Shown here: positions 1-62,310 of the stretch, piece by piece | Layout of the letters: each line of letters opens with the position of its first letter | Position numbering within the stretch: the first letter of the stretch is position 1 | Assembly (NCBI RefSeq): GCF_001707915.1 | Contig: NZ_MAVV01000005.1 | Span: 1 to 62,310 of the forward strand | DNA length: 62,310 nt | Reading direction: 5' to 3' | Source: Thermodesulfovibrio sp. N1 | Lineage (GTDB): Bacteria > Nitrospirota > Thermodesulfovibrionia > Thermodesulfovibrionales > Thermodesulfovibrionaceae | The notes under the pieces: model-generated | Seen by the model: the letters and a program-made list of their open reading frames with translations, nothing else | Databases searched by the model: none | Told to the model about the DNA's origin: nothing | Translations under genes and position numbers: made by a program

Positions 1-1832
1 TAGGTTGCTTTAAGTGCTATAACTGGCTTCATATAATCTTTAACTATTTTTGCAAGATCATAGGCAAGCTGAACAGTTCCATTAAGATTTCTTGTGTTGA
101 CTGAGCCATCATTTGTTTTTGTTATTGTATAAGTACCTGCTACATCAAAAGACGCTTTTTGATCAAAAAATTTTGTTCTGAAATCAGTATTTATAGTATA
201 TGTGTCTGTTCTTACATCAGTTAGTTTAACTTTAGATTGATTAAGAGAGAAACTTGTACTTAAAGAATATTTCTCATCATTGTATGCTGGAGTGAGTGTA
301 TATGTAATTGATTTTGTATCATTATTATGTTCGGATTTATCATTCATCACCGAATAAGTTGTCATAAATCCTATATTTAATTTATCTTGTATGAAATTAA
401 TTCTTCCTGATAAAATATCGTTATCCATATGGATTTTAGGTGTACCTTCGGGTTCCTTTGTACTTTTTTGAATTGATTTTTGATATGTCAGTCCTATTGG
501 AAAATTTTGAAATTTATTGAAGGAATAATCAACCATACTCTGATAGTTAATAACTCTTGGAAAAAGTTCATCACCTCTTACATTGTCATTGTATCTTGAG
601 AAATTCAGATTCAATACATGTTCTCCCCAGTTAGCTCCTCCTCTTAAACTTAAACCCTGACGGTCTTTTTGAATATGGTTACCTACCACTTGATAGTCTC
701 TTCCAATATACTCATACATTGCCTCATAATTATATTTATCAATATTTCCATAAATTTTTGCCCTGTAAGCTTTATCACTGCTTTTACCGAATTCATCTGA
801 GGTGTCGGGATCATATTTTGAAAAATCAATTTCAAAATCAGTGTTTAATTTATTTTCAAAAAAATTAGATGTTACAAGAAAACCAAGGACATCTCCTTTT
901 TTAATTCCATCTGTACCTGATATGCCAAATCCTGAAGATGGTTCACCTCCTGTTACATAAATAGTTTTAATTTCCATTTTTTTATCAAAAAGTTTTAATC
1001 CAGCAGAAACTCCCATTATATGGTCTTCTGAAGATGTTTCAATACCTGTTCCGCCTCTTCCTCCATAAATAGCTTCACTCTTTACTGTAAAGACATTAAA
1101 TTGAAAAATATCATATTCAATATTAATCAAACCTCCTTTTCTGCTGAGTCCTGATAATGTATAAGGGGTTTCTGTAATTTGTATATCTCCAATGCTTACT
1201 TTTGTTTTAAATAAATCTTTAGTATATTCTCCAGTCAATATCCAGTTGACTATATCAAATCCTTTTTTTTGGGGTGGCATAAGGGGTTCATTCTGGTCAA
1301 AATATCTAAGATTTGTATTGAATTTAAACTCCCATGTTTGATTTTTAAGTTTTGTCTCGGATGTTAGGTTCCCTTCAATTTTTGAATTTGGCTGGCTTCC
1401 GAAAGATTCTGGTTTTTTTAAAATTCCTTGATATATTATTGTTGCATTATTGTTTGACCAAGCTTCATCAAAGATTTCCGAATGTTTTGTTGTAAAGGTA
1501 ACTGATTTTTCTATTTGCATTCCCTCTTTATTCTTAGCTGTGATTGATAGATTATGAGTTCCAGGCGGTACAACCATGAAAGGTTTAAACTCAAAACCCT
1601 TATCTGTGAAAGTAATTAATTGAGTTATGTCTTGTCCATCAAAAATTACAACAATTGTATCTCGCATCACTGTTTCATCAAATTCAACTTTCACTTCAGG
1701 TTTTTTATCAATGACTGTTGAATTATCTAACGGTGATAGAATTTTAACAGAAGAATTTGTAGTCTCTGCATAGGAAAAACAATAAAAAAATAAAAATACG
1801 AAATTCACACCGATAATGCCAAGTAGTATCAT
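1..1832 (-). CDS. Large secreted beta-rich envelope protein, 3' end outside window
   Basis: The frame stays open without a stop from an ATG at 1832 to the left edge (610 codons), so the C-terminus is missing. The start has a GGAGG ribosome site just upstream. Residues 1-22 form a signal peptide (hydrophobic stretch, then SYA before ETT). The next ~100 residues (KILSPLDNSTVIDKKPEVKV onward) look like an Ig-like/bacterial 'SPLDNS' domain. The rest is rich in alternating polar/aromatic strands with Gly/Asn/Asp turns, as in outer-membrane beta barrels. No known family is recognised. It lies 98 bases after another secreted Ig-like gene and downstream of an ECF sigma/anti-sigma pair on the same strand, so it may belong to that regulon. 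Outer-membrane location is inference. Confidence 0.7.
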   Translation of the reverse strand, partial: MILLGIIGVNFVFLFFYCFSYAETTNSSVKILSPLDNSTVIDKKPEVKVEFDETVMRDTIVVIFDGQDITQLITFTDKGFEFKPFMVVPPGTHNLSITAKNKEGMQIEKSVTFTTKHSEIFDEAWSNNNATIIYQGILKKPESFGSQPNSKIEGNLTSETKLKNQTWEFKFNTNLRYFDQNEPLMPPQKKGFDIVNWILTGEYTKDLFKTKVSIGDIQITETPYTLSGLSRKGGLINIEYDIFQFNVFTVKSEAIYGGRGGTGIETSSEDHIMGVSAGLKLFDKKMEIKTIYVTGGEPSSGFGISGTDGIKKGDVLGFLVTSNFFENKLNTDFEIDFSKYDPDTSDEFGKSSDKAYRAKIYGNIDKYNYEAMYEYIGRDYQVVGNHIQKDRQGLSLRGGANWGEHVLNLNFSRYNDNVRGDELFPRVINYQSMVDYSFNKFQNFPIGLTYQKSIQKSTKEPEGTPKIHMDNDILSGRINFIQDKLNIGFMTTYSVMNDKSEHNNDTKSITYTLTPAYNDEKYSLSTSFSLNQSKVKLTDVRTDTYTINTDFRTKFFDQKASFDVAGTYTITKTNDGSVNTRNLNGTVQLAYDLAKIVKDYMKPVIALKAT

Positions 1833-1930
1833 ATTATCCTCCAGCTTGAATTTTATTATTTATCATGTCAGGATTGTTTAAACTTGTGCAGATTAAGCAA
1901 CCCGAAATGATAAATTTTTAAATTATACAT

Positions 1931-3334
1931 TTATTTAGAGATATATTCAATAATAATGTTTTCACCCTCGCCTATAACATTAGTAATACGAAAAATATTA
2001 AATAATGGATTTTTAGTAATTGCTTCTTCAATTTTATTTTCTATTCTCACTCTAACTGATTCAGACATTAAAATCTCTTTTAATTTAGAAGCTATAACAT
2101 TTTTAATCTTATTATCTATATCTCTTTCCAGTCTTTCTGAAAGAAAAGCATCCCAAGCTTCAACAAAAGTGCCTCTAATGTAAGGAATTACCTGAATATC
2201 TTTGTATGTAATTTTTCCATTCTTAAATGCAGGAATGAAATAAACGGTAATATCCATTTGTGTAAAATTATAATCAGGGGCTGAAACGTCATGCCATACT
2301 CCCCATGTATATTCATAACCTCTAATTTCTGTGCCAGAAGTTTCAAAATTTATTTTTAGCTTGATTTTTCCATCTTCTATAGCAAAGGCGCTTTGTCCTG
2401 AAAATGAGGCATTTATATCATTAACAAAGCCTCTGTAATCATATATCTCTCCTTTAGAATAATCAAATCTCGGAATTGAAAAAGTTGTACGATTTCCCAT
2501 TATTTCAATATGAGAGTCATTTGCTTTATAGGGATTATGGCTTAAAATACCAGTAGAGCCATCAAAATTATTTAATCTTATAGACCCTGTAAGTAAACTT
2601 CCAAATATAGATATCAATTGATTATTAATTATCAATCTATTTCTTTCCCACGCATGTTCATAATAATCAACATCTTGTGGAAGATGTGCTCTATATTTTG
2701 GATTTAAAATCACATTAATCAATAAACTATCTGCATTTAATGCTTTGGTTCTGTCTGGTAATGTAATATTCCCTAATTCGACTTGCTCACTAACTCTGAT
2801 AGTTAAATTAGAAGTGGTAAAACTACCTTCTGCCAAAGAAGGACCTGTTAGACTTGTAATTATAGAGTATTTAACTTCAATTGGACTTGATAAAAAATCA
2901 CCATTCCCTGTATTTTTTGCAAAAAATTTAATCTTCATGGTTTTCTGATCAACTGACGGTTTAACATTTTCGATTTTAGGTTTCTTTACAGTTATAAATA
3001 ATTCTTTACTTGCAATTAAAGAACGCTGTAATACTCTTCCAGTTCTTGGATCAATATCTAACCGAAAAGGATCGGGAGCAGATATTTCAAGAGTATATTT
3101 GGTATCTTGTAATGGTTTTATAGTTTTAGATCCTTCTATTGTAAATGATTCATTAAAATAATCAGTCCTTGTTAAGGGAATTTGTCCAATATCAGGTTTT
3201 ATCTCTAATCTTAAATTTCCTAAATTTTTCCCTTTGATCACCCATCTTAGGTTTAAATCATCTCCGTAATTGATTACAGATGAAGAAGCGGTAAAACTTT
3301 GTATAGATAAAAAATGAGGTGAAGATGGAACCAT
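1931..3334 (-). CDS. Secreted Ig-like protein of unknown function, 5' end split off by a T10 frameshift
   Basis: 467 codons from the first in-frame ATG, but that ATG has no ribosome site and the product would lack any export signal. Upstream in the same frame lies a Pro/Ser/Gln linker, and before that a T10 tract. Removing one T joins this frame to an ATG at 3509 that has a GGAGG site and encodes a typical signal peptide, giving about 525 residues. The first ~100 residues after the linker (FLSIQSFTASSSVINYGDDL onward) resemble an Ig-like sandwich. The middle is beta-rich, and the last ~80 residues are charged and helical. I do not recognise the family. It sits between an anti-sigma gene and the large envelope gene, all on the minus strand. 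Confidence 0.7.
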   Translation of the reverse strand: MVPSSPHFLSIQSFTASSSVINYGDDLNLRWVIKGKNLGNLRLEIKPDIGQIPLTRTDYFNESFTIEGSKTIKPLQDTKYTLEISAPDPFRLDIDPRTGRVLQRSLIASKELFITVKKPKIENVKPSVDQKTMKIKFFAKNTGNGDFLSSPIEVKYSIITSLTGPSLAEGSFTTSNLTIRVSEQVELGNITLPDRTKALNADSLLINVILNPKYRAHLPQDVDYYEHAWERNRLIINNQLISIFGSLLTGSIRLNNFDGSTGILSHNPYKANDSHIEIMGNRTTFSIPRFDYSKGEIYDYRGFVNDINASFSGQSAFAIEDGKIKLKINFETSGTEIRGYEYTWGVWHDVSAPDYNFTQMDITVYFIPAFKNGKITYKDIQVIPYIRGTFVEAWDAFLSERLERDIDNKIKNVIASKLKEILMSESVRVRIENKIEEAITKNPLFNIFRITNVIGEGENIIIEYISK

Positions 3335-3431
3335 TTGTGATGGAGAAGGTGAAGGTTGTTGTTGTTTGGATTTTTCATCTAGCTGCTTAGGTGCTGGAGT
3401 TACTTTTGATGGTGGAATCGAAGGTTTAATT

Positions 3432-3509
3432 TCACAAAATGAAGCTTTTGAAAAAAAAAATTATCGTCAAAAAAACAAATAATGTTAAAAATAACAATTT
3501 TTCTCTCAT
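3432..3509 (-). pseudogene. Signal-peptide start of the Ig-like gene, out of frame with its body
   Basis: ATG at 3509 with GGAGG seven bases upstream begins a 25-codon frame (MREKLLFLTLFVFLTIIFF...) that hits TGA at 3432-3434 just after the T10 tract. With nine Ts the reading continues ...IIFFSKASFCEIKPS into the 1931-3334 frame. It is best read as the true 5' end of that gene, not as an independent peptide. Confidence 0.65.
3451..3460 (-). other. Homopolymer frameshift site (T10 in the mRNA sense)
   Basis: Ten As on the plus strand fall at the junction between signal peptide and mature domain. Nine Ts would give one continuous frame; ten do not. This could be a sequencing error, a phase-variable tract, or a site of transcriptional slippage. 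Confidence 0.7.
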
Positions 3510-3598
3510 TTTATGCCTCCACATTTTTTTATTTAATAGTTAATAATTGAAGAAATTTTGTTCAAAAAATTTTTTAAAAATTAGAAATATGATGTTAA

Positions 3599-4207
3599 TT
3601 AATAGGCAAGCTCGGCAAAGACAACAATTTTATTTTTTCTTAAAATATCTAATGTGTAATTAATTTTCTCTTTATCTTTTATGCTAACAACATACAGTCC
3701 TTTTTTATTAGGACCGTCAATTATTCTTCCATTAATCTCATTAATAAGCTTTCTAATTTCTTTTTCCTTTGCATCTTCATGGAAAACTACATTTATTTTT
3801 ACTCCATCTTCTGCTTGAATGTTGGAAACTGAAAGAGTTTTGAATTCCTTTTCGATACTCAAAAAATACAAAACTGAAGATATTATAATTAAAGTTTGAA
3901 TTATTATTATCGCAAAGGAAAATTTGGGATGAAGACTGAAAAATTTCCATATTTTAGCATTCCTGCTATTTTGAGTTTTTATATTATTTGATATTCTATG
4001 ATATATTCGATAATCATGTTCTGGTAGTTGGCTTTCTATTTTTTGATATCCCTTTTTAACAGCTTCCCAAAACTTTAAATCCTCTTTTAATTCTTCATTT
4101 TCTGATAAAGCTTTTTCCAAACTCTTAGATTTTTTTTCTGGAAGAGAACCCTTTAAATATAATGGAAGCAAAGAACGTAATTCATCAAAATTCTTAGAAG
4201 AACGCAT
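3599..4207 (-). CDS. Membrane anti-sigma factor
   Basis: 202 residues. The N-terminal cytoplasmic part (LLPLYLKGSLPEKKSKSLEK near residues 13-32) has the layout of an anti-sigma domain but lacks the His-x3-Cys-x2-Cys zinc motif. A single membrane segment spans about residues 97-118. The extracytoplasmic tail (about 128-202) has a GRIIDGPNKKGLYVV...FAELAY pattern like the prodomain-type C-terminal domain seen in many anti-sigma factors. It overlaps the ECF sigma gene by 14 bases, implying translational coupling and that it binds that sigma factor. Exported envelope proteins downstream are plausible targets or partners. Confidence 0.8.
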   Translation of the reverse strand: MRSSKNFDELRSLLPLYLKGSLPEKKSKSLEKALSENEELKEDLKFWEAVKKGYQKIESQLPEHDYRIYHRISNNIKTQNSRNAKIWKFFSLHPKFSFAIIIIQTLIIISSVLYFLSIEKEFKTLSVSNIQAEDGVKINVVFHEDAKEKEIRKLINEINGRIIDGPNKKGLYVVSIKDKEKINYTLDILRKNKIVVFAELAY

Positions 4208-4754
4208 CTTTACTTACTCCCATCTCATTTAAAATTTCTCTTAATTTTTCTTTCGCATAAAAAATTCTTGTTTTTACCGTATTAATGGGAATACAGAGTA
4301 TTTCTGCAATATCTTCGTAACTCATTTCATGAATAAATATTAAATCAAGAACCTCTCTATGTTTAACAGAGAGTTTATTTAATGCAATCTGCATAATCTC
4401 ATCAATTTCCACTTGAGCAGTTAATTGAAACTGTTGAGGTGTTACCGTAAATTTATTATTTAAATTTTCATTATCATCAAAATTATAATAATTCTGTTTT
4501 TTTATTTCACTCATTGAGATATTTCTTGCTATTCCAAATATCCATGTCATAACTTTTGACATTCCTTTAAAATTCTTTGCTGACCTCCAGACCTGTATAT
4601 ATGTCTCTACCATTATATCCTCAGCTGTTTCTTTATTATTAACTAATCCATATATGTATTTAAAAACTTTATTCGATGTATTTTCATACAATACTCTGAA
4701 TGCCTCTTCATCTTGCTTTGCAATTTTTTTAATTAATATCTCTTCATTATTCAT
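4194..4754 (-). CDS. ECF-family RNA polymerase sigma factor
   Basis: 186 residues, normal length for a group 4 sigma factor. Region 2 is at about residues 15-90, with the core-binding/-10 recognition stretch around AEDIMVETYIQVWRSAKNFK. Region 4 is at about 128-178, with the helix-turn-helix MSYEDIAEILCIPINTVKTR. There is no region 3 and no C-terminal sensor extension. It is the first gene of a minus-strand set: sigma, anti-sigma, secreted Ig-like protein, beta-rich envelope protein. Ribosome site is weak (GGA about 12 bases off). Role: transcription of an envelope-related regulon when released by the overlapping anti-sigma factor; the signal is unknown. Confidence 0.9.
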   Translation of the reverse strand: MNNEEILIKKIAKQDEEAFRVLYENTSNKVFKYIYGLVNNKETAEDIMVETYIQVWRSAKNFKGMSKVMTWIFGIARNISMSEIKKQNYYNFDDNENLNNKFTVTPQQFQLTAQVEIDEIMQIALNKLSVKHREVLDLIFIHEMSYEDIAEILCIPINTVKTRIFYAKEKLREILNEMGVSKDAFF

Positions 4755-4850
4755 TAAGTATTATTTCCATTTAAAAATGTTCATTGATTGAAATATTTTT
4801 GAAAAACGATTGCAAAAAAGTCAAACAATTATTTTTTATAGCAATCGATT

Positions 4851-5040
4851 TTACGAAAAATGCCAGAATGCCACAACCTTTGGCAGGGGATGAATGGAAA
4901 GATGGCATTTTTCGTAAACTTTGAGGGAGCTTTAGCCCCCTCAAACTCCCAAAGAGGAAAAATATCTTTTGGGGTTTCAAATGGTCTAAAGCCCCTTTGA
5001 GAAAGTGAAGCTCCGACCTTTGGTCGGGGAGCTTCACTTA
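4851..5040. repeat. Cluster of inverted repeats/hairpins in a divergent intergenic region
   Basis: This GC-richer island lies between the divergent sigma factor and rpiB. Visible pairings: a perfect 15-bp inverted repeat 4851-4865/4903-4917 with a small inner stem 4869-4873/4881-4885; a TTTGAGGG/CCCTCAAA stem 4920-4927/4938-4945; an imperfect stem 4943-4955/4967-4979; and a near-perfect long stem 5003-5018/5022-5039. A 15-base motif ACCTTTGGnnGGGGA occurs twice (4876-4890, 5016-5030). Two overlapping minus-strand frames of 80-88 codons cross the island; I treat them as chance openness. Candidate for a dispersed repeat, structured RNA or protein-binding array. Confidence 0.6.
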
Positions 5041-5062
5041 ATTCTATAAAATTATATATAAT
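5033..5062 (+). promoter_or_regulatory. Candidate promoter of rpiB, leaderless arrangement
   Basis: TATAAT at 5057-5062 with a weak -35 (TTCACT, 5033-5038) inside the right arm of the long palindrome. The ATG follows seven bases after the -10 box and there is no Shine-Dalgarno sequence, so transcription would begin at or next to the start codon. Confidence 0.5.
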
Positions 5063-5069
5063 ACTCAAC

Positions 5070-5522
5070 ATGAAGGTGGCTATTGGTTCTGATCATGCAG
5101 GATTTGAATTAAAAGAAATGATTTCCCATATAGTTAAAGAGATGGGAAATGAAGTTATTGATATGGGAACAGGTTCATCTTGTTCAGTTGATTATCCAGA
5201 TTATGCAGAAGCTGTTGCAGATGCTGTTTCGAAAGGAAAAGTTGAAAGAGGAATATTAATATGTGGAACAGGAATTGGAATGTCAATTGTTGCAAATAAA
5301 TTCAAAAATGTAAGAGCAGCACTCTGTAATGACCTTTTTACCGCAAAGATGTCAAGACTTCACAATGATGCTAATATTCTTTGTCTTGGTGGAAGAATTA
5401 TTGGAAAGGACTTGGCAAAAGAAATTGTGTATATTTGGTTTTCTACACCCTTTGAAGGCGGAAGGCATGAAAAAAGACTTGAAAAGATAAATCTTATAGA
5501 AAGGAAGGTTATTAATTCATGA
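5070..5522 (+). CDS. rpiB: Ribose-5-phosphate isomerase B
   Basis: 150 residues, full length for the RpiB/LacAB family. It interconverts ribulose 5-phosphate and ribose 5-phosphate in the cytosolic pentose phosphate pathway. Family residues present: GSDHAG at 6-11 (His9), Cys65 in CGTGIG, and His98 in RLHNDAN. The C-terminal [13 protein letters not shown] is typical. The stop overlaps the glyA start (ATGA), so the two are co-translated, a common pairing in many bacteria. The start is supported by a -10 box seven bases upstream rather than by a ribosome site. Confidence 0.95.
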
Positions 5523-6757
5523 AAATGAAATCCCTAAAAGAAGTTGATCCTGATATCTACGAACTAATTCTTCAAGAAAAAAAGAGAGAAACAAGTAAAA
5601 TTCTTATGATCGCTTCAGAAAACTATGCAAGTAAAGCAATTATGGAAGCTCAAGGCTCTTTATTTACAAATAAATATGCTGAAGGATATCCGGGCAGAAG
5701 ATACTATGGTGGATGTGAATATGCTGATGAAGTTGAAAGACTTGCCCAAGAAAGAGCAAAAAAGTTATTTAATGTGGAACATGTAAATGTTCAGCCTCAC
5801 TCAGGAACACAGGCAAATATGGCAGTTTACTTTGCTATGCTTCAGCCAGGAGATACTATAATGGGGATGAGCCTTCCCCATGGAGGACACTTATCTCATG
5901 GCTCACCTGTTAATTTTACAGGTAAACTTTATAAAACAGTATTTTATGGGGTAAATAAAGAAACAGGTTACATTGATATGGAAGAAGTAAGAAGGCTTGC
6001 CCATGAACATAAACCTAAAATTATCATTACGGGAGCAAGTGCCTATCCAAGAATTATTGATTTTAAAGCCTTCGCTGAAATAGCAAAGGAAGTAGGTGCC
6101 TATTTAATGGCAGACATTGCCCATATTGCTGGATTAATTGCGACAGGACTGCACCCTTCTCCTGTTCCTTATTCTGATTTTATAACCACTACAACCCATA
6201 AAACTCTCAGGGGACCAAGAGGCGGAATTGTCATGTGCAAGGCTAATTACGCAAAAGCTATTGATAAAGCTGTTTTTCCAGGAATTCAGGGTGGACCTCT
6301 TGTTCATGTAATCGCAGCTAAAGCTGTTGCTTTTCAAGAAGCTCTATCAGAAGATTTTAAGGAATATCAACAGAGAGTAATAAAAAATGCAAAAACCCTT
6401 GCAGAGGCATTAAAGAAAAAAGGCTTTAAACTTGTCTCTGATGGTACTGATAATCATCTTATGCTTGTTGACCTTACAAACTTTAATATAACCGGTAAAG
6501 AAGCTGAAGAAGCACTTGATAAAGCAGGAATTACCGTAAATAAAAACACTATTCCCTTTGATACAAAACCACCAACAGTTACATCTGGAATAAGAATAGG
6601 TACTCCTTCTGTCACAACAAGAGGCATGGGTGAGCAAGAGATGGAGGAAATTGCTGAAATTATTGAAAGAGTAATAAAAAATATATCAAATGAATCGGTA
6701 ATAAAAGATATGAAAAAGAAAGTGCAATCACTTTGTAAAAGATTTCCAATTTATTGA
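5519..6757 (+). CDS. glyA: Serine hydroxymethyltransferase
   Basis: 412 residues, usual length. This PLP enzyme converts serine and tetrahydrofolate to glycine and methylene-tetrahydrofolate. PLP lysine Lys228 lies in [14 protein letters not shown]; Asp199 in MADIAH pairs with the pyridine nitrogen; YGGCEYAD and [11 protein letters not shown] are conserved. A second in-frame ATG two codons in is possible, but the ATGA overlap with rpiB favours 5519. The 3' end overlaps the convergent tadA gene by seven bases and there is no visible terminator between them. Confidence 0.97.
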
Positions 6758-7215
6758 TTTCTTAATTCCTTAAAAAATTTCTGTAAAATTTCACGGCATT
6801 CTTTTTCAAGAATGCCGTTTTTTATCTCAACTTGATGATTTAATCGTGCATCTTGAAGAATACTATATAGACTCACAGCACCACCACCCTTAGGATCATC
6901 ACATCCATAAACAACTCTCTTCAGTCTTGCATTAATTATAGCACCACAACACATAATACAAGGTTCTTTTGTTATGTATAATGTTGCTTCTGTAAGTCTC
7001 CAATTATCAAGAGCCTTGCAGGCTTTTCTTATTGCCAGTATTTCAGCATGGGCTGTCGGATCATTGATAGATTCTTTTTTGTTATAAGCCTTTGAAATAA
7101 TCTTGCCATCTACAACTACGACAGCACCAACAGGAACTTCACCTTTTTTGTATGCCTTTTTAGCTTCTTTTAATGCTTCTTTCATGAAATAGATGTCAGA
7201 AGCCAGTTCGTCCAC
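6751..7215 (-). CDS. tadA: tRNA adenosine deaminase (TadA family)
   Basis: 154 residues. Zinc deaminase motif His56-Ala-Glu58 and PCIMC (Cys86, Cys89) are intact; the family converts A34 of tRNA-Arg to inosine. The C-terminal half ([20 protein letters not shown]) fits TadA better than guanine or cytosine deaminases. Two starts are possible. 7215 gives the N-terminus usual for the family but overlaps hypB by 34 bases. ATG 7185 overlaps the hypB stop as ATGA and would be translationally coupled. Last gene of the hypA-hypB-tadA run. Confidence 0.9.
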
Positions 7216-7826
7216 TCATCAATACCCTGCCCTGTTTTACATGATACTTCAAATATTTTTATCTTTGGATTTAAAAACTGAGCATCTTTTTTGATTTTAT
7301 CAATACTGACATCAAGATAATCTTTCAAATCAATCTTGTTGATTATCAAAACAGAGGATTCCTGAAACATTAGCGGATATTTAAGAGGTTTATCATCTCC
7401 TTCTGTAAGACTCAAAATCATTACTTTAACATCTTCACCAACTTTAAATTCAGCAGGGCATACTAAATTCCCAACATTTTCAATAAATAAAAGGTCCAAA
7501 TCTTTAAGTGGAAGTTCTTTAGCTGCATTAGCAATCATATTTGCATCAAGATGACAAGCACCCTCTGTATTAATCTGAATAACAGGAACACCAAGACGAT
7601 CTATTCTTTCAGCATCATTAGTTCCTGTGATATCTCCCTCAATAACCCCAACTCTTACTTTATCCTTAATTGCTTCAATTGTTTTTTCAAGTAAAGATGT
7701 TTTTCCAGCACCAGGGGAACTCATAAGATTTACTACATAAACCCCTGATTCTTTAAACATTTTTTTGTTTTCTTCTGCTATTCTTTCATTTGCATCAAGA
7801 ATCTTTGTTGTTAACATCACTTTCAT
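7182..7826 (-). CDS. hypB: Hydrogenase nickel-insertion GTPase HypB
   Basis: 214 residues. G-domain with P-loop SSPGAGKTS (36-44), switch EGDITGTNDAERI, and the metal site Cys91-His92 in EGACHLDANM; NKIDLKD is the G4 motif. It lacks the N-terminal CxxCGC or His-rich nickel-storage region found in some HypBs. It works with HypA to deliver nickel to [NiFe] hydrogenase. It follows hypA with a one-base overlap. The client is most likely the group 4 hydrogenase at 29555-38715, though other hydrogenases may exist outside the window. Confidence 0.95.
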   Translation of the reverse strand: MKVMLTTKILDANERIAEENKKMFKESGVYVVNLMSSPGAGKTSLLEKTIEAIKDKVRVGVIEGDITGTNDAERIDRLGVPVIQINTEGACHLDANMIANAAKELPLKDLDLLFIENVGNLVCPAEFKVGEDVKVMILSLTEGDDKPLKYPLMFQESSVLIINKIDLKDYLDVSIDKIKKDAQFLNPKIKIFEVSCKTGQGIDEWTNWLLTSIS

Positions 7827-8173
7827 TAGCTAACCTCCATTTCTTTTATATTAAGTTCTTTACCAGAAATCAAATTAATTGAAAAACTTCCACAATTTGG
7901 ACACTCAAAAAGAATATAATTTTCATCGTTTTCAAATTCATTTTTGCAATCTTTACAAAAACCTTTAACAGGAGCCTCTTCAATTATTAAATTCGCATTT
8001 TTTGCGATAGTATCTTCTTTTAAAACATTAAAAGCAAAAAGCAGGGCTTGGGGAACAACACCCGTTGCCCTGCCAATTACAACTTTTATTGTCTCTATTT
8101 TGCTGTATCCATTTTTAGAACACTCATTTACTGCAATATTAAGTAATTCATAGGCAATGGAGGCTTCATGCAT
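7826..8173 (-). CDS. hypA: Hydrogenase nickel metallochaperone HypA
   Basis: 115 residues, normal length. N-terminal Met-His2-Glu3 is the nickel-binding end. The zinc site is Cys73-x2-Cys76 and Cys91-x2-Cys94. Cytosolic partner of HypB in nickel insertion. Its start overlaps the stop of the YtxH-type gene by one base and its stop overlaps the start of hypB, so the genes are tightly coupled. No hypCDEF genes lie in the window. Confidence 0.95.
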   Translation of the reverse strand: MHEASIAYELLNIAVNECSKNGYSKIETIKVVIGRATGVVPQALLFAFNVLKEDTIAKNANLIIEEAPVKGFCKDCKNEFENDENYILFECPNCGSFSINLISGKELNIKEMEVS

Positions 8174-8490
8174 TAGCCTTCCTGCTCCTTTTCCTTAGAA
8201 ACCTCTTTTTCATAGGCTTCCTTGCCTGCTTCAACTGCCTTTGTTAAGGCTGATTTTTTCTCTTCTAATGTTTCCTTTGCTTTATCAAGTGTTGTTGCTA
8301 TTTTTTCCTTTGCTTCTTTGATATAAGTTTCGGCTTTCTCTTTTACCTCTTCTGCTGTTTCTTTAATCTTAGCCCTTGTTTCCCTACCAGCCTGAGGAGC
8401 TAACAATAAAGCTAATCCAGCTCCTACAATTCCACCAAGCAAAAAGGATAGAAACACTGACTTTGCGCTAAATCCTCTCTCTTCATCCAT
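8173..8490 (-). CDS. YtxH-domain small membrane-associated protein
   Basis: 105 residues. One N-terminal hydrophobic segment (about 12-30, FLSFLLGGIVGAGLALLLAP), then the APQAGRETR motif of the YtxH family and a long charged Lys/Glu/Ala helix to the C-terminus. Such proteins are membrane-tethered coiled coils often linked to envelope stress; exact function unknown. It sits three bases after a DUF948-type gene, a pairing also seen in Firmicutes, and is coupled to hypA by a one-base overlap. Confidence 0.8.
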   Translation of the reverse strand: MDEERGFSAKSVFLSFLLGGIVGAGLALLLAPQAGRETRAKIKETAEEVKEKAETYIKEAKEKIATTLDKAKETLEEKKSALTKAVEAGKEAYEKEVSKEKEQEG

Positions 8491-8492
8491 TT

Positions 8493-8900
8493 TTATTTAC
8501 CTCCTTTCTTTAGGTTTTCTAAAAAAACATTAGCTGCTACAGTTACTGCAGTTTTTAATGCACTACTTCTCAGAGTTATAGAATTTTTAACTTTATCAAC
8601 CGTATTAATAAGTTCAGAAATTATAATGATTAATTTTTCTACTGTTTTAGAAAGCTCTCGAACTCTTTCAGTTACTTCATTTACATCATCGACAGAGGAT
8701 TTTACACCTTGAATAACCTTTTCAGCCTCCAATAGGGCAGGGTCTAATCTAAGTTTTGTTGCATTAAGAAATTCTTTGAAAGCATTAATTCCTCTTCTTA
8801 ATTCAATGGCTACTACAATAAGAAATATTAACGCAGCTATTAAACTCAGTGTTGCAAGAAAATATCCAATACTTAAGATAATTATCCATGTCTCACTCAT
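8493..8900 (-). CDS. DUF948-type membrane protein
   Basis: 135 residues. N-terminal membrane segment (about 5-33), followed by a long amphipathic helix with heptad-like spacing (VIQGVKSSVDDVNEVTERVR) and a short basic tail. Fits the DUF948/YtxG group of membrane-anchored coiled coils. A Shine-Dalgarno GGAGG lies a few bases before the ATG. It is co-transcribed with the YtxH-type gene downstream. Function unknown. Confidence 0.75.
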   Translation of the reverse strand: MSETWIIILSIGYFLATLSLIAALIFLIVVAIELRRGINAFKEFLNATKLRLDPALLEAEKVIQGVKSSVDDVNEVTERVRELSKTVEKLIIIISELINTVDKVKNSITLRSSALKTAVTVAANVFLENLKKGGK

Positions 8901-8937
8901 TTTCGCCTCCTTTAAAAAAAGGATAACATTTTAAACC

Positions 8938-9513
8938 TCATTGAGGCAAACTTTTAATCTGTTTTCGGACATAAATAATTCTTTGAATTACTGTTATCCA
9001 GCTGAGAACAGTAAGAATAAGCAAAACAGGATTAATAAGACTGGTTAAACATCCAAAGGCAAGAATAATAAGTCTTTCAGGTCTTTCTATTATACCTACA
9101 TTGCATGATACTCCAATTCCTTCTGCCCTTGCTCTTACATAGGAAATTAAAAAGGAAGCTATCATGCATAAAAGATTTATAATCAAACCTGTTTCACTAC
9201 TAACTCTGAAAAAATACCATGATATTCCAAGAAATATAAATCCATCGGCAATTCTGTCCATAGTTGAATCAAAAAGTGCTCCGAATTTAGTTACTCTACC
9301 ATTAACTCTGGCAACTACTCCATCAATAAGATCAAAGGTTCCTCCAGCAAGTATAAAAATACCACCCCAAAAAAGATTAAAAGGAATTATAAATCCTGAT
9401 AATGATGTGATAATCATTCCAATAAAAGTTATAATATTTGGATTAACTGGAAGGGCTTTTGCTAATGGTGTTAGTGGTTTATCTAAAAAGTGACTAAATT
9501 TCTCACTGAGCAA
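8938..9513 (-). CDS. CDP-alcohol phosphatidyltransferase, probable phosphatidylinositol-phosphate synthase
   Basis: 191 residues with about six membrane segments. The full family motif is visible: Asp61, Asp64-Gly65, Ala68-Arg69, Gly78, Asp82, Asp86 (DLIDGVVARVNGRVTKFGAL then FDSTMD). The family moves an alcohol phosphate onto CDP-diacylglycerol. The gene directly upstream, one base away, is inositol-1-phosphate synthase, so inositol phosphate is the likely acceptor, as in archaeal and actinobacterial inositol-lipid synthesis. Phosphatidylglycerophosphate synthase is the alternative and cannot be excluded by sequence alone. Confidence 0.85.
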   Translation of the reverse strand: MLSEKFSHFLDKPLTPLAKALPVNPNIITFIGMIITSLSGFIIPFNLFWGGIFILAGGTFDLIDGVVARVNGRVTKFGALFDSTMDRIADGFIFLGISWYFFRVSSETGLIINLLCMIASFLISYVRARAEGIGVSCNVGIIERPERLIILAFGCLTSLINPVLLILTVLSWITVIQRIIYVRKQIKSLPQ

Positions 9514-9514
9514 G

Positions 9515-10612
9515 TTATCTTTCCCTCTTACCTTCTATAAACTCCTCCACCATATTTTTTGCCACTTCATCGGGATATTGAAATCTAGGATGTTTCATAA
9601 AATAAGCAGATGGTGATATAAGTAATCCTCCAATTCCTCTGTCCAATGCTAATTTACAACATCTTATTGCATCAATTACAACACCAGCACTATTAGGGGA
9701 ATCCTCTACTGATAATCTTAATTCTAAGTTAATTGGAACATTTCCAAAAATCTCACCTTCAATTCTTAAAAAGCATATTTTATTATCATTTAACCATGGA
9801 ATATAATCAGAAGGACCAATATGAACATTATCAGCGGTAATTTCATGGGAAATCTGAGAAGTGACAGCTTCAGTTTTCGAAATCTTTTTTGAAGCAAGTC
9901 TTTCACGATTAAGCATATTAAGAAAATCCGTATTACCGCCTACATTCAGTTGATAAGTATTTGTTATTCTGACACCTCTATCCATGCAAAGCTTTGTAAG
10001 AACTCTATGAATAATTGTTGCACCAATTTGACTTTTTATGTCATCACCTATTAGGGGAATATTTTTTTCTTCAAATTTTTTTATCCATTCATCCTTTGAA
10101 GCAACAAAAACAGGAATACAGTTTATAAAGGCAACTCCTGCATCTAAAGCTGCTTGAGCATAAAAGCGTGTTGCCTCCTCAGAACCTACTGGAAGATAAC
10201 TGACCATAACCTCAGCACCTGATTCTTTAAGAACCTTAACAACATCTACAGGTTCTGCCTGAGCTGGAATAAATCTTTTATCGGGAGAATAATTTTCCAT
10301 ATGTTCGGCAAATCCATCAAGAACAGGTCCCATAGAAACCTTGACAGGATAATCAGGTAAATCTGAGTAAAATATTTTAGTACAATTTGGTTTGGCAAAA
10401 ACAGCTTCTTTGAGAGGTTTATTTACTTTTCTTTCATCGATATCGAAGGCTGCTACAACTTCTATATCTCCTGGCAGATAACCGCCTAAGTTAAAATGCA
10501 TCAAACCTGGGACCTTATCTTGTGAGGTATATTTTTTATAATACTCAATTCCCTGAATTAAAGCACTTGCACAATTTCCTAAACCAACAATAGCAAGTTT
10601 TATTTTACCCAT
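9515..10612 (-). CDS. Inositol-1-phosphate synthase (archaeal/actinobacterial type)
   Basis: 365 residues. N-terminal Rossmann motif [13 protein letters not shown] (9-21), family stretches [31 protein letters not shown] and [13 protein letters not shown]-dependent isomerisation of glucose 6-phosphate to inositol phosphate in the cytosol. The length and motifs match the short prokaryotic enzyme, not the ~520-residue eukaryotic one. Ribosome site AAGGAG seven bases upstream. It is followed within one base by the CDP-alcohol transferase, so the pair likely makes an inositol phospholipid or a soluble inositol solute. Divergent from xerC. Confidence 0.93.
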
Positions 10613-10702
10613 TCTGAACTCCTTGAATTTTTATCATCGATGAAAAATGTTAAAACAAATTTTTATAAACTAATAAATGCCTTTATGTCAAGCATTAAAC
10701 TG

Positions 10703-10732
10703 TTGATTTAATTTATCATTGGATTTTACAAT
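10703..10732 (+). promoter_or_regulatory. Candidate promoter of xerC-hslVU, leaderless arrangement
   Basis: TTGATT (10703-10708) and TACAAT (10727-10732) with 18-base spacing. The ATG at 10741 begins eight bases after the -10 box with no Shine-Dalgarno sequence between. Confidence 0.5.
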
Positions 10733-10740
10733 ATTTTTTG

Positions 10741-11649
10741 ATGGTGGAAAATATACAATCCTATATAGATAATTTTTTAAATCATATAAAACTTCTGAGA
10801 GGAGACTCCCCTCATACTGTCAGAGCCTATAAAAAAGATTTGGAAGAGTTTTTTAATTTTGCTAAAACAGAACCTACCAAAGTTGAACCTGTTACAATCA
10901 GAGGTTTTATCTCTGAACAAATATTAAAAGGCAAAGCCAAAACAACAGTAGCAAGAAAGTTGTCCACATTGAGATCCTTTTTCTCATATCTTTATTCAGA
11001 AGGAATCATAAAAATTAACCCTGCACGGGTTGTTACATCAGTTAAAACAAAAAGAAGTTTACCAAAATTTCTTACAGTTGATGATGCCTTCAAGCTTGTT
11101 GAGTCCCCTAAGGAAGATAAATTTACAGTGCAAAGGGATAGAGCAATTCTTGAACTTTTTTACAGCAGTGGAATAAGAGTAAGTGAGCTCTGTGGATTAA
11201 ACATGGATGATTTAGACTTAAAAGAAGGATTGATAAAGGTAAGAGGAAAGGGAAATAAAGAAAGAATTGTTCCTATAGGACAAAAAACAAAAGAAGCATT
11301 AAAGAAGTATCTTGCAATAAGGCAAATTTTGCGAATTAAGAAAAAATTTTTAACAGATGAATCTCCCCTTTTTATTAATAACCGAGGTGGAAGAATTTCA
11401 ACAAGACAGATAAGACGAATTGTTGAAAAATATGCTAAAACTGTAGGAATTCTTGAAAAAATTGGACCACACACTTTAAGGCACACTTTCGCAAGTCATC
11501 TACTGATGGAAGGAGCTGATTTAAGAGTAATTCAGGAACTACTTGGACACGCATCTCTTTCAACAACTCAGATTTATACCCATGTTGATTTAAAACATTT
11601 AATGGATGTATATGATAAAGCCCATCCATTATCAAAGGAGGAAAAGTAA
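10741..11649 (+). CDS. xerC: Tyrosine recombinase XerC/XerD
   Basis: 302 residues from the ATG at 10741 (a TTG one codon earlier is also in frame). N-terminal SAM-like core-binding domain about 5-90, catalytic domain about 105-295. All catalytic residues are visible: Arg146, Lys170, His244, Arg247, His270 and Tyr279 (HTLRHTFASHLL, LLGHASLSTTQIYTH). It resolves chromosome dimers at dif with its partner recombinase. It is immediately followed by hslV, the xerC-hslV-hslU order common in bacteria, which supports a housekeeping Xer protein rather than a phage integrase. Confidence 0.92.
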   Translation: MVENIQSYIDNFLNHIKLLRGDSPHTVRAYKKDLEEFFNFAKTEPTKVEPVTIRGFISEQILKGKAKTTVARKLSTLRSFFSYLYSEGIIKINPARVVTSVKTKRSLPKFLTVDDAFKLVESPKEDKFTVQRDRAILELFYSSGIRVSELCGLNMDDLDLKEGLIKVRGKGNKERIVPIGQKTKEALKKYLAIRQILRIKKKFLTDESPLFINNRGGRISTRQIRRIVEKYAKTVGILEKIGPHTLRHTFASHLLMEGADLRVIQELLGHASLSTTQIYTHVDLKHLMDVYDKAHPLSKEEK

Positions 11650-12201
11650 ATGGATTTTCAAGAGAAAACTGTAATCCACGGAACAACTGTATTATGTGTA
11701 AAAAAGAATGGTTCAGTTATTATGGCATCAGACGGACAGGTTACAATGGGAAATACGGTTTTGAAACATAATGCAAAAAAAATAAGGAGGCTTTACAATG
11801 GACAGGTTCTTATAGGTTTTGCAGGATCTACTGCAGATGCCTTCACACTTTTTGAGAGATTTGAAAGTAAACTTGAGACATACAAGGGAAATTTATTAAG
11901 AGCTGCTGTTGAACTTGCAAAGGATTGGCGAACTGATAAAATCCTTCGAAGGCTTGAAGCTCTTTTAATTGTTGCAAATAAAGAACACATACTGATTATT
12001 TCTGGAAATGGTGATGTTATTGAGCCAGAAGATAAAATCGCAGCGATTGGCTCTGGAGGTCCCTATGCTTTTGCAGCTGCTAAAGCACTTTATGATAACA
12101 CCGGGCTTACAGCAAAAGAAATTGCTTTAAAGGCGATGGAAATTGCTTCAAAAATATGCATCTACTCGAATAATCAAATTATAATGGAGGAATTAAGCTA
12201 A
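11650..12201 (+). CDS. hslV: ATP-dependent protease, peptidase subunit HslV (ClpQ)
   Basis: 183 residues. Proteasome-like threonine peptidase. The catalytic Thr12 follows HG in [13 protein letters not shown], so an 11-residue propeptide is removed. Family features [12 protein letters not shown] and [17 protein letters not shown] are intact. It forms a cytosolic double hexamer capped by HslU. Starts one base after xerC and ends overlapping the hslU ATG (TAATG), with AGGAGG in its own last codons serving hslU. Confidence 0.97.
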
Positions 12202-13538
12202 TGGAAAATTTTACACCAAAAAAAATAGTTGAAGAACTTGATAAATTCATTATCGGACAGGAGCAGGCAAAAAAAGCAGTTGCGATTGCCTTAAGAAACA
12301 GATTTCGCAGGCAACTACTTCCAAAAGAATTAAGGGATGAAATTCTTCCAAAAAACATTCTTATGATAGGTCCAACAGGTGTAGGAAAAACAGAGATTGC
12401 AAGAAGACTTGCAAAGCTTGTGAATGCTCCTTTTGTAAAAGTTGAGGCATCAAAATTTACAGAAGTAGGATATGTTGGCAGAGATGTCGAGTCAATCATC
12501 AGAGATCTTACAGAAGTTGCAATGAACATGGTTAAGCAGGAACACTCTGGCAAAGTTCAAGAAAAGGCAAAACAGATGGCAGAAGAAAGGGTACTTGATA
12601 TACTTTTACCTCAGCCAAGATACACAAGAGAAATGGATGAGGCAGAAGAAAAAACAAGATATAAAGAAACAAGAGAAAAACTTAGAAAACAACTTAGAGA
12701 AGGCGCTCTTGATGACCGTTACATTGAAATTGATTTAAAAGAAAAAGTTATACCCTTTGGAATTATATCAAATGTTGCTATGGAAGAAATAGAGATAAAT
12801 CTAAAGGAAATGCTTGGAAGTTTTCTTCCTGAAAAGGTAAAAAGAAAAAAAGTGAAAATTTCAGAGGCTTTGCAATTATTTACTCAGGAAGAAGCAAATA
12901 AGCTTATTGATATGGAAAAGGTTACAAAAGAGGCAATTGAAAGAGTTGAACAGACAGGCATTGTTTTCATTGACGAGATTGATAAAATTGCTTCTCGTGG
13001 AAGTTCCTATGGCCCAGATGTATCCCGCGAGGGAGTTCAAAGGGACTTGCTTCCTATTGTTGAAGGTTCAACAGTAACTACAAAATATGGACCTGTTAGA
13101 ACAGATCATATTCTTTTTATAGCAGCAGGTGCCTTTCATGTTGCAAAACCTTCTGACCTAATACCAGAGCTTCAGGGTAGATTTCCAATAAGGGTTGAAC
13201 TTGACTCACTTGGCAAGGAAGAATTTGTAAGAATTCTTATAGAACCTGACAATGCTCTGATAAAACAGTATATTGCTCTTTTAGAAACAGAAGATGTTTA
13301 TCTTGAATTTACAAAAGATGGAATTGAAGAAATTGCAGAAATAGCTCAACATGTAAATGAAAAAACAGAAAATATTGGAGCAAGAAGACTTCATACTGTA
13401 ATGGAAAAACTTCTTGAAGATATTTCTTTTAATGCTCCTGAATTGAAGGGACAAAAAATTGTGATTGATGCAAAATTTGTAAAAGAAAAACTAAGTGAAA
13501 TACTCAAAAGTGAAGATCTCAGCAGATATATACTGTAA
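12201..13538 (+). CDS. hslU: HslU (ClpY) AAA+ unfoldase of the HslVU protease
   Basis: 445 residues, usual length. Walker A GPTGVGKT (57-64), pore motif GYVGRDVES, Walker [11 protein letters not shown], sensor region and the C-terminal SRYIL tail that docks into HslV. The I-domain lies between about 110 and 240. Unfolds substrates and feeds them to HslV in the cytosol. Coupled to hslV by a one-base overlap and to the following rlpA-type gene by a 3' overlap of up to 44 bases. Confidence 0.97.
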
Positions 13539-14202
13539 GAATTTCACGCTAATTTTGATAATTTTTATTCTATTTTCCTGTGCTCCTAAAAAAACTACTC
13601 AAGGGGAATATATTCCAAAGGGTGCACAAAAAGGTGTTGCCTCATGGTATGGAACAGAATTTCATGGAAGACCAACAGCATCAGGAGAAATATTTAATAT
13701 GTATGAATATACCTGTGCTCATAGAGAATATCCCTTTGGAACAAAGCTTCGAGTTGTAAATCTTCAAAACCGCAAAGAAGTTACCTGCACTGTCAATGAC
13801 AGAGGTCCTTTTATTTCTGGAAGAGACATTGATTTATCCTATGCATCAGCAAAAAAAATTGATTTAATTGGTCCTGGTACAGCAGAAGTTTTAATGGAAC
13901 CAATAGGAAGAGACATGACCTATGTAAGATACGTAAAATATACTCCCACCTCTGGCATTCTAACAATTCAGGTAGGTGCTTTCCTTGAAATTGAAAATGC
14001 TTTAAGACTTAAGCAAGCATTAAGACTTCGATATGACAATGTTTACATAAACAAAGCAGTTGTAAAAGGAGAGACCTTCTATCGTGTCAGAGTTGGTAAA
14101 TTTAAAAGTTATGATGAGGCATACAATTTAGCAAAATCAATGGCACAGGAAGGATACAAAGTATTAATTACAAATTTTGTAGGAGGAAAAGATGAATTTT
14201 GA
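13495..14202 (+). CDS. rlpA: RlpA-family septal-ring lipoprotein with SPOR domain
   Basis: 235 residues from GTG 13495; a second in-frame GTG at 13510 is equally possible and neither has a clear ribosome site. Signal sequence and lipobox LFSC put the lipidated cysteine at residue 29. The double-psi beta-barrel ([19 protein letters not shown] to about 130) carries the family's lytic transglycosylase motif. A SPOR domain at about 153-230 binds denuded peptidoglycan at division sites. Overlaps hslU at its start and the FmdE-like gene at its end, so it is part of the same transcript. Confidence 0.9.
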
Positions 14203-14776
14203 AGATGTGGTAAAATTTCATGGACATAGCTGTCCAGGACTTGCATTAGGATACAGAGTTGCAGTGACTGCTATTGAAGAACTTGGACTAAAAGAACCTT
14301 CTTATGATGAAGAAATTGTATGCATTGTTGAAAATGATTCCTGCGCTGTTGATGCAATTCAGGTTGTAACAGGATGTACCTTTGGAAAAGGAAATTTAAT
14401 ATTCAAAGATTATGGAAAACAGGTTTATACATTTTTTAATAGGAAAACTGGTAAGGTTATAAGAATTTCCGTTGATTTTGAATTTAAAGAAATTGAAGAA
14501 GAAAAAAAATTCTGGCAGAGATTTATGGAGGGAGACAATTCCCCTGAAGTTACTGAGTTTATTGAAAAAAGAAAAGCAGAAAAGACAAAACAAATTCTTA
14601 ATGCCCAAAAAGAGGAAATTCTTAAAATCTCTTATCCGAAAGTTGAACCTCCAAAACAGGCAAGAATATTTAAAAGCTTAAGATGTGAAAATTGTGGAGA
14701 AAAGGTAGCAGAGGTAAAGGCAAGGTTACTTAATGGAAAGATTCTTTGTATTCCCTGTTTCGAGGATTCTTTATGA
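14192..14776 (+). CDS. FmdE-family (formylmethanofuran dehydrogenase subunit E-like) zinc protein
   Basis: 194 residues. The N-terminal FmdE domain begins with the metal-binding HGHSCPG (His10, His12, Cys14); the conserved ENDSCAVDAIQVVTGCTFGKGN follows near residue 50. A C-terminal zinc ribbon (CENC...CIPC) sits at about 170-190. In bacteria this family is often linked to molybdenum/tungsten or other metal enzymes, but no partner subunits are adjacent, so the role is unknown. Overlaps rlpA by 11 bases and couples to the methyltransferase gene by ATGA. Confidence 0.85.
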   Translation: MNFEDVVKFHGHSCPGLALGYRVAVTAIEELGLKEPSYDEEIVCIVENDSCAVDAIQVVTGCTFGKGNLIFKDYGKQVYTFFNRKTGKVIRISVDFEFKEIEEEKKFWQRFMEGDNSPEVTEFIEKRKAEKTKQILNAQKEEILKISYPKVEPPKQARIFKSLRCENCGEKVAEVKARLLNGKILCIPCFEDSL

Positions 14777-15942
14777 ATGAAATAGAGATTAATCTTACAG
14801 GAATTGCCCATCTTGGTGAAGCTATTGGAAAGCATGATGGCAAAGTAGTATTTGTTCCTTATGGAATTCCAGGTGAGACTGTTAAAGCAAGGATAATAAA
14901 GGATGAAGGTGATTATTTGAGAGCTGAAATTATTGAAGTAATTGAACCTTCCTTTTTCAGAGAAAATCCACCTTGCAGTCTTTTTGGGCTTTGCGGTGGA
15001 TGCAGTTTCCAGCATGTGACATACAGTTATCAGACAAAATTAAAAGAAATAGTTGTAATGGAGCAACTCAAAAGAATTGGAGGATTTGAAAATCCAGAAG
15101 AATTCACCCAACTTACAATAAAAGCAGATAATCCATATAATTACCGTAACAGAGCTGATTTTTCAATAAACAGACAAAAACTTTTGGGATTTAAAATGAG
15201 AGGTACCCATAAATTTATTCATGTAAATTACTGCCATATAATGCATGAGAAGATAAATGAACTTCTTGCAATACTTCAAGGTAAAACACCAAAAAGAAAA
15301 ACCCACAATGTCACAATACGATATGGAGTAAACACTGGAAAGTGTCTTGTTCAACCAGAAATTGATGTAATAGAAATTGAGACAGGTCAAAAATTTTACA
15401 TTGAAAAACTTCTTGGGAAGGAATTTTTGATTTCAGCACCATCTTTCTTTCAGGTAAATACCTATCAAGCTGAAAAATTAATAAAGACTGTTTTAAACTA
15501 TATAGATTCAGAAGACAAAACAATTATAGATGCCTATGCTGGAGTTGGTACATTTACTGTTTTTTTATCTGAAAAAGCAGAAAGAGTAATTGCCATAGAA
15601 GAATCACGTTCTGCCTATAAAGATGCTCAAATAAATATAAAAAATTATGACAACATAACCTATTTATGCGAAAAAACAGAAGAAGCTTTGTCTGAATTTA
15701 ACTTTGATGTAGATGCAATAGTTCTTGATCCACCAAGAGTAGGATGCATGAAAGAAGTTTTGCAGGGAATTGTTGAAAAAAAGATTAAAAAGGTTATCTA
15801 TGTATCCTGTGAGCCTTCAACATTGGCAAGAGATTTGAAATTTTTAAAGGAAAAAGGATATAAACTAATAGAGATTCAACCAGTTGATATGTTTCCACAG
15901 ACATATCACATTGAAAATGTTGCATTAATGAAACTAATATAA
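14773..15942 (+). CDS. 23S rRNA (uracil-5)-methyltransferase, RlmD/RumA-like
   Basis: 390 residues starting at ATG 14773, which overlaps the previous stop as ATGA; an in-frame start at 14746 is less likely. N-terminal TRAM domain (1-58). [4Fe-4S] cysteines Cys68, Cys74 and Cys77 in CSLFGLCGGCSFQH. SAM-binding DAYAGVGTF, LDPPRVGC, and the nucleophile Cys in YVSCEPSTLARDL. Methylates uracil C5 in 23S rRNA (or possibly tRNA), using SAM. Exact target base is not decidable from sequence. Confidence 0.88.
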   Translation: MNEIEINLTGIAHLGEAIGKHDGKVVFVPYGIPGETVKARIIKDEGDYLRAEIIEVIEPSFFRENPPCSLFGLCGGCSFQHVTYSYQTKLKEIVVMEQLKRIGGFENPEEFTQLTIKADNPYNYRNRADFSINRQKLLGFKMRGTHKFIHVNYCHIMHEKINELLAILQGKTPKRKTHNVTIRYGVNTGKCLVQPEIDVIEIETGQKFYIEKLLGKEFLISAPSFFQVNTYQAEKLIKTVLNYIDSEDKTIIDAYAGVGTFTVFLSEKAERVIAIEESRSAYKDAQINIKNYDNITYLCEKTEEALSEFNFDVDAIVLDPPRVGCMKEVLQGIVEKKIKKVIYVSCEPSTLARDLKFLKEKGYKLIEIQPVDMFPQTYHIENVALMKLI

Positions 15943-15954
15943 GGAGGGTATCTA

Positions 15955-16290
15955 ATGGCAATTAAAATCAATTTAAATGAAGTAAAGATGCAACCCCATC
16001 CAAAATTTGATGGAGTGAAGATTGGATATGTTGTAACCAAAGAATCACATTCGGAACTTAGCATTATAATACTTGAAGTTGACAGTGGTATTGAAGTACC
16101 CTTGCACACCCATGAAAAAGAGATTGACAGTATTTTTGTTATTGAAGGCGAAGGGGAGATGTTCATAGTAGACAGCTGGCATAAAGTAAAAAAGGGAGAT
16201 ATAATTGCAATAGGGAAAAATGAATTACATGGTTTAAAATCGAAAACTCCTTTAAAATGCTATATAGTTCATGCACCTGCTTTGTGGTAG
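15955..16290 (+). CDS. Cupin-domain protein
   Basis: 111 residues forming a single small beta-barrel. Metal motif PLHTHEKEIDSIFVIEGEGEM and the second half GDIIAIGKNELHGL are typical. Preceded by AAGGAGG. Substrate unknown; small stand-alone cupins may bind metals, sugars or act as isomerases. Last gene of the xerC-to-cupin run, followed at once by a strong hairpin terminator. Confidence 0.85.
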   Translation: MAIKINLNEVKMQPHPKFDGVKIGYVVTKESHSELSIIILEVDSGIEVPLHTHEKEIDSIFVIEGEGEMFIVDSWHKVKKGDIIAIGKNELHGLKSKTPLKCYIVHAPALW

Positions 16291-16313
16291 AAGGATTAAT
16301 TAGTTATATAATA

Positions 16314-16350
16314 AAATATTCGGGTGGTTTTAAAGCCACCCGAATATTTT
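16314..16350. terminator. Bidirectional rho-independent terminator
   Basis: A long perfect stem with CGGGTGG/CCACCCG core (16321-16327 and 16336-16342) extended by AATATT arms, and a TTTTAAAG loop. A-rich and T-rich flanks serve both the plus-strand cupin gene and the minus-strand cstA gene, whose stop lies inside it. Confidence 0.9.
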
Positions 16351-18175
16351 ATTCAGACAAATATTTAGTTGGAGCTTCTTTAAGAATGGCTTTTTCTTCT
16401 GTCTCTTTAATTAATGGAGTTTTACCACTTAAAATTCTGATCCATACTCTAACAGAATCTGCTACAATCAGCACAACCATTATAATCATCAATGCAGAAA
16501 GCACAGCAAGCAGATAATTATGTTTAGGGAGATAATTATTCACTATATTTTGATATCCTGCCACAATTGTTGTGACCAATAGAAATGTCATTGGAATCAT
16601 TGTCACCCATATATATTTTGCTTTACCCAATCTTAATAAAAAAGTTGTAGCAATTGCTAACGCCATTCCACCAAGAAGCTGGTTATTCACACCAAAAAGG
16701 GGCCATATTGTTGATATTGTTCCTGTGTAAAGAAGATATCCCCAACAAAATGTGAATATTCCGCTTGTGATAATTACACCAGGCCACCATTTATAATCTC
16801 TGAGTTTCGGATAAACAACTCCACCAATTTCCTGCATAAGATATCTTCCAACTCTTGTACCGGCATCTATTAAAGTGAGAATAAACAGAGCCTCAAACAT
16901 TATTGCAAAGTGATACCAATAACTCATCAAATGTCTTAATCCCCCAATTCTTGAGAAAATATCTGCCATTCCAACAGCCAAAGATACTGCTCCACCAGGA
17001 CGACCAGCAAGTTCTTCACCTACAAGAGCAGATAGATATGGAAGATCCTGAACTTGCATTCCAAGTTTTTGAAATACAGCAGGTGGACTATTAATTGCAA
17101 AATAGTCTGCTGTGGGCAGCACTGTTGCTGCTATTAATGCCATTAATGCAACAAAAGATTCTGTGAGCATTGCACCAAAGCCTATAACTCTAATATCCTT
17201 TTCATTTGCAACCATTTTGGGTGTTGTTCCTGATGATACAAGAGAGTGAAATCCTGAAATAGCTCCACAGGCAATTGTAATAAACATAAAGGGCCATACT
17301 TTACCAGGTATTATAGGCCCACCACCAGAAATAAACTGTGTTGTAGCAGGCATCTGAATTAATGGATTGACAATAATTACACCAATAGCAAGCAAAAACA
17401 TTGTTCCAAACTTCATATAAGAACTAAGATAATCTCTTGGAACAAGAAGCAACCATACAGGTAAAACCGCAGCAAAAAATCCATAAAGTGGTATTAAAAT
17501 AGAAAGCTCTTTTTTATCGAGTGTAAAATATGGTGCTAAAGCAGACTCTTTAATTACAGGACCAAGAACAACTGCAAGAATAATAAGCGCAACACCTATG
17601 ATACTTCCTTCAACAATTTTTCCAGGTCTCAACCATTTAAGATAGGCTCCAATAAAAAGGGCAATGGGAATTGTAACTCCAACAGTAAAAGTACCCCATG
17701 GACTGTTAAAAAGCGCATTTACAACAGCAATGGAGGCACCTGCAAGAACAATAATTAAAAGAAACAAAGTTGCAACAAGAACAAGCCAATAAGATACTGG
17801 ACCGATTTGTTCTTTGGCAATTTCTGCAAGAGATTTTCCATTATGCCTTACAGAGGCAAACAAAACAACCATATCATGAACAGCACCAGCAAGAACACCT
17901 CCGATTAAAATCCATAAGAATCCTGGTAAATAACCAAACTGGGCTGCCAGAACAGGTCCAATTAGTGGTCCAGCACCAGCAATTGCTGCAAAATGATGTC
18001 CAAAAATAAGCCACTTATTCGTTGGAACATAGTCTCTTCCATCATTGAGTCTTACAGCAGGAGTCTGACGATTTGGATCAAGGGCAAGAACTTTTGCTGC
18101 AATAAAAGCGCTATAAAACCTGTAGGCAAGCACAAAAACGCATGCTGCTATTATTACTAATACCAAAGCATGCAT
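16349..18175 (-). CDS. cstA: Carbon starvation protein CstA family transporter
   Basis: 608 residues starting at ATG 18175, which has a very strong AAGGAGGTG site; a longer frame to 18241 lacks one. About 16 membrane segments. Family signature FGHHFAAIAGAGPLIGPVLAAQFGYLP near the N-terminus and FHSLVSSGTTPKMV mid-protein. CstA/BtsT proteins import peptides or pyruvate across the inner membrane. A LytS/LytR-type two-component pair lies directly upstream on the same strand, the usual arrangement for pyruvate-responsive regulation of this family. Confidence 0.94.
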   Translation of the reverse strand: MHALVLVIIAACVFVLAYRFYSAFIAAKVLALDPNRQTPAVRLNDGRDYVPTNKWLIFGHHFAAIAGAGPLIGPVLAAQFGYLPGFLWILIGGVLAGAVHDMVVLFASVRHNGKSLAEIAKEQIGPVSYWLVLVATLFLLIIVLAGASIAVVNALFNSPWGTFTVGVTIPIALFIGAYLKWLRPGKIVEGSIIGVALIILAVVLGPVIKESALAPYFTLDKKELSILIPLYGFFAAVLPVWLLLVPRDYLSSYMKFGTMFLLAIGVIIVNPLIQMPATTQFISGGGPIIPGKVWPFMFITIACGAISGFHSLVSSGTTPKMVANEKDIRVIGFGAMLTESFVALMALIAATVLPTADYFAINSPPAVFQKLGMQVQDLPYLSALVGEELAGRPGGAVSLAVGMADIFSRIGGLRHLMSYWYHFAIMFEALFILTLIDAGTRVGRYLMQEIGGVVYPKLRDYKWWPGVIITSGIFTFCWGYLLYTGTISTIWPLFGVNNQLLGGMALAIATTFLLRLGKAKYIWVTMIPMTFLLVTTIVAGYQNIVNNYLPKHNYLLAVLSALMIIMVVLIVADSVRVWIRILSGKTPLIKETEEKAILKEAPTKYLSE

Positions 18176-18303
18176 AAAAAAACACCTCCTTTTTAATTTT
18201 TTTCTATGAATAATTCTATAGAGAAATAAAACTCTGAACAATAAAAAATTCCTGAATGGAGAAAATCCTAATCTAAATGGAAATAATGGAGGTTGAATAG
18301 AAA

Positions 18304-19077
18304 TTAATTACTACACTTTATCCCTAAAATTTCTTTAAGTTCCTTAATTATTGATTTACTAACAGGTATCTGAGTTTTTTTACCTTCAATAACAATCCAG
18401 TAGGTTCCTTTAAACCATGGTAGCACTGCCTCAATTCTTTTTAAATTTATAATGAAACTCTTATGAACCCTCATAAATCCTTCTTCCTTAAGCCTTGTTT
18501 CAAGTTCTGAAAGGGTTCCGTCAAAGTAATACTCATCTTTCAATGTAAAAATTCTTACTCCTCCTTCACTTGCCTCACAATAAAAAATATCCACATAAGG
18601 AACGAAACTGATAACACCTGGTTTTTGTTGAACAGGAAGCTTTTTAAAAACTTTTTTCTTTTCAAGAAAATGAGAAAGCCTTTCTACAGCCCTATTCCAT
18701 TCAGACTCATTGCTTTTAAGATTTTCTATTCTCATAATTGTTTTAGCTATTCTTTTTTCTTCAAAAGGTTTAAGTATGTAGTCAACTGCTCCGAGTTCAA
18801 AAGCTTCAATTGCATAATCTTCATAGGCTGTTGCAAAAACAATAAGAGGCGGATTATTAAACTTTGCAAGAATTTTAGCTATTTCAATTCCTGACATATC
18901 AGGCATTTCAATATCAAGAAACACCACATCTGGTCTAAATTTTGAATAAAGAGATATACAATCCTTCGCATTACCAGCCTCTCCTACTATCTGACAGGAA
19001 GTAAACTGGGAAAGAATATAGATCAATTCTTCCCTGGCATAGGGTTCGTCATCAACTACTATAGCTGAAAACAACAT
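18304..19077 (-). CDS. LytR/AlgR-family response regulator (LytTR DNA-binding domain)
   Basis: 257 residues. Receiver domain 1-120 with phospho-acceptor Asp55 (FLDIEMPDMSG), acidic Asp9-Asp10 and Lys at the end of KPFEEKR. A LytTR DNA-binding domain occupies about 150-250 (GVISFVPYVDIFYCEASEGG ... FMRVHKSFIINLKRIEAV). Overlaps the sensor kinase gene by 26 bases. Likely activates cstA, 128 bases downstream of its stop, by analogy with BtsR/YpdB; that link is inference from position. Confidence 0.93.
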   Translation of the reverse strand: MLFSAIVVDDEPYAREELIYILSQFTSCQIVGEAGNAKDCISLYSKFRPDVVFLDIEMPDMSGIEIAKILAKFNNPPLIVFATAYEDYAIEAFELGAVDYILKPFEEKRIAKTIMRIENLKSNESEWNRAVERLSHFLEKKKVFKKLPVQQKPGVISFVPYVDIFYCEASEGGVRIFTLKDEYYFDGTLSELETRLKEEGFMRVHKSFIINLKRIEAVLPWFKGTYWIVIEGKKTQIPVSKSIIKELKEILGIKCSN

Positions 19078-20755
19078 CTTTTAAAACTTCTTTTTTAGGT
19101 ATTTTAAATGTAACCTTTGTGCCAATGTCTGGGAAACTTTTTATGTTAAGAATACTTCTTTCTCCGTAAAATCTTTTAAGTCTTTCATTAACTAAGTATA
19201 AACCTAATCCCGCACCTTTATCTGATAAGCTATTTAATGGATTATTTATCCCCACACCATTGTCTTCAACTGAAATTACAATGTTGTCCTCATTGTCAAG
19301 AATCTTGATTAAAATTTTACCACCTTCAATTTTAGTTTTTAAACCGTGCTTAATAGCATTCTCTACCAGTGGCTGGATTGTAAAGGGAGGTATTAGTATA
19401 TCAAGATCCACTGATGGCTCTATAAAGTAATTGACAGTTAGTTTATCTCTGTAACGAGCTTGTTCTATTGAGAGATAAGCTTCAACATAGGAAAGCTCTT
19501 CTCTTAAAGGTATCTCCTTTTCTTTTTTCAAACTGTATCTTAAAAATGTTGCTAAATTAAGAAGCAAATCTTTGGCTTTTAAAGTGTCAATTCTTATAAG
19601 AGATATTATCGTATTCAGGGCATTGAATATAAAATGAGGATGAATCTGTGCCTGAAGAGATTTTAATTCTGCCTCTGTCTTTAGCCTTGCGAGTGTTTCA
19701 AGCTCAACTATTTCAAGTTGAGTTGAAAATATATGGGCAAGTCCTCTTGCTACTTCAAGATTAACAGAAGTGATACTGTTTTCTCTGTCATGATAAAGTT
19801 TTAGACTGCCTATTACCTCTTCTCTTTTTTTCAAAGGAACAATTACAGCAGAGCTTAATTTACATTTGGGATTACTACAGCCAATTTCCTCTTTTTTATT
19901 TGCGATTTGGATTTCCCCTCTTTTAATTGCATTCAGTGTTGCTTTTGTAAGTAAAGGATGCCCTGCGAGGTGATGATCACTCCCTATTCCAACATGAGCA
20001 AGAATTTTATTCCTATCAGTTATTGCTACTGCTGCAACTCCAAGAGTATTAAGTATGATTTCAGCTATTTTACCTGCTGAATTTTCATTTAACCCCTGTC
20101 TTAGATGAGGAAGTATAAGATTTGTAATGTTTAATGTAGCTTTTGCCTGCATCGCAGCAACTCTTTCCTGATGCTCCACTGCAGACTTTATTATCAGCAT
20201 AAATATTGCCACACCAATTGAGTTAACAGTGATCATAGGAATAGCAATAATTTTTACAAGTTCCAAAGCTTCTGAAAAAGGTTTTGCAAAAGTAAGAATA
20301 ATAAGCATCTGAACAATCTCTCCAATAAATCCAGCTAACCATGCCACATGCCATGGAATTAATCCCTTTTTCCAATAGTTATAAATAAGACCTCCTAAAA
20401 AACCCTCTACAACAGCTGATAATCCACATGAAAAGGCTGTAAATCCCCCAATAAAATATCTGTGAACGCCTGCAATAAGACCAGCTCCAGCTCCAACCAA
20501 AGGACCACCAAGTAACCCTCCTACCATAACACCAACAACTCTTGAATTAGCCAATGCTCCGTGAATCTCTACTGCTCCAAAAGTTCCAAGTATTCCAAGT
20601 CCACCACAAACAACTGTAAGAATTAATTTATCTTTTGCTGAAGGTTTTCTTGAAAGAACTCTTCCAAGAGCTGGCATTCTTGAAATAATAAATGCTACTG
20701 TGGTTATAATGCTAAGTCTCTGAGAAAGTATCAGAGTTAATTCAAGAATATCCAT
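19052..20755 (-). CDS. LytS-family sensor histidine kinase (5TMR-GAF-HisKA/HATPase)
   Basis: 567 residues. N-terminal 5TM-5TMR_LYT membrane sensor (about 1-195), GAF-like domain (about 205-345) with an IGCSNPKC stretch that could bind metal or a cofactor, then the LytS-type kinase. The phospho-acceptor is His374 in QIHPHFIFNALN, and the ATP lobe has PLVENAIKHG and DNGVGI. Family members sense extracellular pyruvate or envelope state. First gene of the kinase-regulator-cstA set; a TATACT box lies six bases before the ATG with no ribosome site. Confidence 0.93.
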   Translation of the reverse strand: MDILELTLILSQRLSIITTVAFIISRMPALGRVLSRKPSAKDKLILTVVCGGLGILGTFGAVEIHGALANSRVVGVMVGGLLGGPLVGAGAGLIAGVHRYFIGGFTAFSCGLSAVVEGFLGGLIYNYWKKGLIPWHVAWLAGFIGEIVQMLIILTFAKPFSEALELVKIIAIPMITVNSIGVAIFMLIIKSAVEHQERVAAMQAKATLNITNLILPHLRQGLNENSAGKIAEIILNTLGVAAVAITDRNKILAHVGIGSDHHLAGHPLLTKATLNAIKRGEIQIANKKEEIGCSNPKCKLSSAVIVPLKKREEVIGSLKLYHDRENSITSVNLEVARGLAHIFSTQLEIVELETLARLKTEAELKSLQAQIHPHFIFNALNTIISLIRIDTLKAKDLLLNLATFLRYSLKKEKEIPLREELSYVEAYLSIEQARYRDKLTVNYFIEPSVDLDILIPPFTIQPLVENAIKHGLKTKIEGGKILIKILDNEDNIVISVEDNGVGINNPLNSLSDKGAGLGLYLVNERLKRFYGERSILNIKSFPDIGTKVTFKIPKKEVLKDVVFSYSS

Positions 20756-20796
20756 TTTTAAAGTATAAAATAAAATTGAAAGTATAGGCTACTGAT

Positions 20797-21540
20797 TTAC
20801 TCATTGTATTTCTTCATTAAATTTGAACCGACAAGGAAAAATATAGTGCAATAAAGTAGGATTACTAAAAGAGAAATCAGTGCTTCAGTGTCAATGTAAT
20901 TTTTTCTTATTAATACATTTGTATGGGTAAGAGGCATAATATAAATGATTGGTTTAAAAATTGTAGGAATCCTGTCAATTGAGAAAAAGGTTCCACTAAA
21001 AAAAGCCATCGGCATGATAAAGAAGTTTGAGTAAGTGGCAGTGTCTTCATGGGATTTTGTTATCATTCCTGTAATTACACCAAGACTGGCAAACATAAAA
21101 CAATTAAATAAAAGGGTCACAACAAAAATCAGATTTATGGAAAAATTTGAAGGAACTACAAAGCCCACAGTAATTATAAGCAGAGATGCAAAAAGCCCTT
21201 TTACCATACCTGCCAGAACCTCTCCTATCATTATTGAAAAAGGCTTAACTGGTGACTGAATGTAAACCTGAAATGTCTTAAAATAAAGCCTGCTAAGATT
21301 AAGTGAACTTGCAACCCATGAGTACGAATTATTCATAGAACTCATAGCAACAAGTCCTGGCAGTAAAAAAGTTAAATAATCAGTTCCTTCAGAAAGTTTT
21401 ACTGTCCTTCCTAAACCAAGCCCGAATGTTACAAGATAGATAATCGGTGCCATCATTGCTGAAAAAATGTATCCAAGCCTCAGCAATTTCCTTTTAAACT
21501 GGAGCATCTCTTTTAAAAAAATAGGATACCAGCCTATCAT
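20797..21540 (-). CDS. ABC-2 type transporter permease
   Basis: 247 residues with about six membrane segments and the ABC-2 family stretch FSGTFFSIDRIPTIFKPIIYIMPLTH near the C-terminus. It overlaps the ATPase gene by four bases, so the two form one exporter. Substrate unknown; DrrB/NodJ-like permeases export drugs, lipids or glycans. Co-transcribed with nrdJ upstream, which gives no clue to substrate. Confidence 0.9.
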   Translation of the reverse strand: MIGWYPIFLKEMLQFKRKLLRLGYIFSAMMAPIIYLVTFGLGLGRTVKLSEGTDYLTFLLPGLVAMSSMNNSYSWVASSLNLSRLYFKTFQVYIQSPVKPFSIMIGEVLAGMVKGLFASLLIITVGFVVPSNFSINLIFVVTLLFNCFMFASLGVITGMITKSHEDTATYSNFFIMPMAFFSGTFFSIDRIPTIFKPIIYIMPLTHTNVLIRKNYIDTEALISLLVILLYCTIFFLVGSNLMKKYNE

Positions 21541-22388
21541 TGTCCTTCTTTAATCTCCTTAATTCTTTCTCCAGTTAACTTTACAAAAACATCTTCAAGA
21601 TTTGATTTTCTAATCATCACTCCATCGCTTCTCTGTTTTGCAATCTCATATGCCTGCTCTCTACTGTGACATATCTGACTTACAAGTCTTCCATCTTTAT
21701 CAGTAAACTCAACCACATACTCACCAACATCTTTTTTAAGTTCCGAAGGTGTTCCAAGAGCAATTAACTTACCGTGAGACAGGATACCTACCCTGTCACA
21801 AAGTGTTTCTGCTTCTTCAATGTAATGAGTTGTAAGAAGAACTGTTCTACCTTCAGATTTAATTTTTCTTATTATCTGCCAAAGTTCCCTTCTAATATGA
21901 GGATCAAGACCTATTGATGGTTCATCAAGAAACAAAACCTTTGGCTGAGGCAATAGCGCTCTTGCAAGAAGTGTTCTTCTTTGAAGTCCACCTGAAAGAG
22001 TTGAAACAACTGAGTTTTTTTTATCTTGAAGTCCCATTGCTGAAAGGACTTCATCTATTCTACTTTTCAGGTTTTTTACTTTATGAAGCATTCCATAAAT
22101 TAGAAGATTTTCATAAACAGTTAGTTCCCGTTCAAGATTGTTTTCCTGAGGCACAACTCCAATTATTTTTTTTATTTCAATAGGATTTTGAATTATATCA
22201 ATTTCATCTATGTAGCAGGCTCCTTTGTCGGGTTTTGTAAGTGTTGTAAGAATTTTTACGGTTGTTGTTTTCCCAGCTCCATTAGGACCAAGAAGACCAA
22301 ATATTTCACCTTTTTTTATTTCAAAACTTAAAGAATCAACTGCTTTAACTTTTCCATAACTCTTTGAGATACTTTCAATTCTTATCAT
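21537..22388 (-). CDS. ABC-2 exporter ATP-binding protein (DrrA/CcmA-like)
   Basis: 283 residues. Walker A GPNGAGKTT (34-42), signature LSGGLQRR, Walker B VLFLDEPSIGLDP, and H-loop TTHYIEEAE. A C-terminal ~70-residue extension is typical of DrrA-type subunits. Energises the adjacent six-helix permease at the inner membrane. Its ATG overlaps the nrdJ stop as ATGA, which is an unexpected coupling. Confidence 0.93.
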   Translation of the reverse strand: MIRIESISKSYGKVKAVDSLSFEIKKGEIFGLLGPNGAGKTTTVKILTTLTKPDKGACYIDEIDIIQNPIEIKKIIGVVPQENNLERELTVYENLLIYGMLHKVKNLKSRIDEVLSAMGLQDKKNSVVSTLSGGLQRRTLLARALLPQPKVLFLDEPSIGLDPHIRRELWQIIRKIKSEGRTVLLTTHYIEEAETLCDRVGILSHGKLIALGTPSELKKDVGEYVVEFTDKDGRLVSQICHSREQAYEIAKQRSDGVMIRKSNLEDVFVKLTGERIKEIKEGQ

Positions 22389-24139
22389 AAAGCGTCATGG
22401 AGCTTTGTTATCCTCGGCGCTCTTCCTTTAACTTCACAACATTCTGTTAAATGAGCATCGCTTACTTTAAGAAGAGTTCCTCTTTTAGAGCCATATCTAA
22501 AAATTGTTATTCCCTTAAGTCCCTTTTTGTAAGCAAGAATAAATATTTTTGCTACTTCTTCTTTTTTTGTTCTCTGGGGTAGATTTATGGTTTTTGATAC
22601 AGCATTATCTATATATTTCTGAAATGATGCCTGCATCTCAATATGTTCTTCTGGAGAAATTTCGAGAGCTGTTTTAAAAAGTTCTTTAACTTTTGATGGT
22701 ATCCCTTTTATACCTCTCAAAGTTCCCTTTTGTCTCAGTGTGTTAATAAATTCATCACTGTAAAAACTCTCTTTCTGGGCGATTTCAACAAGATATTTAT
22801 TTATTATTTCAAATTCTGTATCAAGAATTCTCTGTTTGTAAGCAAGTAAAAAATAAGGTTCAATTCCGCTTGAACAGTCTGCAATTATTGAAATTGTACC
22901 TGTTGGAGCAATTGTTGTTGTAGTTGCATTTCTCATCATTATACCTTCCTTTTCCCATACAGAGCCTTTGAAATTGGGAAAAACTCCTCTTTTTTGTGCA
23001 AGTTCTTGTGAGGCTTCGTGAGATTTTTCTTTTATAAATTTCATAAGTGATTCAGCTAAATGAAAAGCTCTTTTATGATTATATGGAATTTCAAGCTCTA
23101 CAAGGCAGTCTGCCCATCCCATAACTCCAAGTCCTATTTTTCTGTTACCTTTATGCATCGCCTCCACTTCTGGCACAGGATAATGGGTAACATCAATTGC
23201 ATCATCAAGAAAACGGGTAGCAGTTTTTATATCGTATTCAAGAAGTTCATAATTAATTTTTTTATCCTTAACATACTTTGACAGATTAAGTGAGCCAAGA
23301 ATGCATGCTTCATAAGGAAGAAGAGGTTGCTCTCCACAGGGATTTGTGCTTTCTATCTGTCCGATATGAGGCGTTGGATTGTATTTATTTATTGTATCTA
23401 TAAAAATAACTCCTGGATCTCCTGTTTCCCAAGCTGACTTAATAATTTCATCAAAAACTTCCTTTGCTTTGATTTTCTTTACAATTTCACCATTTCTTGG
23501 ATTTATCAAAGGATAGTAATCATCTTTAAAAAGAGCTTCCATGAAGGAATCAGTAACCGCAACAGATATATTGAAATTACTAAGACTTTCTATTCTTTTA
23601 ATTCTTACAAACTCCAAAATATCAGGATGGTCAACCCTAAGAATGCCCATATTAGCTCCCCTTCTTGCTCCACCCTGCTTTATTATGTCTGAAGCTCTAT
23701 CAAAGATCTTCATAAACGAAACAGGACCACTTGCAATACCTCCTGTAGAGCGAACAACATCCCCCTTTGGTCTTAAATGAGAAAAATTAAATCCTGTTCC
23801 ACCACCACTTTGCAGAATCAATGCTGCATCCTTAAGAGTCTTAAATATTGCCTCTATAGAATCTTCCACAGGAAGAACAAAACAAGCAGCAAGCTGAGCT
23901 TTTGGTTTGCCTGCATTCATCAATGCGGGAGAATTTGGTAAAAATCTTAAGGAACTTATGAGTTCATAAAACTTTTCTGCCCATTCTTCAGAATTTTCTT
24001 TATAAAGGTTTTCAGCAGTGGCAATATAATTTGAAACTCTTTTAAACATCTCATCTGGTGTTTCAATAACTTCACCTTTTTCATTTTTAAGTAAATATCT
24101 GATTTCAAGAACTGTTCTTGCTCTCTCTGTAATAATCAT
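22385..24139 (-). CDS. nrdJ: Adenosylcobalamin-dependent (class II) ribonucleotide reductase
   Basis: 584 residues. Makes deoxyribonucleotides independently of oxygen using coenzyme B12. Active-site set: Cys86 and Cys279 as the redox pair, Cys268 as the thiyl-radical residue with Asn266 and Glu270 in STNPCGEQPLLPYEACIL. The phosphate loop ARRGANMG is present. No N-terminal ATP-cone, so allosteric activity control is probably absent. The C-terminus has a Cys-Cys pair (TECCEVKG) that may reduce the active site; it is shorter than in many NrdJ enzymes. A TACACT box six bases before the ATG suggests a leaderless mRNA. Confidence 0.93.
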   Translation of the reverse strand: MIITERARTVLEIRYLLKNEKGEVIETPDEMFKRVSNYIATAENLYKENSEEWAEKFYELISSLRFLPNSPALMNAGKPKAQLAACFVLPVEDSIEAIFKTLKDAALILQSGGGTGFNFSHLRPKGDVVRSTGGIASGPVSFMKIFDRASDIIKQGGARRGANMGILRVDHPDILEFVRIKRIESLSNFNISVAVTDSFMEALFKDDYYPLINPRNGEIVKKIKAKEVFDEIIKSAWETGDPGVIFIDTINKYNPTPHIGQIESTNPCGEQPLLPYEACILGSLNLSKYVKDKKINYELLEYDIKTATRFLDDAIDVTHYPVPEVEAMHKGNRKIGLGVMGWADCLVELEIPYNHKRAFHLAESLMKFIKEKSHEASQELAQKRGVFPNFKGSVWEKEGIMMRNATTTTIAPTGTISIIADCSSGIEPYFLLAYKQRILDTEFEIINKYLVEIAQKESFYSDEFINTLRQKGTLRGIKGIPSKVKELFKTALEISPEEHIEMQASFQKYIDNAVSKTINLPQRTKKEEVAKIFILAYKKGLKGITIFRYGSKRGTLLKVSDAHLTECCEVKGRAPRITKLHDAL

Positions 24140-24196
24140 TTTTATAGTGTATCATATTCAGTTGCAACTTTAGGATATTTAAAATTAAAATTAAAC

Positions 24197-24415
24197 ATGC
24201 CTGCTAAATGTCCTGTATGTGGGAAAGAAACAAACCTTGAAAACAATCCATGGAGACCTTTTTGCTCTAAAAATTGTAAAATAATTGACCTATGGAACTG
24301 GGTTAATGAAAACTATTCAATAAAAGTTGAAGAAGTTAATCAAAAAATAAATATTGAGGAGGAAGAAAATGATAAAAGTTACAGTATGTGGTGCAGCAGG
24401 AAGAATGGGCAGTAG
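24197..24415 (+). CDS. yacG: YacG-family zinc protein (DNA gyrase inhibitor)
   Basis: 72 residues. Treble-clef zinc motif Cys5-x2-Cys8 and Cys23-x3-Cys27 with the family's WRPFCSKNCKIIDLWNWVNENY. In E. coli YacG binds GyrB and inhibits gyrase. Divergent from nrdJ, sharing a short intergenic region with a TTGCAA box at 24162-24167 that could serve as a -35 in either direction. Overlaps the true dapB start by 47 bases and carries the dapB ribosome site in its coding sequence. Confidence 0.88.
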   Translation: MPAKCPVCGKETNLENNPWRPFCSKNCKIIDLWNWVNENYSIKVEEVNQKINIEEEENDKSYSMWCSRKNGQ

Positions 24416-25172
24416 AATTATTGCCCTTTCAAAGGATTATCCAGAGATAAAGCTCGTAGGAGCTGTTGAATCAAAGGACAATTCTCGCTTAGGCGATGAT
24501 GCTGGTGTAGTTGCTGGAATTGGAGAATTAGGGATAAAAATAGTTGACGACATTGAAAAAGTGATCGACAACACAGATATTGCTGTCAATTTTACCAATC
24601 CAGAGGCTACCATAGAGCATCTCAAAATTGTAAAAAAACACAAAAAATCTATAGTAATTGGAACCACAGGATTTGATAATGAGCAAATTTCTCTGGTTCA
24701 GAAAGCATCAAAGGAAATTCCTATAGTTCTATCTCCCAATATGAGTATAGGTGTTAATCTTTTATTTAAAATTTTAAAAGATGTAGCAAAAGTACTTGGC
24801 GATGATTATGATGTTGAGATAATAGAAGCTCATCACAGGATGAAAAAGGATGCGCCAAGTGGAACAGCTATAAAAATGGCAAAAGTCATTGCTGAAGCCT
24901 TAGGTAGAAATTTTGACGAAGTAGCAGTGTACGCAAGAAAGGGAATTATTGGAGAAAGAACTAAAAAAGAGATAGGAATTCAAACGGTTAGAGCTGGCGA
25001 TATAGTTGGAGAACATACTGTTATATTTGGAGGATTAGGTGAAAGAATTGAAATAACCCACAAAGCATCAAGCAGGGATACCTTTGCAAGGGGAGCATTA
25101 AAAGCAGTATTATGGCTTTATGGCAAACCAGCAGGACTTTATGATATGGGAGATGTACTTGGAATAAAATAA
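24369..25172 (+). CDS. dapB: 4-hydroxy-tetrahydrodipicolinate reductase
   Basis: 267 residues starting at ATG 24369, preceded by GAGGAGG; a TTG at 24354 is in frame but sits on that site. NAD(P)H-binding GAAGRMG near the N-terminus and the substrate signature EAHHRMKKDAPSGTA (catalytic His/Lys). Converts hydroxy-tetrahydrodipicolinate to tetrahydrodipicolinate for lysine and peptidoglycan synthesis. Ends in a hairpin terminator shared with the convergent ferritin-like gene. Confidence 0.96.
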   Translation: MIKVTVCGAAGRMGSRIIALSKDYPEIKLVGAVESKDNSRLGDDAGVVAGIGELGIKIVDDIEKVIDNTDIAVNFTNPEATIEHLKIVKKHKKSIVIGTTGFDNEQISLVQKASKEIPIVLSPNMSIGVNLLFKILKDVAKVLGDDYDVEIIEAHHRMKKDAPSGTAIKMAKVIAEALGRNFDEVAVYARKGIIGERTKKEIGIQTVRAGDIVGEHTVIFGGLGERIEITHKASSRDTFARGALKAVLWLYGKPAGLYDMGDVLGIK

Positions 25173-25198
25173 AGGGAGGGATTCCCCTCCCCCTTTTA
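25171..25198. terminator. Bidirectional hairpin terminator
   Basis: GGGAGGG (25174-25180) pairs with CCCTCCC (25185-25191) across an ATTC loop, with A-rich and T-rich flanks. It lies between the converging dapB and ferritin-like genes. Confidence 0.85.
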
Positions 25199-25681
25199 TC
25201 CTTCAACAATTGAGAATTCTTTCCACATAAACCAGTTACCAGTGTCTTTCAAAAAGGTGTATGTTTCAGAAAAAATTTTATAATGTTGCTCTTCTTCGTA
25301 TATTAATCTTTCGAAAAGCTTTTTTTCCTTTTCTGTATTGACTTCATTTTTTACTTTTTTATAGAATTCTATTCCTTCCTTTTCCATTTCCATTGCAATC
25401 CTGAATGCTTCAAGTTCATCTTCTTCAACTTTAAGTCTTTCCATCATCTGATCTTTCATTTCTTCAAAGATTGTTTTAACTGTTTTTATAGGATTAGCTT
25501 CTCTGATTGTAAGTTCAAGTCCTTTAAGAACTTCTTCTATCATTTTAATATGATTTTTTTCATCTTCTGCTATTGTAAGAAACATTTTTTTACCAGCAGG
25601 ATGGAAGACTTTCTGAGAAGCTTCAGTATAAAACTTTACAGCATCAGTCTCCATCTTTAAAGCAATTTCAATTGACTTCAT
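25196..25681 (-). CDS. Ferritin-like di-iron protein (rubrerythrin-type domain)
   Basis: 161 residues folding as a four-helix bundle. Iron-binding Glu/His pattern is visible in each helix: METDAVKFYTEAS, EDEKNHIKMIEE, MEKEGIEFYKKV and YEEEQHYKIFSE. It has no C-terminal rubredoxin domain, but a separate rubredoxin gene lies 14 bases upstream on the same strand, so the two can act together to reduce peroxide in an anaerobe. Confidence 0.88.
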   Translation of the reverse strand: MKSIEIALKMETDAVKFYTEASQKVFHPAGKKMFLTIAEDEKNHIKMIEEVLKGLELTIREANPIKTVKTIFEEMKDQMMERLKVEEDELEAFRIAMEMEKEGIEFYKKVKNEVNTEKEKKLFERLIYEEEQHYKIFSETYTFLKDTGNWFMWKEFSIVEG

Positions 25682-25695
25682 AAAATCCTCCGTTC

Positions 25696-25857
25696 TTATT
25701 CTTCTGGTTCAAACATATCTTTTGTTGCACCACACACAGGACAACTCCAGGAGTCTGGTAAATTCTCAAAGGCTGTTCCTGCAGGTATTCCATTATCAGG
25801 ATCACCTTGGGATGGATCATAAACATAACCACATACGCTACATTTGTACTTTTTCAT
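25696..25857 (-). CDS. Rubredoxin
   Basis: 53 residues. Iron-binding cysteines at 6, 9, 39 and 42 in [12 protein letters not shown] and [11 protein letters not shown]; the FENLPDSW segment is characteristic. Ribosome site GGAGGAG lies just before the ATG. A cytosolic one-electron carrier, first gene of the pair with the ferritin-like protein. Complete and uninterrupted. Confidence 0.96.
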
Positions 25858-25910
25858 AGTCTCCTCCTTTTTGAGTAAAAACTATTTTAAAATTATTTTA
25901 AATTATCTCT

Positions 25911-25939
25911 TTTTAATATGTCAAAAGCAATGTTATAAT
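25911..25939 (+). promoter_or_regulatory. Candidate promoter of the PBP1A gene, leaderless arrangement
   Basis: Perfect TATAAT at 25934-25939 with a weak -35 (TTTTAA, 25911-25916) 17 bases away. The ATG at 25948 starts eight bases after the -10 box with no Shine-Dalgarno. Confidence 0.5.
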
Positions 25940-25947
25940 ATTTTATT

Positions 25948-28158
25948 ATGAAAATTAAAATTATAGTGATTACGGTTATAGTGCTTATTGCATTTCTTGG
26001 TGGTGCTGGATTTGCTTTACTGAGAGACATCCCTTCAATAAAAGATTTTGAAAAAGTAAAACCCATCCAGGGCACAAAAGTTTATGCAGAAGATGGAACT
26101 CTAATTGGTGAATTTAAAATTCAAAAGGGTATATATATCCCTTTTAAACAAATACCTAAACATCTTATAGATGCTGTAGTTGCCACAGAAGATTCTCGTT
26201 TCTGGAAACATAAAGGAATTGATTATATTGGAATAGGAAGAGCTATCATTACAGATATTTTACATATGAGTCTTAAAGAAGGAGGAAGTACCATTACACA
26301 ACAGCTTGCCAAAATAATGTTTCTTACACCAGAAAAGACGCTTTCAAGAAAAATTAAAGAAGCCTATCTTGCAATAAAAATTGAAAAAGAGCTCAGTAAA
26401 GAAAAAATACTTGAACTATATCTAAACAACGTTTATTTTGGACATGGAGCCTATGGTGTTGAAATGGCATCAAGAATATATTTTGGTAAATCGGTACATG
26501 AAATTACGCTACCCGAAGCAGCTTTACTTGCAGGATTAATAAAAGCACCTAATACCTATTCACCATACAATGACCTTGTCAGAGCAAAACAGCGTCAGGA
26601 AACAGTACTAGAAAGAATGGAAAAGGAAGAGTTGATTTCTCCTCAAGAAAGAAAAAGAGCCTCTCAGCAGGCAATTCATTTAAGTTCATTGAGAATTTCA
26701 ACAGAAAACTATAATTATTTTCTTGAGTATGTAAGAAAACAACTTGAAGAAAACTTTGACATTGAAAAAATTTATAAGGGAAATTTAAAGGTTTATACAA
26801 CCTTAGACATTCGTGCTCAAATATCTGCTCAAAAGGCTTTACAAGAAGGACTCAGAGATGTAGATAAAAGAATTGGATGGCGAGGACCATTTGGAAAAGT
26901 TTCTATAAAAAATAATGAAGAAAAAGAAGAAAAGGTTGCTTTTACTCCAGCAGTTGGAGATATTGCAAGAGGCATTGTAATCTCAGTAACACCAAATCAA
27001 GCAATAATTAAAGCAAGAGGAATTAAGGGAAAACTAAATTTGTCTGATGCTCAATGGGCAAGCAAAGTAATTGATTCTTCAGGAAAAGTTAAAATTTTGA
27101 GAAATTTTCGCCTAACTGACATTCTCCATCCGGGTGATGTTATAATGGTAAAATTTAAATCCATTGGTAAAGAAATCCTCTTCTCTCTTGAACAAGAACC
27201 AGAAATAGAAGGAGCTCTTGTTGCAGTTGACCCACAGACAGGATTTATAAAGGCGATGGTTGGTGGATATAGTTTCCAAAGAGGTGAATTCAACAGAGCT
27301 GTTTATGCAAAAAGACAGCCTGGTAGTAGTTTTAAACCCTTTGTGTATGCTGCTGCTATAGAAAAGGGTTTTACGCCAGAGAATACTATGCTTGACGAAC
27401 CGATTAGTTACAAAACAGGACTCAAAGAGTGGTCACCTTCTAATTATGATGGAGAATTCTGGGGAGAAATCACATTAAGAAGAGCTTTAGCTTTTTCAAG
27501 AAATGTTCCTACAGTTAGATTAGCAGAAATGCTTGGAGTTGATTCAATAATAAATCTTGCTAAAAGGGCTGGTATCACATCAGAAATGCCAGCAGATTTA
27601 ACTATTGCATTAGGCAGTTTAAGCGTTTCTCCATTGGAACTAACTTCAGCATTTGCTGTTTTTGCAAATGGAGGAAAAAAAATAAAACCGATTGCAATAA
27701 AATATGTAACTGATGCATCTGGCAAAATTTTACTTCAAAACGAACCCGAACTTCAGGATGCGATTTCTCCTGAAGTTTCTTATACAATTACATCCATGCT
27801 CAGGGATGTTGTCACTTATGGAACAGGAACAAGGGCAAACATCGGAAGACCTTTGGCAGGTAAAACAGGAACAAGTAATGATTTTAAAGATGCATGGTTT
27901 ATCGGATATACACCTCAGCTTGTTGCAGGTGTGTGGGTTGGATATGATGATATGAGAAAAAGCCTTGGTCAAGGTGAGGCTGGTGGAAGGGTATCTGCAC
28001 CAATTTGGGCTCAATTTATGAAAGAAGCATTAGCTAATAAAGAATCATTAGATTTCATCTTACCAATAAATACCCAAGAAATTAAAGATAATTCAAAAAA
28101 TTCTGAATCTACAAAAAATTCTACAAATCAGAAAATCAACCCTATTATGCCAAGATAA
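25948..28158 (+). CDS. mrcA: Bifunctional penicillin-binding protein 1A
   Basis: 736 residues. An N-terminal anchor helix (about 5-24), then the GT51 glycosyltransferase with catalytic Glu81 in TEDSRFWKH and the EGGSTITQQLAK motif. An intervening OB-like insert spans about 320-420. The transpeptidase has Ser460-x2-Lys463 in QPGSSFKP, SRN and KTGTS motifs. Polymerises and crosslinks peptidoglycan on the outer face of the inner membrane. The tail (about 700-736) is Asn/Ser/Lys-rich and disordered. Followed 12 bases later by panE. Confidence 0.95.
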   Translation: MKIKIIVITVIVLIAFLGGAGFALLRDIPSIKDFEKVKPIQGTKVYAEDGTLIGEFKIQKGIYIPFKQIPKHLIDAVVATEDSRFWKHKGIDYIGIGRAIITDILHMSLKEGGSTITQQLAKIMFLTPEKTLSRKIKEAYLAIKIEKELSKEKILELYLNNVYFGHGAYGVEMASRIYFGKSVHEITLPEAALLAGLIKAPNTYSPYNDLVRAKQRQETVLERMEKEELISPQERKRASQQAIHLSSLRISTENYNYFLEYVRKQLEENFDIEKIYKGNLKVYTTLDIRAQISAQKALQEGLRDVDKRIGWRGPFGKVSIKNNEEKEEKVAFTPAVGDIARGIVISVTPNQAIIKARGIKGKLNLSDAQWASKVIDSSGKVKILRNFRLTDILHPGDVIMVKFKSIGKEILFSLEQEPEIEGALVAVDPQTGFIKAMVGGYSFQRGEFNRAVYAKRQPGSSFKPFVYAAAIEKGFTPENTMLDEPISYKTGLKEWSPSNYDGEFWGEITLRRALAFSRNVPTVRLAEMLGVDSIINLAKRAGITSEMPADLTIALGSLSVSPLELTSAFAVFANGGKKIKPIAIKYVTDASGKILLQNEPELQDAISPEVSYTITSMLRDVVTYGTGTRANIGRPLAGKTGTSNDFKDAWFIGYTPQLVAGVWVGYDDMRKSLGQGEAGGRVSAPIWAQFMKEALANKESLDFILPINTQEIKDNSKNSESTKNSTNQKINPIMPR

Positions 28159-28170
28159 AAGGAGATTACC

Positions 28171-29130
28171 ATGAAAATATTAGTTTTCGGACTTGGTGCA
28201 TTAGGAACAGTATTTGCTACTTGTCTAAAATCACAGGGACATAATGTTTTTGGATTTACAAAAGAAAAGTACATTAATCAACTCAAAGACAAAAAATTAA
28301 AAATAACAGGACTTTTTGGAGAAAAAGAAGCCAAGTTGGATGATATTTTTACAAACACTGAACAAATTAAAAATAAAGATATTGACCTTATAATTGTTTC
28401 AGTAAAGGCATATGATACACAGACAGCTATCAATCAAATCAAGCCAATAATAGGAGAAAATACTCTAATTTTACTTGCTCAGAATGGCTATGGAAACTAT
28501 GAAATTGCAACCTCCATATTAGGTAAAGAAAAGGTAATGCTTTCAAGAGTAATTTTCGGTGCAAAAATTACTGAAATTGGGACTGCTGAAGTAACTGTTT
28601 TCGCAGATGATATAGTTATTGGTCAACCTGATATGGCAATCCCCGAAGAAAGATTAAATGAAATTGCAAAAATTTTTAATGAATCAGGACTTCCAACAAG
28701 GGTATCCCAGAATGTATATGCAATCCTTTGGGATAAAATTCTTTATAACTCTGCTTTAAATCCTCTTGGAGCAATTCTTGAATGCAGTTACGGAACTTTG
28801 GCAGAACACCAAGAAACAAGAAATATAATGAATAAAATAATTGAAGAAATTTTTCAAGTAGCAAAATTAAGAGGAATAAAACTTAACTGGAAAGATTACA
28901 AAGAATATCTCGAATATTTTTATGAGAAACTTGTCCCTCCAACTGCCAAACATTTTCCATCAATGTATTATGATATAAAACAGGGTAAAAAAACAGAAAT
29001 AGATGCTCTAAATGGTGCTATAGTTAAAATTGCTAAAGAAATTAATCTTCAAACTCAGGTAAATGAAACTATAACAAATTTAATAAAAATAAAAGAAAAA
29101 TTATCCTTAACGCAAAAATTTAATAAATAA
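28171..29130 (+). CDS. panE: 2-dehydropantoate 2-reductase
   Basis: 319 residues. N-terminal NADPH-binding GLGALGTV (7-14); catalytic Lys region LWDKILYNSALNPLGAI; C-terminal substrate domain with SMYYDIKQGKKTEIDALNG. Reduces ketopantoate to pantoate in pantothenate/CoA synthesis. Preceded by AAGGAG. Some family members act on other 2-keto acids, so the substrate is predicted, not certain. Its end overlaps the convergent hydrogenase protease gene by 24 bases. Confidence 0.88.
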   Translation: MKILVFGLGALGTVFATCLKSQGHNVFGFTKEKYINQLKDKKLKITGLFGEKEAKLDDIFTNTEQIKNKDIDLIIVSVKAYDTQTAINQIKPIIGENTLILLAQNGYGNYEIATSILGKEKVMLSRVIFGAKITEIGTAEVTVFADDIVIGQPDMAIPEERLNEIAKIFNESGLPTRVSQNVYAILWDKILYNSALNPLGAILECSYGTLAEHQETRNIMNKIIEEIFQVAKLRGIKLNWKDYKEYLEYFYEKLVPPTAKHFPSMYYDIKQGKKTEIDALNGAIVKIAKEINLQTQVNETITNLIKIKEKLSLTQKFNK

Positions 29131-29580
29131 TTCCTGAATTATTTGGACAGTTTTAGCAACTTCTTCACTCATTGGATCTCCAAACCCGGTAGTTTTCGGT
29201 TGTATACCTATAATCATTATTCTTGAATTAATTCTTGCTTTAATATAGCTAATAGAAATTTTTAAAGATAGCCTATGAGTTGATAATCCTTTATTTGATA
29301 GTTCCTTATCAGTTATGAAACATACACTGCCAGGTAATTTGTTCATCTGTAATGCATCAATGAATATTATAGTGTCTGGTCTTTCATGGATTATTTTTTC
29401 TATGAAATTTTCTGGTTTATCTTCACAATCAATCAAAATGGCATTTATTTTGTTTTTAAGATTTTTTATAATGTACGAACCAACGTAATCATCACCTCTT
29501 AAAGGATTCCCAATTCCTGCGATTAAGACTTTTCCATTGATATTACTTAAAAATTCACTTAATTCCAACTTGTTCTGCAA
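29107..29580 (-). CDS. Hydrogenase maturation endopeptidase (HycI/HyaD family)
   Basis: 157 residues. Starts with the family fold GIGNPLRGDDYVG, whose Asp binds nickel; further metal-binding acid and His lie in IFIDALQM and LSTHRLSL. It removes the C-terminal tail of the hydrogenase large subunit once nickel is in place. Last gene of the hydrogenase operon, overlapping the small-subunit gene by 26 bases; the large subunit here does carry a removable tail. Confidence 0.9.
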   Translation of the reverse strand: MQNKLELSEFLSNINGKVLIAGIGNPLRGDDYVGSYIIKNLKNKINAILIDCEDKPENFIEKIIHERPDTIIFIDALQMNKLPGSVCFITDKELSNKGLSTHRLSLKISISYIKARINSRIMIIGIQPKTTGFGDPMSEEVAKTVQIIQELFIKFLR

Positions 29581-30025
29581 TCAAGGGCTTTATTTTCTTT
29601 TTTGAAATTCCCAATGCTTGAGCAATTCCAAAAAGAATAGCCTCTGGACGGGGTGGGCATCCTGGAATATATAAATTTACAGGTATTATCTTGTCAACTC
29701 CTCCTACAACATTATAGCTGTCAAACCATATTCCACCTGCAGTTGCGCAGGAGCCAAGGGCTATAATAATTTTTGGTTCTGGAGTTGCTTCATAGACTTT
29801 TATAACAAATTCAATGGTTGGACGTGTTACAGGTCCTGATATAACCAAAGCATCTGCATGTCTTGGAGAACTAACTGCCTTCATGCCAAATCGCTCTATA
29901 TCATAATAGGGAGTTAAAATATCGAGTAATTCTATATCACAACCATTACATGCTCCTGTGTTTACATGATAAATCCATATAGATTTTTTTAAAGCCCATT
30001 GAGCAAGCTTTTTTAACAATGACAT
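29555..30025 (-). CDS. Group 4 [NiFe] hydrogenase small subunit (HyfI/HycG/NuoB-like)
   Basis: 156 residues. One proximal [4Fe-4S] cluster with Cys26, Cys29, Cys93 and Cys123 (TGACNGCDIEL, LGSCATAGG, PGCPPRPE), as in group 4 hydrogenases and complex I NuoB; no further clusters. It relays electrons between the ferredoxin-like subunit and the NiFe site. The adjacent protease and the NiFe-type large subunit indicate hydrogenase rather than complex I. Confidence 0.93.
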   Translation of the reverse strand: MSLLKKLAQWALKKSIWIYHVNTGACNGCDIELLDILTPYYDIERFGMKAVSSPRHADALVISGPVTRPTIEFVIKVYEATPEPKIIIALGSCATAGGIWFDSYNVVGGVDKIIPVNLYIPGCPPRPEAILFGIAQALGISKKKIKPLIAEQVGIK

Positions 30026-30037
30026 ATTTTTTCCTCC

Positions 30038-31501
30038 TTAATGTGACATTTTAATAATACCATTTGTAGCAATTTCAAGTAATGGATAAATAATTTCGGG
30101 GAAAACACCAAAAATGATTAATAAAAAAGTAAGTACAAAAGTGGATAAAACCATAGAAGCTGGCAATTGAATCTTATTTAATATCTGATTTTGTTCTTTC
30201 TTTGACCAGAATAAAAATATTGCCGTTCTAAGAAGAGCAAGTCCGCTAATAAATCCCGATAAAATTAAAATAATAGAAGTCCAAAGAAATCCTGATTCAG
30301 TAAGTGCAAAAAATATTGTGATAGAACTCAAAAAACTTCCAAACATAGGCATTCCTGCAACTGCTAAAGCTCCAATAAAGAACATTGGAGAAACCCACGA
30401 TATATTTCCAAATGATTTCTTTATTTCATCTATTTTGCTACTACCATAGGCAAAAATCAAAATACCCGTTGAAAAAAATAAAATTCCCTTCATTAAAGTA
30501 TGATTAATAATATGAAAAACTCCACCTAAAATACCTATATAACTATTTAGAACCAATGCTGATGCTATGAATCCCATTTCACTTATACTGCAATAGGCAA
30601 TCATCTTTTTTAAATCCCTTTGATTAAAAGCTAATACTGCACCAAAAAACATACTTAATGATGAAAGTATAATTACTAATGTTTGTATTTCCTGAAAATG
30701 AAAGGAAAAAACAGTAACAGTCCTTACTATACCGTAAAAACCTATTTTTGTAACAGCACCAGCTAAAAATACTGTAATTGGCGAAGGAGATTCAGAATAA
30801 GAATCAGGAAGCCATACATGAAAGGGTATTAATCCAGATTTTGTAAAAAAACCTATTATAAAAAGCACTGCACAAATTAATGCTATATGCTTTGGCAATG
30901 ACGCAACATAAAAAGAAATATTACTTAAAAATATCAAAGTACCTGTAAAATAACTAAGTAAAATAATTCCCAACAAACTAAATAAAATTCCTACATTGAT
31001 GAATAATAAATATTTAAAACTTGCTTTAAGGTCTTCCTTTTGAAGGTTAAATGCTATCAGATAGATGACTAATATAGTACTTAGTTCCAAAAAAATATAA
31101 ATTAAAAACAGATTATTGAGAACAAATGCAAGATTCATAAATGCGGTTGAATAAAGTATTGTAGAATAGTAAAGATGAAATTTATTTTGCCTATGACTGT
31201 AAAGTTTTGCCAAATATTGAGGTGAATATAAAATTGTAATCAAAGCAACTATTTCAATCATTAATTGCATTAGAATACTAAATCCATCAATATAAAAAAT
31301 TTGATTTACTTCTATAACTTTACTTTCAGATAAATTAAGCTTTTCCCAGACAAGGATTGTGCAAAAAATGGATATAAGAATAGAGATAACAGGAAAAATT
31401 TTATTTATGGTAAATTTATTGCCAGCAAGAAGCACAAAAGAGGCAAATAAAATAGGAGATATAAAAACCATTGATACTATAAATACATCAATATCTATCA
31501 T
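30038..31501 (-). CDS. Antiporter-like membrane subunit (HyfF/NuoN-like) of the hydrogenase
   Basis: 487 residues, about 14 membrane segments. The conserved proton-channel core is visible (KSGLIPFHVWLPDSYSESPS, the lysine of AGAVTKIGFYG, and HIINHTLMKGILFF). Such subunits pump H+ or Na+ in complex I, Mrp and Hyf-type hydrogenases. It is one of three antiporter-like proteins in this operon, each with the same LPD/LPN core. Confidence 0.9.
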   Translation of the reverse strand: MIDIDVFIVSMVFISPILFASFVLLAGNKFTINKIFPVISILISIFCTILVWEKLNLSESKVIEVNQIFYIDGFSILMQLMIEIVALITILYSPQYLAKLYSHRQNKFHLYYSTILYSTAFMNLAFVLNNLFLIYIFLELSTILVIYLIAFNLQKEDLKASFKYLLFINVGILFSLLGIILLSYFTGTLIFLSNISFYVASLPKHIALICAVLFIIGFFTKSGLIPFHVWLPDSYSESPSPITVFLAGAVTKIGFYGIVRTVTVFSFHFQEIQTLVIILSSLSMFFGAVLAFNQRDLKKMIAYCSISEMGFIASALVLNSYIGILGGVFHIINHTLMKGILFFSTGILIFAYGSSKIDEIKKSFGNISWVSPMFFIGALAVAGMPMFGSFLSSITIFFALTESGFLWTSIILILSGFISGLALLRTAIFLFWSKKEQNQILNKIQLPASMVLSTFVLTFLLIIFGVFPEIIYPLLEIATNGIIKMSH

Positions 31502-31503
31502 TT

Positions 31504-32151
31504 CTACTCCTCTAATCTATGAATTGCTTTTGTTTGTCTAAGTTTTTCAATTTCCTCTTTTACTAAAATTTCATTTAATCTAAGAATTATATAAAGGAAA
31601 AAGGATATGGCAACTATAAAATTGAAAGTTAATGTAAATTCAATGAATTTAGGCAAATGGGGAATTAAACTTATTATCAATAAATGAATTCCATTTTCAA
31701 CTATAAAGAAACAAATAACCATTTTCACGGTGTCATTTTTTGAAATAAGAAGATATAATCCGTAGATAAAAAGAGTTATTCCACATGCAAAAGATGGAAG
31801 AACTTGAGGAAGATTCATTGTTTTAAAAATTCCCATAAAGTGATAAACTAAAGAAAGAACAACAATTGATAATGCTATAGAAAGTGGATGACTTATAGTT
31901 GGTTTTATCTCGCTGTGTATTCGATTTTTAATAGATTTAAGAATAAATAATGGAACTATAAAAACCCTAACTAATAAATCTAAAAAAGCTATCCAATAAA
32001 GAGATGTTATATTATAAGTAAAGCCCATTGTAAAAACAGAAGTAACAATAAATAAAGAATTAGCAATAAGACAGTATACTGAAAATCTTAAATTTTTTGA
32101 TTCTCCTGCAAAAAACGTTAAAATTAGAATTGATATAAAAATTAATTCCAT
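31504..32151 (-). CDS. HyfE-like hydrogenase membrane subunit
   Basis: 215 residues with about seven membrane segments and a charged C-terminal tail (ILVKEEIEKLRQTKAIHRLEE). The size, helix layout and position between the NuoH-like and NuoN-like genes match HyfE, a partly NuoK-like subunit of Hyf hydrogenase. Motifs are few, so the call rests largely on context. Confidence 0.75.
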   Translation of the reverse strand: MELIFISILILTFFAGESKNLRFSVYCLIANSLFIVTSVFTMGFTYNITSLYWIAFLDLLVRVFIVPLFILKSIKNRIHSEIKPTISHPLSIALSIVVLSLVYHFMGIFKTMNLPQVLPSFACGITLFIYGLYLLISKNDTVKMVICFFIVENGIHLLIISLIPHLPKFIEFTLTFNFIVAISFFLYIILRLNEILVKEEIEKLRQTKAIHRLEE

Positions 32152-32152
32152 A

Positions 32153-33064
32153 TCAAACTCCTATTAAAGCTAAAAAAATTGAAGTTATTGAAAAAACAGC
32201 AAGCGTTAAATTATATTTTAATGCCTGATCAATCCTTAATCGAGGATTTAAAGCCTCAATTAGTGTACTTATAAATATAATTATTGTAACTTTTATAATC
32301 GCAATTAGAGTATTTAATATCAAACTTTCAGTCATGGGCCAGGGAACAAAAATCTGTGAAAATACTAAACAAAACAAAACCTGCCTTGACATATTTGCCC
32401 ATTTAACACAAGCATACTTTGGACCGCTTAATTCAATAAGAACTCCTTCTGCAATCTCCTGTTCTGCTTCTGAAATGTCAAAGGGAATTTTCCCAATCAA
32501 TGCTTGTAGAGATAAGAAAACGCATACAGTTGCTAAAAGCATAGAAACATTTGGTCCATTTAAAGTATACCATGAAACAATATCTCCAATTTTAAAAGAT
32601 TGGGCATTTATTGCTCCTGTTATCAATGCAATGGCTAAAATTGGTTCAACGGAAAGATGAAGCATCATTTTACGAGAAGCACCTACATAAGCAAAGGGAT
32701 TTTCTGAGGCTGAGGCAGTGATTATTATTGCAATTCCTACTACTGTTATTATATAGATAAAAAGAAATATATCCCCCCAAAAATTGAGTGGTGGAGTTTT
32801 ACCTGTTATAGGTATCAAAAGAGAAGCCATGCCAACACTTACTACAGAAAGATATGGAGACAATCTAAAAAGGGGATTTATAGTAGATTTTAAATCTTCT
32901 TTTCCCATAAGTTTAATAATATCGAAATAGGACTGCAAAGGTGATGGTCCTACCCTACTCTGAATTAAAGCTCGTATTTTTCTTGTAAATCCATCAAAAA
33001 AAGGAGACAGTATCAATACTACAAAAAGATTGATTATAAATGAAATAATAAGATAATCAATCAT
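32153..33064 (-). CDS. HyfC/HycD/NuoH-like hydrogenase membrane subunit
   Basis: 303 residues with about eight membrane segments. The family core includes RKIRALIQSRVGPSPLQSYFD near the N-terminus and FDISEAEQEIAEGVLIELSG mid-protein, the acidic loop that links the peripheral arm to the membrane arm. Overlaps the upstream NuoL-like gene by four bases. It anchors the hydrogenase module to the ion-pumping subunits. Confidence 0.92.
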   Translation of the reverse strand: MIDYLIISFIINLFVVLILSPFFDGFTRKIRALIQSRVGPSPLQSYFDIIKLMGKEDLKSTINPLFRLSPYLSVVSVGMASLLIPITGKTPPLNFWGDIFLFIYIITVVGIAIIITASASENPFAYVGASRKMMLHLSVEPILAIALITGAINAQSFKIGDIVSWYTLNGPNVSMLLATVCVFLSLQALIGKIPFDISEAEQEIAEGVLIELSGPKYACVKWANMSRQVLFCLVFSQIFVPWPMTESLILNTLIAIIKVTIIIFISTLIEALNPRLRIDQALKYNLTLAVFSITSIFLALIGV

Positions 33065-35148
33065 GGTTTCCCCTCATATAAATACATAACAAATATAAAA
33101 ATTAATAAGCTACCAAATATAAGCCATAGAATATACTTTTTAATCATCCTTTGATAAACTTGCTGGCTATGTTCAAATAAATTAAAAATTTTATGTGCAA
33201 AAGGATAATAAAACCAGCTATCAGGTTGAAGTATTTTTATAAACCATTTAGGCAATGAAAATTTTAAAGAAGGAAGATTTACCGGATAAAATCCCTTAAA
33301 CTGAATATTTCCAATTTTAAAACTGACAAGTTTTTTAAAGGGCTGATAAAAACTATGTCCTGTATAAGTAACTTCTTCTGGGGTATGTTCCTTCCCACCA
33401 TACCATGTTTCTACTATCCTTTTTTTAACATCCGCATATCTTTCAAAACCAAAAATAAGAAGACATAGTAAAATTAGAGGAATCAAAATCATAATCGGAA
33501 ACCAAGTGCCTGCAAAGCATTCTTCACAAAAGTTAATGCCAAAACCTAAGTAACTTGTCATAAAAACTTGAGAAAACTCAGGTAATTTAATATTTAAAGA
33601 ATCAGAGACTGAAATATAAATTAATTTAAGTGGTATTATAGGAAAAAGTCCTAAAAAAATACAGATTAAAGAAAGAAATATCTGGGGAAATGTCATACTA
33701 AAAGGCAATTTGACTGTGTTGTTTCTCACTCCTTGAAGTTTTCCCATAAAAGCTGAATTGACAAATTTAAGAAAAGAGGCTAAAGTAACTGCCGATATAA
33801 AAATTGAAATTATTCCAAAATTAATAAAGATAAATTTTATTAAAAATGAAACTCCCGATTCATTTGCAGACCAAATGGAAGATTCAAAAATCAAAAGCTT
33901 TGATACAAAACCATTAAAGGGTGGTACTCCAGCAATAGACAAAGAGCCTATCAAAGCTGCAATAGCTGTCAAGGGCATAATTTTCATTAATCCTGAAACT
34001 TTATTAAGATCAGTTGTACCTGTTTGATAATAAATTGAACCAGCATTTAAAAATAGTAAACTTTTATATATGGAATTATTAAAAATATGAAAAATTCCTC
34101 CTACCAAACTAATAGCACCCAAGAAGGGATGAGTATTTATAAAGTATAATCCGATACCTATTCCCAGTAGCATATATCCTACTTGTCCAATTGCATGAAA
34201 GGACATTAATCTTTTAGCTTCATCCTGAGTAAGTGCTGCTACAGTTCCGATAAATATTGAGAACACTCCTGTTAGGGCTAATATAAATCCCCAAATTTCT
34301 GTATAAGATGACAGAGGTAAAACAGAAAAGAAAAATCTTAAAATAGCATAAACTCCCAATTTTGACATAATACCACCAAAAAATGATGAAGCTGATGAAG
34401 GAGGTTCGGGATAAGTATTTGGTAACCAAAAACCAAAGGGAAGTGCTCCTGCTTTTGTTATAAAAGCTAAAAAAATACAAAATATAATAAAATGAGAAAG
34501 TACAGGATTATTTATAATTAAGAGATTAAAAATATTTTTTATTTCTGTAAAGGCAAAATCATGACTTCCTGAATATAAAATTAAAGAAGCTAAAATTAAA
34601 AATCCTGTTGTAACATGAGTTGCTATGAAATACTGTAGTCCACCTTTTAGTGCTGAAGGTTTTTCCTTTTCAAAAAGTACTAAAAACCATGAACTTAAAG
34701 TCATCATTTCCCAAAAAATAATAAAAAAGAGCATATCACTGACGCATACTACACCAACACAAGCAATGAATAGCAACAATAGAAACGGATAAAATCTTAC
34801 AGAAGATTGATTGTATGCCTTAAGATATTTCCATGAAAACATGGTTACACTCATTGAGATTAAAGCAATGACAATCAAAAATAAAGCAGAAAGGGAATCT
34901 ATATTCAATTGCAGAGACGAATTTATTATTGGTTTAAGGGAAAATAATTCCTCTTTTATAACTTTATTATTTATAAAAATTTCAAAGGAAAGATAAAAAA
35001 GAGATACTGAAGAAAAAAATGTGCAAATAAAAGCAATTATACCAGCAATGGATTTATTTTTTATAAGAAAAGTTAAAATAAAACCTATAAATAAAAATAA
35101 AACTGCATGATATAAATAATTAATAATTTCCATTGTTTCACCCTCCAT
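33061..35148 (-). CDS. Antiporter-like membrane subunit (HyfB/NuoL-like) with extended C-terminus
   Basis: 695 residues, about 16 membrane segments. The conserved core is KAGALPFGFWLPNTYPEPPS with Lys in GIMSKLGVYAILRF. After the 14-helix antiporter unit the C-terminus has a loop with VETWYGGKEHTPEEVTYTGH and a final membrane helix, the HyfB/HycC-like extension. A possible start at 35148 or at an ATG five codons later. Overlaps the frameshifted antiporter gene by 11 bases. Confidence 0.9.
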   Translation of the reverse strand: MEGETMEIINYLYHAVLFLFIGFILTFLIKNKSIAGIIAFICTFFSSVSLFYLSFEIFINNKVIKEELFSLKPIINSSLQLNIDSLSALFLIVIALISMSVTMFSWKYLKAYNQSSVRFYPFLLLLFIACVGVVCVSDMLFFIIFWEMMTLSSWFLVLFEKEKPSALKGGLQYFIATHVTTGFLILASLILYSGSHDFAFTEIKNIFNLLIINNPVLSHFIIFCIFLAFITKAGALPFGFWLPNTYPEPPSSASSFFGGIMSKLGVYAILRFFFSVLPLSSYTEIWGFILALTGVFSIFIGTVAALTQDEAKRLMSFHAIGQVGYMLLGIGIGLYFINTHPFLGAISLVGGIFHIFNNSIYKSLLFLNAGSIYYQTGTTDLNKVSGLMKIMPLTAIAALIGSLSIAGVPPFNGFVSKLLIFESSIWSANESGVSFLIKFIFINFGIISIFISAVTLASFLKFVNSAFMGKLQGVRNNTVKLPFSMTFPQIFLSLICIFLGLFPIIPLKLIYISVSDSLNIKLPEFSQVFMTSYLGFGINFCEECFAGTWFPIMILIPLILLCLLIFGFERYADVKKRIVETWYGGKEHTPEEVTYTGHSFYQPFKKLVSFKIGNIQFKGFYPVNLPSLKFSLPKWFIKILQPDSWFYYPFAHKIFNLFEHSQQVYQRMIKKYILWLIFGSLLIFIFVMYLYEGKP

Positions 35149-36295
35149 ATAAAGCTTTTACAAAGGGATAACCGATCAAGGGTGAAAGAAAAGTTAAGAT
35201 TAATAAAAATACTAAACTAAATCTCATAGAAAAAGGAATTTGATTATTTGCTAAAACAACTTTGGATGAGGCTTCTCCAAAGAAAACCCTATGACCTACA
35301 AAAATATACCAGCAAAAAGACAGAATACTCTCAATTAAGGCAAGTAATCCAAATACTGTTGTATAAGTATTTTTTAATTCAAAGGCCCCAGTAAAAATCA
35401 TGAATTTACTCCAGAATCCTGAAAAAGGTGGAATCCCAACAATTGCAAACATTCCACATAAAAAACAAAGAGTAAGAAGAGGAAATTTTTTTATTAAACC
35501 TCTTAATTCGCTTATACTTTTAGTGCCAGTTGTATATGCAATAGCACCAACTGAAAGAAAGAGCAATCCCTTAGCAAATCCATGATTTATAATATGAAAA
35601 ATACCTCCCATTCCTCCTGTTTTTGATCCAAATATTCCAAGAGTAATACCAAGTAAAATATATCCAAGATGTCCTATTGTAGAGTAAGCTAATAGCTTTT
35701 TTAAATCATCCTGAAAGTAATACAAAATAACTGAAATCATCATAGTTAAAATAGCTATAGTTGACATAATAATTATGAAATTTTCAGAGAAATATGAATT
35801 AGAAAGATATATTCTTGCCATTAAGTAAACCCCTGCCTTAACCATTGCAGCAGCGTGTAGATAAGCACTTACTGGTGTTGGAGCAACCATTGCATCTGGT
35901 AACCATGTAAAAAGAGGTATCTGAGCTGATTTAGCAGAGGCAGCAAAAAATATAAGTAATAATACGATAAATTTTGATGATATCGAAAGGGAATCAATTG
36001 CCGAAAAATCAAAGGATTTAACTTCTGTATACATTAAAGCCAAGGCAACTAAAAATCCAAATCCACCAATATGGGTCATTATGAAAGCTTTTAATCCTGA
36101 AAATAAAGCTTTATCCTCCTTTGTATAGGAAATTAGTGCCCAGGAGCAAAGAGTTGTGACCTCCCAGAAAAAGAAAAGTTGTAATAAATTAGGTGAAGTA
36201 ACAATTCCAATCATTGCACCAATAAAAAGAAGCAAAAGAAAATAATAGCTTTGATATGGAGCATAAAAGGGATGATCAGCATTATATGGAGACAT
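35138..36295 (-). CDS. Third antiporter-like subunit (NuoL/MrpD-like), C-terminal part of a frameshifted gene
   Basis: 385 codons from the first in-frame ATG, but this is not a true start: it lies inside a predicted membrane region and has no ribosome site. The core is KSAQIPLFTWLPDAMVAPTP and AAAMVKAGVYLMARIYL. Its missing N-terminus is encoded just upstream in another frame (36282-36590). Deleting one A from the A8 run at 36320 gives a single protein of about 490 residues with the continuous stretch IGFFVILYSYGYMSPYNADH. Confidence 0.85.
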   Translation of the reverse strand: MSPYNADHPFYAPYQSYYFLLLLFIGAMIGIVTSPNLLQLFFFWEVTTLCSWALISYTKEDKALFSGLKAFIMTHIGGFGFLVALALMYTEVKSFDFSAIDSLSISSKFIVLLLIFFAASAKSAQIPLFTWLPDAMVAPTPVSAYLHAAAMVKAGVYLMARIYLSNSYFSENFIIIMSTIAILTMMISVILYYFQDDLKKLLAYSTIGHLGYILLGITLGIFGSKTGGMGGIFHIINHGFAKGLLFLSVGAIAYTTGTKSISELRGLIKKFPLLTLCFLCGMFAIVGIPPFSGFWSKFMIFTGAFELKNTYTTVFGLLALIESILSFCWYIFVGHRVFFGEASSKVVLANNQIPFSMRFSLVFLLILTFLSPLIGYPFVKALYGG

Positions 36296-36590
36296 ATATC
36301 CATAGGAATATAAAATTACAAAAAAAACCTATTACTGTTATTAATATGAGCAAAATCGCAGTTAAGGGATCACTCATTAAACCAAAATTTAAATTTATAG
36401 GAAGCCATTTAAATAAGTAAAAATCATAATGGACTTTAAAACTGCTAAATAAACTAAAAATACTAAATAACATAGTTAAAAAAGCAAAAATTGCTGCAAT
36501 AATTCCAGCAACCCTGTTTTTAAATAAATAGGATATTAAAGCGCCTAAAAAAGGTATGATAAGGGATAGAAGTAAATAATCCATAATCAT
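36282..36590 (-). CDS. Third antiporter-like subunit, N-terminal part of the frameshifted gene
   Basis: 102 codons holding the first three membrane helices of a NuoL/MrpD-type subunit, ending SDPLTAILLILITVIGFF before the frame is lost at the A8 run. The remaining residues (CNFIFLWIYVSI) are out-of-frame. Overlaps the ferredoxin-like gene by four bases at its start, so the 5' end is genuine. Read with 35138-36295 as one gene. Confidence 0.8.
   Translation of the reverse strand: MIMDYLLLSLIIPFLGALISYLFKNRVAGIIAAIFAFLTMLFSIFSLFSSFKVHYDFYLFKWLPINLNFGLMSDPLTAILLILITVIGFFCNFIFLWIYVSI
36320..36327 (-). other. Homopolymer frameshift site in the hydrogenase antiporter gene
   Basis: Eight As on the plus strand (eight Ts in the mRNA sense). 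Seven would restore a normal NuoL/MrpD N-terminus across the two frames. Confidence 0.8.
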
Positions 36591-37084
36591 GCCTCTTTGT
36601 TCTGATTTTTTCTTCTACATTCTGAACATATTTTTAATTTATTTATCTGTTCTTCTGTTTTGTTTTGAAGTCTTTCAATTTGTTTATTCAACATGTTAAG
36701 AGTAATAAAAGGTTTTCCACAGATTGAACATTTAACCATTTTTATTTTTATAACAATATCTAAATCTTGTTTATTATCAGTAGCAAGTTCGAACTCATGG
36801 GTAATTCTTATTGCTTTTTCAGGGCATGCTGTAGCACATCGTCCACAGTAAATACATCTACCGGAGTAAAACAACACAATTTTTTCATCTTCTTTATCTT
36901 GAATTTCTATTAATCTTGACGGACATGTTCTTACACAGTTACCACATCCAATACATTTATTAGGATCAACTTTTAATCTTCCTCTCAAATTTTCTGGTGG
37001 TGTTAAAGGAACAAAAGGATAGGGTCTTGTTATTTTTTTATGTCTTGATGAAAGTAAAAGAGCTTTTATTTTACTTTTAAGCAT
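36587..37084 (-). CDS. Ferredoxin-like hydrogenase subunit (HyfH/NuoI-like) with zinc ribbon
   Basis: 165 residues. Two [4Fe-4S] motifs, CIGCGNCVRTCPS and CIYCGRCATACPE, between about residues 44 and 91. A C-terminal CSIC...CSEC zinc-ribbon-like motif follows at about 134-157, seen in some group 4 HyfH-type subunits. Carries electrons from the donor to the small subunit. Overlaps the large-subunit gene by 19 bases. Confidence 0.92.
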   Translation of the reverse strand: MLKSKIKALLLSSRHKKITRPYPFVPLTPPENLRGRLKVDPNKCIGCGNCVRTCPSRLIEIQDKEDEKIVLFYSGRCIYCGRCATACPEKAIRITHEFELATDNKQDLDIVIKIKMVKCSICGKPFITLNMLNKQIERLQNKTEEQINKLKICSECRRKNQNKEA

Positions 37085-38715
37085 TTGACTAATTCTTGAG
37101 AATTGTAAATTTTAACTTTTTTATTATTTATATCTATTGTTTCATATCTTTCTGTACAGGAAAAACAAGGATCAATACTTGCTATAATCAGAGGTGCATC
37201 TGCTATTGAATTGCCTTTTAAAAGAACTGATAAAGCCTGATAATTCTGATAAGAAGGAGCTCTTACACTCCAGCGATAGGGTTTTCCATCAGTGCCTGTC
37301 ATTACATAATGAAAAAGTTGTCCTCTGGGTGCTTCAATATATGAAATACCTTCTTTCCAAGGCTCAATTTTTGATACCTTTACAAAATTAACTCCTTCAG
37401 GAAATTTTTCAATAATCTGTCGGAGAATATTAATAGAAACTAAAATTTCCTCAAGTCTCACAATGGTTCTTGCCCATATATCACCTTCTTTTCTCAATGG
37501 AACTCGTATCTGTAACATAGAATAGGCTGCATAGGGGAAATTAACTCTTATATCAATATTAATCCCTGAAGCTCTTGCAACAGGTCCACCAATAAAATAT
37601 TTCATAGCATCACTTTCAGAAAGAATTCCTACATTTTTAAATCTCATCTGAAGGACATCATCATCAATAATAATTTCTCTAAGTTCTCTTACTTCTCTCT
37701 CAATATCTGATATAACTACTTCCATATCTTTTAAATGTTGAGGAAGAACATCAATTGTAACTCCACCAACAATGTTTATTCCATAGGTTTTTCTATTACC
37801 TGTAATCATTTCACAAAGGTACATTACAGGCTCTCTTATTCTCCATGCTTGCATAAATAAAGTATCAAATCCTACGATATGTGCTGCTAAACCAACCCAA
37901 AGAAGATGACTATGAATCCTTTCAAGTTCAAGAAACATACTTCTGATAAATTTTGCTTTATCTGGTATCTCAATTCCTGCTGCTTTTTCAACAGCTTGAC
38001 AATAGGCAGTAGAGTGGACAAAACCGCAAATTCCACATATTCTCTCAGCAAGAAATGGAATTTGTTGATAGTTTAGGACGCTTTCACCGAGTTTTTCAAT
38101 TCCTCTATGAACATAAAAACCTCTATAATCAAAATCAACAATATCCTCACCATCAACAATTAATCGAAAATAAGCAGGTTCTTCAAGAGAAGGATAAAAA
38201 GGACCAATAGGGATAACAGTTTTGCCTTCTTCAGGTTTTTTAAGTTGTGTAGATTGCCCAAGCTCCTCAGAAGGTTTTGTATTATATGAAAAACTTTTTC
38301 TCAAAGGATATGTATTTTGAGGCCAATCATCAGGCAAAACAAGTCTTCTTGGATCAGGATGACCGTAAAATTTTATTCCAAAAAGGTCATTACATTCCCT
38401 TTCAGCCCATGTTGCACCAGGAATAATATCAGATATCGAATCAATTTTAGGATTTGAAGAATCTATATCAGTTTTAACTATTATATTAAGTTTTTCTTGA
38501 GGAAACATAAAAAAGTAATTCAATTCAATTTTTTCTCTTTGAGAAGTAAAATCTATAGCAGTCAGATGAATAAATCTTAAACCTTCTAAAATAAGAATTT
38601 TTACTATTTCTTTGATATAGGAAGCATCAGTTTTTAAAATAACTGTACCTTCTTGCTCTTGGACTAAATCCACAGAGTTGTTCAATTCAGCTTTAATTTT
38701 TTCAGGCTTCTGCAT
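37066..38715 (-). CDS. Group 4 [NiFe] hydrogenase large subunit, NuoC-NuoD fusion (HyfG/HycE-like)
   Basis: 549 residues. The N-terminal ~160 residues are NuoC-like (ATWAERECNDLFGIKFYGHP). The rest is the catalytic NuoD-like domain. All four nickel ligands are present: Cys227 and Cys230 (RICGICGFVH) and Cys517 and Cys520 (DPCFSCTER). A tail of 26 residues after Arg523 is available for proteolytic removal, as in HycE. Evolves or oxidises H2 at the inner membrane, coupled to ion pumping. First gene of the operon; TAATCT lies seven bases before the ATG and there is no ribosome site. Confidence 0.94.
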   Translation of the reverse strand: MQKPEKIKAELNNSVDLVQEQEGTVILKTDASYIKEIVKILILEGLRFIHLTAIDFTSQREKIELNYFFMFPQEKLNIIVKTDIDSSNPKIDSISDIIPGATWAERECNDLFGIKFYGHPDPRRLVLPDDWPQNTYPLRKSFSYNTKPSEELGQSTQLKKPEEGKTVIPIGPFYPSLEEPAYFRLIVDGEDIVDFDYRGFYVHRGIEKLGESVLNYQQIPFLAERICGICGFVHSTAYCQAVEKAAGIEIPDKAKFIRSMFLELERIHSHLLWVGLAAHIVGFDTLFMQAWRIREPVMYLCEMITGNRKTYGINIVGGVTIDVLPQHLKDMEVVISDIEREVRELREIIIDDDVLQMRFKNVGILSESDAMKYFIGGPVARASGINIDIRVNFPYAAYSMLQIRVPLRKEGDIWARTIVRLEEILVSINILRQIIEKFPEGVNFVKVSKIEPWKEGISYIEAPRGQLFHYVMTGTDGKPYRWSVRAPSYQNYQALSVLLKGNSIADAPLIIASIDPCFSCTERYETIDINNKKVKIYNSQELVKCLKVK

Positions 38716-38775
38716 TTTATTAAGATTAATAAAAAAAATTTAGGAAAAGCAAATAATCTTTTTTAATATTAAAAT

Positions 38776-40086
38776 TTAATCTAATTCTTCTTTTTCAGTG
38801 CTTATATTTTCATATTTAATTTTAGCTATTCTCTGTCCTACCATTTCTATGACTTTGAAGACTTTGCCATTAACCCTTACAGTATCTCCAACTTTAGGAA
38901 TTCTTTGAAGAGAGGTAAGTATAAAACCTCCAAGAGTTTCATATTCTTCTGATTCCTCAATTTCTATTCCATAATCTTCTCTTAAATCTCTTACTGAAAT
39001 ACCTGCATCTATAATCATCGAACCATCTGGTAATGTAACTACAGGCATTTCAATATCATACTCATCTCTTATTTCTCCCACAAGCTCCTCAAGAATATCT
39101 TCTAAGGTTACTAATCCTGTTATAACTCCATATTCATCAACAACTAATGCCATATGAACCCTCTTTTTTTGCATTTCCTTTAAAAGAATATTTATTTTCA
39201 TTGTCTCAGGCACAAAAAATGGAGGTTTTAACAATTTTTTTATATCAATTTTCCCTCCTTGATTTTTTAATATAAGATTATAAAAATCCTTTGAATGGAG
39301 AATCCCTCTAACATCGTTTAAGTCTTTTCCAATAACTGGATATCTCGAGAATTGCTCTTCCATTATTATTTCTTTTATTTCTTCTAAGCTCATATAAACA
39401 CTAACTGTTGTTATTTCTGGTGCAGGAATCATAATTTCTTTTACAATAATATCGGAAAAACTAAAGGCACTGTGTATAAGCTGTCGCTCCTCTGGTTCAA
39501 ATATACCTTTTTCTTCTCCTTCTTCTATCAAAAGCTTTAACTCCTCCTGGGAAATAAATCCTCTTTCAGAAAATGTTTTTAATCCAAAGGGTTTTAAAAT
39601 AAAACTTGCAGTATTAGTTAAAATTTTAACGAGTATTGATGTTATTTTTGAAAAATTATCTATAAATTTAGCGGTTTTTAAACTCACCCATTCAGGATTA
39701 TGAAGGGCAATTGATTTTGGAATTAGTTCTCCTAAAGTCACTGAAACATATGTAACAATCAAAACAACTAATGTGATTGATAAAGCCTCAGCTGAAGATT
39801 GTAAATAAGTAAATGGTAAAGATTCAATTAATGGTTTAATGTTCTTTACTGCATAGGCACCTGCTATAGCTGATGCAAGGGTTCCTATGAGGGTTATTCC
39901 AACTTGAATTGTAGCTAAAAAATTATTTGGATTTTCTTTAAATTTTTCTACTATTAATGCATTTGATTTCTTTTCCTCAATTAGTTGTTTTAATCTTGTA
40001 CGTCTTAGAGTAACAACACCTATTTCTGCAGCAGAAAATAAACCATTTAAAACGATGAGGCAGAGTATCAGAAAAATTTCATTCAT
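38776..40086 (-). CDS. CNNM/HlyC-CorC family membrane protein with CBS pair
   Basis: 436 residues. DUF21/CNNM transmembrane domain (about 1-195, four segments), two CBS domains (about 215-335, from EIMIPAPEITTVSVYMSLEE through VVDEYGVITGLVTLEDILEE) and a C-terminal CorC_HlyC transporter-associated domain (about 350-430). The family handles Mg2+ or Co2+ efflux at the inner membrane. Start ATG 40086 has no clear ribosome site; TATAAT lies 14 bases upstream. Confidence 0.9.
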   Translation of the reverse strand: MNEIFLILCLIVLNGLFSAAEIGVVTLRRTRLKQLIEEKKSNALIVEKFKENPNNFLATIQVGITLIGTLASAIAGAYAVKNIKPLIESLPFTYLQSSAEALSITLVVLIVTYVSVTLGELIPKSIALHNPEWVSLKTAKFIDNFSKITSILVKILTNTASFILKPFGLKTFSERGFISQEELKLLIEEGEEKGIFEPEERQLIHSAFSFSDIIVKEIMIPAPEITTVSVYMSLEEIKEIIMEEQFSRYPVIGKDLNDVRGILHSKDFYNLILKNQGGKIDIKKLLKPPFFVPETMKINILLKEMQKKRVHMALVVDEYGVITGLVTLEDILEELVGEIRDEYDIEMPVVTLPDGSMIIDAGISVRDLREDYGIEIEESEEYETLGGFILTSLQRIPKVGDTVRVNGKVFKVIEMVGQRIAKIKYENISTEKEELD

Positions 40087-40120
40087 TTTAATAATTTTTT
40101 ATTATATAAGGGTCTACTAA

Positions 40121-41203
40121 TTAATAACTTTTTATTTTTTCTACTAATGCTTCTGCCACCTCCAGGGTTCCTACTGGTGGATTTGGATCATCAGGAGACT
40201 TCATATCATAGGTTACAAATCTGCCCTCCTTTATAATTTCTGCTACAGCGTTTTCTATTTTATCTGCTGACTGTGTCTCTCCTAAATACCTTAACATCAT
40301 AACCGCACTTAATATTATTGCAAAAGGATTTACTTTATTCAATCCTTTATATTTTGGTGCACTTCCATGGGTTGGTTCAAAAACAGCGTATTCATCACCA
40401 ATATTTGCACCTGGTGCCAATCCTAATCCACCAATCAGTCCTGCTGCAAGGTCACTTATAATATCTCCGTAAAGATTTGGTAAAACAAGTACATCATAAA
40501 GCTCTGGTTTCTGAACTAACTGCATGCACATGTTGTCAACGATTTTATCTTCAAACTCTACATCTGGATAGTTTGTTGCAACCTCTCGGGCAACCTCAAG
40601 AAATAATCCATCACTATGTTTCATTATATTTGCTTTATGAACAGCTGTAACTTTTTTACGTCCATTTTTTCTTGCATATTCAAAAGCAAATCTAACAATT
40701 CTTTCAGTACCAAAAACTGAAATAGGTTTAATACTAATTCCAGAATCCTGCCTTATTTTTTTCCCGGTTTTTTCTTCAATAAATTTTATCAAATCAATGG
40801 TTTCAGTCTCACCCTTTTTAAATTCAATTCCAGCATATAGGTCTTCTGTATTTTCTCTAACTATAACAAGGTCTATATTTTCATACTTTGTTTTTGCACC
40901 TTTAAAACTTTTACAGGGTCTTACACAGGCATAAAGGTCAAGAGCCTGTCTAAGAGAGACATTAACACTTCTAAAACCTGTTCCAACAGGTGTTGTTATT
41001 GGACCTTTTATTGCAATTTTGTTTTTCTTAATAGATTCTATTACTCTTTCTGGTAAAGGATTTCCTTCTTTTAAATAAACTTCCTCACCGGCATTTTGAA
41101 TTTCCCATTGAATTTTTATTCCTGTAGCCTCAACAACTTTCTTCATTGCTTCTGATATTTCAGGACCAATTCCATCACCAGGAATAAGTGTAATAGTATA
41201 CAT
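40121..41203 (-). CDS. icd: Isocitrate dehydrogenase, probably NADP-dependent
   Basis: 360 residues of the isocitrate/isopropylmalate dehydrogenase family. The isocitrate-binding pattern Ser-x-Asn-x3-Arg-x9-Arg ([18 protein letters not shown]) matches E. coli Icd Ser113/Asn115/Arg119/Arg129 and not isopropylmalate dehydrogenase. [15 protein letters not shown] keeps the Lys-Tyr pair that gives NADP preference in E. coli. Converts isocitrate to 2-oxoglutarate. It sits 14 bases after a homocitrate-synthase-like gene that may make citrate. Shorter than E. coli Icd; homoisocitrate dehydrogenase is a less likely alternative. Confidence 0.85.
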
Positions 41204-41217
41204 TCTTATGGTTCCTC

Positions 41218-42459
41218 CTAAGGTGTTACTGTAAGAATTTGCCTGACAATGTCAGGATACTGGGCAATAAATCTAAGTTCGTCATCAGTAAGAGGTTTTT
41301 GAGTATGTAAATTTGCATACTGAACAAGTTCAAGTATTCTTCTTGCCTCATTGTCATCGTGGAATTCAATACCAAGTTTACTGTAGACATATCTGAATCC
41401 TTTTATACCACCATATTCTCCAGTAGTGATTATTCTTCCTGTTTCAAGAAGTTCTGGTTCTCCACGACCAACATCTTCTGGGGAGTAAAGTTCGTAATTA
41501 GCTCTATCTTTTAAAACTCCGTCAGCATGAATTCCTGATTCATGGGCAAAGGCATTTGCTCCAACACCTGGTTGATTAATAGGAATTGGTATGTTAAAAG
41601 CATAGGAAGCATATTTTGCAATCTTCCATGCCATTTTGAGATTCACATGCTCATCAAGAGGGCATTTTTCCTTTAAACCGTGAGAAAACTTAAGAGCAAG
41701 AATTGTAGAAACTAAATCCGCATTTCCTGCTCTCTCACCGTATCCATTCACTGTTGTATTTATATAACTGTCAACACCAGCTTCCACTGTGGCCTGAGCT
41801 CCAGCAACAGAGACAGCCTCTGCCATGCCAAGGTCATTGTGACAGTGCATTTCAATGGGAAATTTTGTTGCTAAGGCAAGAGTATGAATTCTTTCATAAA
41901 TTGTGATAGGGTCTTCACATCCCAATGTATCGCAATAACGAAATCTATCTCCACCTGCTTCTTTTCCAGCAAAGATAAACTCGATGAGCCTACTAAGCTC
42001 TGTACGGGATGCATCTTCTGCATTAAATCCTACTGTTTCTGCTCCAAGTTCTTTAGCAAGTTTTACAGCATTGTACATACCCTTCACAACGTCATCCCAT
42101 GTTTTTCTACCCTGAAATTTACCCTGAATCATAATTTCAGATGTGGAAACTGAGAGATTTAGATGTTTAATTTTTGGACAATTCTTAAATACTAACTCAA
42201 CATCTTCAGGAATAGCCCTTGCCCATCCTTCAAGATGAATTCTTTTAAAAACTCCTAATTCAGCAAGTTCAAGGTTAGCATTGATGTAATTAATTTCATG
42301 TTTTAAAGTAGGAAATCCGATCTCACTTTGATAAACACCCATTTCATCAAGATATATATTAAGCATTGTCTTTGAAAGTTTTGGAAGCAGTATTCTTGAA
42401 GTCTGCACACCATCTCTATTTGTTACATCAATAAGATAAACTGTTCCCTTCTTTGCCAT
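41218..42459 (-). CDS. Homocitrate/isopropylmalate synthase-family enzyme, possible Re-citrate synthase
   Basis: 413 residues, TIM-barrel HMGL-like domain. The N-terminal signature is [14 protein letters not shown] rather than the common DTTLRDGEQ. Metal ligands lie in [12 protein letters not shown] (His-x-His) and [12 protein letters not shown]. There is no C-terminal leucine-regulatory LeuA domain, so it is not a classical isopropylmalate synthase. Directly upstream of an isocitrate dehydrogenase and downstream of ilvBN. Candidates: Re-citrate synthase (anaerobic citrate formation), homocitrate synthase or citramalate synthase. The neighbour favours the first; this is inference. Confidence 0.8.
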
Positions 42460-42489
42460 TTATTTCTCCTCCTTCTGTAAATTTTGTTT

Positions 42490-42978
42490 TTATTTTCTTT
42501 GGGATATCTCTCTTGGGATAGCTACTTTACCTGTTCTTACAAATTCCTTTATTCCAAGAGGTTTAACAAGTTCTATAAAAGCCCTAATCTTTTTTTCATC
42601 GCCAGTAACTTCTATAGTATAAGTTGTAGGACCTGAGTCAACAACTCTTCCGCGGAATATTTCAACGGTTTTTAATAATTCAAGTCTATTTTCTTTTCTT
42701 GGTGCAACTTTAATTAAAACCATTTCTCTTTCTACATGATCTATTTCAGTTAAATCAACAACTTTAATGACATCGACAAGTCGATTAAGCTGTTTTGTAA
42801 TTTGTTCAATTACTCTATCATCACCTGTGGTTACTATTGTCATGATTGATATATTTGGATCAATGGTTTCACCAACTGAAAGACTTTCAATGTTGTATCC
42901 TCTACCACTAAATAATCCAGCAATTCTTGCTAAAACTCCAAATTTGTTTTCTACCAACACAGAAATAGTGTGTCTCAC
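42490..42978 (-). CDS. ilvN: Acetolactate synthase small (regulatory) subunit
   Basis: 162 residues. N-terminal ACT domain ([21 protein letters not shown] through about 75) that binds valine for feedback control, then the IlvN C-terminal domain. Full length for the family. Follows ilvB after 10 bases with an AGGAGG site. Regulates the adjacent catalytic subunit in branched-chain amino acid synthesis. Confidence 0.96.
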
Positions 42979-42988
42979 AGGTTTCCTC

Positions 42989-44719
42989 CTATTTAACTGC
43001 TTTCAGTTTGCGTTCTTTTTTCTTTTCTTCAAAAATCATCTGATCAATTGGAGCACCTGGTGGTACCATAGGATAAACTTTTTCCTTCCAGTCAACAACA
43101 AAATCCATAAATACAGGTTTTCTTATAGATAAAGCTTCTTTTATAACAGGTTCTACTTCACTGGGTTTAGTTGCCCTTAATCCAACAGCACCGTAGGACT
43201 CTGCAACCTTTACAAAATCAGGTGCTGTACTTAAATAAGTATGTGAATATCTTTCATTGTAAAAAAGTTCCTGCCATTGTCTGACCATTCCAAGATAACT
43301 ATTATTTAGTATCGCAACCTTCACTGGTAAGTCATAAACTACAGCAGTTGCCAATTCCTGTATATTCATCTGGATACTTCCATCTCCTGCAATATCAATA
43401 ACCGTCATGTCTGGAAAGGCAAGCTGAGAACCAATTGCAGCTGGGAAACCGTAACCCATTGTACCAAGTCCACCAGAAGTTACAAGTCTACGGGGCTTGT
43501 CAAATTTAAAAAATTGAGCTGTCCACATCTGATTCTGTCCAACTTCAGTTGTAATAATTGCATCACCTTTTGTTATCTCATATATTTTTTCAATAACATA
43601 CTGAGGCTTTATAACCTCTGGATCAAACTCATATGTAAGAGGTCTTTCCTTTTTCCATTGATTAATTTGCTTGAGCCATGCGTGTCTGACTTCTTCCCAC
43701 TGTGGCTTTATTTCTTCTTTAAGAACTTTATTTAGAACCTCAAGAACTTTGCTAACATCTCCTACTATTGGTATATCTACTCTTACATTTTTTCTTATAG
43801 AGGTAGGATCAATATCTATATGAATAATCTTTGCATTTGGTGCAAAGGCATCGGTTTTACCTGTAACTCTGTCATCAAATCTCATTCCTATTGCAATTAT
43901 CAAGTCTGAATTTTGAACTGCCATATTAGCATAATATGTTCCATGCATTCCAAGCATTCCTAATGATAGTTCATGAGTTCTTGGGAAACTTCCAAGTCCC
44001 ATAAGAGTATTTGCTACGGGAATCTGTGTAATTTCTGCAAGTTCCTTAAGATGTTCGCTGGCATTTGAAATTATGCAACCACCACCTGCAATAATAACAG
44101 GTTTTTTTGCCTTAGCTATTTCCTGAGCAGCTTTCTTGATCATATAAATGTTGCCTTCATAAGTTGGATTATAACTTCTTATATGAATTTTCTCTGGCCA
44201 AACAAACTCAGCCCTACCCTGTGTTACATCCTTAGGAAGATCAACAAGAACAGGACCAGGTCTTCCTGTGGTTGCAATATAAAAAGCTTCTCTGACCTGT
44301 TTTGCTAAATCTTTAACATCTTTTACGAGAATATTGTATTTTGTGCACGGTCTTGTAATTCCTACTATATCTGCTTCCTGAAAGGCATCATTTCCAATTA
44401 AAAATGTTGGGACTTGACCTGTGAAAATGACAAGAGGCACAGAGTCCATATAAGCAGTAGCTATACCAGTTACAGTATTTGTTGCTCCAGGTCCGCTTGT
44501 AACAAGTACAACACCTGGTTTTCCACTTACTCTTGCATATCCATCAGCAGCATGAGTGGCACCCTGTTCATGTCTTGTAAGAATCAGCTTTATGTCTGGA
44601 TCATCGTAAAGAAGGTCAAATATATCAAGAATTACTCCCCCAGGGTAACCAAATATATGTTTTACCCCTTCCCTTTTTAAACATTCAATCAAAATTTCAG
44701 CACCTTTCATTTTTGCCAT
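42989..44719 (-). CDS. ilvB: Acetolactate synthase large (catalytic) subunit
   Basis: 576 residues. Three-domain ThDP enzyme; the catalytic Glu is in the N-terminal domain ([19 protein letters not shown]), the FAD-linked central domain is at about 190-330, and the ThDP motif [15 protein letters not shown]...NN is near 440-470. Condenses two pyruvates, or pyruvate and 2-oxobutyrate, for valine, leucine and isoleucine. Start ATG with GGGGA upstream. First of the ilvB-ilvN-synthase-icd run. Confidence 0.96.
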
Positions 44720-44771
44720 AGCTATATCCCCTATTTTATAAGCTTTAAAAAATAAAATAACATAAATTTTT

Positions 44772-45530
44772 CTATTTAATCAAATTATTAAGTCTTTTTA
44801 TACTCTTTAAAACATGTTCAGGATTATGTGCTTCGATTGTGTATATGCATTCTTTCTTTTTTAATAATTGAAAAAATTTTTCAAAATCAAAACAACCACT
44901 TCCAATTGAAAGATGTTCATCAAAATTTTTATTATTGTCATGTAAATGTAATTCAATTATGTAATCATTTAATGAAAAAAGCCATTCTTCTATGCTCTTT
45001 TTTGAAAAAAGATTAAAATGTCCTGTGTCGAAACATACTCCAAAATAGGGAGATGAAAAGTATTTCATAAGCATTCTGAGATTTTCAGGGTCTTCTTCAA
45101 AAATATTTTCTATTGCAACTTTAATATGCAATTGTTCTGCTCTTGATAAAATTCTCTCCCATGTTTTAATACTCGCATCAAGCCATACTTCTACTTTAAA
45201 AGCATACTTCCATTTTTCATAGCCTGAATGAAAAACTATTGATATCGGATTTAGCAATTCAGCAATATCAAAAACCTGATTAAATCTCTCTAAAGTGACC
45301 TCTCTAACCTTTGAATCAACTGCACCAGGAGATAAATCCATAAAAGGTGCGTGAAAAGATAAAGAAGGTTCATAATATAGAGCCTTCTTAAGCTTTTCTA
45401 TGTCTTCAGTTGTTATTTGATCAAGAACAGTAGCACTGAAGTATATTTCAAGATTAAATTTTTCTTTTTGAATTATATCAATATAATCGTAAATTTTGTT
45501 ATATGGTACATGAATATGAGGTTTTATCAT
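44772..45530 (-). CDS. TIM-barrel sugar phosphate isomerase/epimerase family protein
   Basis: 252 residues of the AP-endonuclease-2-like barrel. Metal-binding His/Glu/Asp positions are seen in [44 protein letters not shown] and ELHLHDN, with a final TIEAHNPE. Catalyses an unknown sugar or keto-acid isomerisation, or DNA repair if it is a divergent endonuclease IV; the sequence fits the isomerase branch better. Co-directional with ilvB and three bases after the FmdB-type gene. Confidence 0.78.
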
Positions 45531-45533
45531 CTA

Positions 45534-45779
45534 TTATGATTTTCCTTCTGTTTTATTTGAAACTTTGTTTGAATTGGAGTTTCCATTTCCTGAATTATTT
45601 TTTCTTGCATAATCAGTCACATACCAGCCACTTCCTTTTAAGATAAAGGAAGACTGTGAGATAAGTTTTTTAAGCTCTCCACCACATTCAGGACAATTTT
45701 TTAAAGGCTCTTCACTGAATTTTTGAATAAATTCATAGATTTTGTGGCATTCCATACATTCATACTCATAAATTGGCAT
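45534..45779 (-). CDS. FmdB-family zinc-ribbon protein
   Basis: 81 residues from ATG 45779, the typical family start [13 protein letters not shown]; a GTG four codons earlier overlaps the AAGGAGGTG ribosome site and is unlikely. Zinc ribbon Cys8-x2-Cys11 and Cys29-x2-Cys32. The C-terminal third is a low-complexity Asn/Ser/Gly/Lys tail. The family is annotated as putative regulatory proteins; function unproven. Confidence 0.88.
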
Positions 45780-45881
45780 CTGAACCTGCACCTCCTTTAT
45801 AAAGTACTGACAAATTTTATTTTAAAACATCCTTATATATTTTTGGTATAATAATTAAAAAATTTTAAGGAGGCTTCAGAC

Positions 45882-46874
45882 ATGAAAGTTCTTGTCACAG
45901 GTGGAGCCGGTTTTATAGGAAGTGATTTTGTAAGATTAGCTGCAAGAAAGGGCTGGAAAGTCACAGTTGTTGATAAATTAACTTATGCAGGTGATTTGGA
46001 AAGACTCAAACCAATACAGGATAGATTAGATTTTTACAATGTAGATATCCTTGACAAGGATGAATTAAGAAAAATATTTGAAAAACAGCTACCAGAAGTT
46101 ATTTTACATTTTGCAGCTGAAACAAATATTGATAGGTCTGTCATAGAACCAAGTATTTTCATGGAAACAAACATAATAGGTACTATATACCTGATAGAAC
46201 TTGCTAAAGAATTCGGAGTAGAAAAATTTATAAATATTACATCCTATGAAGAATACGGAGAAATTAAAGAAGGAGAAAGAGATGAAGACTGCCCCCTGAA
46301 TCCTCGTTCACCTTATGCTGTAAGTAAAGCATCAGCGGATATGTTGGGACAGGTTTACTGGAGAGCATTGCAATTTCCTGTTATTACATTGAGACTTTGC
46401 AGTATCTATGGTCCATGGCAAAATCCAGAAAGACTGATTCCTATGACAATTTTAAAAGCATTAAGAAATGAACCAATCCCCGTATATGGAACAGGGGATA
46501 TAATTCGCGAATGGCTATATCTATGTGACTGTATTCAAGCAATTTTTGCAGTTTTAGAAAAAGGTAAACCGGGAGATGTTTACAATATAGGAAGTGGGGA
46601 AAGATTTCAAGTAATAGACATTATAAAGCAAATACTAAAAATTCTTGATAAACCAGAAACTCTCATAAAATTTGTACCTGACCGTCCTGGACACGAAAAA
46701 AGATTTGCGATTTGTACTGAAAAAATAAAAAATAAAACAGGTTGGGCACCTAAAACAAAGTTTGAATCAGGGTTAAAATCTACTATAGAATGGAATTTGA
46801 ACAATAGAAATTGGTTGTTTAAAAAACTCTTTTATTATGAAAATTTATGGAGCAAACTTTACGGAGAGGATTAA
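45882..46874 (+). CDS. NAD-dependent nucleotide-sugar epimerase/dehydratase
   Basis: 330 residues, extended SDR fold. NAD motif GGAGFIG (7-13); catalytic Tyr145-x3-Lys149 in SPYAVSKASAD. The N-terminus (VVDKLTYAGDLERL) is close to dTDP-glucose 4,6-dehydratase RmlB, but where RmlB has the catalytic Asp-Glu (TDEVYG) this protein reads SYEEYGE, with Tyr122 replacing Asp. A 4-epimerase or another dehydratase is therefore as likely. AAGGAGG precedes the ATG. Overlaps the DUF72 gene by 28 bases. Confidence 0.85.
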   Translation: MKVLVTGGAGFIGSDFVRLAARKGWKVTVVDKLTYAGDLERLKPIQDRLDFYNVDILDKDELRKIFEKQLPEVILHFAAETNIDRSVIEPSIFMETNIIGTIYLIELAKEFGVEKFINITSYEEYGEIKEGERDEDCPLNPRSPYAVSKASADMLGQVYWRALQFPVITLRLCSIYGPWQNPERLIPMTILKALRNEPIPVYGTGDIIREWLYLCDCIQAIFAVLEKGKPGDVYNIGSGERFQVIDIIKQILKILDKPETLIKFVPDRPGHEKRFAICTEKIKNKTGWAPKTKFESGLKSTIEWNLNNRNWLFKKLFYYENLWSKLYGED

Positions 46875-47587
46875 ATATTTTTATTGGCACATCAGGATGG
46901 CAATATGGACATTGGAAAGGAATTTTTTATCCTGAAGAATTAAAATATTCTGAATGGCTATCTTATTACTGTAAATATTTTTCAACAGTTGAGGTCAATG
47001 TAACTTTTTACAGAGATGTAAGAGTTTCAACTTTTGAAAAATGGTATCAACTAACACCAGAGAATTTTCAATTTTCAGTAAAACTATCAAGACAAATAAC
47101 CCATTTTAACAAACTTAAAGTTAATAAGGATTTAATTGAAAGCTTTATTCAGAAGTACTCAACATTCAAATATAAATTAGGCATTATATTAATTCAGCTT
47201 CCACCTGGATTAAAGTTCGATGTAAATTTGATTACTGATTTTATCAATATGTTAGATAAAAAATATAAATACACAATTGAAGTTAGAAATAAAACATTTA
47301 TTAATGATAATTTTTTTGAAATTCTGAAACAAAACAACATTGCTTTCTGTATAGCAGATTCTGCTGGAAGATTCCCTTACTATGAGACAATTACAGCAAA
47401 CTTTATTTATGTGAGATTACACGGCTCTCAAAAACTTTATGCTTCAGAGTATTCAGATGAGGAACTTATTGAATGGGCTAATAAAATCAAAGTCTGGGAT
47501 AAAGATACTTACATTTACTTTGATAACGACTATATGGGATATGCTGTTAAAAATGCCTTAAAAATTAAAAAATTACTTGAAGTATAA
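46847..47587 (+). CDS. DUF72 (YecE) family protein
   Basis: 246 residues, TIM-barrel-like family. Typical opening IGTSGWQYGHWKGIFYPEEL and later YTIEVRNKTF and IYVRLHGSQKLYASEYSDEEL. Function unknown in bacteria. The ATG at 46847 lies within the end of the epimerase gene and lacks a ribosome site of its own; an AGAGGA sequence lies inside its first codons, but no standard start follows it in frame. Confidence 0.9.
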   Translation: MEQTLRRGLNIFIGTSGWQYGHWKGIFYPEELKYSEWLSYYCKYFSTVEVNVTFYRDVRVSTFEKWYQLTPENFQFSVKLSRQITHFNKLKVNKDLIESFIQKYSTFKYKLGIILIQLPPGLKFDVNLITDFINMLDKKYKYTIEVRNKTFINDNFFEILKQNNIAFCIADSAGRFPYYETITANFIYVRLHGSQKLYASEYSDEELIEWANKIKVWDKDTYIYFDNDYMGYAVKNALKIKKLLEV

Positions 47588-47892
47588 TATCTTAACAAAT
47601 TGAAAAAATTAAAAATTTATTTTTTCAAGTGCATGATTATTTATCAACCTTTGGTCAATAGAGATTTTATCAAGAGTTTTTCTTCTACAGAAGATGTAGA
47701 TCCTGCCTCAACTACTCCTAATACTTTATATAAAATTAAATATAAAATTAGTAAGGGATTTTGGAATGAGTTGTCCCTTTGAGTACTTTTCAACAAACTT
47801 GAATGCTGTATTGTTAATAAAAATTTTTTCAATTTTAATTTGACTATTTAATGCTCTACTGTTAAAATTTATTTAAAAATTAGGAGTTTATC
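47588..47892. other. Intergenic region with a weak AT hairpin
   Basis: No convincing gene. A 10-bp perfect inverted repeat TTGAAAAAAT/ATTTTTTCAA (47600-47609 and 47619-47628) just after the DUF72 stop may be a weak terminator. Short open frames on both strands (about 60 codons) have no recognisable product. The acyl-CoA ligase ribosome site (TTAGGAG) is at the right end. Confidence 0.5.
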
Positions 47893-49620
47893 ATGTCTTT
47901 CCCTAATGTAAGACAAAGTATTGGTTTGATTACCATTCCAGAAATGTTTGAAAGATCATGTACTTTGTATAAAGAGCAAATTGCCATAATGACAAAAGAG
48001 GGAGATGAATGGATAAGTCTACCTTATAAGTTTTTATATGAAAAAGTTACTTTGCTTGCAAAATATTTAAAAGATGAAATTGGACTCAAAAAGGGTAATA
48101 AAGTAGCTATTATTGGACAAAATTCACCTTATTGGGTAATATCTTATTTTGCTTGTCATTGGCTTGGACTAATTGTTATACCTGTAGATACAAGATTGAA
48201 AACACCTGAAATTAAATTTATTCTAAAAGATTCTGAATCAGTTGTCATTATCGCACAAGATACTTTTCTTGAAGAACTGCTCAAAATTCAAAGAGAACTC
48301 CCAACATTAAAGCACATAATATCTAAACAGCCGAATAAATTGAATATCACCTCTTTACAAGATATTTTTCAAAAAGTAAAAACTGGAATTCCTATGGAAA
48401 AGGTATTTTTAGAAGACTATGCGGTTATTTTATACACATCAGGAACAACAGGGATATCAAAGGGAGTACTGCTCTCTCACAAGAATATAATTTCAGATGT
48501 TGATGCTGTTTATCAAACGATAGAATACGGACCTAATGATAGATTTTTCTCAGTATTACCTCTCCATCATGTTTATGAACAAACCTGTGGACTTATTTGT
48601 CCAATAGCTGGAGGAGCCACCATAGCCTATGCAAGTTCATTAAAATCTAAAGTATTGATCGAAGAAATGCGTTATGTAAAACCAACAGTAATGTTAACAG
48701 TTCCTTTATTACTTGAAAAAATAGTAGAGGGAATAATAAGAAAAGTTAAAGAATCTGGAATATTAAAAAAGCTCATATTTAATTCATTAAGAATAACTGC
48801 AAGAAATCTTGATAAACTCTTTAAAGGCAAAATATCAAAAACATTATTCAGAAATGTCAGAGCCCAATTAGGGATGGAAAATCTTAGATACCTAATTTCA
48901 GGTGGTGCAGCCCTTCCAAGATGGGTTTCTTTTGCATTAGAAGAAATGGGTTTTCCCATACTTCAGGGTTATGGATTATCAGAAACATCACCTGTTATTA
49001 CGTTAAATCCTCCATTTTGTCCTCGAAATGAAAGCGTTGGTTTGCCTCTGCCCTATGTAGAAATAAAAATACATGAACCAGATAATAACGGAATCGGTGA
49101 AATTGCTATTAAAGGACCTATGGTAATGGTTGGTTACTATCAGAATGAGGAAGCTACTAAAGAAGTATTTACTGAAGATGGATGGTTTTTAACAGGAGAT
49201 ATGGGGTATATGGATAAAGATGGATACCTTTACATAACAGGAAGAAAAAAAAGTGTGATAATAACATCTGGCGGGAAAAATATCTATCCTGAGGAGGTAG
49301 AAATAGCATTGTTAAGATCTCCCTATATCTCTGAAGTTTTGGTGATTGGGGTATGGGATTCTGATAAAAATAAAGAGGATGTTCATGCAATCGTGTATCC
49401 AAATTTTGAAAATGTAAATCAGTATTTTGAAAAAAGGGGTATTAAAAATCCAAACACTAATGATTTGCATGAGCTCATACATAGAGAGATTGTCACATAC
49501 AGTAGTGACTTAGCTAACTATAAAAGAGTACGAAAGTTTACCATTAGAGAAGAAGAATTTCCTAAAACAACTTCAATGAAAATAAAAAGATATCTCTTTC
49601 AACAACAAAAAATTAAATAG
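47893..49620 (+). CDS. Long-chain acyl-CoA synthetase / AMP-dependent ligase
   Basis: 575 residues. ANL superfamily: P-loop LYTSGTTGISKGVLLSH, GYGLSETSPV, hinge motif LTGDMGYMDKDGYLYITGRKK, and the C-terminal catalytic lysine in PKTTSMKIKRY. Activates a fatty or other carboxylic acid as acyl-AMP and then the CoA thioester. Ribosome site AGGAG eight bases before the ATG. Substrate length is not decidable. The adjacent genes do not point to a fatty-acid operon. Confidence 0.9.
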   Translation: MSFPNVRQSIGLITIPEMFERSCTLYKEQIAIMTKEGDEWISLPYKFLYEKVTLLAKYLKDEIGLKKGNKVAIIGQNSPYWVISYFACHWLGLIVIPVDTRLKTPEIKFILKDSESVVIIAQDTFLEELLKIQRELPTLKHIISKQPNKLNITSLQDIFQKVKTGIPMEKVFLEDYAVILYTSGTTGISKGVLLSHKNIISDVDAVYQTIEYGPNDRFFSVLPLHHVYEQTCGLICPIAGGATIAYASSLKSKVLIEEMRYVKPTVMLTVPLLLEKIVEGIIRKVKESGILKKLIFNSLRITARNLDKLFKGKISKTLFRNVRAQLGMENLRYLISGGAALPRWVSFALEEMGFPILQGYGLSETSPVITLNPPFCPRNESVGLPLPYVEIKIHEPDNNGIGEIAIKGPMVMVGYYQNEEATKEVFTEDGWFLTGDMGYMDKDGYLYITGRKKSVIITSGGKNIYPEEVEIALLRSPYISEVLVIGVWDSDKNKEDVHAIVYPNFENVNQYFEKRGIKNPNTNDLHELIHREIVTYSSDLANYKRVRKFTIREEEFPKTTSMKIKRYLFQQQKIK

Positions 49621-49654
49621 AATTTGGTTTTTTTAATTTGGAGTTATTTAACCC

Positions 49655-51973
49655 ATGACTTTTGGGATTATTAAAAATAGTCTAAGATTGGCTATCTTAA
49701 TCATGGGGTTTAGCGGACTAATTGCCCAAATGCTACTTTTACGGGAATTGTTAATAGTTTTTTCAGGCAATGAACTTTCTATTGGAATTATTTTTGCAAA
49801 TTGGGTTATTCTTGAGGCTTTTGGCTGTTTCTTTTTTGGTAAAAGGGCTGAAAAAAGTAAAAATAAATTTGAAACATTTATTGCACTTAATATTATATTT
49901 TCTATATTTCTGATCTTAGCAATTTTTTTCACACGTATCCTAAAGGAACTTCTTGGTTTTTCAATAGGTGAAAATATAGGATTTTTACAGATGCTTTATT
50001 CATCTTTTATCATACTTTTACCAACAAGTATTTCTCATGGGGCATTATTTCCTCTTTCCTGTAAACTTTATTCTGATTTTTCCCATGATAAAGCATCATC
50101 CATTGGAAAGGTCTACATCTATGAGACAATAGGAACAATTTTGGGTGGTATTGTCTGGACATATTTTTTTATTACCTATTTTCACTCATTCCAAATAGCT
50201 TTTTTTCTTGTCATTTTAATCCTGCTTATAAACATCATTTTAATTATCATTTTTTGGAGAGAATTCAGATTAAAGAAAATTACTACGGTCATTACCTTAA
50301 CTATTTTAATTGTTTCATTATATCTTACCATTTCAGCAGAAAGGATTCATCAATTTTCTATATCAGCTCAATGGAAAGGTTTAAATGTAGTTCATTATCA
50401 AAACTCTCTTTATGGAAATATCTCTGTTGTGGAGAATGAAGGACAATACATCTTCTTTTCAGATGGTATTCCTGAGCTAATTACCCCAATACCTGACATA
50501 GGATTTGTTGAAAAATTCGTCCATATTCCCCTTTTTACTCATCCTCAACCTCAGAAATTATTTATCTTAAGTGGTGGAGCTGGTGGTGTAATTAACGAGA
50601 TATTGAAACATCCATCAGTAAAAGAAATTGATTATGCAGAATTAGACCCACTGTTTCTTGAAATTATAAAAAAGTTTCCCACTCCTTTAACAGAATATGA
50701 ATTAAATCATAAAAATGTAAAGGTTCAGTATATTGATGGTCGTCTTTTTCTTAAAATGACTGAAAATAGATACGACATAATTCTCGTAGGAGTATTCAAT
50801 CCATCGGATCTACAGACAAACAGACTTTTTACAAAGGAATTCTTTGCTTTAGCTAAAAAGAGATTGAATAATAGTGGTATTCTGGTTGTCGGATTACCCG
50901 GTTCACTAACATATTTTAATGATGAATTAAAAAATCTAAACAGTTGTATTTTTAATACCCTTAAAAGTGAATTTTCTTATATAAGGGTTTTTCCTTCAGA
51001 AGGAACAAATCTTTTCTTAGCTTCAGATTCAGATGAAATTATCCATTTTAACAGCTCAAAACTGTTAATCAGACTTAATGAGCGAGGCATTCATGTAAAT
51101 ATTCCCATTGCAAGGCATATTGAAGAAGTGCTACATCCTGGATGGAAAGAATGGTTTACTATGTTTTTTGAGGGTGGCACTGAAAAAATCAATTCTGATT
51201 TTACACCAATAGGAGTTTTTTACAGTGTGTCTCATTGGAATTCAGTTTTCAATCCTGAAATTGCTAAGGTTTTCCAACTATTAGAGAAAATGAATTTGCA
51301 AATGTTCATAGTTTTATTTTTTATTCTTATTTTATTATTTTTCCTACTACCAATCAAAAAGACAAAGCTTTATAGATTAGGTATACCCTTATGTATAATG
51401 ACAACCGGTTTTGCAGGAATGATTTTTGACCTTATGTTGATATTTGCATTCCAGTCAATCTATGGATATGTCTTTTCCTGGATAGGACTTCTTGTAACCT
51501 TTTTTATGGTGGGAGTATCCTTTGGAGCCTTTTTTACAAATTCCCTTTTGTCACGAATAAAAAATTTATTAAGTGTTTTTATTAAAATTGATTTAACAAT
51601 AATCTCTTTTTCTCTTTTAATGCCTGTTTTATTTATTATGCTACATCCTCACATAGATAGCTCTGTTGAATTTATTTTTTTGAAAATACTTTTCCTGATT
51701 CTTTCGTTCATAAGTGGTAGTTTAGTAGGTGCTCAATTTCCAATTGCAAATATGATATATTTAGAAAAGAGCCCAAGTTTGTCAGAAACTGCAGGAATTC
51801 TTTATAGTTCTGACCTTATAGGTGGATGGATTAGCGGAGTTTTAGGTGGTATAGTTCTCCTACCTGTTCTCGGACTTCTTAATACTGCAATAGTTGTTGT
51901 TTTACTTAAACTTTTAAGTTTAATTATAATAGTATATCCAACCATTGCCATTAATGTGTCAGAAAGAAGGTAA
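49655..51973 (+). CDS. Membrane protein with central spermidine-synthase-like domain
   Basis: 772 residues. About seven N-terminal membrane helices (1-225), a soluble Rossmann methyltransferase-like domain (about 240-540) related to spermidine synthases (SGGAGGVINEILKHPSVKEI, YAELDPLFLEI, YDIILVGVFNPSD), then about seven C-terminal helices. The spermidine-synthase gate residues are altered (VGVFNPSD in place of DSTDP), so aminopropyl transfer is doubtful. Four bases before a Tat-signal radical SAM gene, so the two probably act in one pathway at the membrane. Confidence 0.85.
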   Translation: MTFGIIKNSLRLAILIMGFSGLIAQMLLLRELLIVFSGNELSIGIIFANWVILEAFGCFFFGKRAEKSKNKFETFIALNIIFSIFLILAIFFTRILKELLGFSIGENIGFLQMLYSSFIILLPTSISHGALFPLSCKLYSDFSHDKASSIGKVYIYETIGTILGGIVWTYFFITYFHSFQIAFFLVILILLINIILIIIFWREFRLKKITTVITLTILIVSLYLTISAERIHQFSISAQWKGLNVVHYQNSLYGNISVVENEGQYIFFSDGIPELITPIPDIGFVEKFVHIPLFTHPQPQKLFILSGGAGGVINEILKHPSVKEIDYAELDPLFLEIIKKFPTPLTEYELNHKNVKVQYIDGRLFLKMTENRYDIILVGVFNPSDLQTNRLFTKEFFALAKKRLNNSGILVVGLPGSLTYFNDELKNLNSCIFNTLKSEFSYIRVFPSEGTNLFLASDSDEIIHFNSSKLLIRLNERGIHVNIPIARHIEEVLHPGWKEWFTMFFEGGTEKINSDFTPIGVFYSVSHWNSVFNPEIAKVFQLLEKMNLQMFIVLFFILILLFFLLPIKKTKLYRLGIPLCIMTTGFAGMIFDLMLIFAFQSIYGYVFSWIGLLVTFFMVGVSFGAFFTNSLLSRIKNLLSVFIKIDLTIISFSLLMPVLFIMLHPHIDSSVEFIFLKILFLILSFISGSLVGAQFPIANMIYLEKSPSLSETAGILYSSDLIGGWISGVLGGIVLLPVLGLLNTAIVVVLLKLLSLIIIVYPTIAINVSERR

Positions 51974-51977
51974 AAAA

Positions 51978-53036
51978 ATGGAAAAAAATTGCGGTGATAA
52001 AATTAGCCGAAGAAATTTCCTTAAAAAAATCAGTTGTATTGGACTTCAAATGCTTTTTTTACCAATCTTTGGCAGACACGGCTATGGTAAAAGTATAAAT
52101 TCAGGTTTTACTCCAGCATACTTAAAGCTTCACAGATCAGGTGAGTTGAAAGAAAGGGCAGAAAAACTATGGAAGATTATGGAAAAATGTCAACTCTGCC
52201 CAAGAAAATGTGGAGTAAATCGTTTGAAAGGAATGAAAGGGGTTTGTCGTGCTCCAGGAAGTAAACTTGTTATCTCAGCATTTCATCCTCATTTTGGAGA
52301 GGAAAGACCCCTTGTTGGAAAAAGAGGTTCAGGAACTATATTTTTTACCCATTGCAATTTAAGATGTGTATTCTGTCAGAATTGGGAAATAAGCCATATT
52401 GGAAGAGGTACAGAGAGAAGTATTAATGATTTAGCAGATATGATGCTTTTCTTACAAAAAATTGGTTGCCACAACATAAATCTTGTTACACCAACTCACT
52501 ATTCTCCCCATATTCTCAAAGCCCTTGATGTAGCAGTTGAAAAAGGACTTACTCTTCCTCTTGTATACAATACTTCAGGGTGGGAACGACTTGAGATACT
52601 TAAAGTTCTTGATGGAATTGTTGATATTTATTTACCTGATATCAAATATTGGGAAAGTAGCATGTCTTCAAAATACTCATCAGGAGCAGAAACTTATCCT
52701 GATATTACAAAGGAAGCAGTCTTGGAAATGCATCGTCAAGTTGGAACAGCAAAACCTGCAAAAGATGGAATTATATATAGAGGATTAATCATCAGGCATC
52801 TTGTTATGCCAAATAATGTCGCTGGATCAGAAAAAATAATGGAATGGATTGCAAAGGTTCTACCAAAAGATACTTATGTAAATATAATGGCACAGTATAC
52901 CCCGCTTTATAAAGCTTTTGATTATCCAGAGATATCAAGAAGAATAACCAAAGAAGAGTATGTAAAAGTTGTAAATAAAGCCAAAGAATTAGGTCTTTCA
53001 AATCTTGATATTCAGGGCTATTGGTGGTTAAGATAA
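51978..53036 (+). CDS. Radical SAM protein with N-terminal twin-arginine signal
   Basis: 352 residues from ATG 51978 (AGAAGG just upstream). Residues 10-17 read SRRNFLKK, followed by a hydrophobic stretch, a Tat-type signal. Cys71, Cys74, Cys78 and Cys90 form a CxLCPxxC...C motif, and the radical SAM cluster is Cys126-x3-Cys130-x2-Cys133. It resembles the PflA-like/AmmeMemoRadiSam group, whose members are normally cytosolic. Either this enzyme is exported, or the N-terminus only tethers it to the membrane. Its partner is likely the membrane spermidine-synthase-like protein. Confidence 0.87.
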   Translation: MEKNCGDKISRRNFLKKISCIGLQMLFLPIFGRHGYGKSINSGFTPAYLKLHRSGELKERAEKLWKIMEKCQLCPRKCGVNRLKGMKGVCRAPGSKLVISAFHPHFGEERPLVGKRGSGTIFFTHCNLRCVFCQNWEISHIGRGTERSINDLADMMLFLQKIGCHNINLVTPTHYSPHILKALDVAVEKGLTLPLVYNTSGWERLEILKVLDGIVDIYLPDIKYWESSMSSKYSSGAETYPDITKEAVLEMHRQVGTAKPAKDGIIYRGLIIRHLVMPNNVAGSEKIMEWIAKVLPKDTYVNIMAQYTPLYKAFDYPEISRRITKEEYVKVVNKAKELGLSNLDIQGYWWLR

Positions 53037-53164
53037 AAATATAATTAGGACTTGATAAGTTTTTGATTCTTTATCTTCTTTATACTGCGAAGCTTTTCTT
53101 ATTTTTTAAATCCGACTTTATAATTTTTTAAATGTAAGTCATTGTAAAATAAGGGAAATAGTAT

Positions 53165-53509
53165 TCATTTTCGCCAATACATCACTGATTTGTATTGCCC
53201 TTTTTCTTTAAAAGATATTCTATCACTGTGTGAAAGAATTGAAATAACGCACAAAGATGCCTCACTAAATATATTCCCTCCATAAGAAACACTTTCTTCG
53301 CATTCAATATCATCTATGTGGATTAATCCTTCTATAGACTTAGCTGTATAGGCAAGCTTTAACCTCTGTGCCTCTTCCCATGTAACACCTCCAAAGGACT
53401 TTATGGTCCTCTGTTTTACTTTTCCCTTTTCTCTGTAACTTTTAACAATATCAGCAGTGTAATAGGTCTTACCTTTTACAGTCTTTTTAGAGATTTTGAA
53501 TGTTCCTTT
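53165..53509 (-). pseudogene. Transposase N-terminal remnant (IS1634/IS4-like)
   Basis: An open frame of about 114 codons with no proper start; a stop lies directly before KKGTFKISKK. It contains SKKTVKGKTYYTADIVKSYR and KVKQRTIKSFGGVTWEEAQR, which resemble the N-terminal part of IS1634-type transposases. The catalytic DDE domain is absent. The remnant is flanked by a 9-base direct repeat, CGCCAATAC (53172-53180 and 53515-53523). Family assignment is by eye only. Confidence 0.55.
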
Positions 53510-53523
53510 TTATACGCCAATAC
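53172..53523. repeat. 9-bp direct repeats flanking the transposase remnant
   Basis: CGCCAATAC at 53172-53180 and 53515-53523, with a one-mismatch copy CGCCATTAC at 53582-53590. Possible target-site duplication or deletion scar around the transposase fragment. Confidence 0.4.
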
Positions 53524-53641
53524 TTATAACATAGAATAAATAATTTTGTGAAGGAAGAAATGACTTATATCAAAAAATATTCGCCATTACACAGAAAAAT
53601 AAAAAATTAATTATTTCAATAAGTGAGGGGCAAAAGTTTAG

Positions 53642-53830
53642 AAAGATGGGTTTAGAAATAAAAAATCACATCAAATAAAATCAAGGGTTTACGAGTGCAA
53701 TTTGTCAATTTTTAAGCCTAAGTTGATAAACTCGGGAAAAGTAATATATGGCTGGCATGATAACGAACTTGGAAGTTATACAAAAATGTTTGGAGATTTA
53801 ACAGTTAAGATATCCCAAGATATTTATTAA
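53642..53830 (+). pseudogene. C-terminal remnant of a glyceraldehyde-3-phosphate dehydrogenase gene
   Basis: A 62-codon open tail, bounded upstream by TAG and ending TAA at 53830. VIYGWHDNELGSYTKMFGDL resembles the conserved GAPDH C-terminus (WYDNEwG...). No catalytic cysteine or NAD domain is present in the window, and the sequence upstream is degenerate. Likely debris from a rearrangement that also left the transposase fragment. Confidence 0.5.
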
Positions 53831-53832
53831 GG

Positions 53833-56412
53833 TTATTTGATTATATTGCTTTCTATGATATCAATTGAGAGAGGTTTTGAAAGAAGAAAACCCTGAACCA
53901 AGTCACAACCAAGGAATTTTAAGATATTAAGTTGTTCTTCTTTTTCAACTCCTTCAGCAAGGGTGAGTTTGTCAAGTCTTTTTGCAAGCTCTATTATTGT
54001 TTGAACAACAGCAAAGGATTTTTTATCTTTTAATATGTCTCTTATGAAAGCAATATCAATCTTTATAATATCTATTGGTAAATCCTTAAGATAAACAAGA
54101 GAAGAAAAACCTGTGCCAAAATCATCCATTGCAATTTTGGGGGGATTTTTCATTTTTTTAATCATTGAAATTAAATCCATTACATGATCCGGATTTTCAA
54201 TAAATACTCTTTCTGTAATCTCAATTGTGACTTTATCCCTTATTTCTTCTGGAATGCGAGATATTTTTTGGATAAAATTTGCATCATTAAAAGTTTTTCC
54301 TGAAATATTTATTGAAATATTAATCCTCCATTTCCTTATTTTTTCAATTGTTTCTTTGATTAAGAAATCTTCAAATTTATTTAAATATTGGCTATTTTCT
54401 ATGTAGTTAATAAAGGAATTCGGATAATAAATTTTGCCTTTATCAATTATTCTAACTAAAGCTTCAAAACCTGCTACTTTCAAAGTATCAGTATGGTAGT
54501 AAGGTTGATAATAAAATACAAAAAGATTTTCATCAAAGGCTTTTCTAACCAGATTGATTATTTCCCATTGGCTTTCTACATCTTTTTCAATTACTGGGTC
54601 ATAAAATTTAATTACTCCTTCACCTTCATTCTTTGCCTTAGTAAGAGTTATGTCAGCTTTTTCATATAAAGACTTAAATGTTGTTCCATCTTTTGGAAAT
54701 AAAACTATGCCTGCATTAATGTTGGTACTTACTGTTTTATTTTCTATTTCAAATTTAAAATCATTAAGTTCTAAAATTTTTTGATAAACACTATAACTCT
54801 CAATTGAACTATCAATCATAACATATACTCCAAAGGTGTCAGCACTTATTCTGGCAACGGCATCTGTACCTTTAAAGTTTTCACTTAAATTTTTAGCAAA
54901 GGATTGCAGGAATCTGTCGCCCCCTGAAAATCCTAAAATTTTATTTATCCCTGTCATATTACATAAATCTATTAATAGGAATACTCCTATAAGTCCCTTT
55001 GCCTGGGTTTCTCTCAATTTAACGGAGACATCGGCAGAAAATCCATTTAAATTTAAAAGTCCTGTTAGGGCATCATAGTTTTGTAATTTATTTATTCTTT
55101 CGGAAAGCACTAATTTTTCTGTAATATCCTTTGCAACAGCAACAAATCTTAAGATATTTCCAGGAAGTCTGATAGGTATAATTTTTAAGTCAACATGAAA
55201 AATCTCTCCATTCTTTTTTCTGTTTGGTATTATGGCATTGAATATTTTTTCTGAAAGAATGGTATCCCACATTTCTTTATAAAATTCTGGTGGATTAAGT
55301 CCTGATTTAAATATTCTTGGATTATGCCCAATCAACTCTTCTTTTTTGTATCCGCTTATTTTTTCTACAGCTTCATTTACATAAGTAATATTACCTTTTT
55401 CATCGGTAACTAAAATCCATGTATCAGAGTTTTTAATTGCCTCTGAAATGATAGTGTTATGCCTTATCCTTTCAACTCTTTCAAGGGCAAAAGAGAGGTC
55501 TCTTTGAATTTCTTGTAGTATATCAGCAATCGATTCTGTGAAATAATTTGGAAACTCTGAATAGATACTTATCGAAGACACAATTTTTTTATTTTTAAAA
55601 AGAGGAATTACACAAGATGACAAAACTCCTCTTTTTAAAAGTTCTAATCTTATGGGATTTTTATCGGTATCTTTTCTTAAATCGGAATTAATTAATATCT
55701 TTTTTTCTTGTAATAATTTATCGCATTTATGTTCTGATTCACTAAGGAATTTTATGAATTCATGATCACCATAGTGAAATTTAGGAATTCTCTTTCCATA
55801 TTCATCAATTAATCCAATCCATACAAATTTAAATTTAAGATTTTCAACTAAAGCTTTACATATTCCGCTATATATTTCCTCTTCAGTTAATGACATTGTT
55901 ATGATTTTATTAATTTCTTTTAAAATTTCTTTTACACTTTCAGCGTGCTTTTGTTGGGTTATGTCATAAAAGATAACGCAGCCTGAATATCTACCTTTAA
56001 AAAGTATAGTTGATGTGAAACATTTAACATGTATTATCTCTCCACCTTTTTTTACAAAACGAATATCATAGATTGAAGAAAATTTTTTTCCTGATAGTCT
56101 TCTTTTTAAATTTTCAATTACTTTTTCTTTGTCCTCCTTATAAACTAAATCTATACTATTCATTTCAAGGATTTCCTCTTCTTCATATCCAAGAAGATTT
56201 AAAGCATATTCATTTATAAATACTATTTTCTCTTGATAAATAAACATACCAATAGTTGATGATTTCATCAGAGCCTTAGTGATATCATGATAAGCCCATT
56301 CTTCAAGTAAGATTTCTAACTGTTCGTAAAGACTTTTAATATATTGAATTTCCTCTTCTGATGCTTTATCAATATCCTCAATATTAAGCAATTTTTCCTT
56401 ATATTCCCTCAA
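53833..56412 (-). CDS. PAS-GAF-PAS-GGDEF-EAL cyclic-di-GMP protein (C-terminal part of a longer sensor)
   Basis: 859 codons from a TTG; the frame is open a further 22 codons upstream into the end of the PhnD-like gene. Domains: PAS (about 45-155), GAF (about 165-310), PAS (about 320-435), GGDEF-like (about 440-600), EAL (about 615-855). The GGDEF signature is degenerate (RISADTF), so cyclase activity is unlikely. The EAL domain keeps FEALVRI, DDFGTGFSSL and AEGVEKEEQ, so it probably degrades c-di-GMP. No membrane segment. Last gene after the ODP and chemoreceptor genes. Confidence 0.85.
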   Translation of the reverse strand: MREYKEKLLNIEDIDKASEEEIQYIKSLYEQLEILLEEWAYHDITKALMKSSTIGMFIYQEKIVFINEYALNLLGYEEEEILEMNSIDLVYKEDKEKVIENLKRRLSGKKFSSIYDIRFVKKGGEIIHVKCFTSTILFKGRYSGCVIFYDITQQKHAESVKEILKEINKIITMSLTEEEIYSGICKALVENLKFKFVWIGLIDEYGKRIPKFHYGDHEFIKFLSESEHKCDKLLQEKKILINSDLRKDTDKNPIRLELLKRGVLSSCVIPLFKNKKIVSSISIYSEFPNYFTESIADILQEIQRDLSFALERVERIRHNTIISEAIKNSDTWILVTDEKGNITYVNEAVEKISGYKKEELIGHNPRIFKSGLNPPEFYKEMWDTILSEKIFNAIIPNRKKNGEIFHVDLKIIPIRLPGNILRFVAVAKDITEKLVLSERINKLQNYDALTGLLNLNGFSADVSVKLRETQAKGLIGVFLLIDLCNMTGINKILGFSGGDRFLQSFAKNLSENFKGTDAVARISADTFGVYVMIDSSIESYSVYQKILELNDFKFEIENKTVSTNINAGIVLFPKDGTTFKSLYEKADITLTKAKNEGEGVIKFYDPVIEKDVESQWEIINLVRKAFDENLFVFYYQPYYHTDTLKVAGFEALVRIIDKGKIYYPNSFINYIENSQYLNKFEDFLIKETIEKIRKWRINISINISGKTFNDANFIQKISRIPEEIRDKVTIEITERVFIENPDHVMDLISMIKKMKNPPKIAMDDFGTGFSSLVYLKDLPIDIIKIDIAFIRDILKDKKSFAVVQTIIELAKRLDKLTLAEGVEKEEQLNILKFLGCDLVQGFLLSKPLSIDIIESNIIK

Positions 56413-56468
56413 TGATGGATGAATAAAGATAAAGTGAGGGCAAGGGAAACAGAAATCCTCTGAAAATT

Positions 56469-56963
56469 TTATATTTTTTCATCTTCCAGTTCTCTTAGAT
56501 TTGATGTATATATAAACCCAAAATCTGCAATTCCCTTTTTAACAAGGTCTATTATCTCCTCATAATTTTTAGCAAAAATAAGATGAAAATTTTTGTATTT
56601 TTTTTTATAAAGTAAAAGAGGAATAAGAAAGTATTTACTGTTGATTAAAGCTATATTTATTAGCTCCTTTTTTGAAGAATAAGACAATGAAGTAATGCTA
56701 CACAAAGAATTTATATCATTTTTAAGTTTACCAAGGAGTATATAACCTTTTTCCCAAAGTTTCAAGGAAGTATCAGGATTTGCATAAACAATATGATAAT
56801 CAAACTCAGTAATTTTTTCCTCTTCTACAAAGTCTTTAAATAAAACAATGTTAACCTCTTTTTTAAGGATTGAAGATATAGAATAAACAATATTCTCCCA
56901 TTGTTTAATATCCCTTTCACTGCAGTGAAGGCAAAAGGCAAAATTTAATACATTATTCTGCAT
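56469..56963 (-). CDS. PhnD-like periplasmic-binding-type domain, N-terminal part of the frameshifted sensor
   Basis: 164 codons. The pattern of a phosphonate-binding (PhnD) two-lobe domain is recognisable (SILKKEVNIVLFKDFVEEEK, YANPDTSLKLWEKGYILLG, IIDLVKKGIADFGFIYTS), but there is no signal peptide, so it is cytoplasmic. The frame stops after ELEDEKI at an A6 run. Adding one A continues as KNIKFSEDFCFPCPHFIFIHPSL, the expected end of a PhnD domain, and runs straight into the PAS-GAF-PAS-GGDEF-EAL frame. Start overlaps nothing; the chemoreceptor gene ends four bases upstream. Confidence 0.7.
   Translation of the reverse strand: MQNNVLNFAFCLHCSERDIKQWENIVYSISSILKKEVNIVLFKDFVEEEKITEFDYHIVYANPDTSLKLWEKGYILLGKLKNDINSLCSITSLSYSSKKELINIALINSKYFLIPLLLYKKKYKNFHLIFAKNYEEIIDLVKKGIADFGFIYTSNLRELEDEKI
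56474..56479 (-). other. Homopolymer frameshift site joining PhnD-like and PAS/EAL frames
   Basis: Six Ts on the plus strand (A6 in the mRNA sense). A seventh would give one protein of about 1,045 residues from 56963 to 53833. Confidence 0.65.
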
Positions 56964-56967
56964 AAGT

Positions 56968-57843
56968 TTAAAATTTAGTTATCTTTGCAATTTCATCATT
57001 AACTTTTACAACTGTAGAGAAAACCTTATATGTTTCATTGAGCATGGAGGCGGTGTTTGTAATTCTCTTAGAAACATCAGTTAATACCTGACTTTGTTCT
57101 TCTATTGCTGTTGAAAGAGTATTTACCGCATCACCAACTGTATCTGACATGGTTTTGTTTTTTTCAAAGGATATTCTTATTGTTTTCATTTCTTCTTCAA
57201 TTTCAGAAAAAAGCTCTTTAATTTTTTCTACTTCCTTTACTGCTATAATTACTCTTTCACTTAGATTACCAAGAATTTTCCCAATATCTTTTGTTAAGAC
57301 ATCAGTTTTTTGCGCAAGCTTTCTTATTTCATCTGCCACAACAGCAAAGCCTCTACCAGCCTCTCCTACCCTTGCTGCTTCAATAGATGCATTCAAGGCA
57401 AGAAGATTTGTCTGGTCAGCAACATCAGAAATAGCAGTAACAATATTTCCAATGTTTTTTGTTGCATCACCAAGATCTTTTATATTTGTTACAACCTCTA
57501 TTATTTTTTCATTATGAGATTCAATCTCTTTAACTTTTTTTTCAAGTTCCTCATCCATTGTCTCATTTTGTTTAACAAGTGCTTGAACTTCATTGTTTAT
57601 AGAAACTACACTTTTTGACATATCCCTAATAGTGGTGTCAATTTCTTCCATGGCAGTTGCTATTGAGGAAACTTCATCTTTAATTCTTGAAAAATTTGAA
57701 TCAATTAAACCCATTGTATTTGAAATTGTGGAACCTACAATGTTTGACTTTATTATTCCTGATGAAAGAGTTTTGATAAGTGAAAGATTGGTATCTACAT
57801 CTTTTTTTGTAAGATTTGTATTTCTCTTTTTTCTAAAAAACAT
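56968..57843 (-). CDS. Soluble methyl-accepting chemotaxis protein (signalling domain only)
   Basis: 291 residues with no membrane helix and no separate sensor domain. The long coiled coil carries the highly conserved hairpin tip [34 protein letters not shown] at about residues 142-175. GGAGG ribosome site seven bases upstream. It starts 11 bases after an ODP-type di-iron protein gene, which is the presumed sensor that docks to it, as described for Treponema ODP and its soluble chemoreceptor. Output would be a CheA or c-di-GMP pathway. Confidence 0.92.
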
Positions 57844-57854
57844 TTTATTCCTCC

Positions 57855-58643
57855 CTATTTGTAGAATTCATCAGCTATATCAACACCACATCTTAGGTTA
57901 CCAAGCCAATTAAAAAATCTCTGAATATGTTCTTTTTTATGAATCATTGCACCATGTTGTGGAGCTATTCTTTCAATATCAAGCCTTTTGATTTTTTCAA
58001 GATATTTCTTCACTATACTATTTGAAGCAAGATATCTTCTGTGAAATCCCTCCATAAGCCTTATATGACTATCAAAATCCTCAACATAGGGATACCTCTG
58101 TCCCTTTGGAAAAATTGCTGCTCCTAAGTCACCTGTAAAAAGAGTCTTTGAACGAGGGTCATAAACATGAAAATTAGCAACAGAATGTAGAAAATGAGCT
58201 GGTATTATCTCAAGATAGTCTCCTGATGGAAGTTGAATTCTTCCACCTCCTTCTTCCAAAGGAACAATTCTTGTCATATCAAAAATTCCGTAATGAGGTA
58301 AAAATCTTACCCACCATTTTGATATATAAACCTTCGCAGGTGTTACACTGAGCCACAGTGCTACACCTGAGGATACATCTGGGTCTTGATGTGAGAAAAA
58401 TAGATGTTGAATTCTTTCAAGGTCAACATATCTTGAAACATTTGCAACAACTCTTGGAAAAACATGAACACCACCGGGGTCAAGAATAACGCCAACATTT
58501 TTATTTTCAATGAGATACTGGTTTACCTGAACAAGCCCTTCTTCTTCATGCTCTTCCCAACCAAGCCATATAAATTTATGAGTTCCATCGTCATAAACAA
58601 CATCTCCTCTTACAATGTCTACTTCTTTGTTTAATTTTGCCAT
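57855..58643 (-). CDS. ODP-type di-iron metallo-beta-lactamase-fold protein (oxygen/iron sensor candidate)
   Basis: 262 residues, full length for a stand-alone MBL domain related to flavodi-iron proteins but without a flavodoxin domain. Metal ligands by family pattern: His85, Asp87 and Asp89 ([10 protein letters not shown]), His153 ([15 protein letters not shown]), Asp172 (LFTGDLGAA) and His230 (PQHGAMI). ODP in Treponema binds O2 at its di-iron site and controls a soluble chemoreceptor; here the next gene is such a receptor. First gene of the sensory cluster. A reductase or hydrolase role remains possible. Confidence 0.88.
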
Positions 58644-58709
58644 ATTACCTCCAATTTATAATTTTTCTAATATTAGAATTTTACAAAAAAATAAAAATAG
58701 CTTGCAATT

Positions 58710-59006
58710 TTACTTCAAAAGCTGTTTATTCCTGAATGCTTTAAACATGTTTGAATGATGAAATGATCGCCTGTCCATTTTCACAATATGACATACTTCA
58801 CACCTCATTTCTGCTCCAATTGGAAGAGGTGCTCCTTGATACTGCAATGGTTGAATATTATCCCTATTCTTATCAAATTCATTGAAAGCAGGATAAACTG
58901 CATGGGGTGAACTATGGCAGGCAATACAGGGAATCTTACCAGTATTGTCAAATCTCATTCTATATAGCATATTAAAATTTTCAGTCCATATATTGAAAGC
59001 TCTCAT
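58710..59006 (-). CDS. C-terminal haem region of the CydA-like cytochrome, split off by a frameshift
   Basis: 98 codons from an internal Met. The frame is open further upstream, through CLNCHRGFQKPEK and INPRKPWINEPD, to the G5 run at 59094, and has no start of its own. It carries CIACH and CEVCH, plus CLNCH in the upstream extension, so three haem c sites. With one C fewer in the C5 run (mRNA sense), it becomes the tail of the 59056-61365 protein. Confidence 0.75.
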   Translation of the reverse strand: MRAFNIWTENFNMLYRMRFDNTGKIPCIACHSSPHAVYPAFNEFDKNRDNIQPLQYQGAPLPIGAEMRCEVCHIVKMDRRSFHHSNMFKAFRNKQLLK

Positions 59007-59055
59007 ATTTTTTTCAGGCTTCTGAAATCCTCTGTGGCAGTTTAAACAGTCTGGT

Positions 59056-61365
59056 TCATTTATCCAGGGTTTCCTTGGATTTATTTGGTAAATGGGGGTT
59101 TCTTGGATTAAGATTTTTTAAGAGAAGTTTTGCTGTTCGTGAATTTTCCTGTCCAAGCAATAGGGATACAGCATGTTCATCAAGTTTTCCATGACAGTGA
59201 GTACAGTTTATTCCAATTTTCACATGAATATCTCTGTTAAATCTTGTATTGCCCTTTGGATGGCTTGAATGACATAAAGCACAGGCTCTTTCATCTTTAA
59301 AGGGTATATAATTGGCATGAAATCCATGCATTGAAACTGAAAAGCTATTATGTCCCTTAATTCCCTTTGATTTTACTATGAAATCTTCATGACAGCTTTG
59401 ACATAGCATAGGCTTATCTTTAATAGCTGATTCATAAAGTTTTGTCTTATGTTTTCTATCGTGAAGTTTGAGAATGTTTTTTGCTGTTTCGTCAGAAATA
59501 CCAGATATGTCATTCCATCGCCATCCACCTTCATGACACATCCAACATCTCATCTCTGTTGCTACAGGAGCAACAACCCTTGTTTTCTGCAAAATCTTGC
59601 CAGTACTTTTATCCTTTGCAATCACCTCAAAAATCGGATAGGGATTGTAAACACCGTCATCTCTATATGGAAGAATCGGTAATCCCTCTGCCTTAAATAC
59701 TCCCCTCTCTTTGTCAAAATCAAAAGCACCCTTTAATCCTTTACCAGTAAGTCCCGTATCTTTTGAGACTTTTTTACCATAATTATATTCAACATAATTC
59801 CAAAATAGCGTGTGTTTTGAAGGATTTTCAAAGCCTTTTTCAACAGCATAAGCAATTTCAATATTATCTGTAACAATTTCGGGTTTTTTCCCTCTCTTTA
59901 TTAGTAATGCTTCAAGATTATTGCCAGGAGGTAAATAGGCAAACCATTTGTCAGCATCACTTACACATTTCATTCCAAGAGTATTCCATACAAGAAGAAC
60001 ATATTGATTAGAAGATTTAAATTCAGGAATCTCAGAGGTTAATTTTGTAATTTTATCATCAATTGGAGGTATTGTAGCTTCTTTTCCATGTAATCCCTTA
60101 ACAATAAATGTTGCAAGGGCTTCCATCTCCTTTTTTGTTCCTATAAACCTTGGCATGTAATCGCGAACCTTTCCCTGACCATAAAGCTGAGATAGTACAC
60201 CAAGATAGGTAAATCCCTTAGTTTTTTCAACAATATCGTTTTTTACTCCTCTAATGCTATGACAGCTTAGACACTGAAGATTAAAAAGTTCCCGTCCAGC
60301 TTCAATTTTGTTTTCTTCAGTTACTTCTTTTATCTTTGACCATTTTGAATGTTTTAGAAAACCTTCTTTATTCAACATTTCTTCATCTTTAACTAAAACT
60401 GATGGAGAGTACATATATCCGTAAATAACATAGGGTTTTCTCGCATACTCTCTCATATATTCAAAGCCTCCAATCCATGAAAGACCAATTAATAAAAGAA
60501 CGAATACTAAGAATTGTTGAAATCTTCTTGACGTTTTAATTATGAAAAGAATTGTCAGAAGAAAAAGCAATACTGATGAAATCACAAAGACATTGACAGC
60601 ATTAGCTGTTTGTTTATTCAACCAGAAATTGGTTATTCTTGCATTTTCTGGAATTGAGTAAAAATACCAGAATCCTGAAATCAAAATAAATGGTAAAGGC
60701 ATGTAAAGCCACCTTGCACAGTATTTAAGAAGTTTTTTTCTGAAATCACTCTGAGGCATAAACACAGCTGTAACAAATCCGAAAAGACCTGCAAACATAA
60801 GGCAAATTCCTGTTCTAAAAACAAGACTTGGCAGATTTGTAGGATTGAAAAATCCATCCCAGAAGTTCTGAGTCTCAAGCCACTGTCCCGGAGTAAGCAT
60901 GAAAGTAATAATTCCATTGATAACAAAAAGACTTAGCCAAGCTGAAAGAGCATATATAAAAGCAACTCTAAGTCTAAATTTATCTGAAAGTCCATCAAAT
61001 TTATAGTGATATATCAAAAGAGCGATAATTTCAACAATGAAAAAGACCCATTCTATTGCCCAAGCAAACACAAAGGTGTGAATCAGAATTGAAGTTGCCC
61101 AAGGACTTGAAAGAGCAATGGTAAACCATATTCCAACTCCTGTTACAGCACCAAAAACCATTGTAAGAAGCAAGAAAAACCATATGTGTTTACGAACATA
61201 AAGCCGTAGTTCCTGATTGTTTTCTCTTACACTTTTTAAATCAGTAAGCCATAAAAATATTCCACCACCCACTGCAAAGTGAGATACAAATACATGTAGC
61301 ACAGCAATTATGGCAATTAAAGTTCCAGAATTAAGATAGTAAAGTTCCCAAACTGGATAATTCAT
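59056..61365 (-). CDS. CydA-like membrane protein fused to a multihaem cytochrome c (3' end frameshifted)
   Basis: 769 codons. The N-terminal ~300 residues hold about eight to nine helices resembling cytochrome bd subunit I (LHVFVSHFAVGGGIFLWLTD with likely haem histidines; EYMREYARKPYVIYG, matching the bd GRQPWxxYG region). Five haem c motifs follow: CLSCH 365-369, CWMCH 607-611, CQSCH 655-659, CALCH 695-699 and CTHCH 721-725. Three more lie in the out-of-frame tail (58710-59092). Probably quinol oxidation linked to periplasmic haem transfer. Overlaps its membrane partner by four bases. Confidence 0.85.
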   Translation of the reverse strand: MNYPVWELYYLNSGTLIAIIAVLHVFVSHFAVGGGIFLWLTDLKSVRENNQELRLYVRKHIWFFLLLTMVFGAVTGVGIWFTIALSSPWATSILIHTFVFAWAIEWVFFIVEIIALLIYHYKFDGLSDKFRLRVAFIYALSAWLSLFVINGIITFMLTPGQWLETQNFWDGFFNPTNLPSLVFRTGICLMFAGLFGFVTAVFMPQSDFRKKLLKYCARWLYMPLPFILISGFWYFYSIPENARITNFWLNKQTANAVNVFVISSVLLFLLTILFIIKTSRRFQQFLVFVLLLIGLSWIGGFEYMREYARKPYVIYGYMYSPSVLVKDEEMLNKEGFLKHSKWSKIKEVTEENKIEAGRELFNLQCLSCHSIRGVKNDIVEKTKGFTYLGVLSQLYGQGKVRDYMPRFIGTKKEMEALATFIVKGLHGKEATIPPIDDKITKLTSEIPEFKSSNQYVLLVWNTLGMKCVSDADKWFAYLPPGNNLEALLIKRGKKPEIVTDNIEIAYAVEKGFENPSKHTLFWNYVEYNYGKKVSKDTGLTGKGLKGAFDFDKERGVFKAEGLPILPYRDDGVYNPYPIFEVIAKDKSTGKILQKTRVVAPVATEMRCWMCHEGGWRWNDISGISDETAKNILKLHDRKHKTKLYESAIKDKPMLCQSCHEDFIVKSKGIKGHNSFSVSMHGFHANYIPFKDERACALCHSSHPKGNTRFNRDIHVKIGINCTHCHGKLDEHAVSLLLGQENSRTAKLLLKNLNPRNPHLPNKSKETLDK
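59094..59098 (-). other. Homopolymer frameshift site in the cytochrome gene
   Basis: Five Gs on the plus strand (C5 in the mRNA sense). Four would continue the cytochrome as NPRNPIYQINPRKPWINEPD and add three further CxxCH motifs before the stop at 58710. Confidence 0.65.
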
Positions 61366-62288
61366 CTTTTAACTCCCTTAGGAAAGGCGATCTTAAGCAT
61401 ATAAAAAATTACAGCTATACCCAAAATTAAAATAATAAGAAAGATAGCAAAGACATCCCATTGAGGAACAATATTTAATTGTGAGAGGCTAAAATGTTCT
61501 CCCAGTTGAAAAATTCTTAGGTGATATCGGTTTATCACCATAGCAATGAGAGTTATAGAAAGAAAAAGAACTGTTAAGCCTAATTTCCCCTTTAAACCTG
61601 CCAATATAGATAGAAATGCAAAAACTACTCCTATTATAAATATTATGGTAGCCAAAATATCAGCACCCATAAAATTAAGCATGATTTTCTTGGGAAGACT
61701 TAAAAGAAATAAAACACCAACAACGGCTTGAACCATTGTAGAATAGCTAAAAATTTTTAATCCCTCTTTAATCTTTATATTTCGTAAATTTTGATTTAAA
61801 TCTTTTTTGAATTTGTAATGGAGGCTATAAAACAATCCACCAATTGCCAAAGAAGCAACAAGAAAATGTAGATATCTTGGATATATGCTTATTTCATCCC
61901 AAAGTAAAATTGTTCCACTTCTGTTTTCAAAATATCTACTCCATTTTATTGGACTCTCCATTAATGAAAGATTATTAACCAGAATAAAGGAGATGTAAAG
62001 CATAATAAAAACAACAGCAAAAATTGTAAATTTTGCTAATTGAGAGGATTCAAATTTTTTGTAATGAATATAGGATGAATAATATCCAGCTATGAGCAAA
62101 GGAATAATTAAAATCCAGTATGTTCCAAGAAGCACTGAACTTGTATAAAAAAGATGCCCGAAAACAACCTGAAGAAACAAAAGAGCAGGTATAGCCATAT
62201 TAATTGCAAGGGCAAAAAGGACAGGTATTTGTTTTGAAAAAGGTTTATAAATATCTAAGTCTTGGGAAGAGATAGAGAGTAATCTCAT
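61362..62288 (-). CDS. Polytopic membrane partner of the CydA-like cytochrome (5' end may lie outside)
   Basis: 308 codons from ATG 62288, but the frame stays open to the right edge and an AGAGG sequence directly abuts this ATG, so the true start may be upstream. About eight membrane segments; LALAINMAIPALLFLQVVFG and HLFYTSSVLLGTYWI suggest a relative of the bd-oxidase subunit family. Overlaps the cytochrome gene by four bases, so the two are one complex by context. Function is not established from sequence alone. Confidence 0.7.
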   Translation of the reverse strand: MRLLSISSQDLDIYKPFSKQIPVLFALAINMAIPALLFLQVVFGHLFYTSSVLLGTYWILIIPLLIAGYYSSYIHYKKFESSQLAKFTIFAVVFIMLYISFILVNNLSLMESPIKWSRYFENRSGTILLWDEISIYPRYLHFLVASLAIGGLFYSLHYKFKKDLNQNLRNIKIKEGLKIFSYSTMVQAVVGVLFLLSLPKKIMLNFMGADILATIIFIIGVVFAFLSILAGLKGKLGLTVLFLSITLIAMVINRYHLRIFQLGEHFSLSQLNIVPQWDVFAIFLIILILGIAVIFYMLKIAFPKGVKR

Positions 62289-62310
62289 CCTCTTATAGAT
62301 TATTATTAAA

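Follow-up and report, generated by a model that had tools for sequence, protein, structure and literature searches.

A Treponema-type ODP–chemoreceptor pair with an adjoining predicted c-di-GMP phosphodiesterase in Thermodesulfovibrio

Thermodesulfovibrio is a hot-spring bacterium, and c-di-GMP is an attachment signal; a locus of Thermodesulfovibrio sp. N1 in which an ODP-type sensor, a chemoreceptor and a predicted c-di-GMP enzyme are encoded side by side raises the question of whether the three work together and of what each would sense. The locus lies on the reverse strand of the window, i.e., the whole stretch of DNA analysed (62,310 nucleotides of contig NZ_MAVV01000005.1). The reading preferred here, which is considered moderately probable, is that ODP and the chemoreceptor (MCP) would signal O2/Fe to CheA, and that a phosphodiesterase expressed along with them, and having a redox input of its own, would lower c-di-GMP, as a lineage-specific extension of the module.

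The ODP gene (57855–58643, reverse strand) encodes a 262-aa protein of the metallo-beta-lactamase (MBL) fold. In the Pfam search, it matches PF19583 with an E-value of 4.7e-75, covering profile positions 1–194 of 194, and the closest solved structures are the ODPs of T. denticola and T. maritima (6qrq, E 5e-101; 6qnm, E 4e-94). Alignment with these two structures gives H85, D87, D89, H150 or H153, D172 and H230 as putative metal ligands, an assignment based on what is known of the MBL/flavodiiron fold; the ligand columns are invariant among relatives, down to 41% identity. The first-pass annotation of this DNA, which had described a di-iron protein with all expected ligands, is borne out as regards the ligands.

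The MCP gene (56968–57843, reverse strand; 291 aa) follows ODP after 11 bp, and this gap is 9–12 bp across the genus, with 29 bp in one genome. The signalling domain matches PF00015 (Pfam search, E 1.2e-35), and neither a transmembrane segment nor a sensor domain was found by hydropathy and Pfam search, in agreement with the earlier description of a soluble chemoreceptor without a sensor; identity within the genus is 82–90%. A sensorless MCP adjoins ODP in 79 of the 80 nearest ODP loci, and the pairing extends over Spirochaetes, Thermotogae, Aquificales, Desulfurellales, Thermodesulfobacterium and Nitrospirota. Judged from sequence, ODP and MCP are the already described ODP-chemoreceptor system, a Treponema-type O2/Fe sensor–receptor pair as the first-pass annotation had proposed, with conserved ligands and a pairing that spans several phyla. 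The systems of T. denticola (TDE2498/TDE2496) and T. maritima (PMC7666581) likewise have the same ligand positions, an ODP beside a sensorless soluble MCP, and a flagellated host with CheA; the window differs in adding a third co-directional gene, a predicted c-di-GMP phosphodiesterase. Such systems are also treated in PMC7319448 and PMC6978683; the former mentions operons that combine ODP with further signalling genes. The genome of Thermodesulfovibrio sp. N1 itself encodes flagellin, CheW/CheA-type proteins and PilZ, with nine matches to PF01584, including CheA-sized frames of 752 and 876 aa. By analogy with the published homologues, the di-iron site would sense O2 and Fe(II), and the MCP would pass its output to CheA.

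A different function for ODP, as an O2- or NO-detoxifying enzyme and not a sensor, is highly improbable. The fold is common to flavodiiron proteins, and the gene upstream of ODP (58710–61365, reverse strand), possibly on the same transcript, encodes a fusion of a cytochrome bd-like subunit I with eight haem-c motifs; but the ODP protein lacks a partner domain of the flavodoxin or rubredoxin type, V replaces the second H of the flavodiiron motif HxExDH, as in the characterised ODPs, and the near-constant MCP partner also speaks against detoxification. Of the 13 same-genus genomes, 9 have the cytochrome bd-like gene next to ODP, as does a species of another family (G240); the gene has a frame break near 59100 in the window and is a single ORF of about 883 aa in relatives. 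For promoters and terminators, the site count at 53500–59200 was no higher than in shuffled DNA.

The third gene begins 4 bp behind MCP and is read in two frames, both on the reverse strand. The N-terminal part of a PhnD-type binding-protein domain (PF12974) forms a 164-aa ORF at 56469–56963, with its TAA stop past an A6 run; the C-terminal end of PhnD, followed by PAS1, GAF, PAS2, a degenerate GGDEF and EAL (Pfam), lies at 53833–56478 and is predicted to be a cytoplasmic c-di-GMP phosphodiesterase. The two frames meet at the A6 homopolymer (56474–56479), where the relatives' frame has one base more. The tight packing and the PAS/GAF/PAS/degenerate GGDEF/EAL series noted earlier are present; a single frame from PhnD to EAL is not, in this genome. 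In 10 relatives, the gene is a single ORF of 1030–1060 aa. Comparison with the relative G009 over about 27 kb of the window gave two more homopolymer frame breaks, so that this stretch of the draft genome has three, each next to a homopolymer run and one of them in a respiratory-type membrane gene. Because most relatives keep a single frame and two other such breaks lie nearby, an assembly error is the likeliest cause of the split. Programmed -1 frameshifting was also considered; slippage at the A6 run is conceivable, but the same two observations favour an error.

The frame break at 56474–56479 could also mean that the third gene is decaying in this organism and that only ODP–MCP works. Of the 13 genus genomes, 4 have the gene in broken or shortened form: beside a homopolymer in the window genome and in G008, by a 35-bp tandem duplication in the one-contig genome G002, and by absence of PhnD-PAS1-GAF in G012. 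Apart from an assembly gap in one MCP, no such damage affects ODP or MCP in any of the 13. The duplication in G002 counts in favour of decay. Against it, the homopolymer-side breaks, one in a respiratory-type gene, point to assembly errors, and the remaining PAS/EAL frame is open over 880 codons with a complete EAL domain, so that decay is very unlikely.

The Pfam E-values of the third gene are 1.4e-57 for EAL, 2.8e-25 for GGDEF, 1.2e-27 for PAS_9 and 3.3e-11 for GAF_2. The catalytic EAL set (EAL, N, E, DDFGTG, KID, E, Q) is complete in the window ORF and in relatives, and the GG(D/E)EF active-site motif is absent, with (S/A/G)AD(T/S)F in its place across the genus. Intact EAL motifs together with a degenerate GGDEF lead to the prediction of c-di-GMP breakdown made already in the first-pass annotation, and a predicted c-di-GMP phosphodiesterase is a sensible assignment for this protein.

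As to what the enzyme would sense, the first-pass annotation had named the PhnD domain. PF12974 matches the split ORF of the window alone at E 5e-4 (19.9 bits) and the intact 1045-aa protein of G009 at 29.8 bits, above the 27-bit cut-off. By sequence, the search against solved structures gave nothing beyond a weak match to ArrX over a short stretch, so the fold was taken from a model. The domain of a relative, modelled with AlphaFold (pLDDT 89), has a Z of 17.9 to PtxB (5o2j), which supports a PhnD-type fold. In the modelled fold, the domain resembles the periplasmic binding proteins PhnD, PtxB and ArrX (PF12974) with Z 16–18 over its whole length; unlike them, it is cytoplasmic, lacks a signal peptide and forms one protein with a phosphodiesterase; it is also shorter than they are by about 40 residues and only 9–16% identical to them. 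It is the least conserved and fastest-evolving part of the third gene (45% identity) and is missing in one species with a complete genome. On conservation, PhnD is rejected as the main sensor; in the window, it is moreover out of frame, and PAS2 is the part conserved instead. It is proposed that the PhnD-type domain would serve as a variable input that responds to a small anion or a comparable ligand.

PAS2 (55081–55440, reverse strand) is the best-conserved part of the phosphodiesterase, with 81% mean identity in the genus. The nearest solved structures are FAD-PAS domains: MmoS (3ewk), NifL (2gj3) and Aer (8dik). At the FAD-contact positions of Aer (PMC9668731), G28, M69, W70 and N85 are identical and R57 is replaced by K; PAS2 differs at two others, H53 being P and R115 being A. 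PAS2 is the conserved input of the phosphodiesterase and probably a redox sensor. Similarly, PA0285 of P. aeruginosa and other PAS-PAS-GGDEF-EAL phosphodiesterases have a FAD-like second PAS before GGDEF-EAL, yet PA0285 bound no FAD when assayed (PMC10874727); by that analogy, the FAD-like PAS2 may be empty. PA0285 is membrane-bound, whereas the phosphodiesterase of the window is predicted to be cytoplasmic.

The gene order, whose conservation the first-pass annotation had made decisive, is kept: the third gene lies directly behind MCP in 13 of 13 ODP-positive Thermodesulfovibrio genomes and in one further species (G240), with a gap of 1–4 bp in most carriers. EAL proteins are rare (two in the 1.9-Mb genome of strain N1; 1–4 per genome having any), so a 13/13 linkage to ODP–MCP is more than chance. 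Outside Thermodesulfovibrio and G240, the third gene was absent beside ODP–MCP in all lineages looked at, and the close relatives G026, G037 and G046 keep ODP–MCP without it; it is a lineage-specific part of the locus, on sequence grounds restricted to the genus plus one relative. Genus identity is 86% for ODP and MCP versus 59% for the phosphodiesterase, which points to looser constraint on the latter and, like its broken or shortened copies and its lack in those relatives, weighs against the preferred reading; all parts are under purifying selection (median dN/dS 0.05–0.25).

These figures bear on the view that the third gene is an independent redox- or ligand-regulated phosphodiesterase that shares the operon without any functional tie to ODP–MCP. 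Its absence from other lineages, its looser conservation with parts lost in some genomes, and its own PAS/GAF/PhnD inputs all fit such independence. Within the genus, however, the third gene and ODP are strictly found together (both are missing from G004, a Thermodesulfovibrio genome that is 99% complete), the gap behind MCP stays constant and short, and G240, which belongs to another family, has the three-gene cluster too, down to the gene upstream of it. These points argue against independence, which is regarded as quite unlikely.

At the other extreme, and as the strong version of the first-pass proposal, ODP or MCP could physically control the phosphodiesterase, so that O2/iron at ODP would set both CheA output and c-di-GMP. 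This would agree with the conserved gene order and near-overlapping spacing, and with a PAS2 conservation close to the ODP/MCP level, as expected for an interaction surface. There is also a precedent in P. aeruginosa Pch, which contains GAF, PAS, degenerate GGDEF and EAL and complexes with CheA (PMC3861689). Pch/DipA shares with the window protein the GAF and PAS inputs, the degenerate GGDEF and the active-type EAL (PMC3861689); Pch/DipA is a phosphodiesterase tied to the chemotaxis machine, and the window protein is likened to it by domain set only. The window protein differs from Pch/DipA in its added N-terminal PhnD domain. To our knowledge, Pch is not encoded with ODP or MCP. Against physical control, the phosphodiesterase lacks any domain for docking to the array (receiver, CheW or PilZ), it has sensor domains of its own, and outside PAS2 its rate of evolution is much higher than that of ODP and MCP; such a wired arrangement is unlikely, if worth serious thought. 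Aer of Azospirillum brasilense (PAS-MCP-PilZ, PMC6406031) also joins oxygen/redox taxis to c-di-GMP signalling, but it reads c-di-GMP via PilZ in one protein, whereas in the window a separate enzyme would destroy it.

A further observation favouring physical control comes from a separate, unrelated ODP clade in two other Nitrospirota families, in which ODP has a GGDEF-EAL protein as its direct partner and no MCP; the N-terminal 285 aa or so of these proteins have no Pfam match. ODP is thus tied to c-di-GMP at least twice and is plausibly able to act on c-di-GMP enzymes. A tentative proposal, possible though not favoured, is that ODP is a transferable O2/Fe module coupled two or more times to c-di-GMP enzymes, with ODP-MCP-phosphodiesterase as one array-associated unit and the direct two-gene pair elsewhere.

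In the preferred reading, of co-expression with separate inputs, the ODP di-iron site would sense O2 and Fe(II) and act on the adjoining sensorless MCP, which would feed the CheA array and steer swimming. The soluble phosphodiesterase of the same tight operon would lower c-di-GMP in response to inputs of its own, chiefly PAS2, which is conserved and probably senses redox state, plus the variable PhnD-type domain, and the combined output would favour swimming over attachment upon a change in O2, iron or redox state. The neighbourhood gives co-expression at most, and any functional coupling of ODP–MCP to the phosphodiesterase beyond this is putative. In the papers searchable, no matching system was found for ODP with c-di-GMP, PhnD with EAL, or an operon joining a soluble chemoreceptor to a phosphodiesterase. 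The first-pass remark that no system with this exact set is described holds to that extent, but not for its ODP–MCP core, which was reportedly published by Muok et al. in 2019 (PNAS).

Through a single locus, oxygen or iron could in this way influence whether the cell swims or settles. Were this so, chemotaxis and the c-di-GMP switch between swimming and attachment, two outputs that anaerobes usually wire separately, would be joined by one ancient di-iron sensor; under the transferable-module proposal, one iron-peroxo sensor would set swimming direction and c-di-GMP together. The ODP/GGDEF-EAL pair offers a simpler, two-protein setting for ODP control of c-di-GMP, and the locus allows a test of whether phosphodiesterases bound to the array, of which Pch is one, are a design that recurs or one confined to Pseudomonas.

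The ODP, MCP and phosphodiesterase genes are co-directional on the minus strand, with gaps of 11 bp between ODP and MCP and 4 bp between MCP and the third gene. The ODP (262 aa, 57855-58643, minus strand) is a full-length match to PF19583 (E 4.7e-75) and matches the solved ODPs of Treponema denticola and Thermotoga maritima with E values of 5e-101 and 4e-94, respectively; its putative metal-ligand positions H85, D87, D89, H150/H153, D172 and H230 are invariant down to relatives of 41% identity. The MCP (291 aa, 56968-57843, minus strand) is a cytoplasmic signalling domain by domain match, and hydropathy analysis found no transmembrane segment. The third gene carries PhnD, PAS1, GAF, PAS2, degenerate GGDEF and EAL domains; the domain list of the first-pass annotation is correct. 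The ODP-MCP core is the system already published by Muok et al. 2019 (doi 10.1073/pnas.1904234116). It has been reported that ODP binds iron and oxygen and signals via a cognate sensorless MCP, and that other ODPs occur in operons with, or fused to, other signalling genes (PMC7666581, PMC7319448, PMC6978683).

An MCP of about 290 aa lies downstream of ODP in 79 of the 80 nearest ODP loci from 84,980 species genomes, which span Spirochaetes, Thermotogae, Aquificales, Desulfurellales, Thermodesulfobacterium and Nitrospirota. At L046/L062 of genome G033, the ODP is 72% identical to that of the window, no MCP of about 290 aa lies directly behind it, and larger MCP genes are found upstream. Within the genus Thermodesulfovibrio, ODP is present in 13/16 genomes, and the proposed gene order is upheld in every one of them, with MCP and the third gene directly behind ODP (13/13) and gaps of 9-12 bp and 1-4 bp, respectively, in nearly all. 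ODP is missing from three genomes, two of them incomplete; the other, G004, at 99% completeness, lacks the phosphodiesterase gene as well. The full set recurs in another family in G240 (isolate SKW50), together with the same upstream cytochrome gene; G026, G037 and G046, from the family of G240, have ODP-MCP without the third gene.

The third gene had been annotated as a single protein, which does not hold for the window, where two reading frames are present: a 164-aa PhnD ORF (minus strand), ending at a TAA at 56469, and the remainder (53833-56478, minus strand) in a different frame. The junction is the A6 run GAAAAAATA (56474-56479, minus strand), and adding one A there joins the frames with the residue spacing of the relatives (ELEDEK-NIKFSED vs ELKNGKNIKISED), ten of which carry one uninterrupted ORF (1030-1060 aa). 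A comparison of about 27 kb of the window with G009, a genome in one contig, showed three genes split between frames: the third gene, the cytochrome gene upstream of ODP (near 59100) and a gene for a membrane subunit (near 36320). The last, a 485-aa gene on the minus strand that appears antiporter/NADH-dehydrogenase-like by eye, is split beside a T8 run at 36312-36325, which again hints at indel errors in the assembly. Because all three breaks adjoin homopolymers and the assembly is a 116-contig draft, the third-gene break is most likely an assembly or sequencing error.

All catalytic motifs of the EAL domain are intact, and across the genus a degraded form, (S/A/G)AD(T/S)F, stands in place of the GGDEF motif, so a phosphodiesterase rather than a cyclase is predicted. 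Full-length forms are soluble, with a maximum 19-residue hydropathy of 1.27-1.59. Mean pairwise identity within the genus is 86% for both ODP and MCP; in the third gene it is 45% for PhnD, 58% for PAS1, 51% for GAF, 81% for PAS2, 59% for GGDEF and 65% for EAL, and a second alignment gave the same uneven pattern. Median dN/dS is 0.05-0.25 across the parts, rough ratios because dS is near saturation. The one-contig genome G012 has, still behind ODP-MCP, a 556-aa form with only PAS2-GGDEF-EAL (L033:8647-10314), a natural deletion of PhnD-PAS1-GAF. The emphasis of the first-pass annotation on PhnD as the sensor is thus not borne out: PAS2, rather than PhnD, is the conserved input. In G002 (one contig, 2,003,803 bp), the phosphodiesterase gene is interrupted within GGDEF by a perfect tandem duplication of 35 bp (L034:10440-10510, ODP-forward orientation). 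Since the third gene is broken or shortened in 4/13 genomes and much less conserved than ODP-MCP, it may be a non-essential accessory.

The AlphaFold model of a relative's PhnD domain (pLDDT 89) has a PhnD/PtxB fold, and its best structural match is PtxB (5o2j, Z 17.9 over 216 residues), followed by HtxB, PhnD1, ArrX, E. coli PhnD and AioX. This group binds phosphite, hypophosphite, phosphonates or arsenic and phosphate oxyanions; the 45% identity within the genus suggests a variable ligand or a weakly constrained domain. Among solved structures, PAS2 is closest to the FAD-type redox PAS domains from MmoS, NifL and Aer. Of the FAD-contact positions described for Aer (PMC9668731), mapped by constant spacing, G28, M69, W70 and N85 are unchanged in every row of the alignment, and R57, H53 and R115 are replaced by K, P and A, respectively. 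It is plausible that PAS2 carries flavin; the similar-looking PAS of PA0285 bound no FAD (PMC10874727).

A second link between ODP and c-di-GMP was found in seven genomes of family f3, in the same order, and in four of genus g109 (family f30), where ODP is directly followed, without MCP, by a ~700-aa protein whose N-terminus is unannotated and which carries an EAL domain and an intact GGDEF; the genes mostly overlap by 1 to 18 bp, and one copy, in G137, is split. Such pairs are seen at L047, L048, L049 and L161-L169, in two Nitrospirota families, and the N-terminal ~285 aa of these proteins gave no Pfam match. Their ODPs group in a separate clade (100/100), distinct from those of Thermodesulfovibrio, which nest within ODP-MCP lineages; ODP has thus become linked with c-di-GMP enzymes on at least two occasions. 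As genomes beyond Nitrospirota were sampled only via the 80 nearest ODPs, other such pairings may exist, and the supplement to Muok et al. 2019 may already include them.

By analogy with homologues, ODP-MCP would report O2/Fe to the CheA array, and the co-encoded phosphodiesterase, judging from motifs and conservation, would lower c-di-GMP, with PAS2, of redox type, and a variable PhnD domain as its own inputs. The genome encodes flagellin, CheA/CheW-type proteins, PilZ receptors and only two EAL proteins, so this phosphodiesterase should make a difference to the c-di-GMP pool. Gene order alone indicates co-expression at best; the strong form of the original claim, in which ODP or MCP would act directly on the phosphodiesterase, is plausible. 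The nearest precedent for such contact is Pch of P. aeruginosa, a phosphodiesterase complexed with CheA (PMC3861689). A redox chemoreceptor of Azospirillum has a PilZ domain for c-di-GMP within the receptor itself (PMC6406031). The region upstream of ODP (58710-62288, minus strand) encodes a membrane protein of 308 aa and a fusion of a cytochrome bd-like subunit I with eight CxxCH haem motifs. The cytochrome gene, one ORF of about 883 aa in relatives, neighbours ODP in 9/13 genomes of the genus as well as in G240; the operon may therefore include an enzyme active on O2 or NO. Overall, the cluster is real and conserved, and it extends a known sensor module in a lineage-specific way: the ODP-MCP core was already known, and the third gene is the addition of Thermodesulfovibrio and G240.
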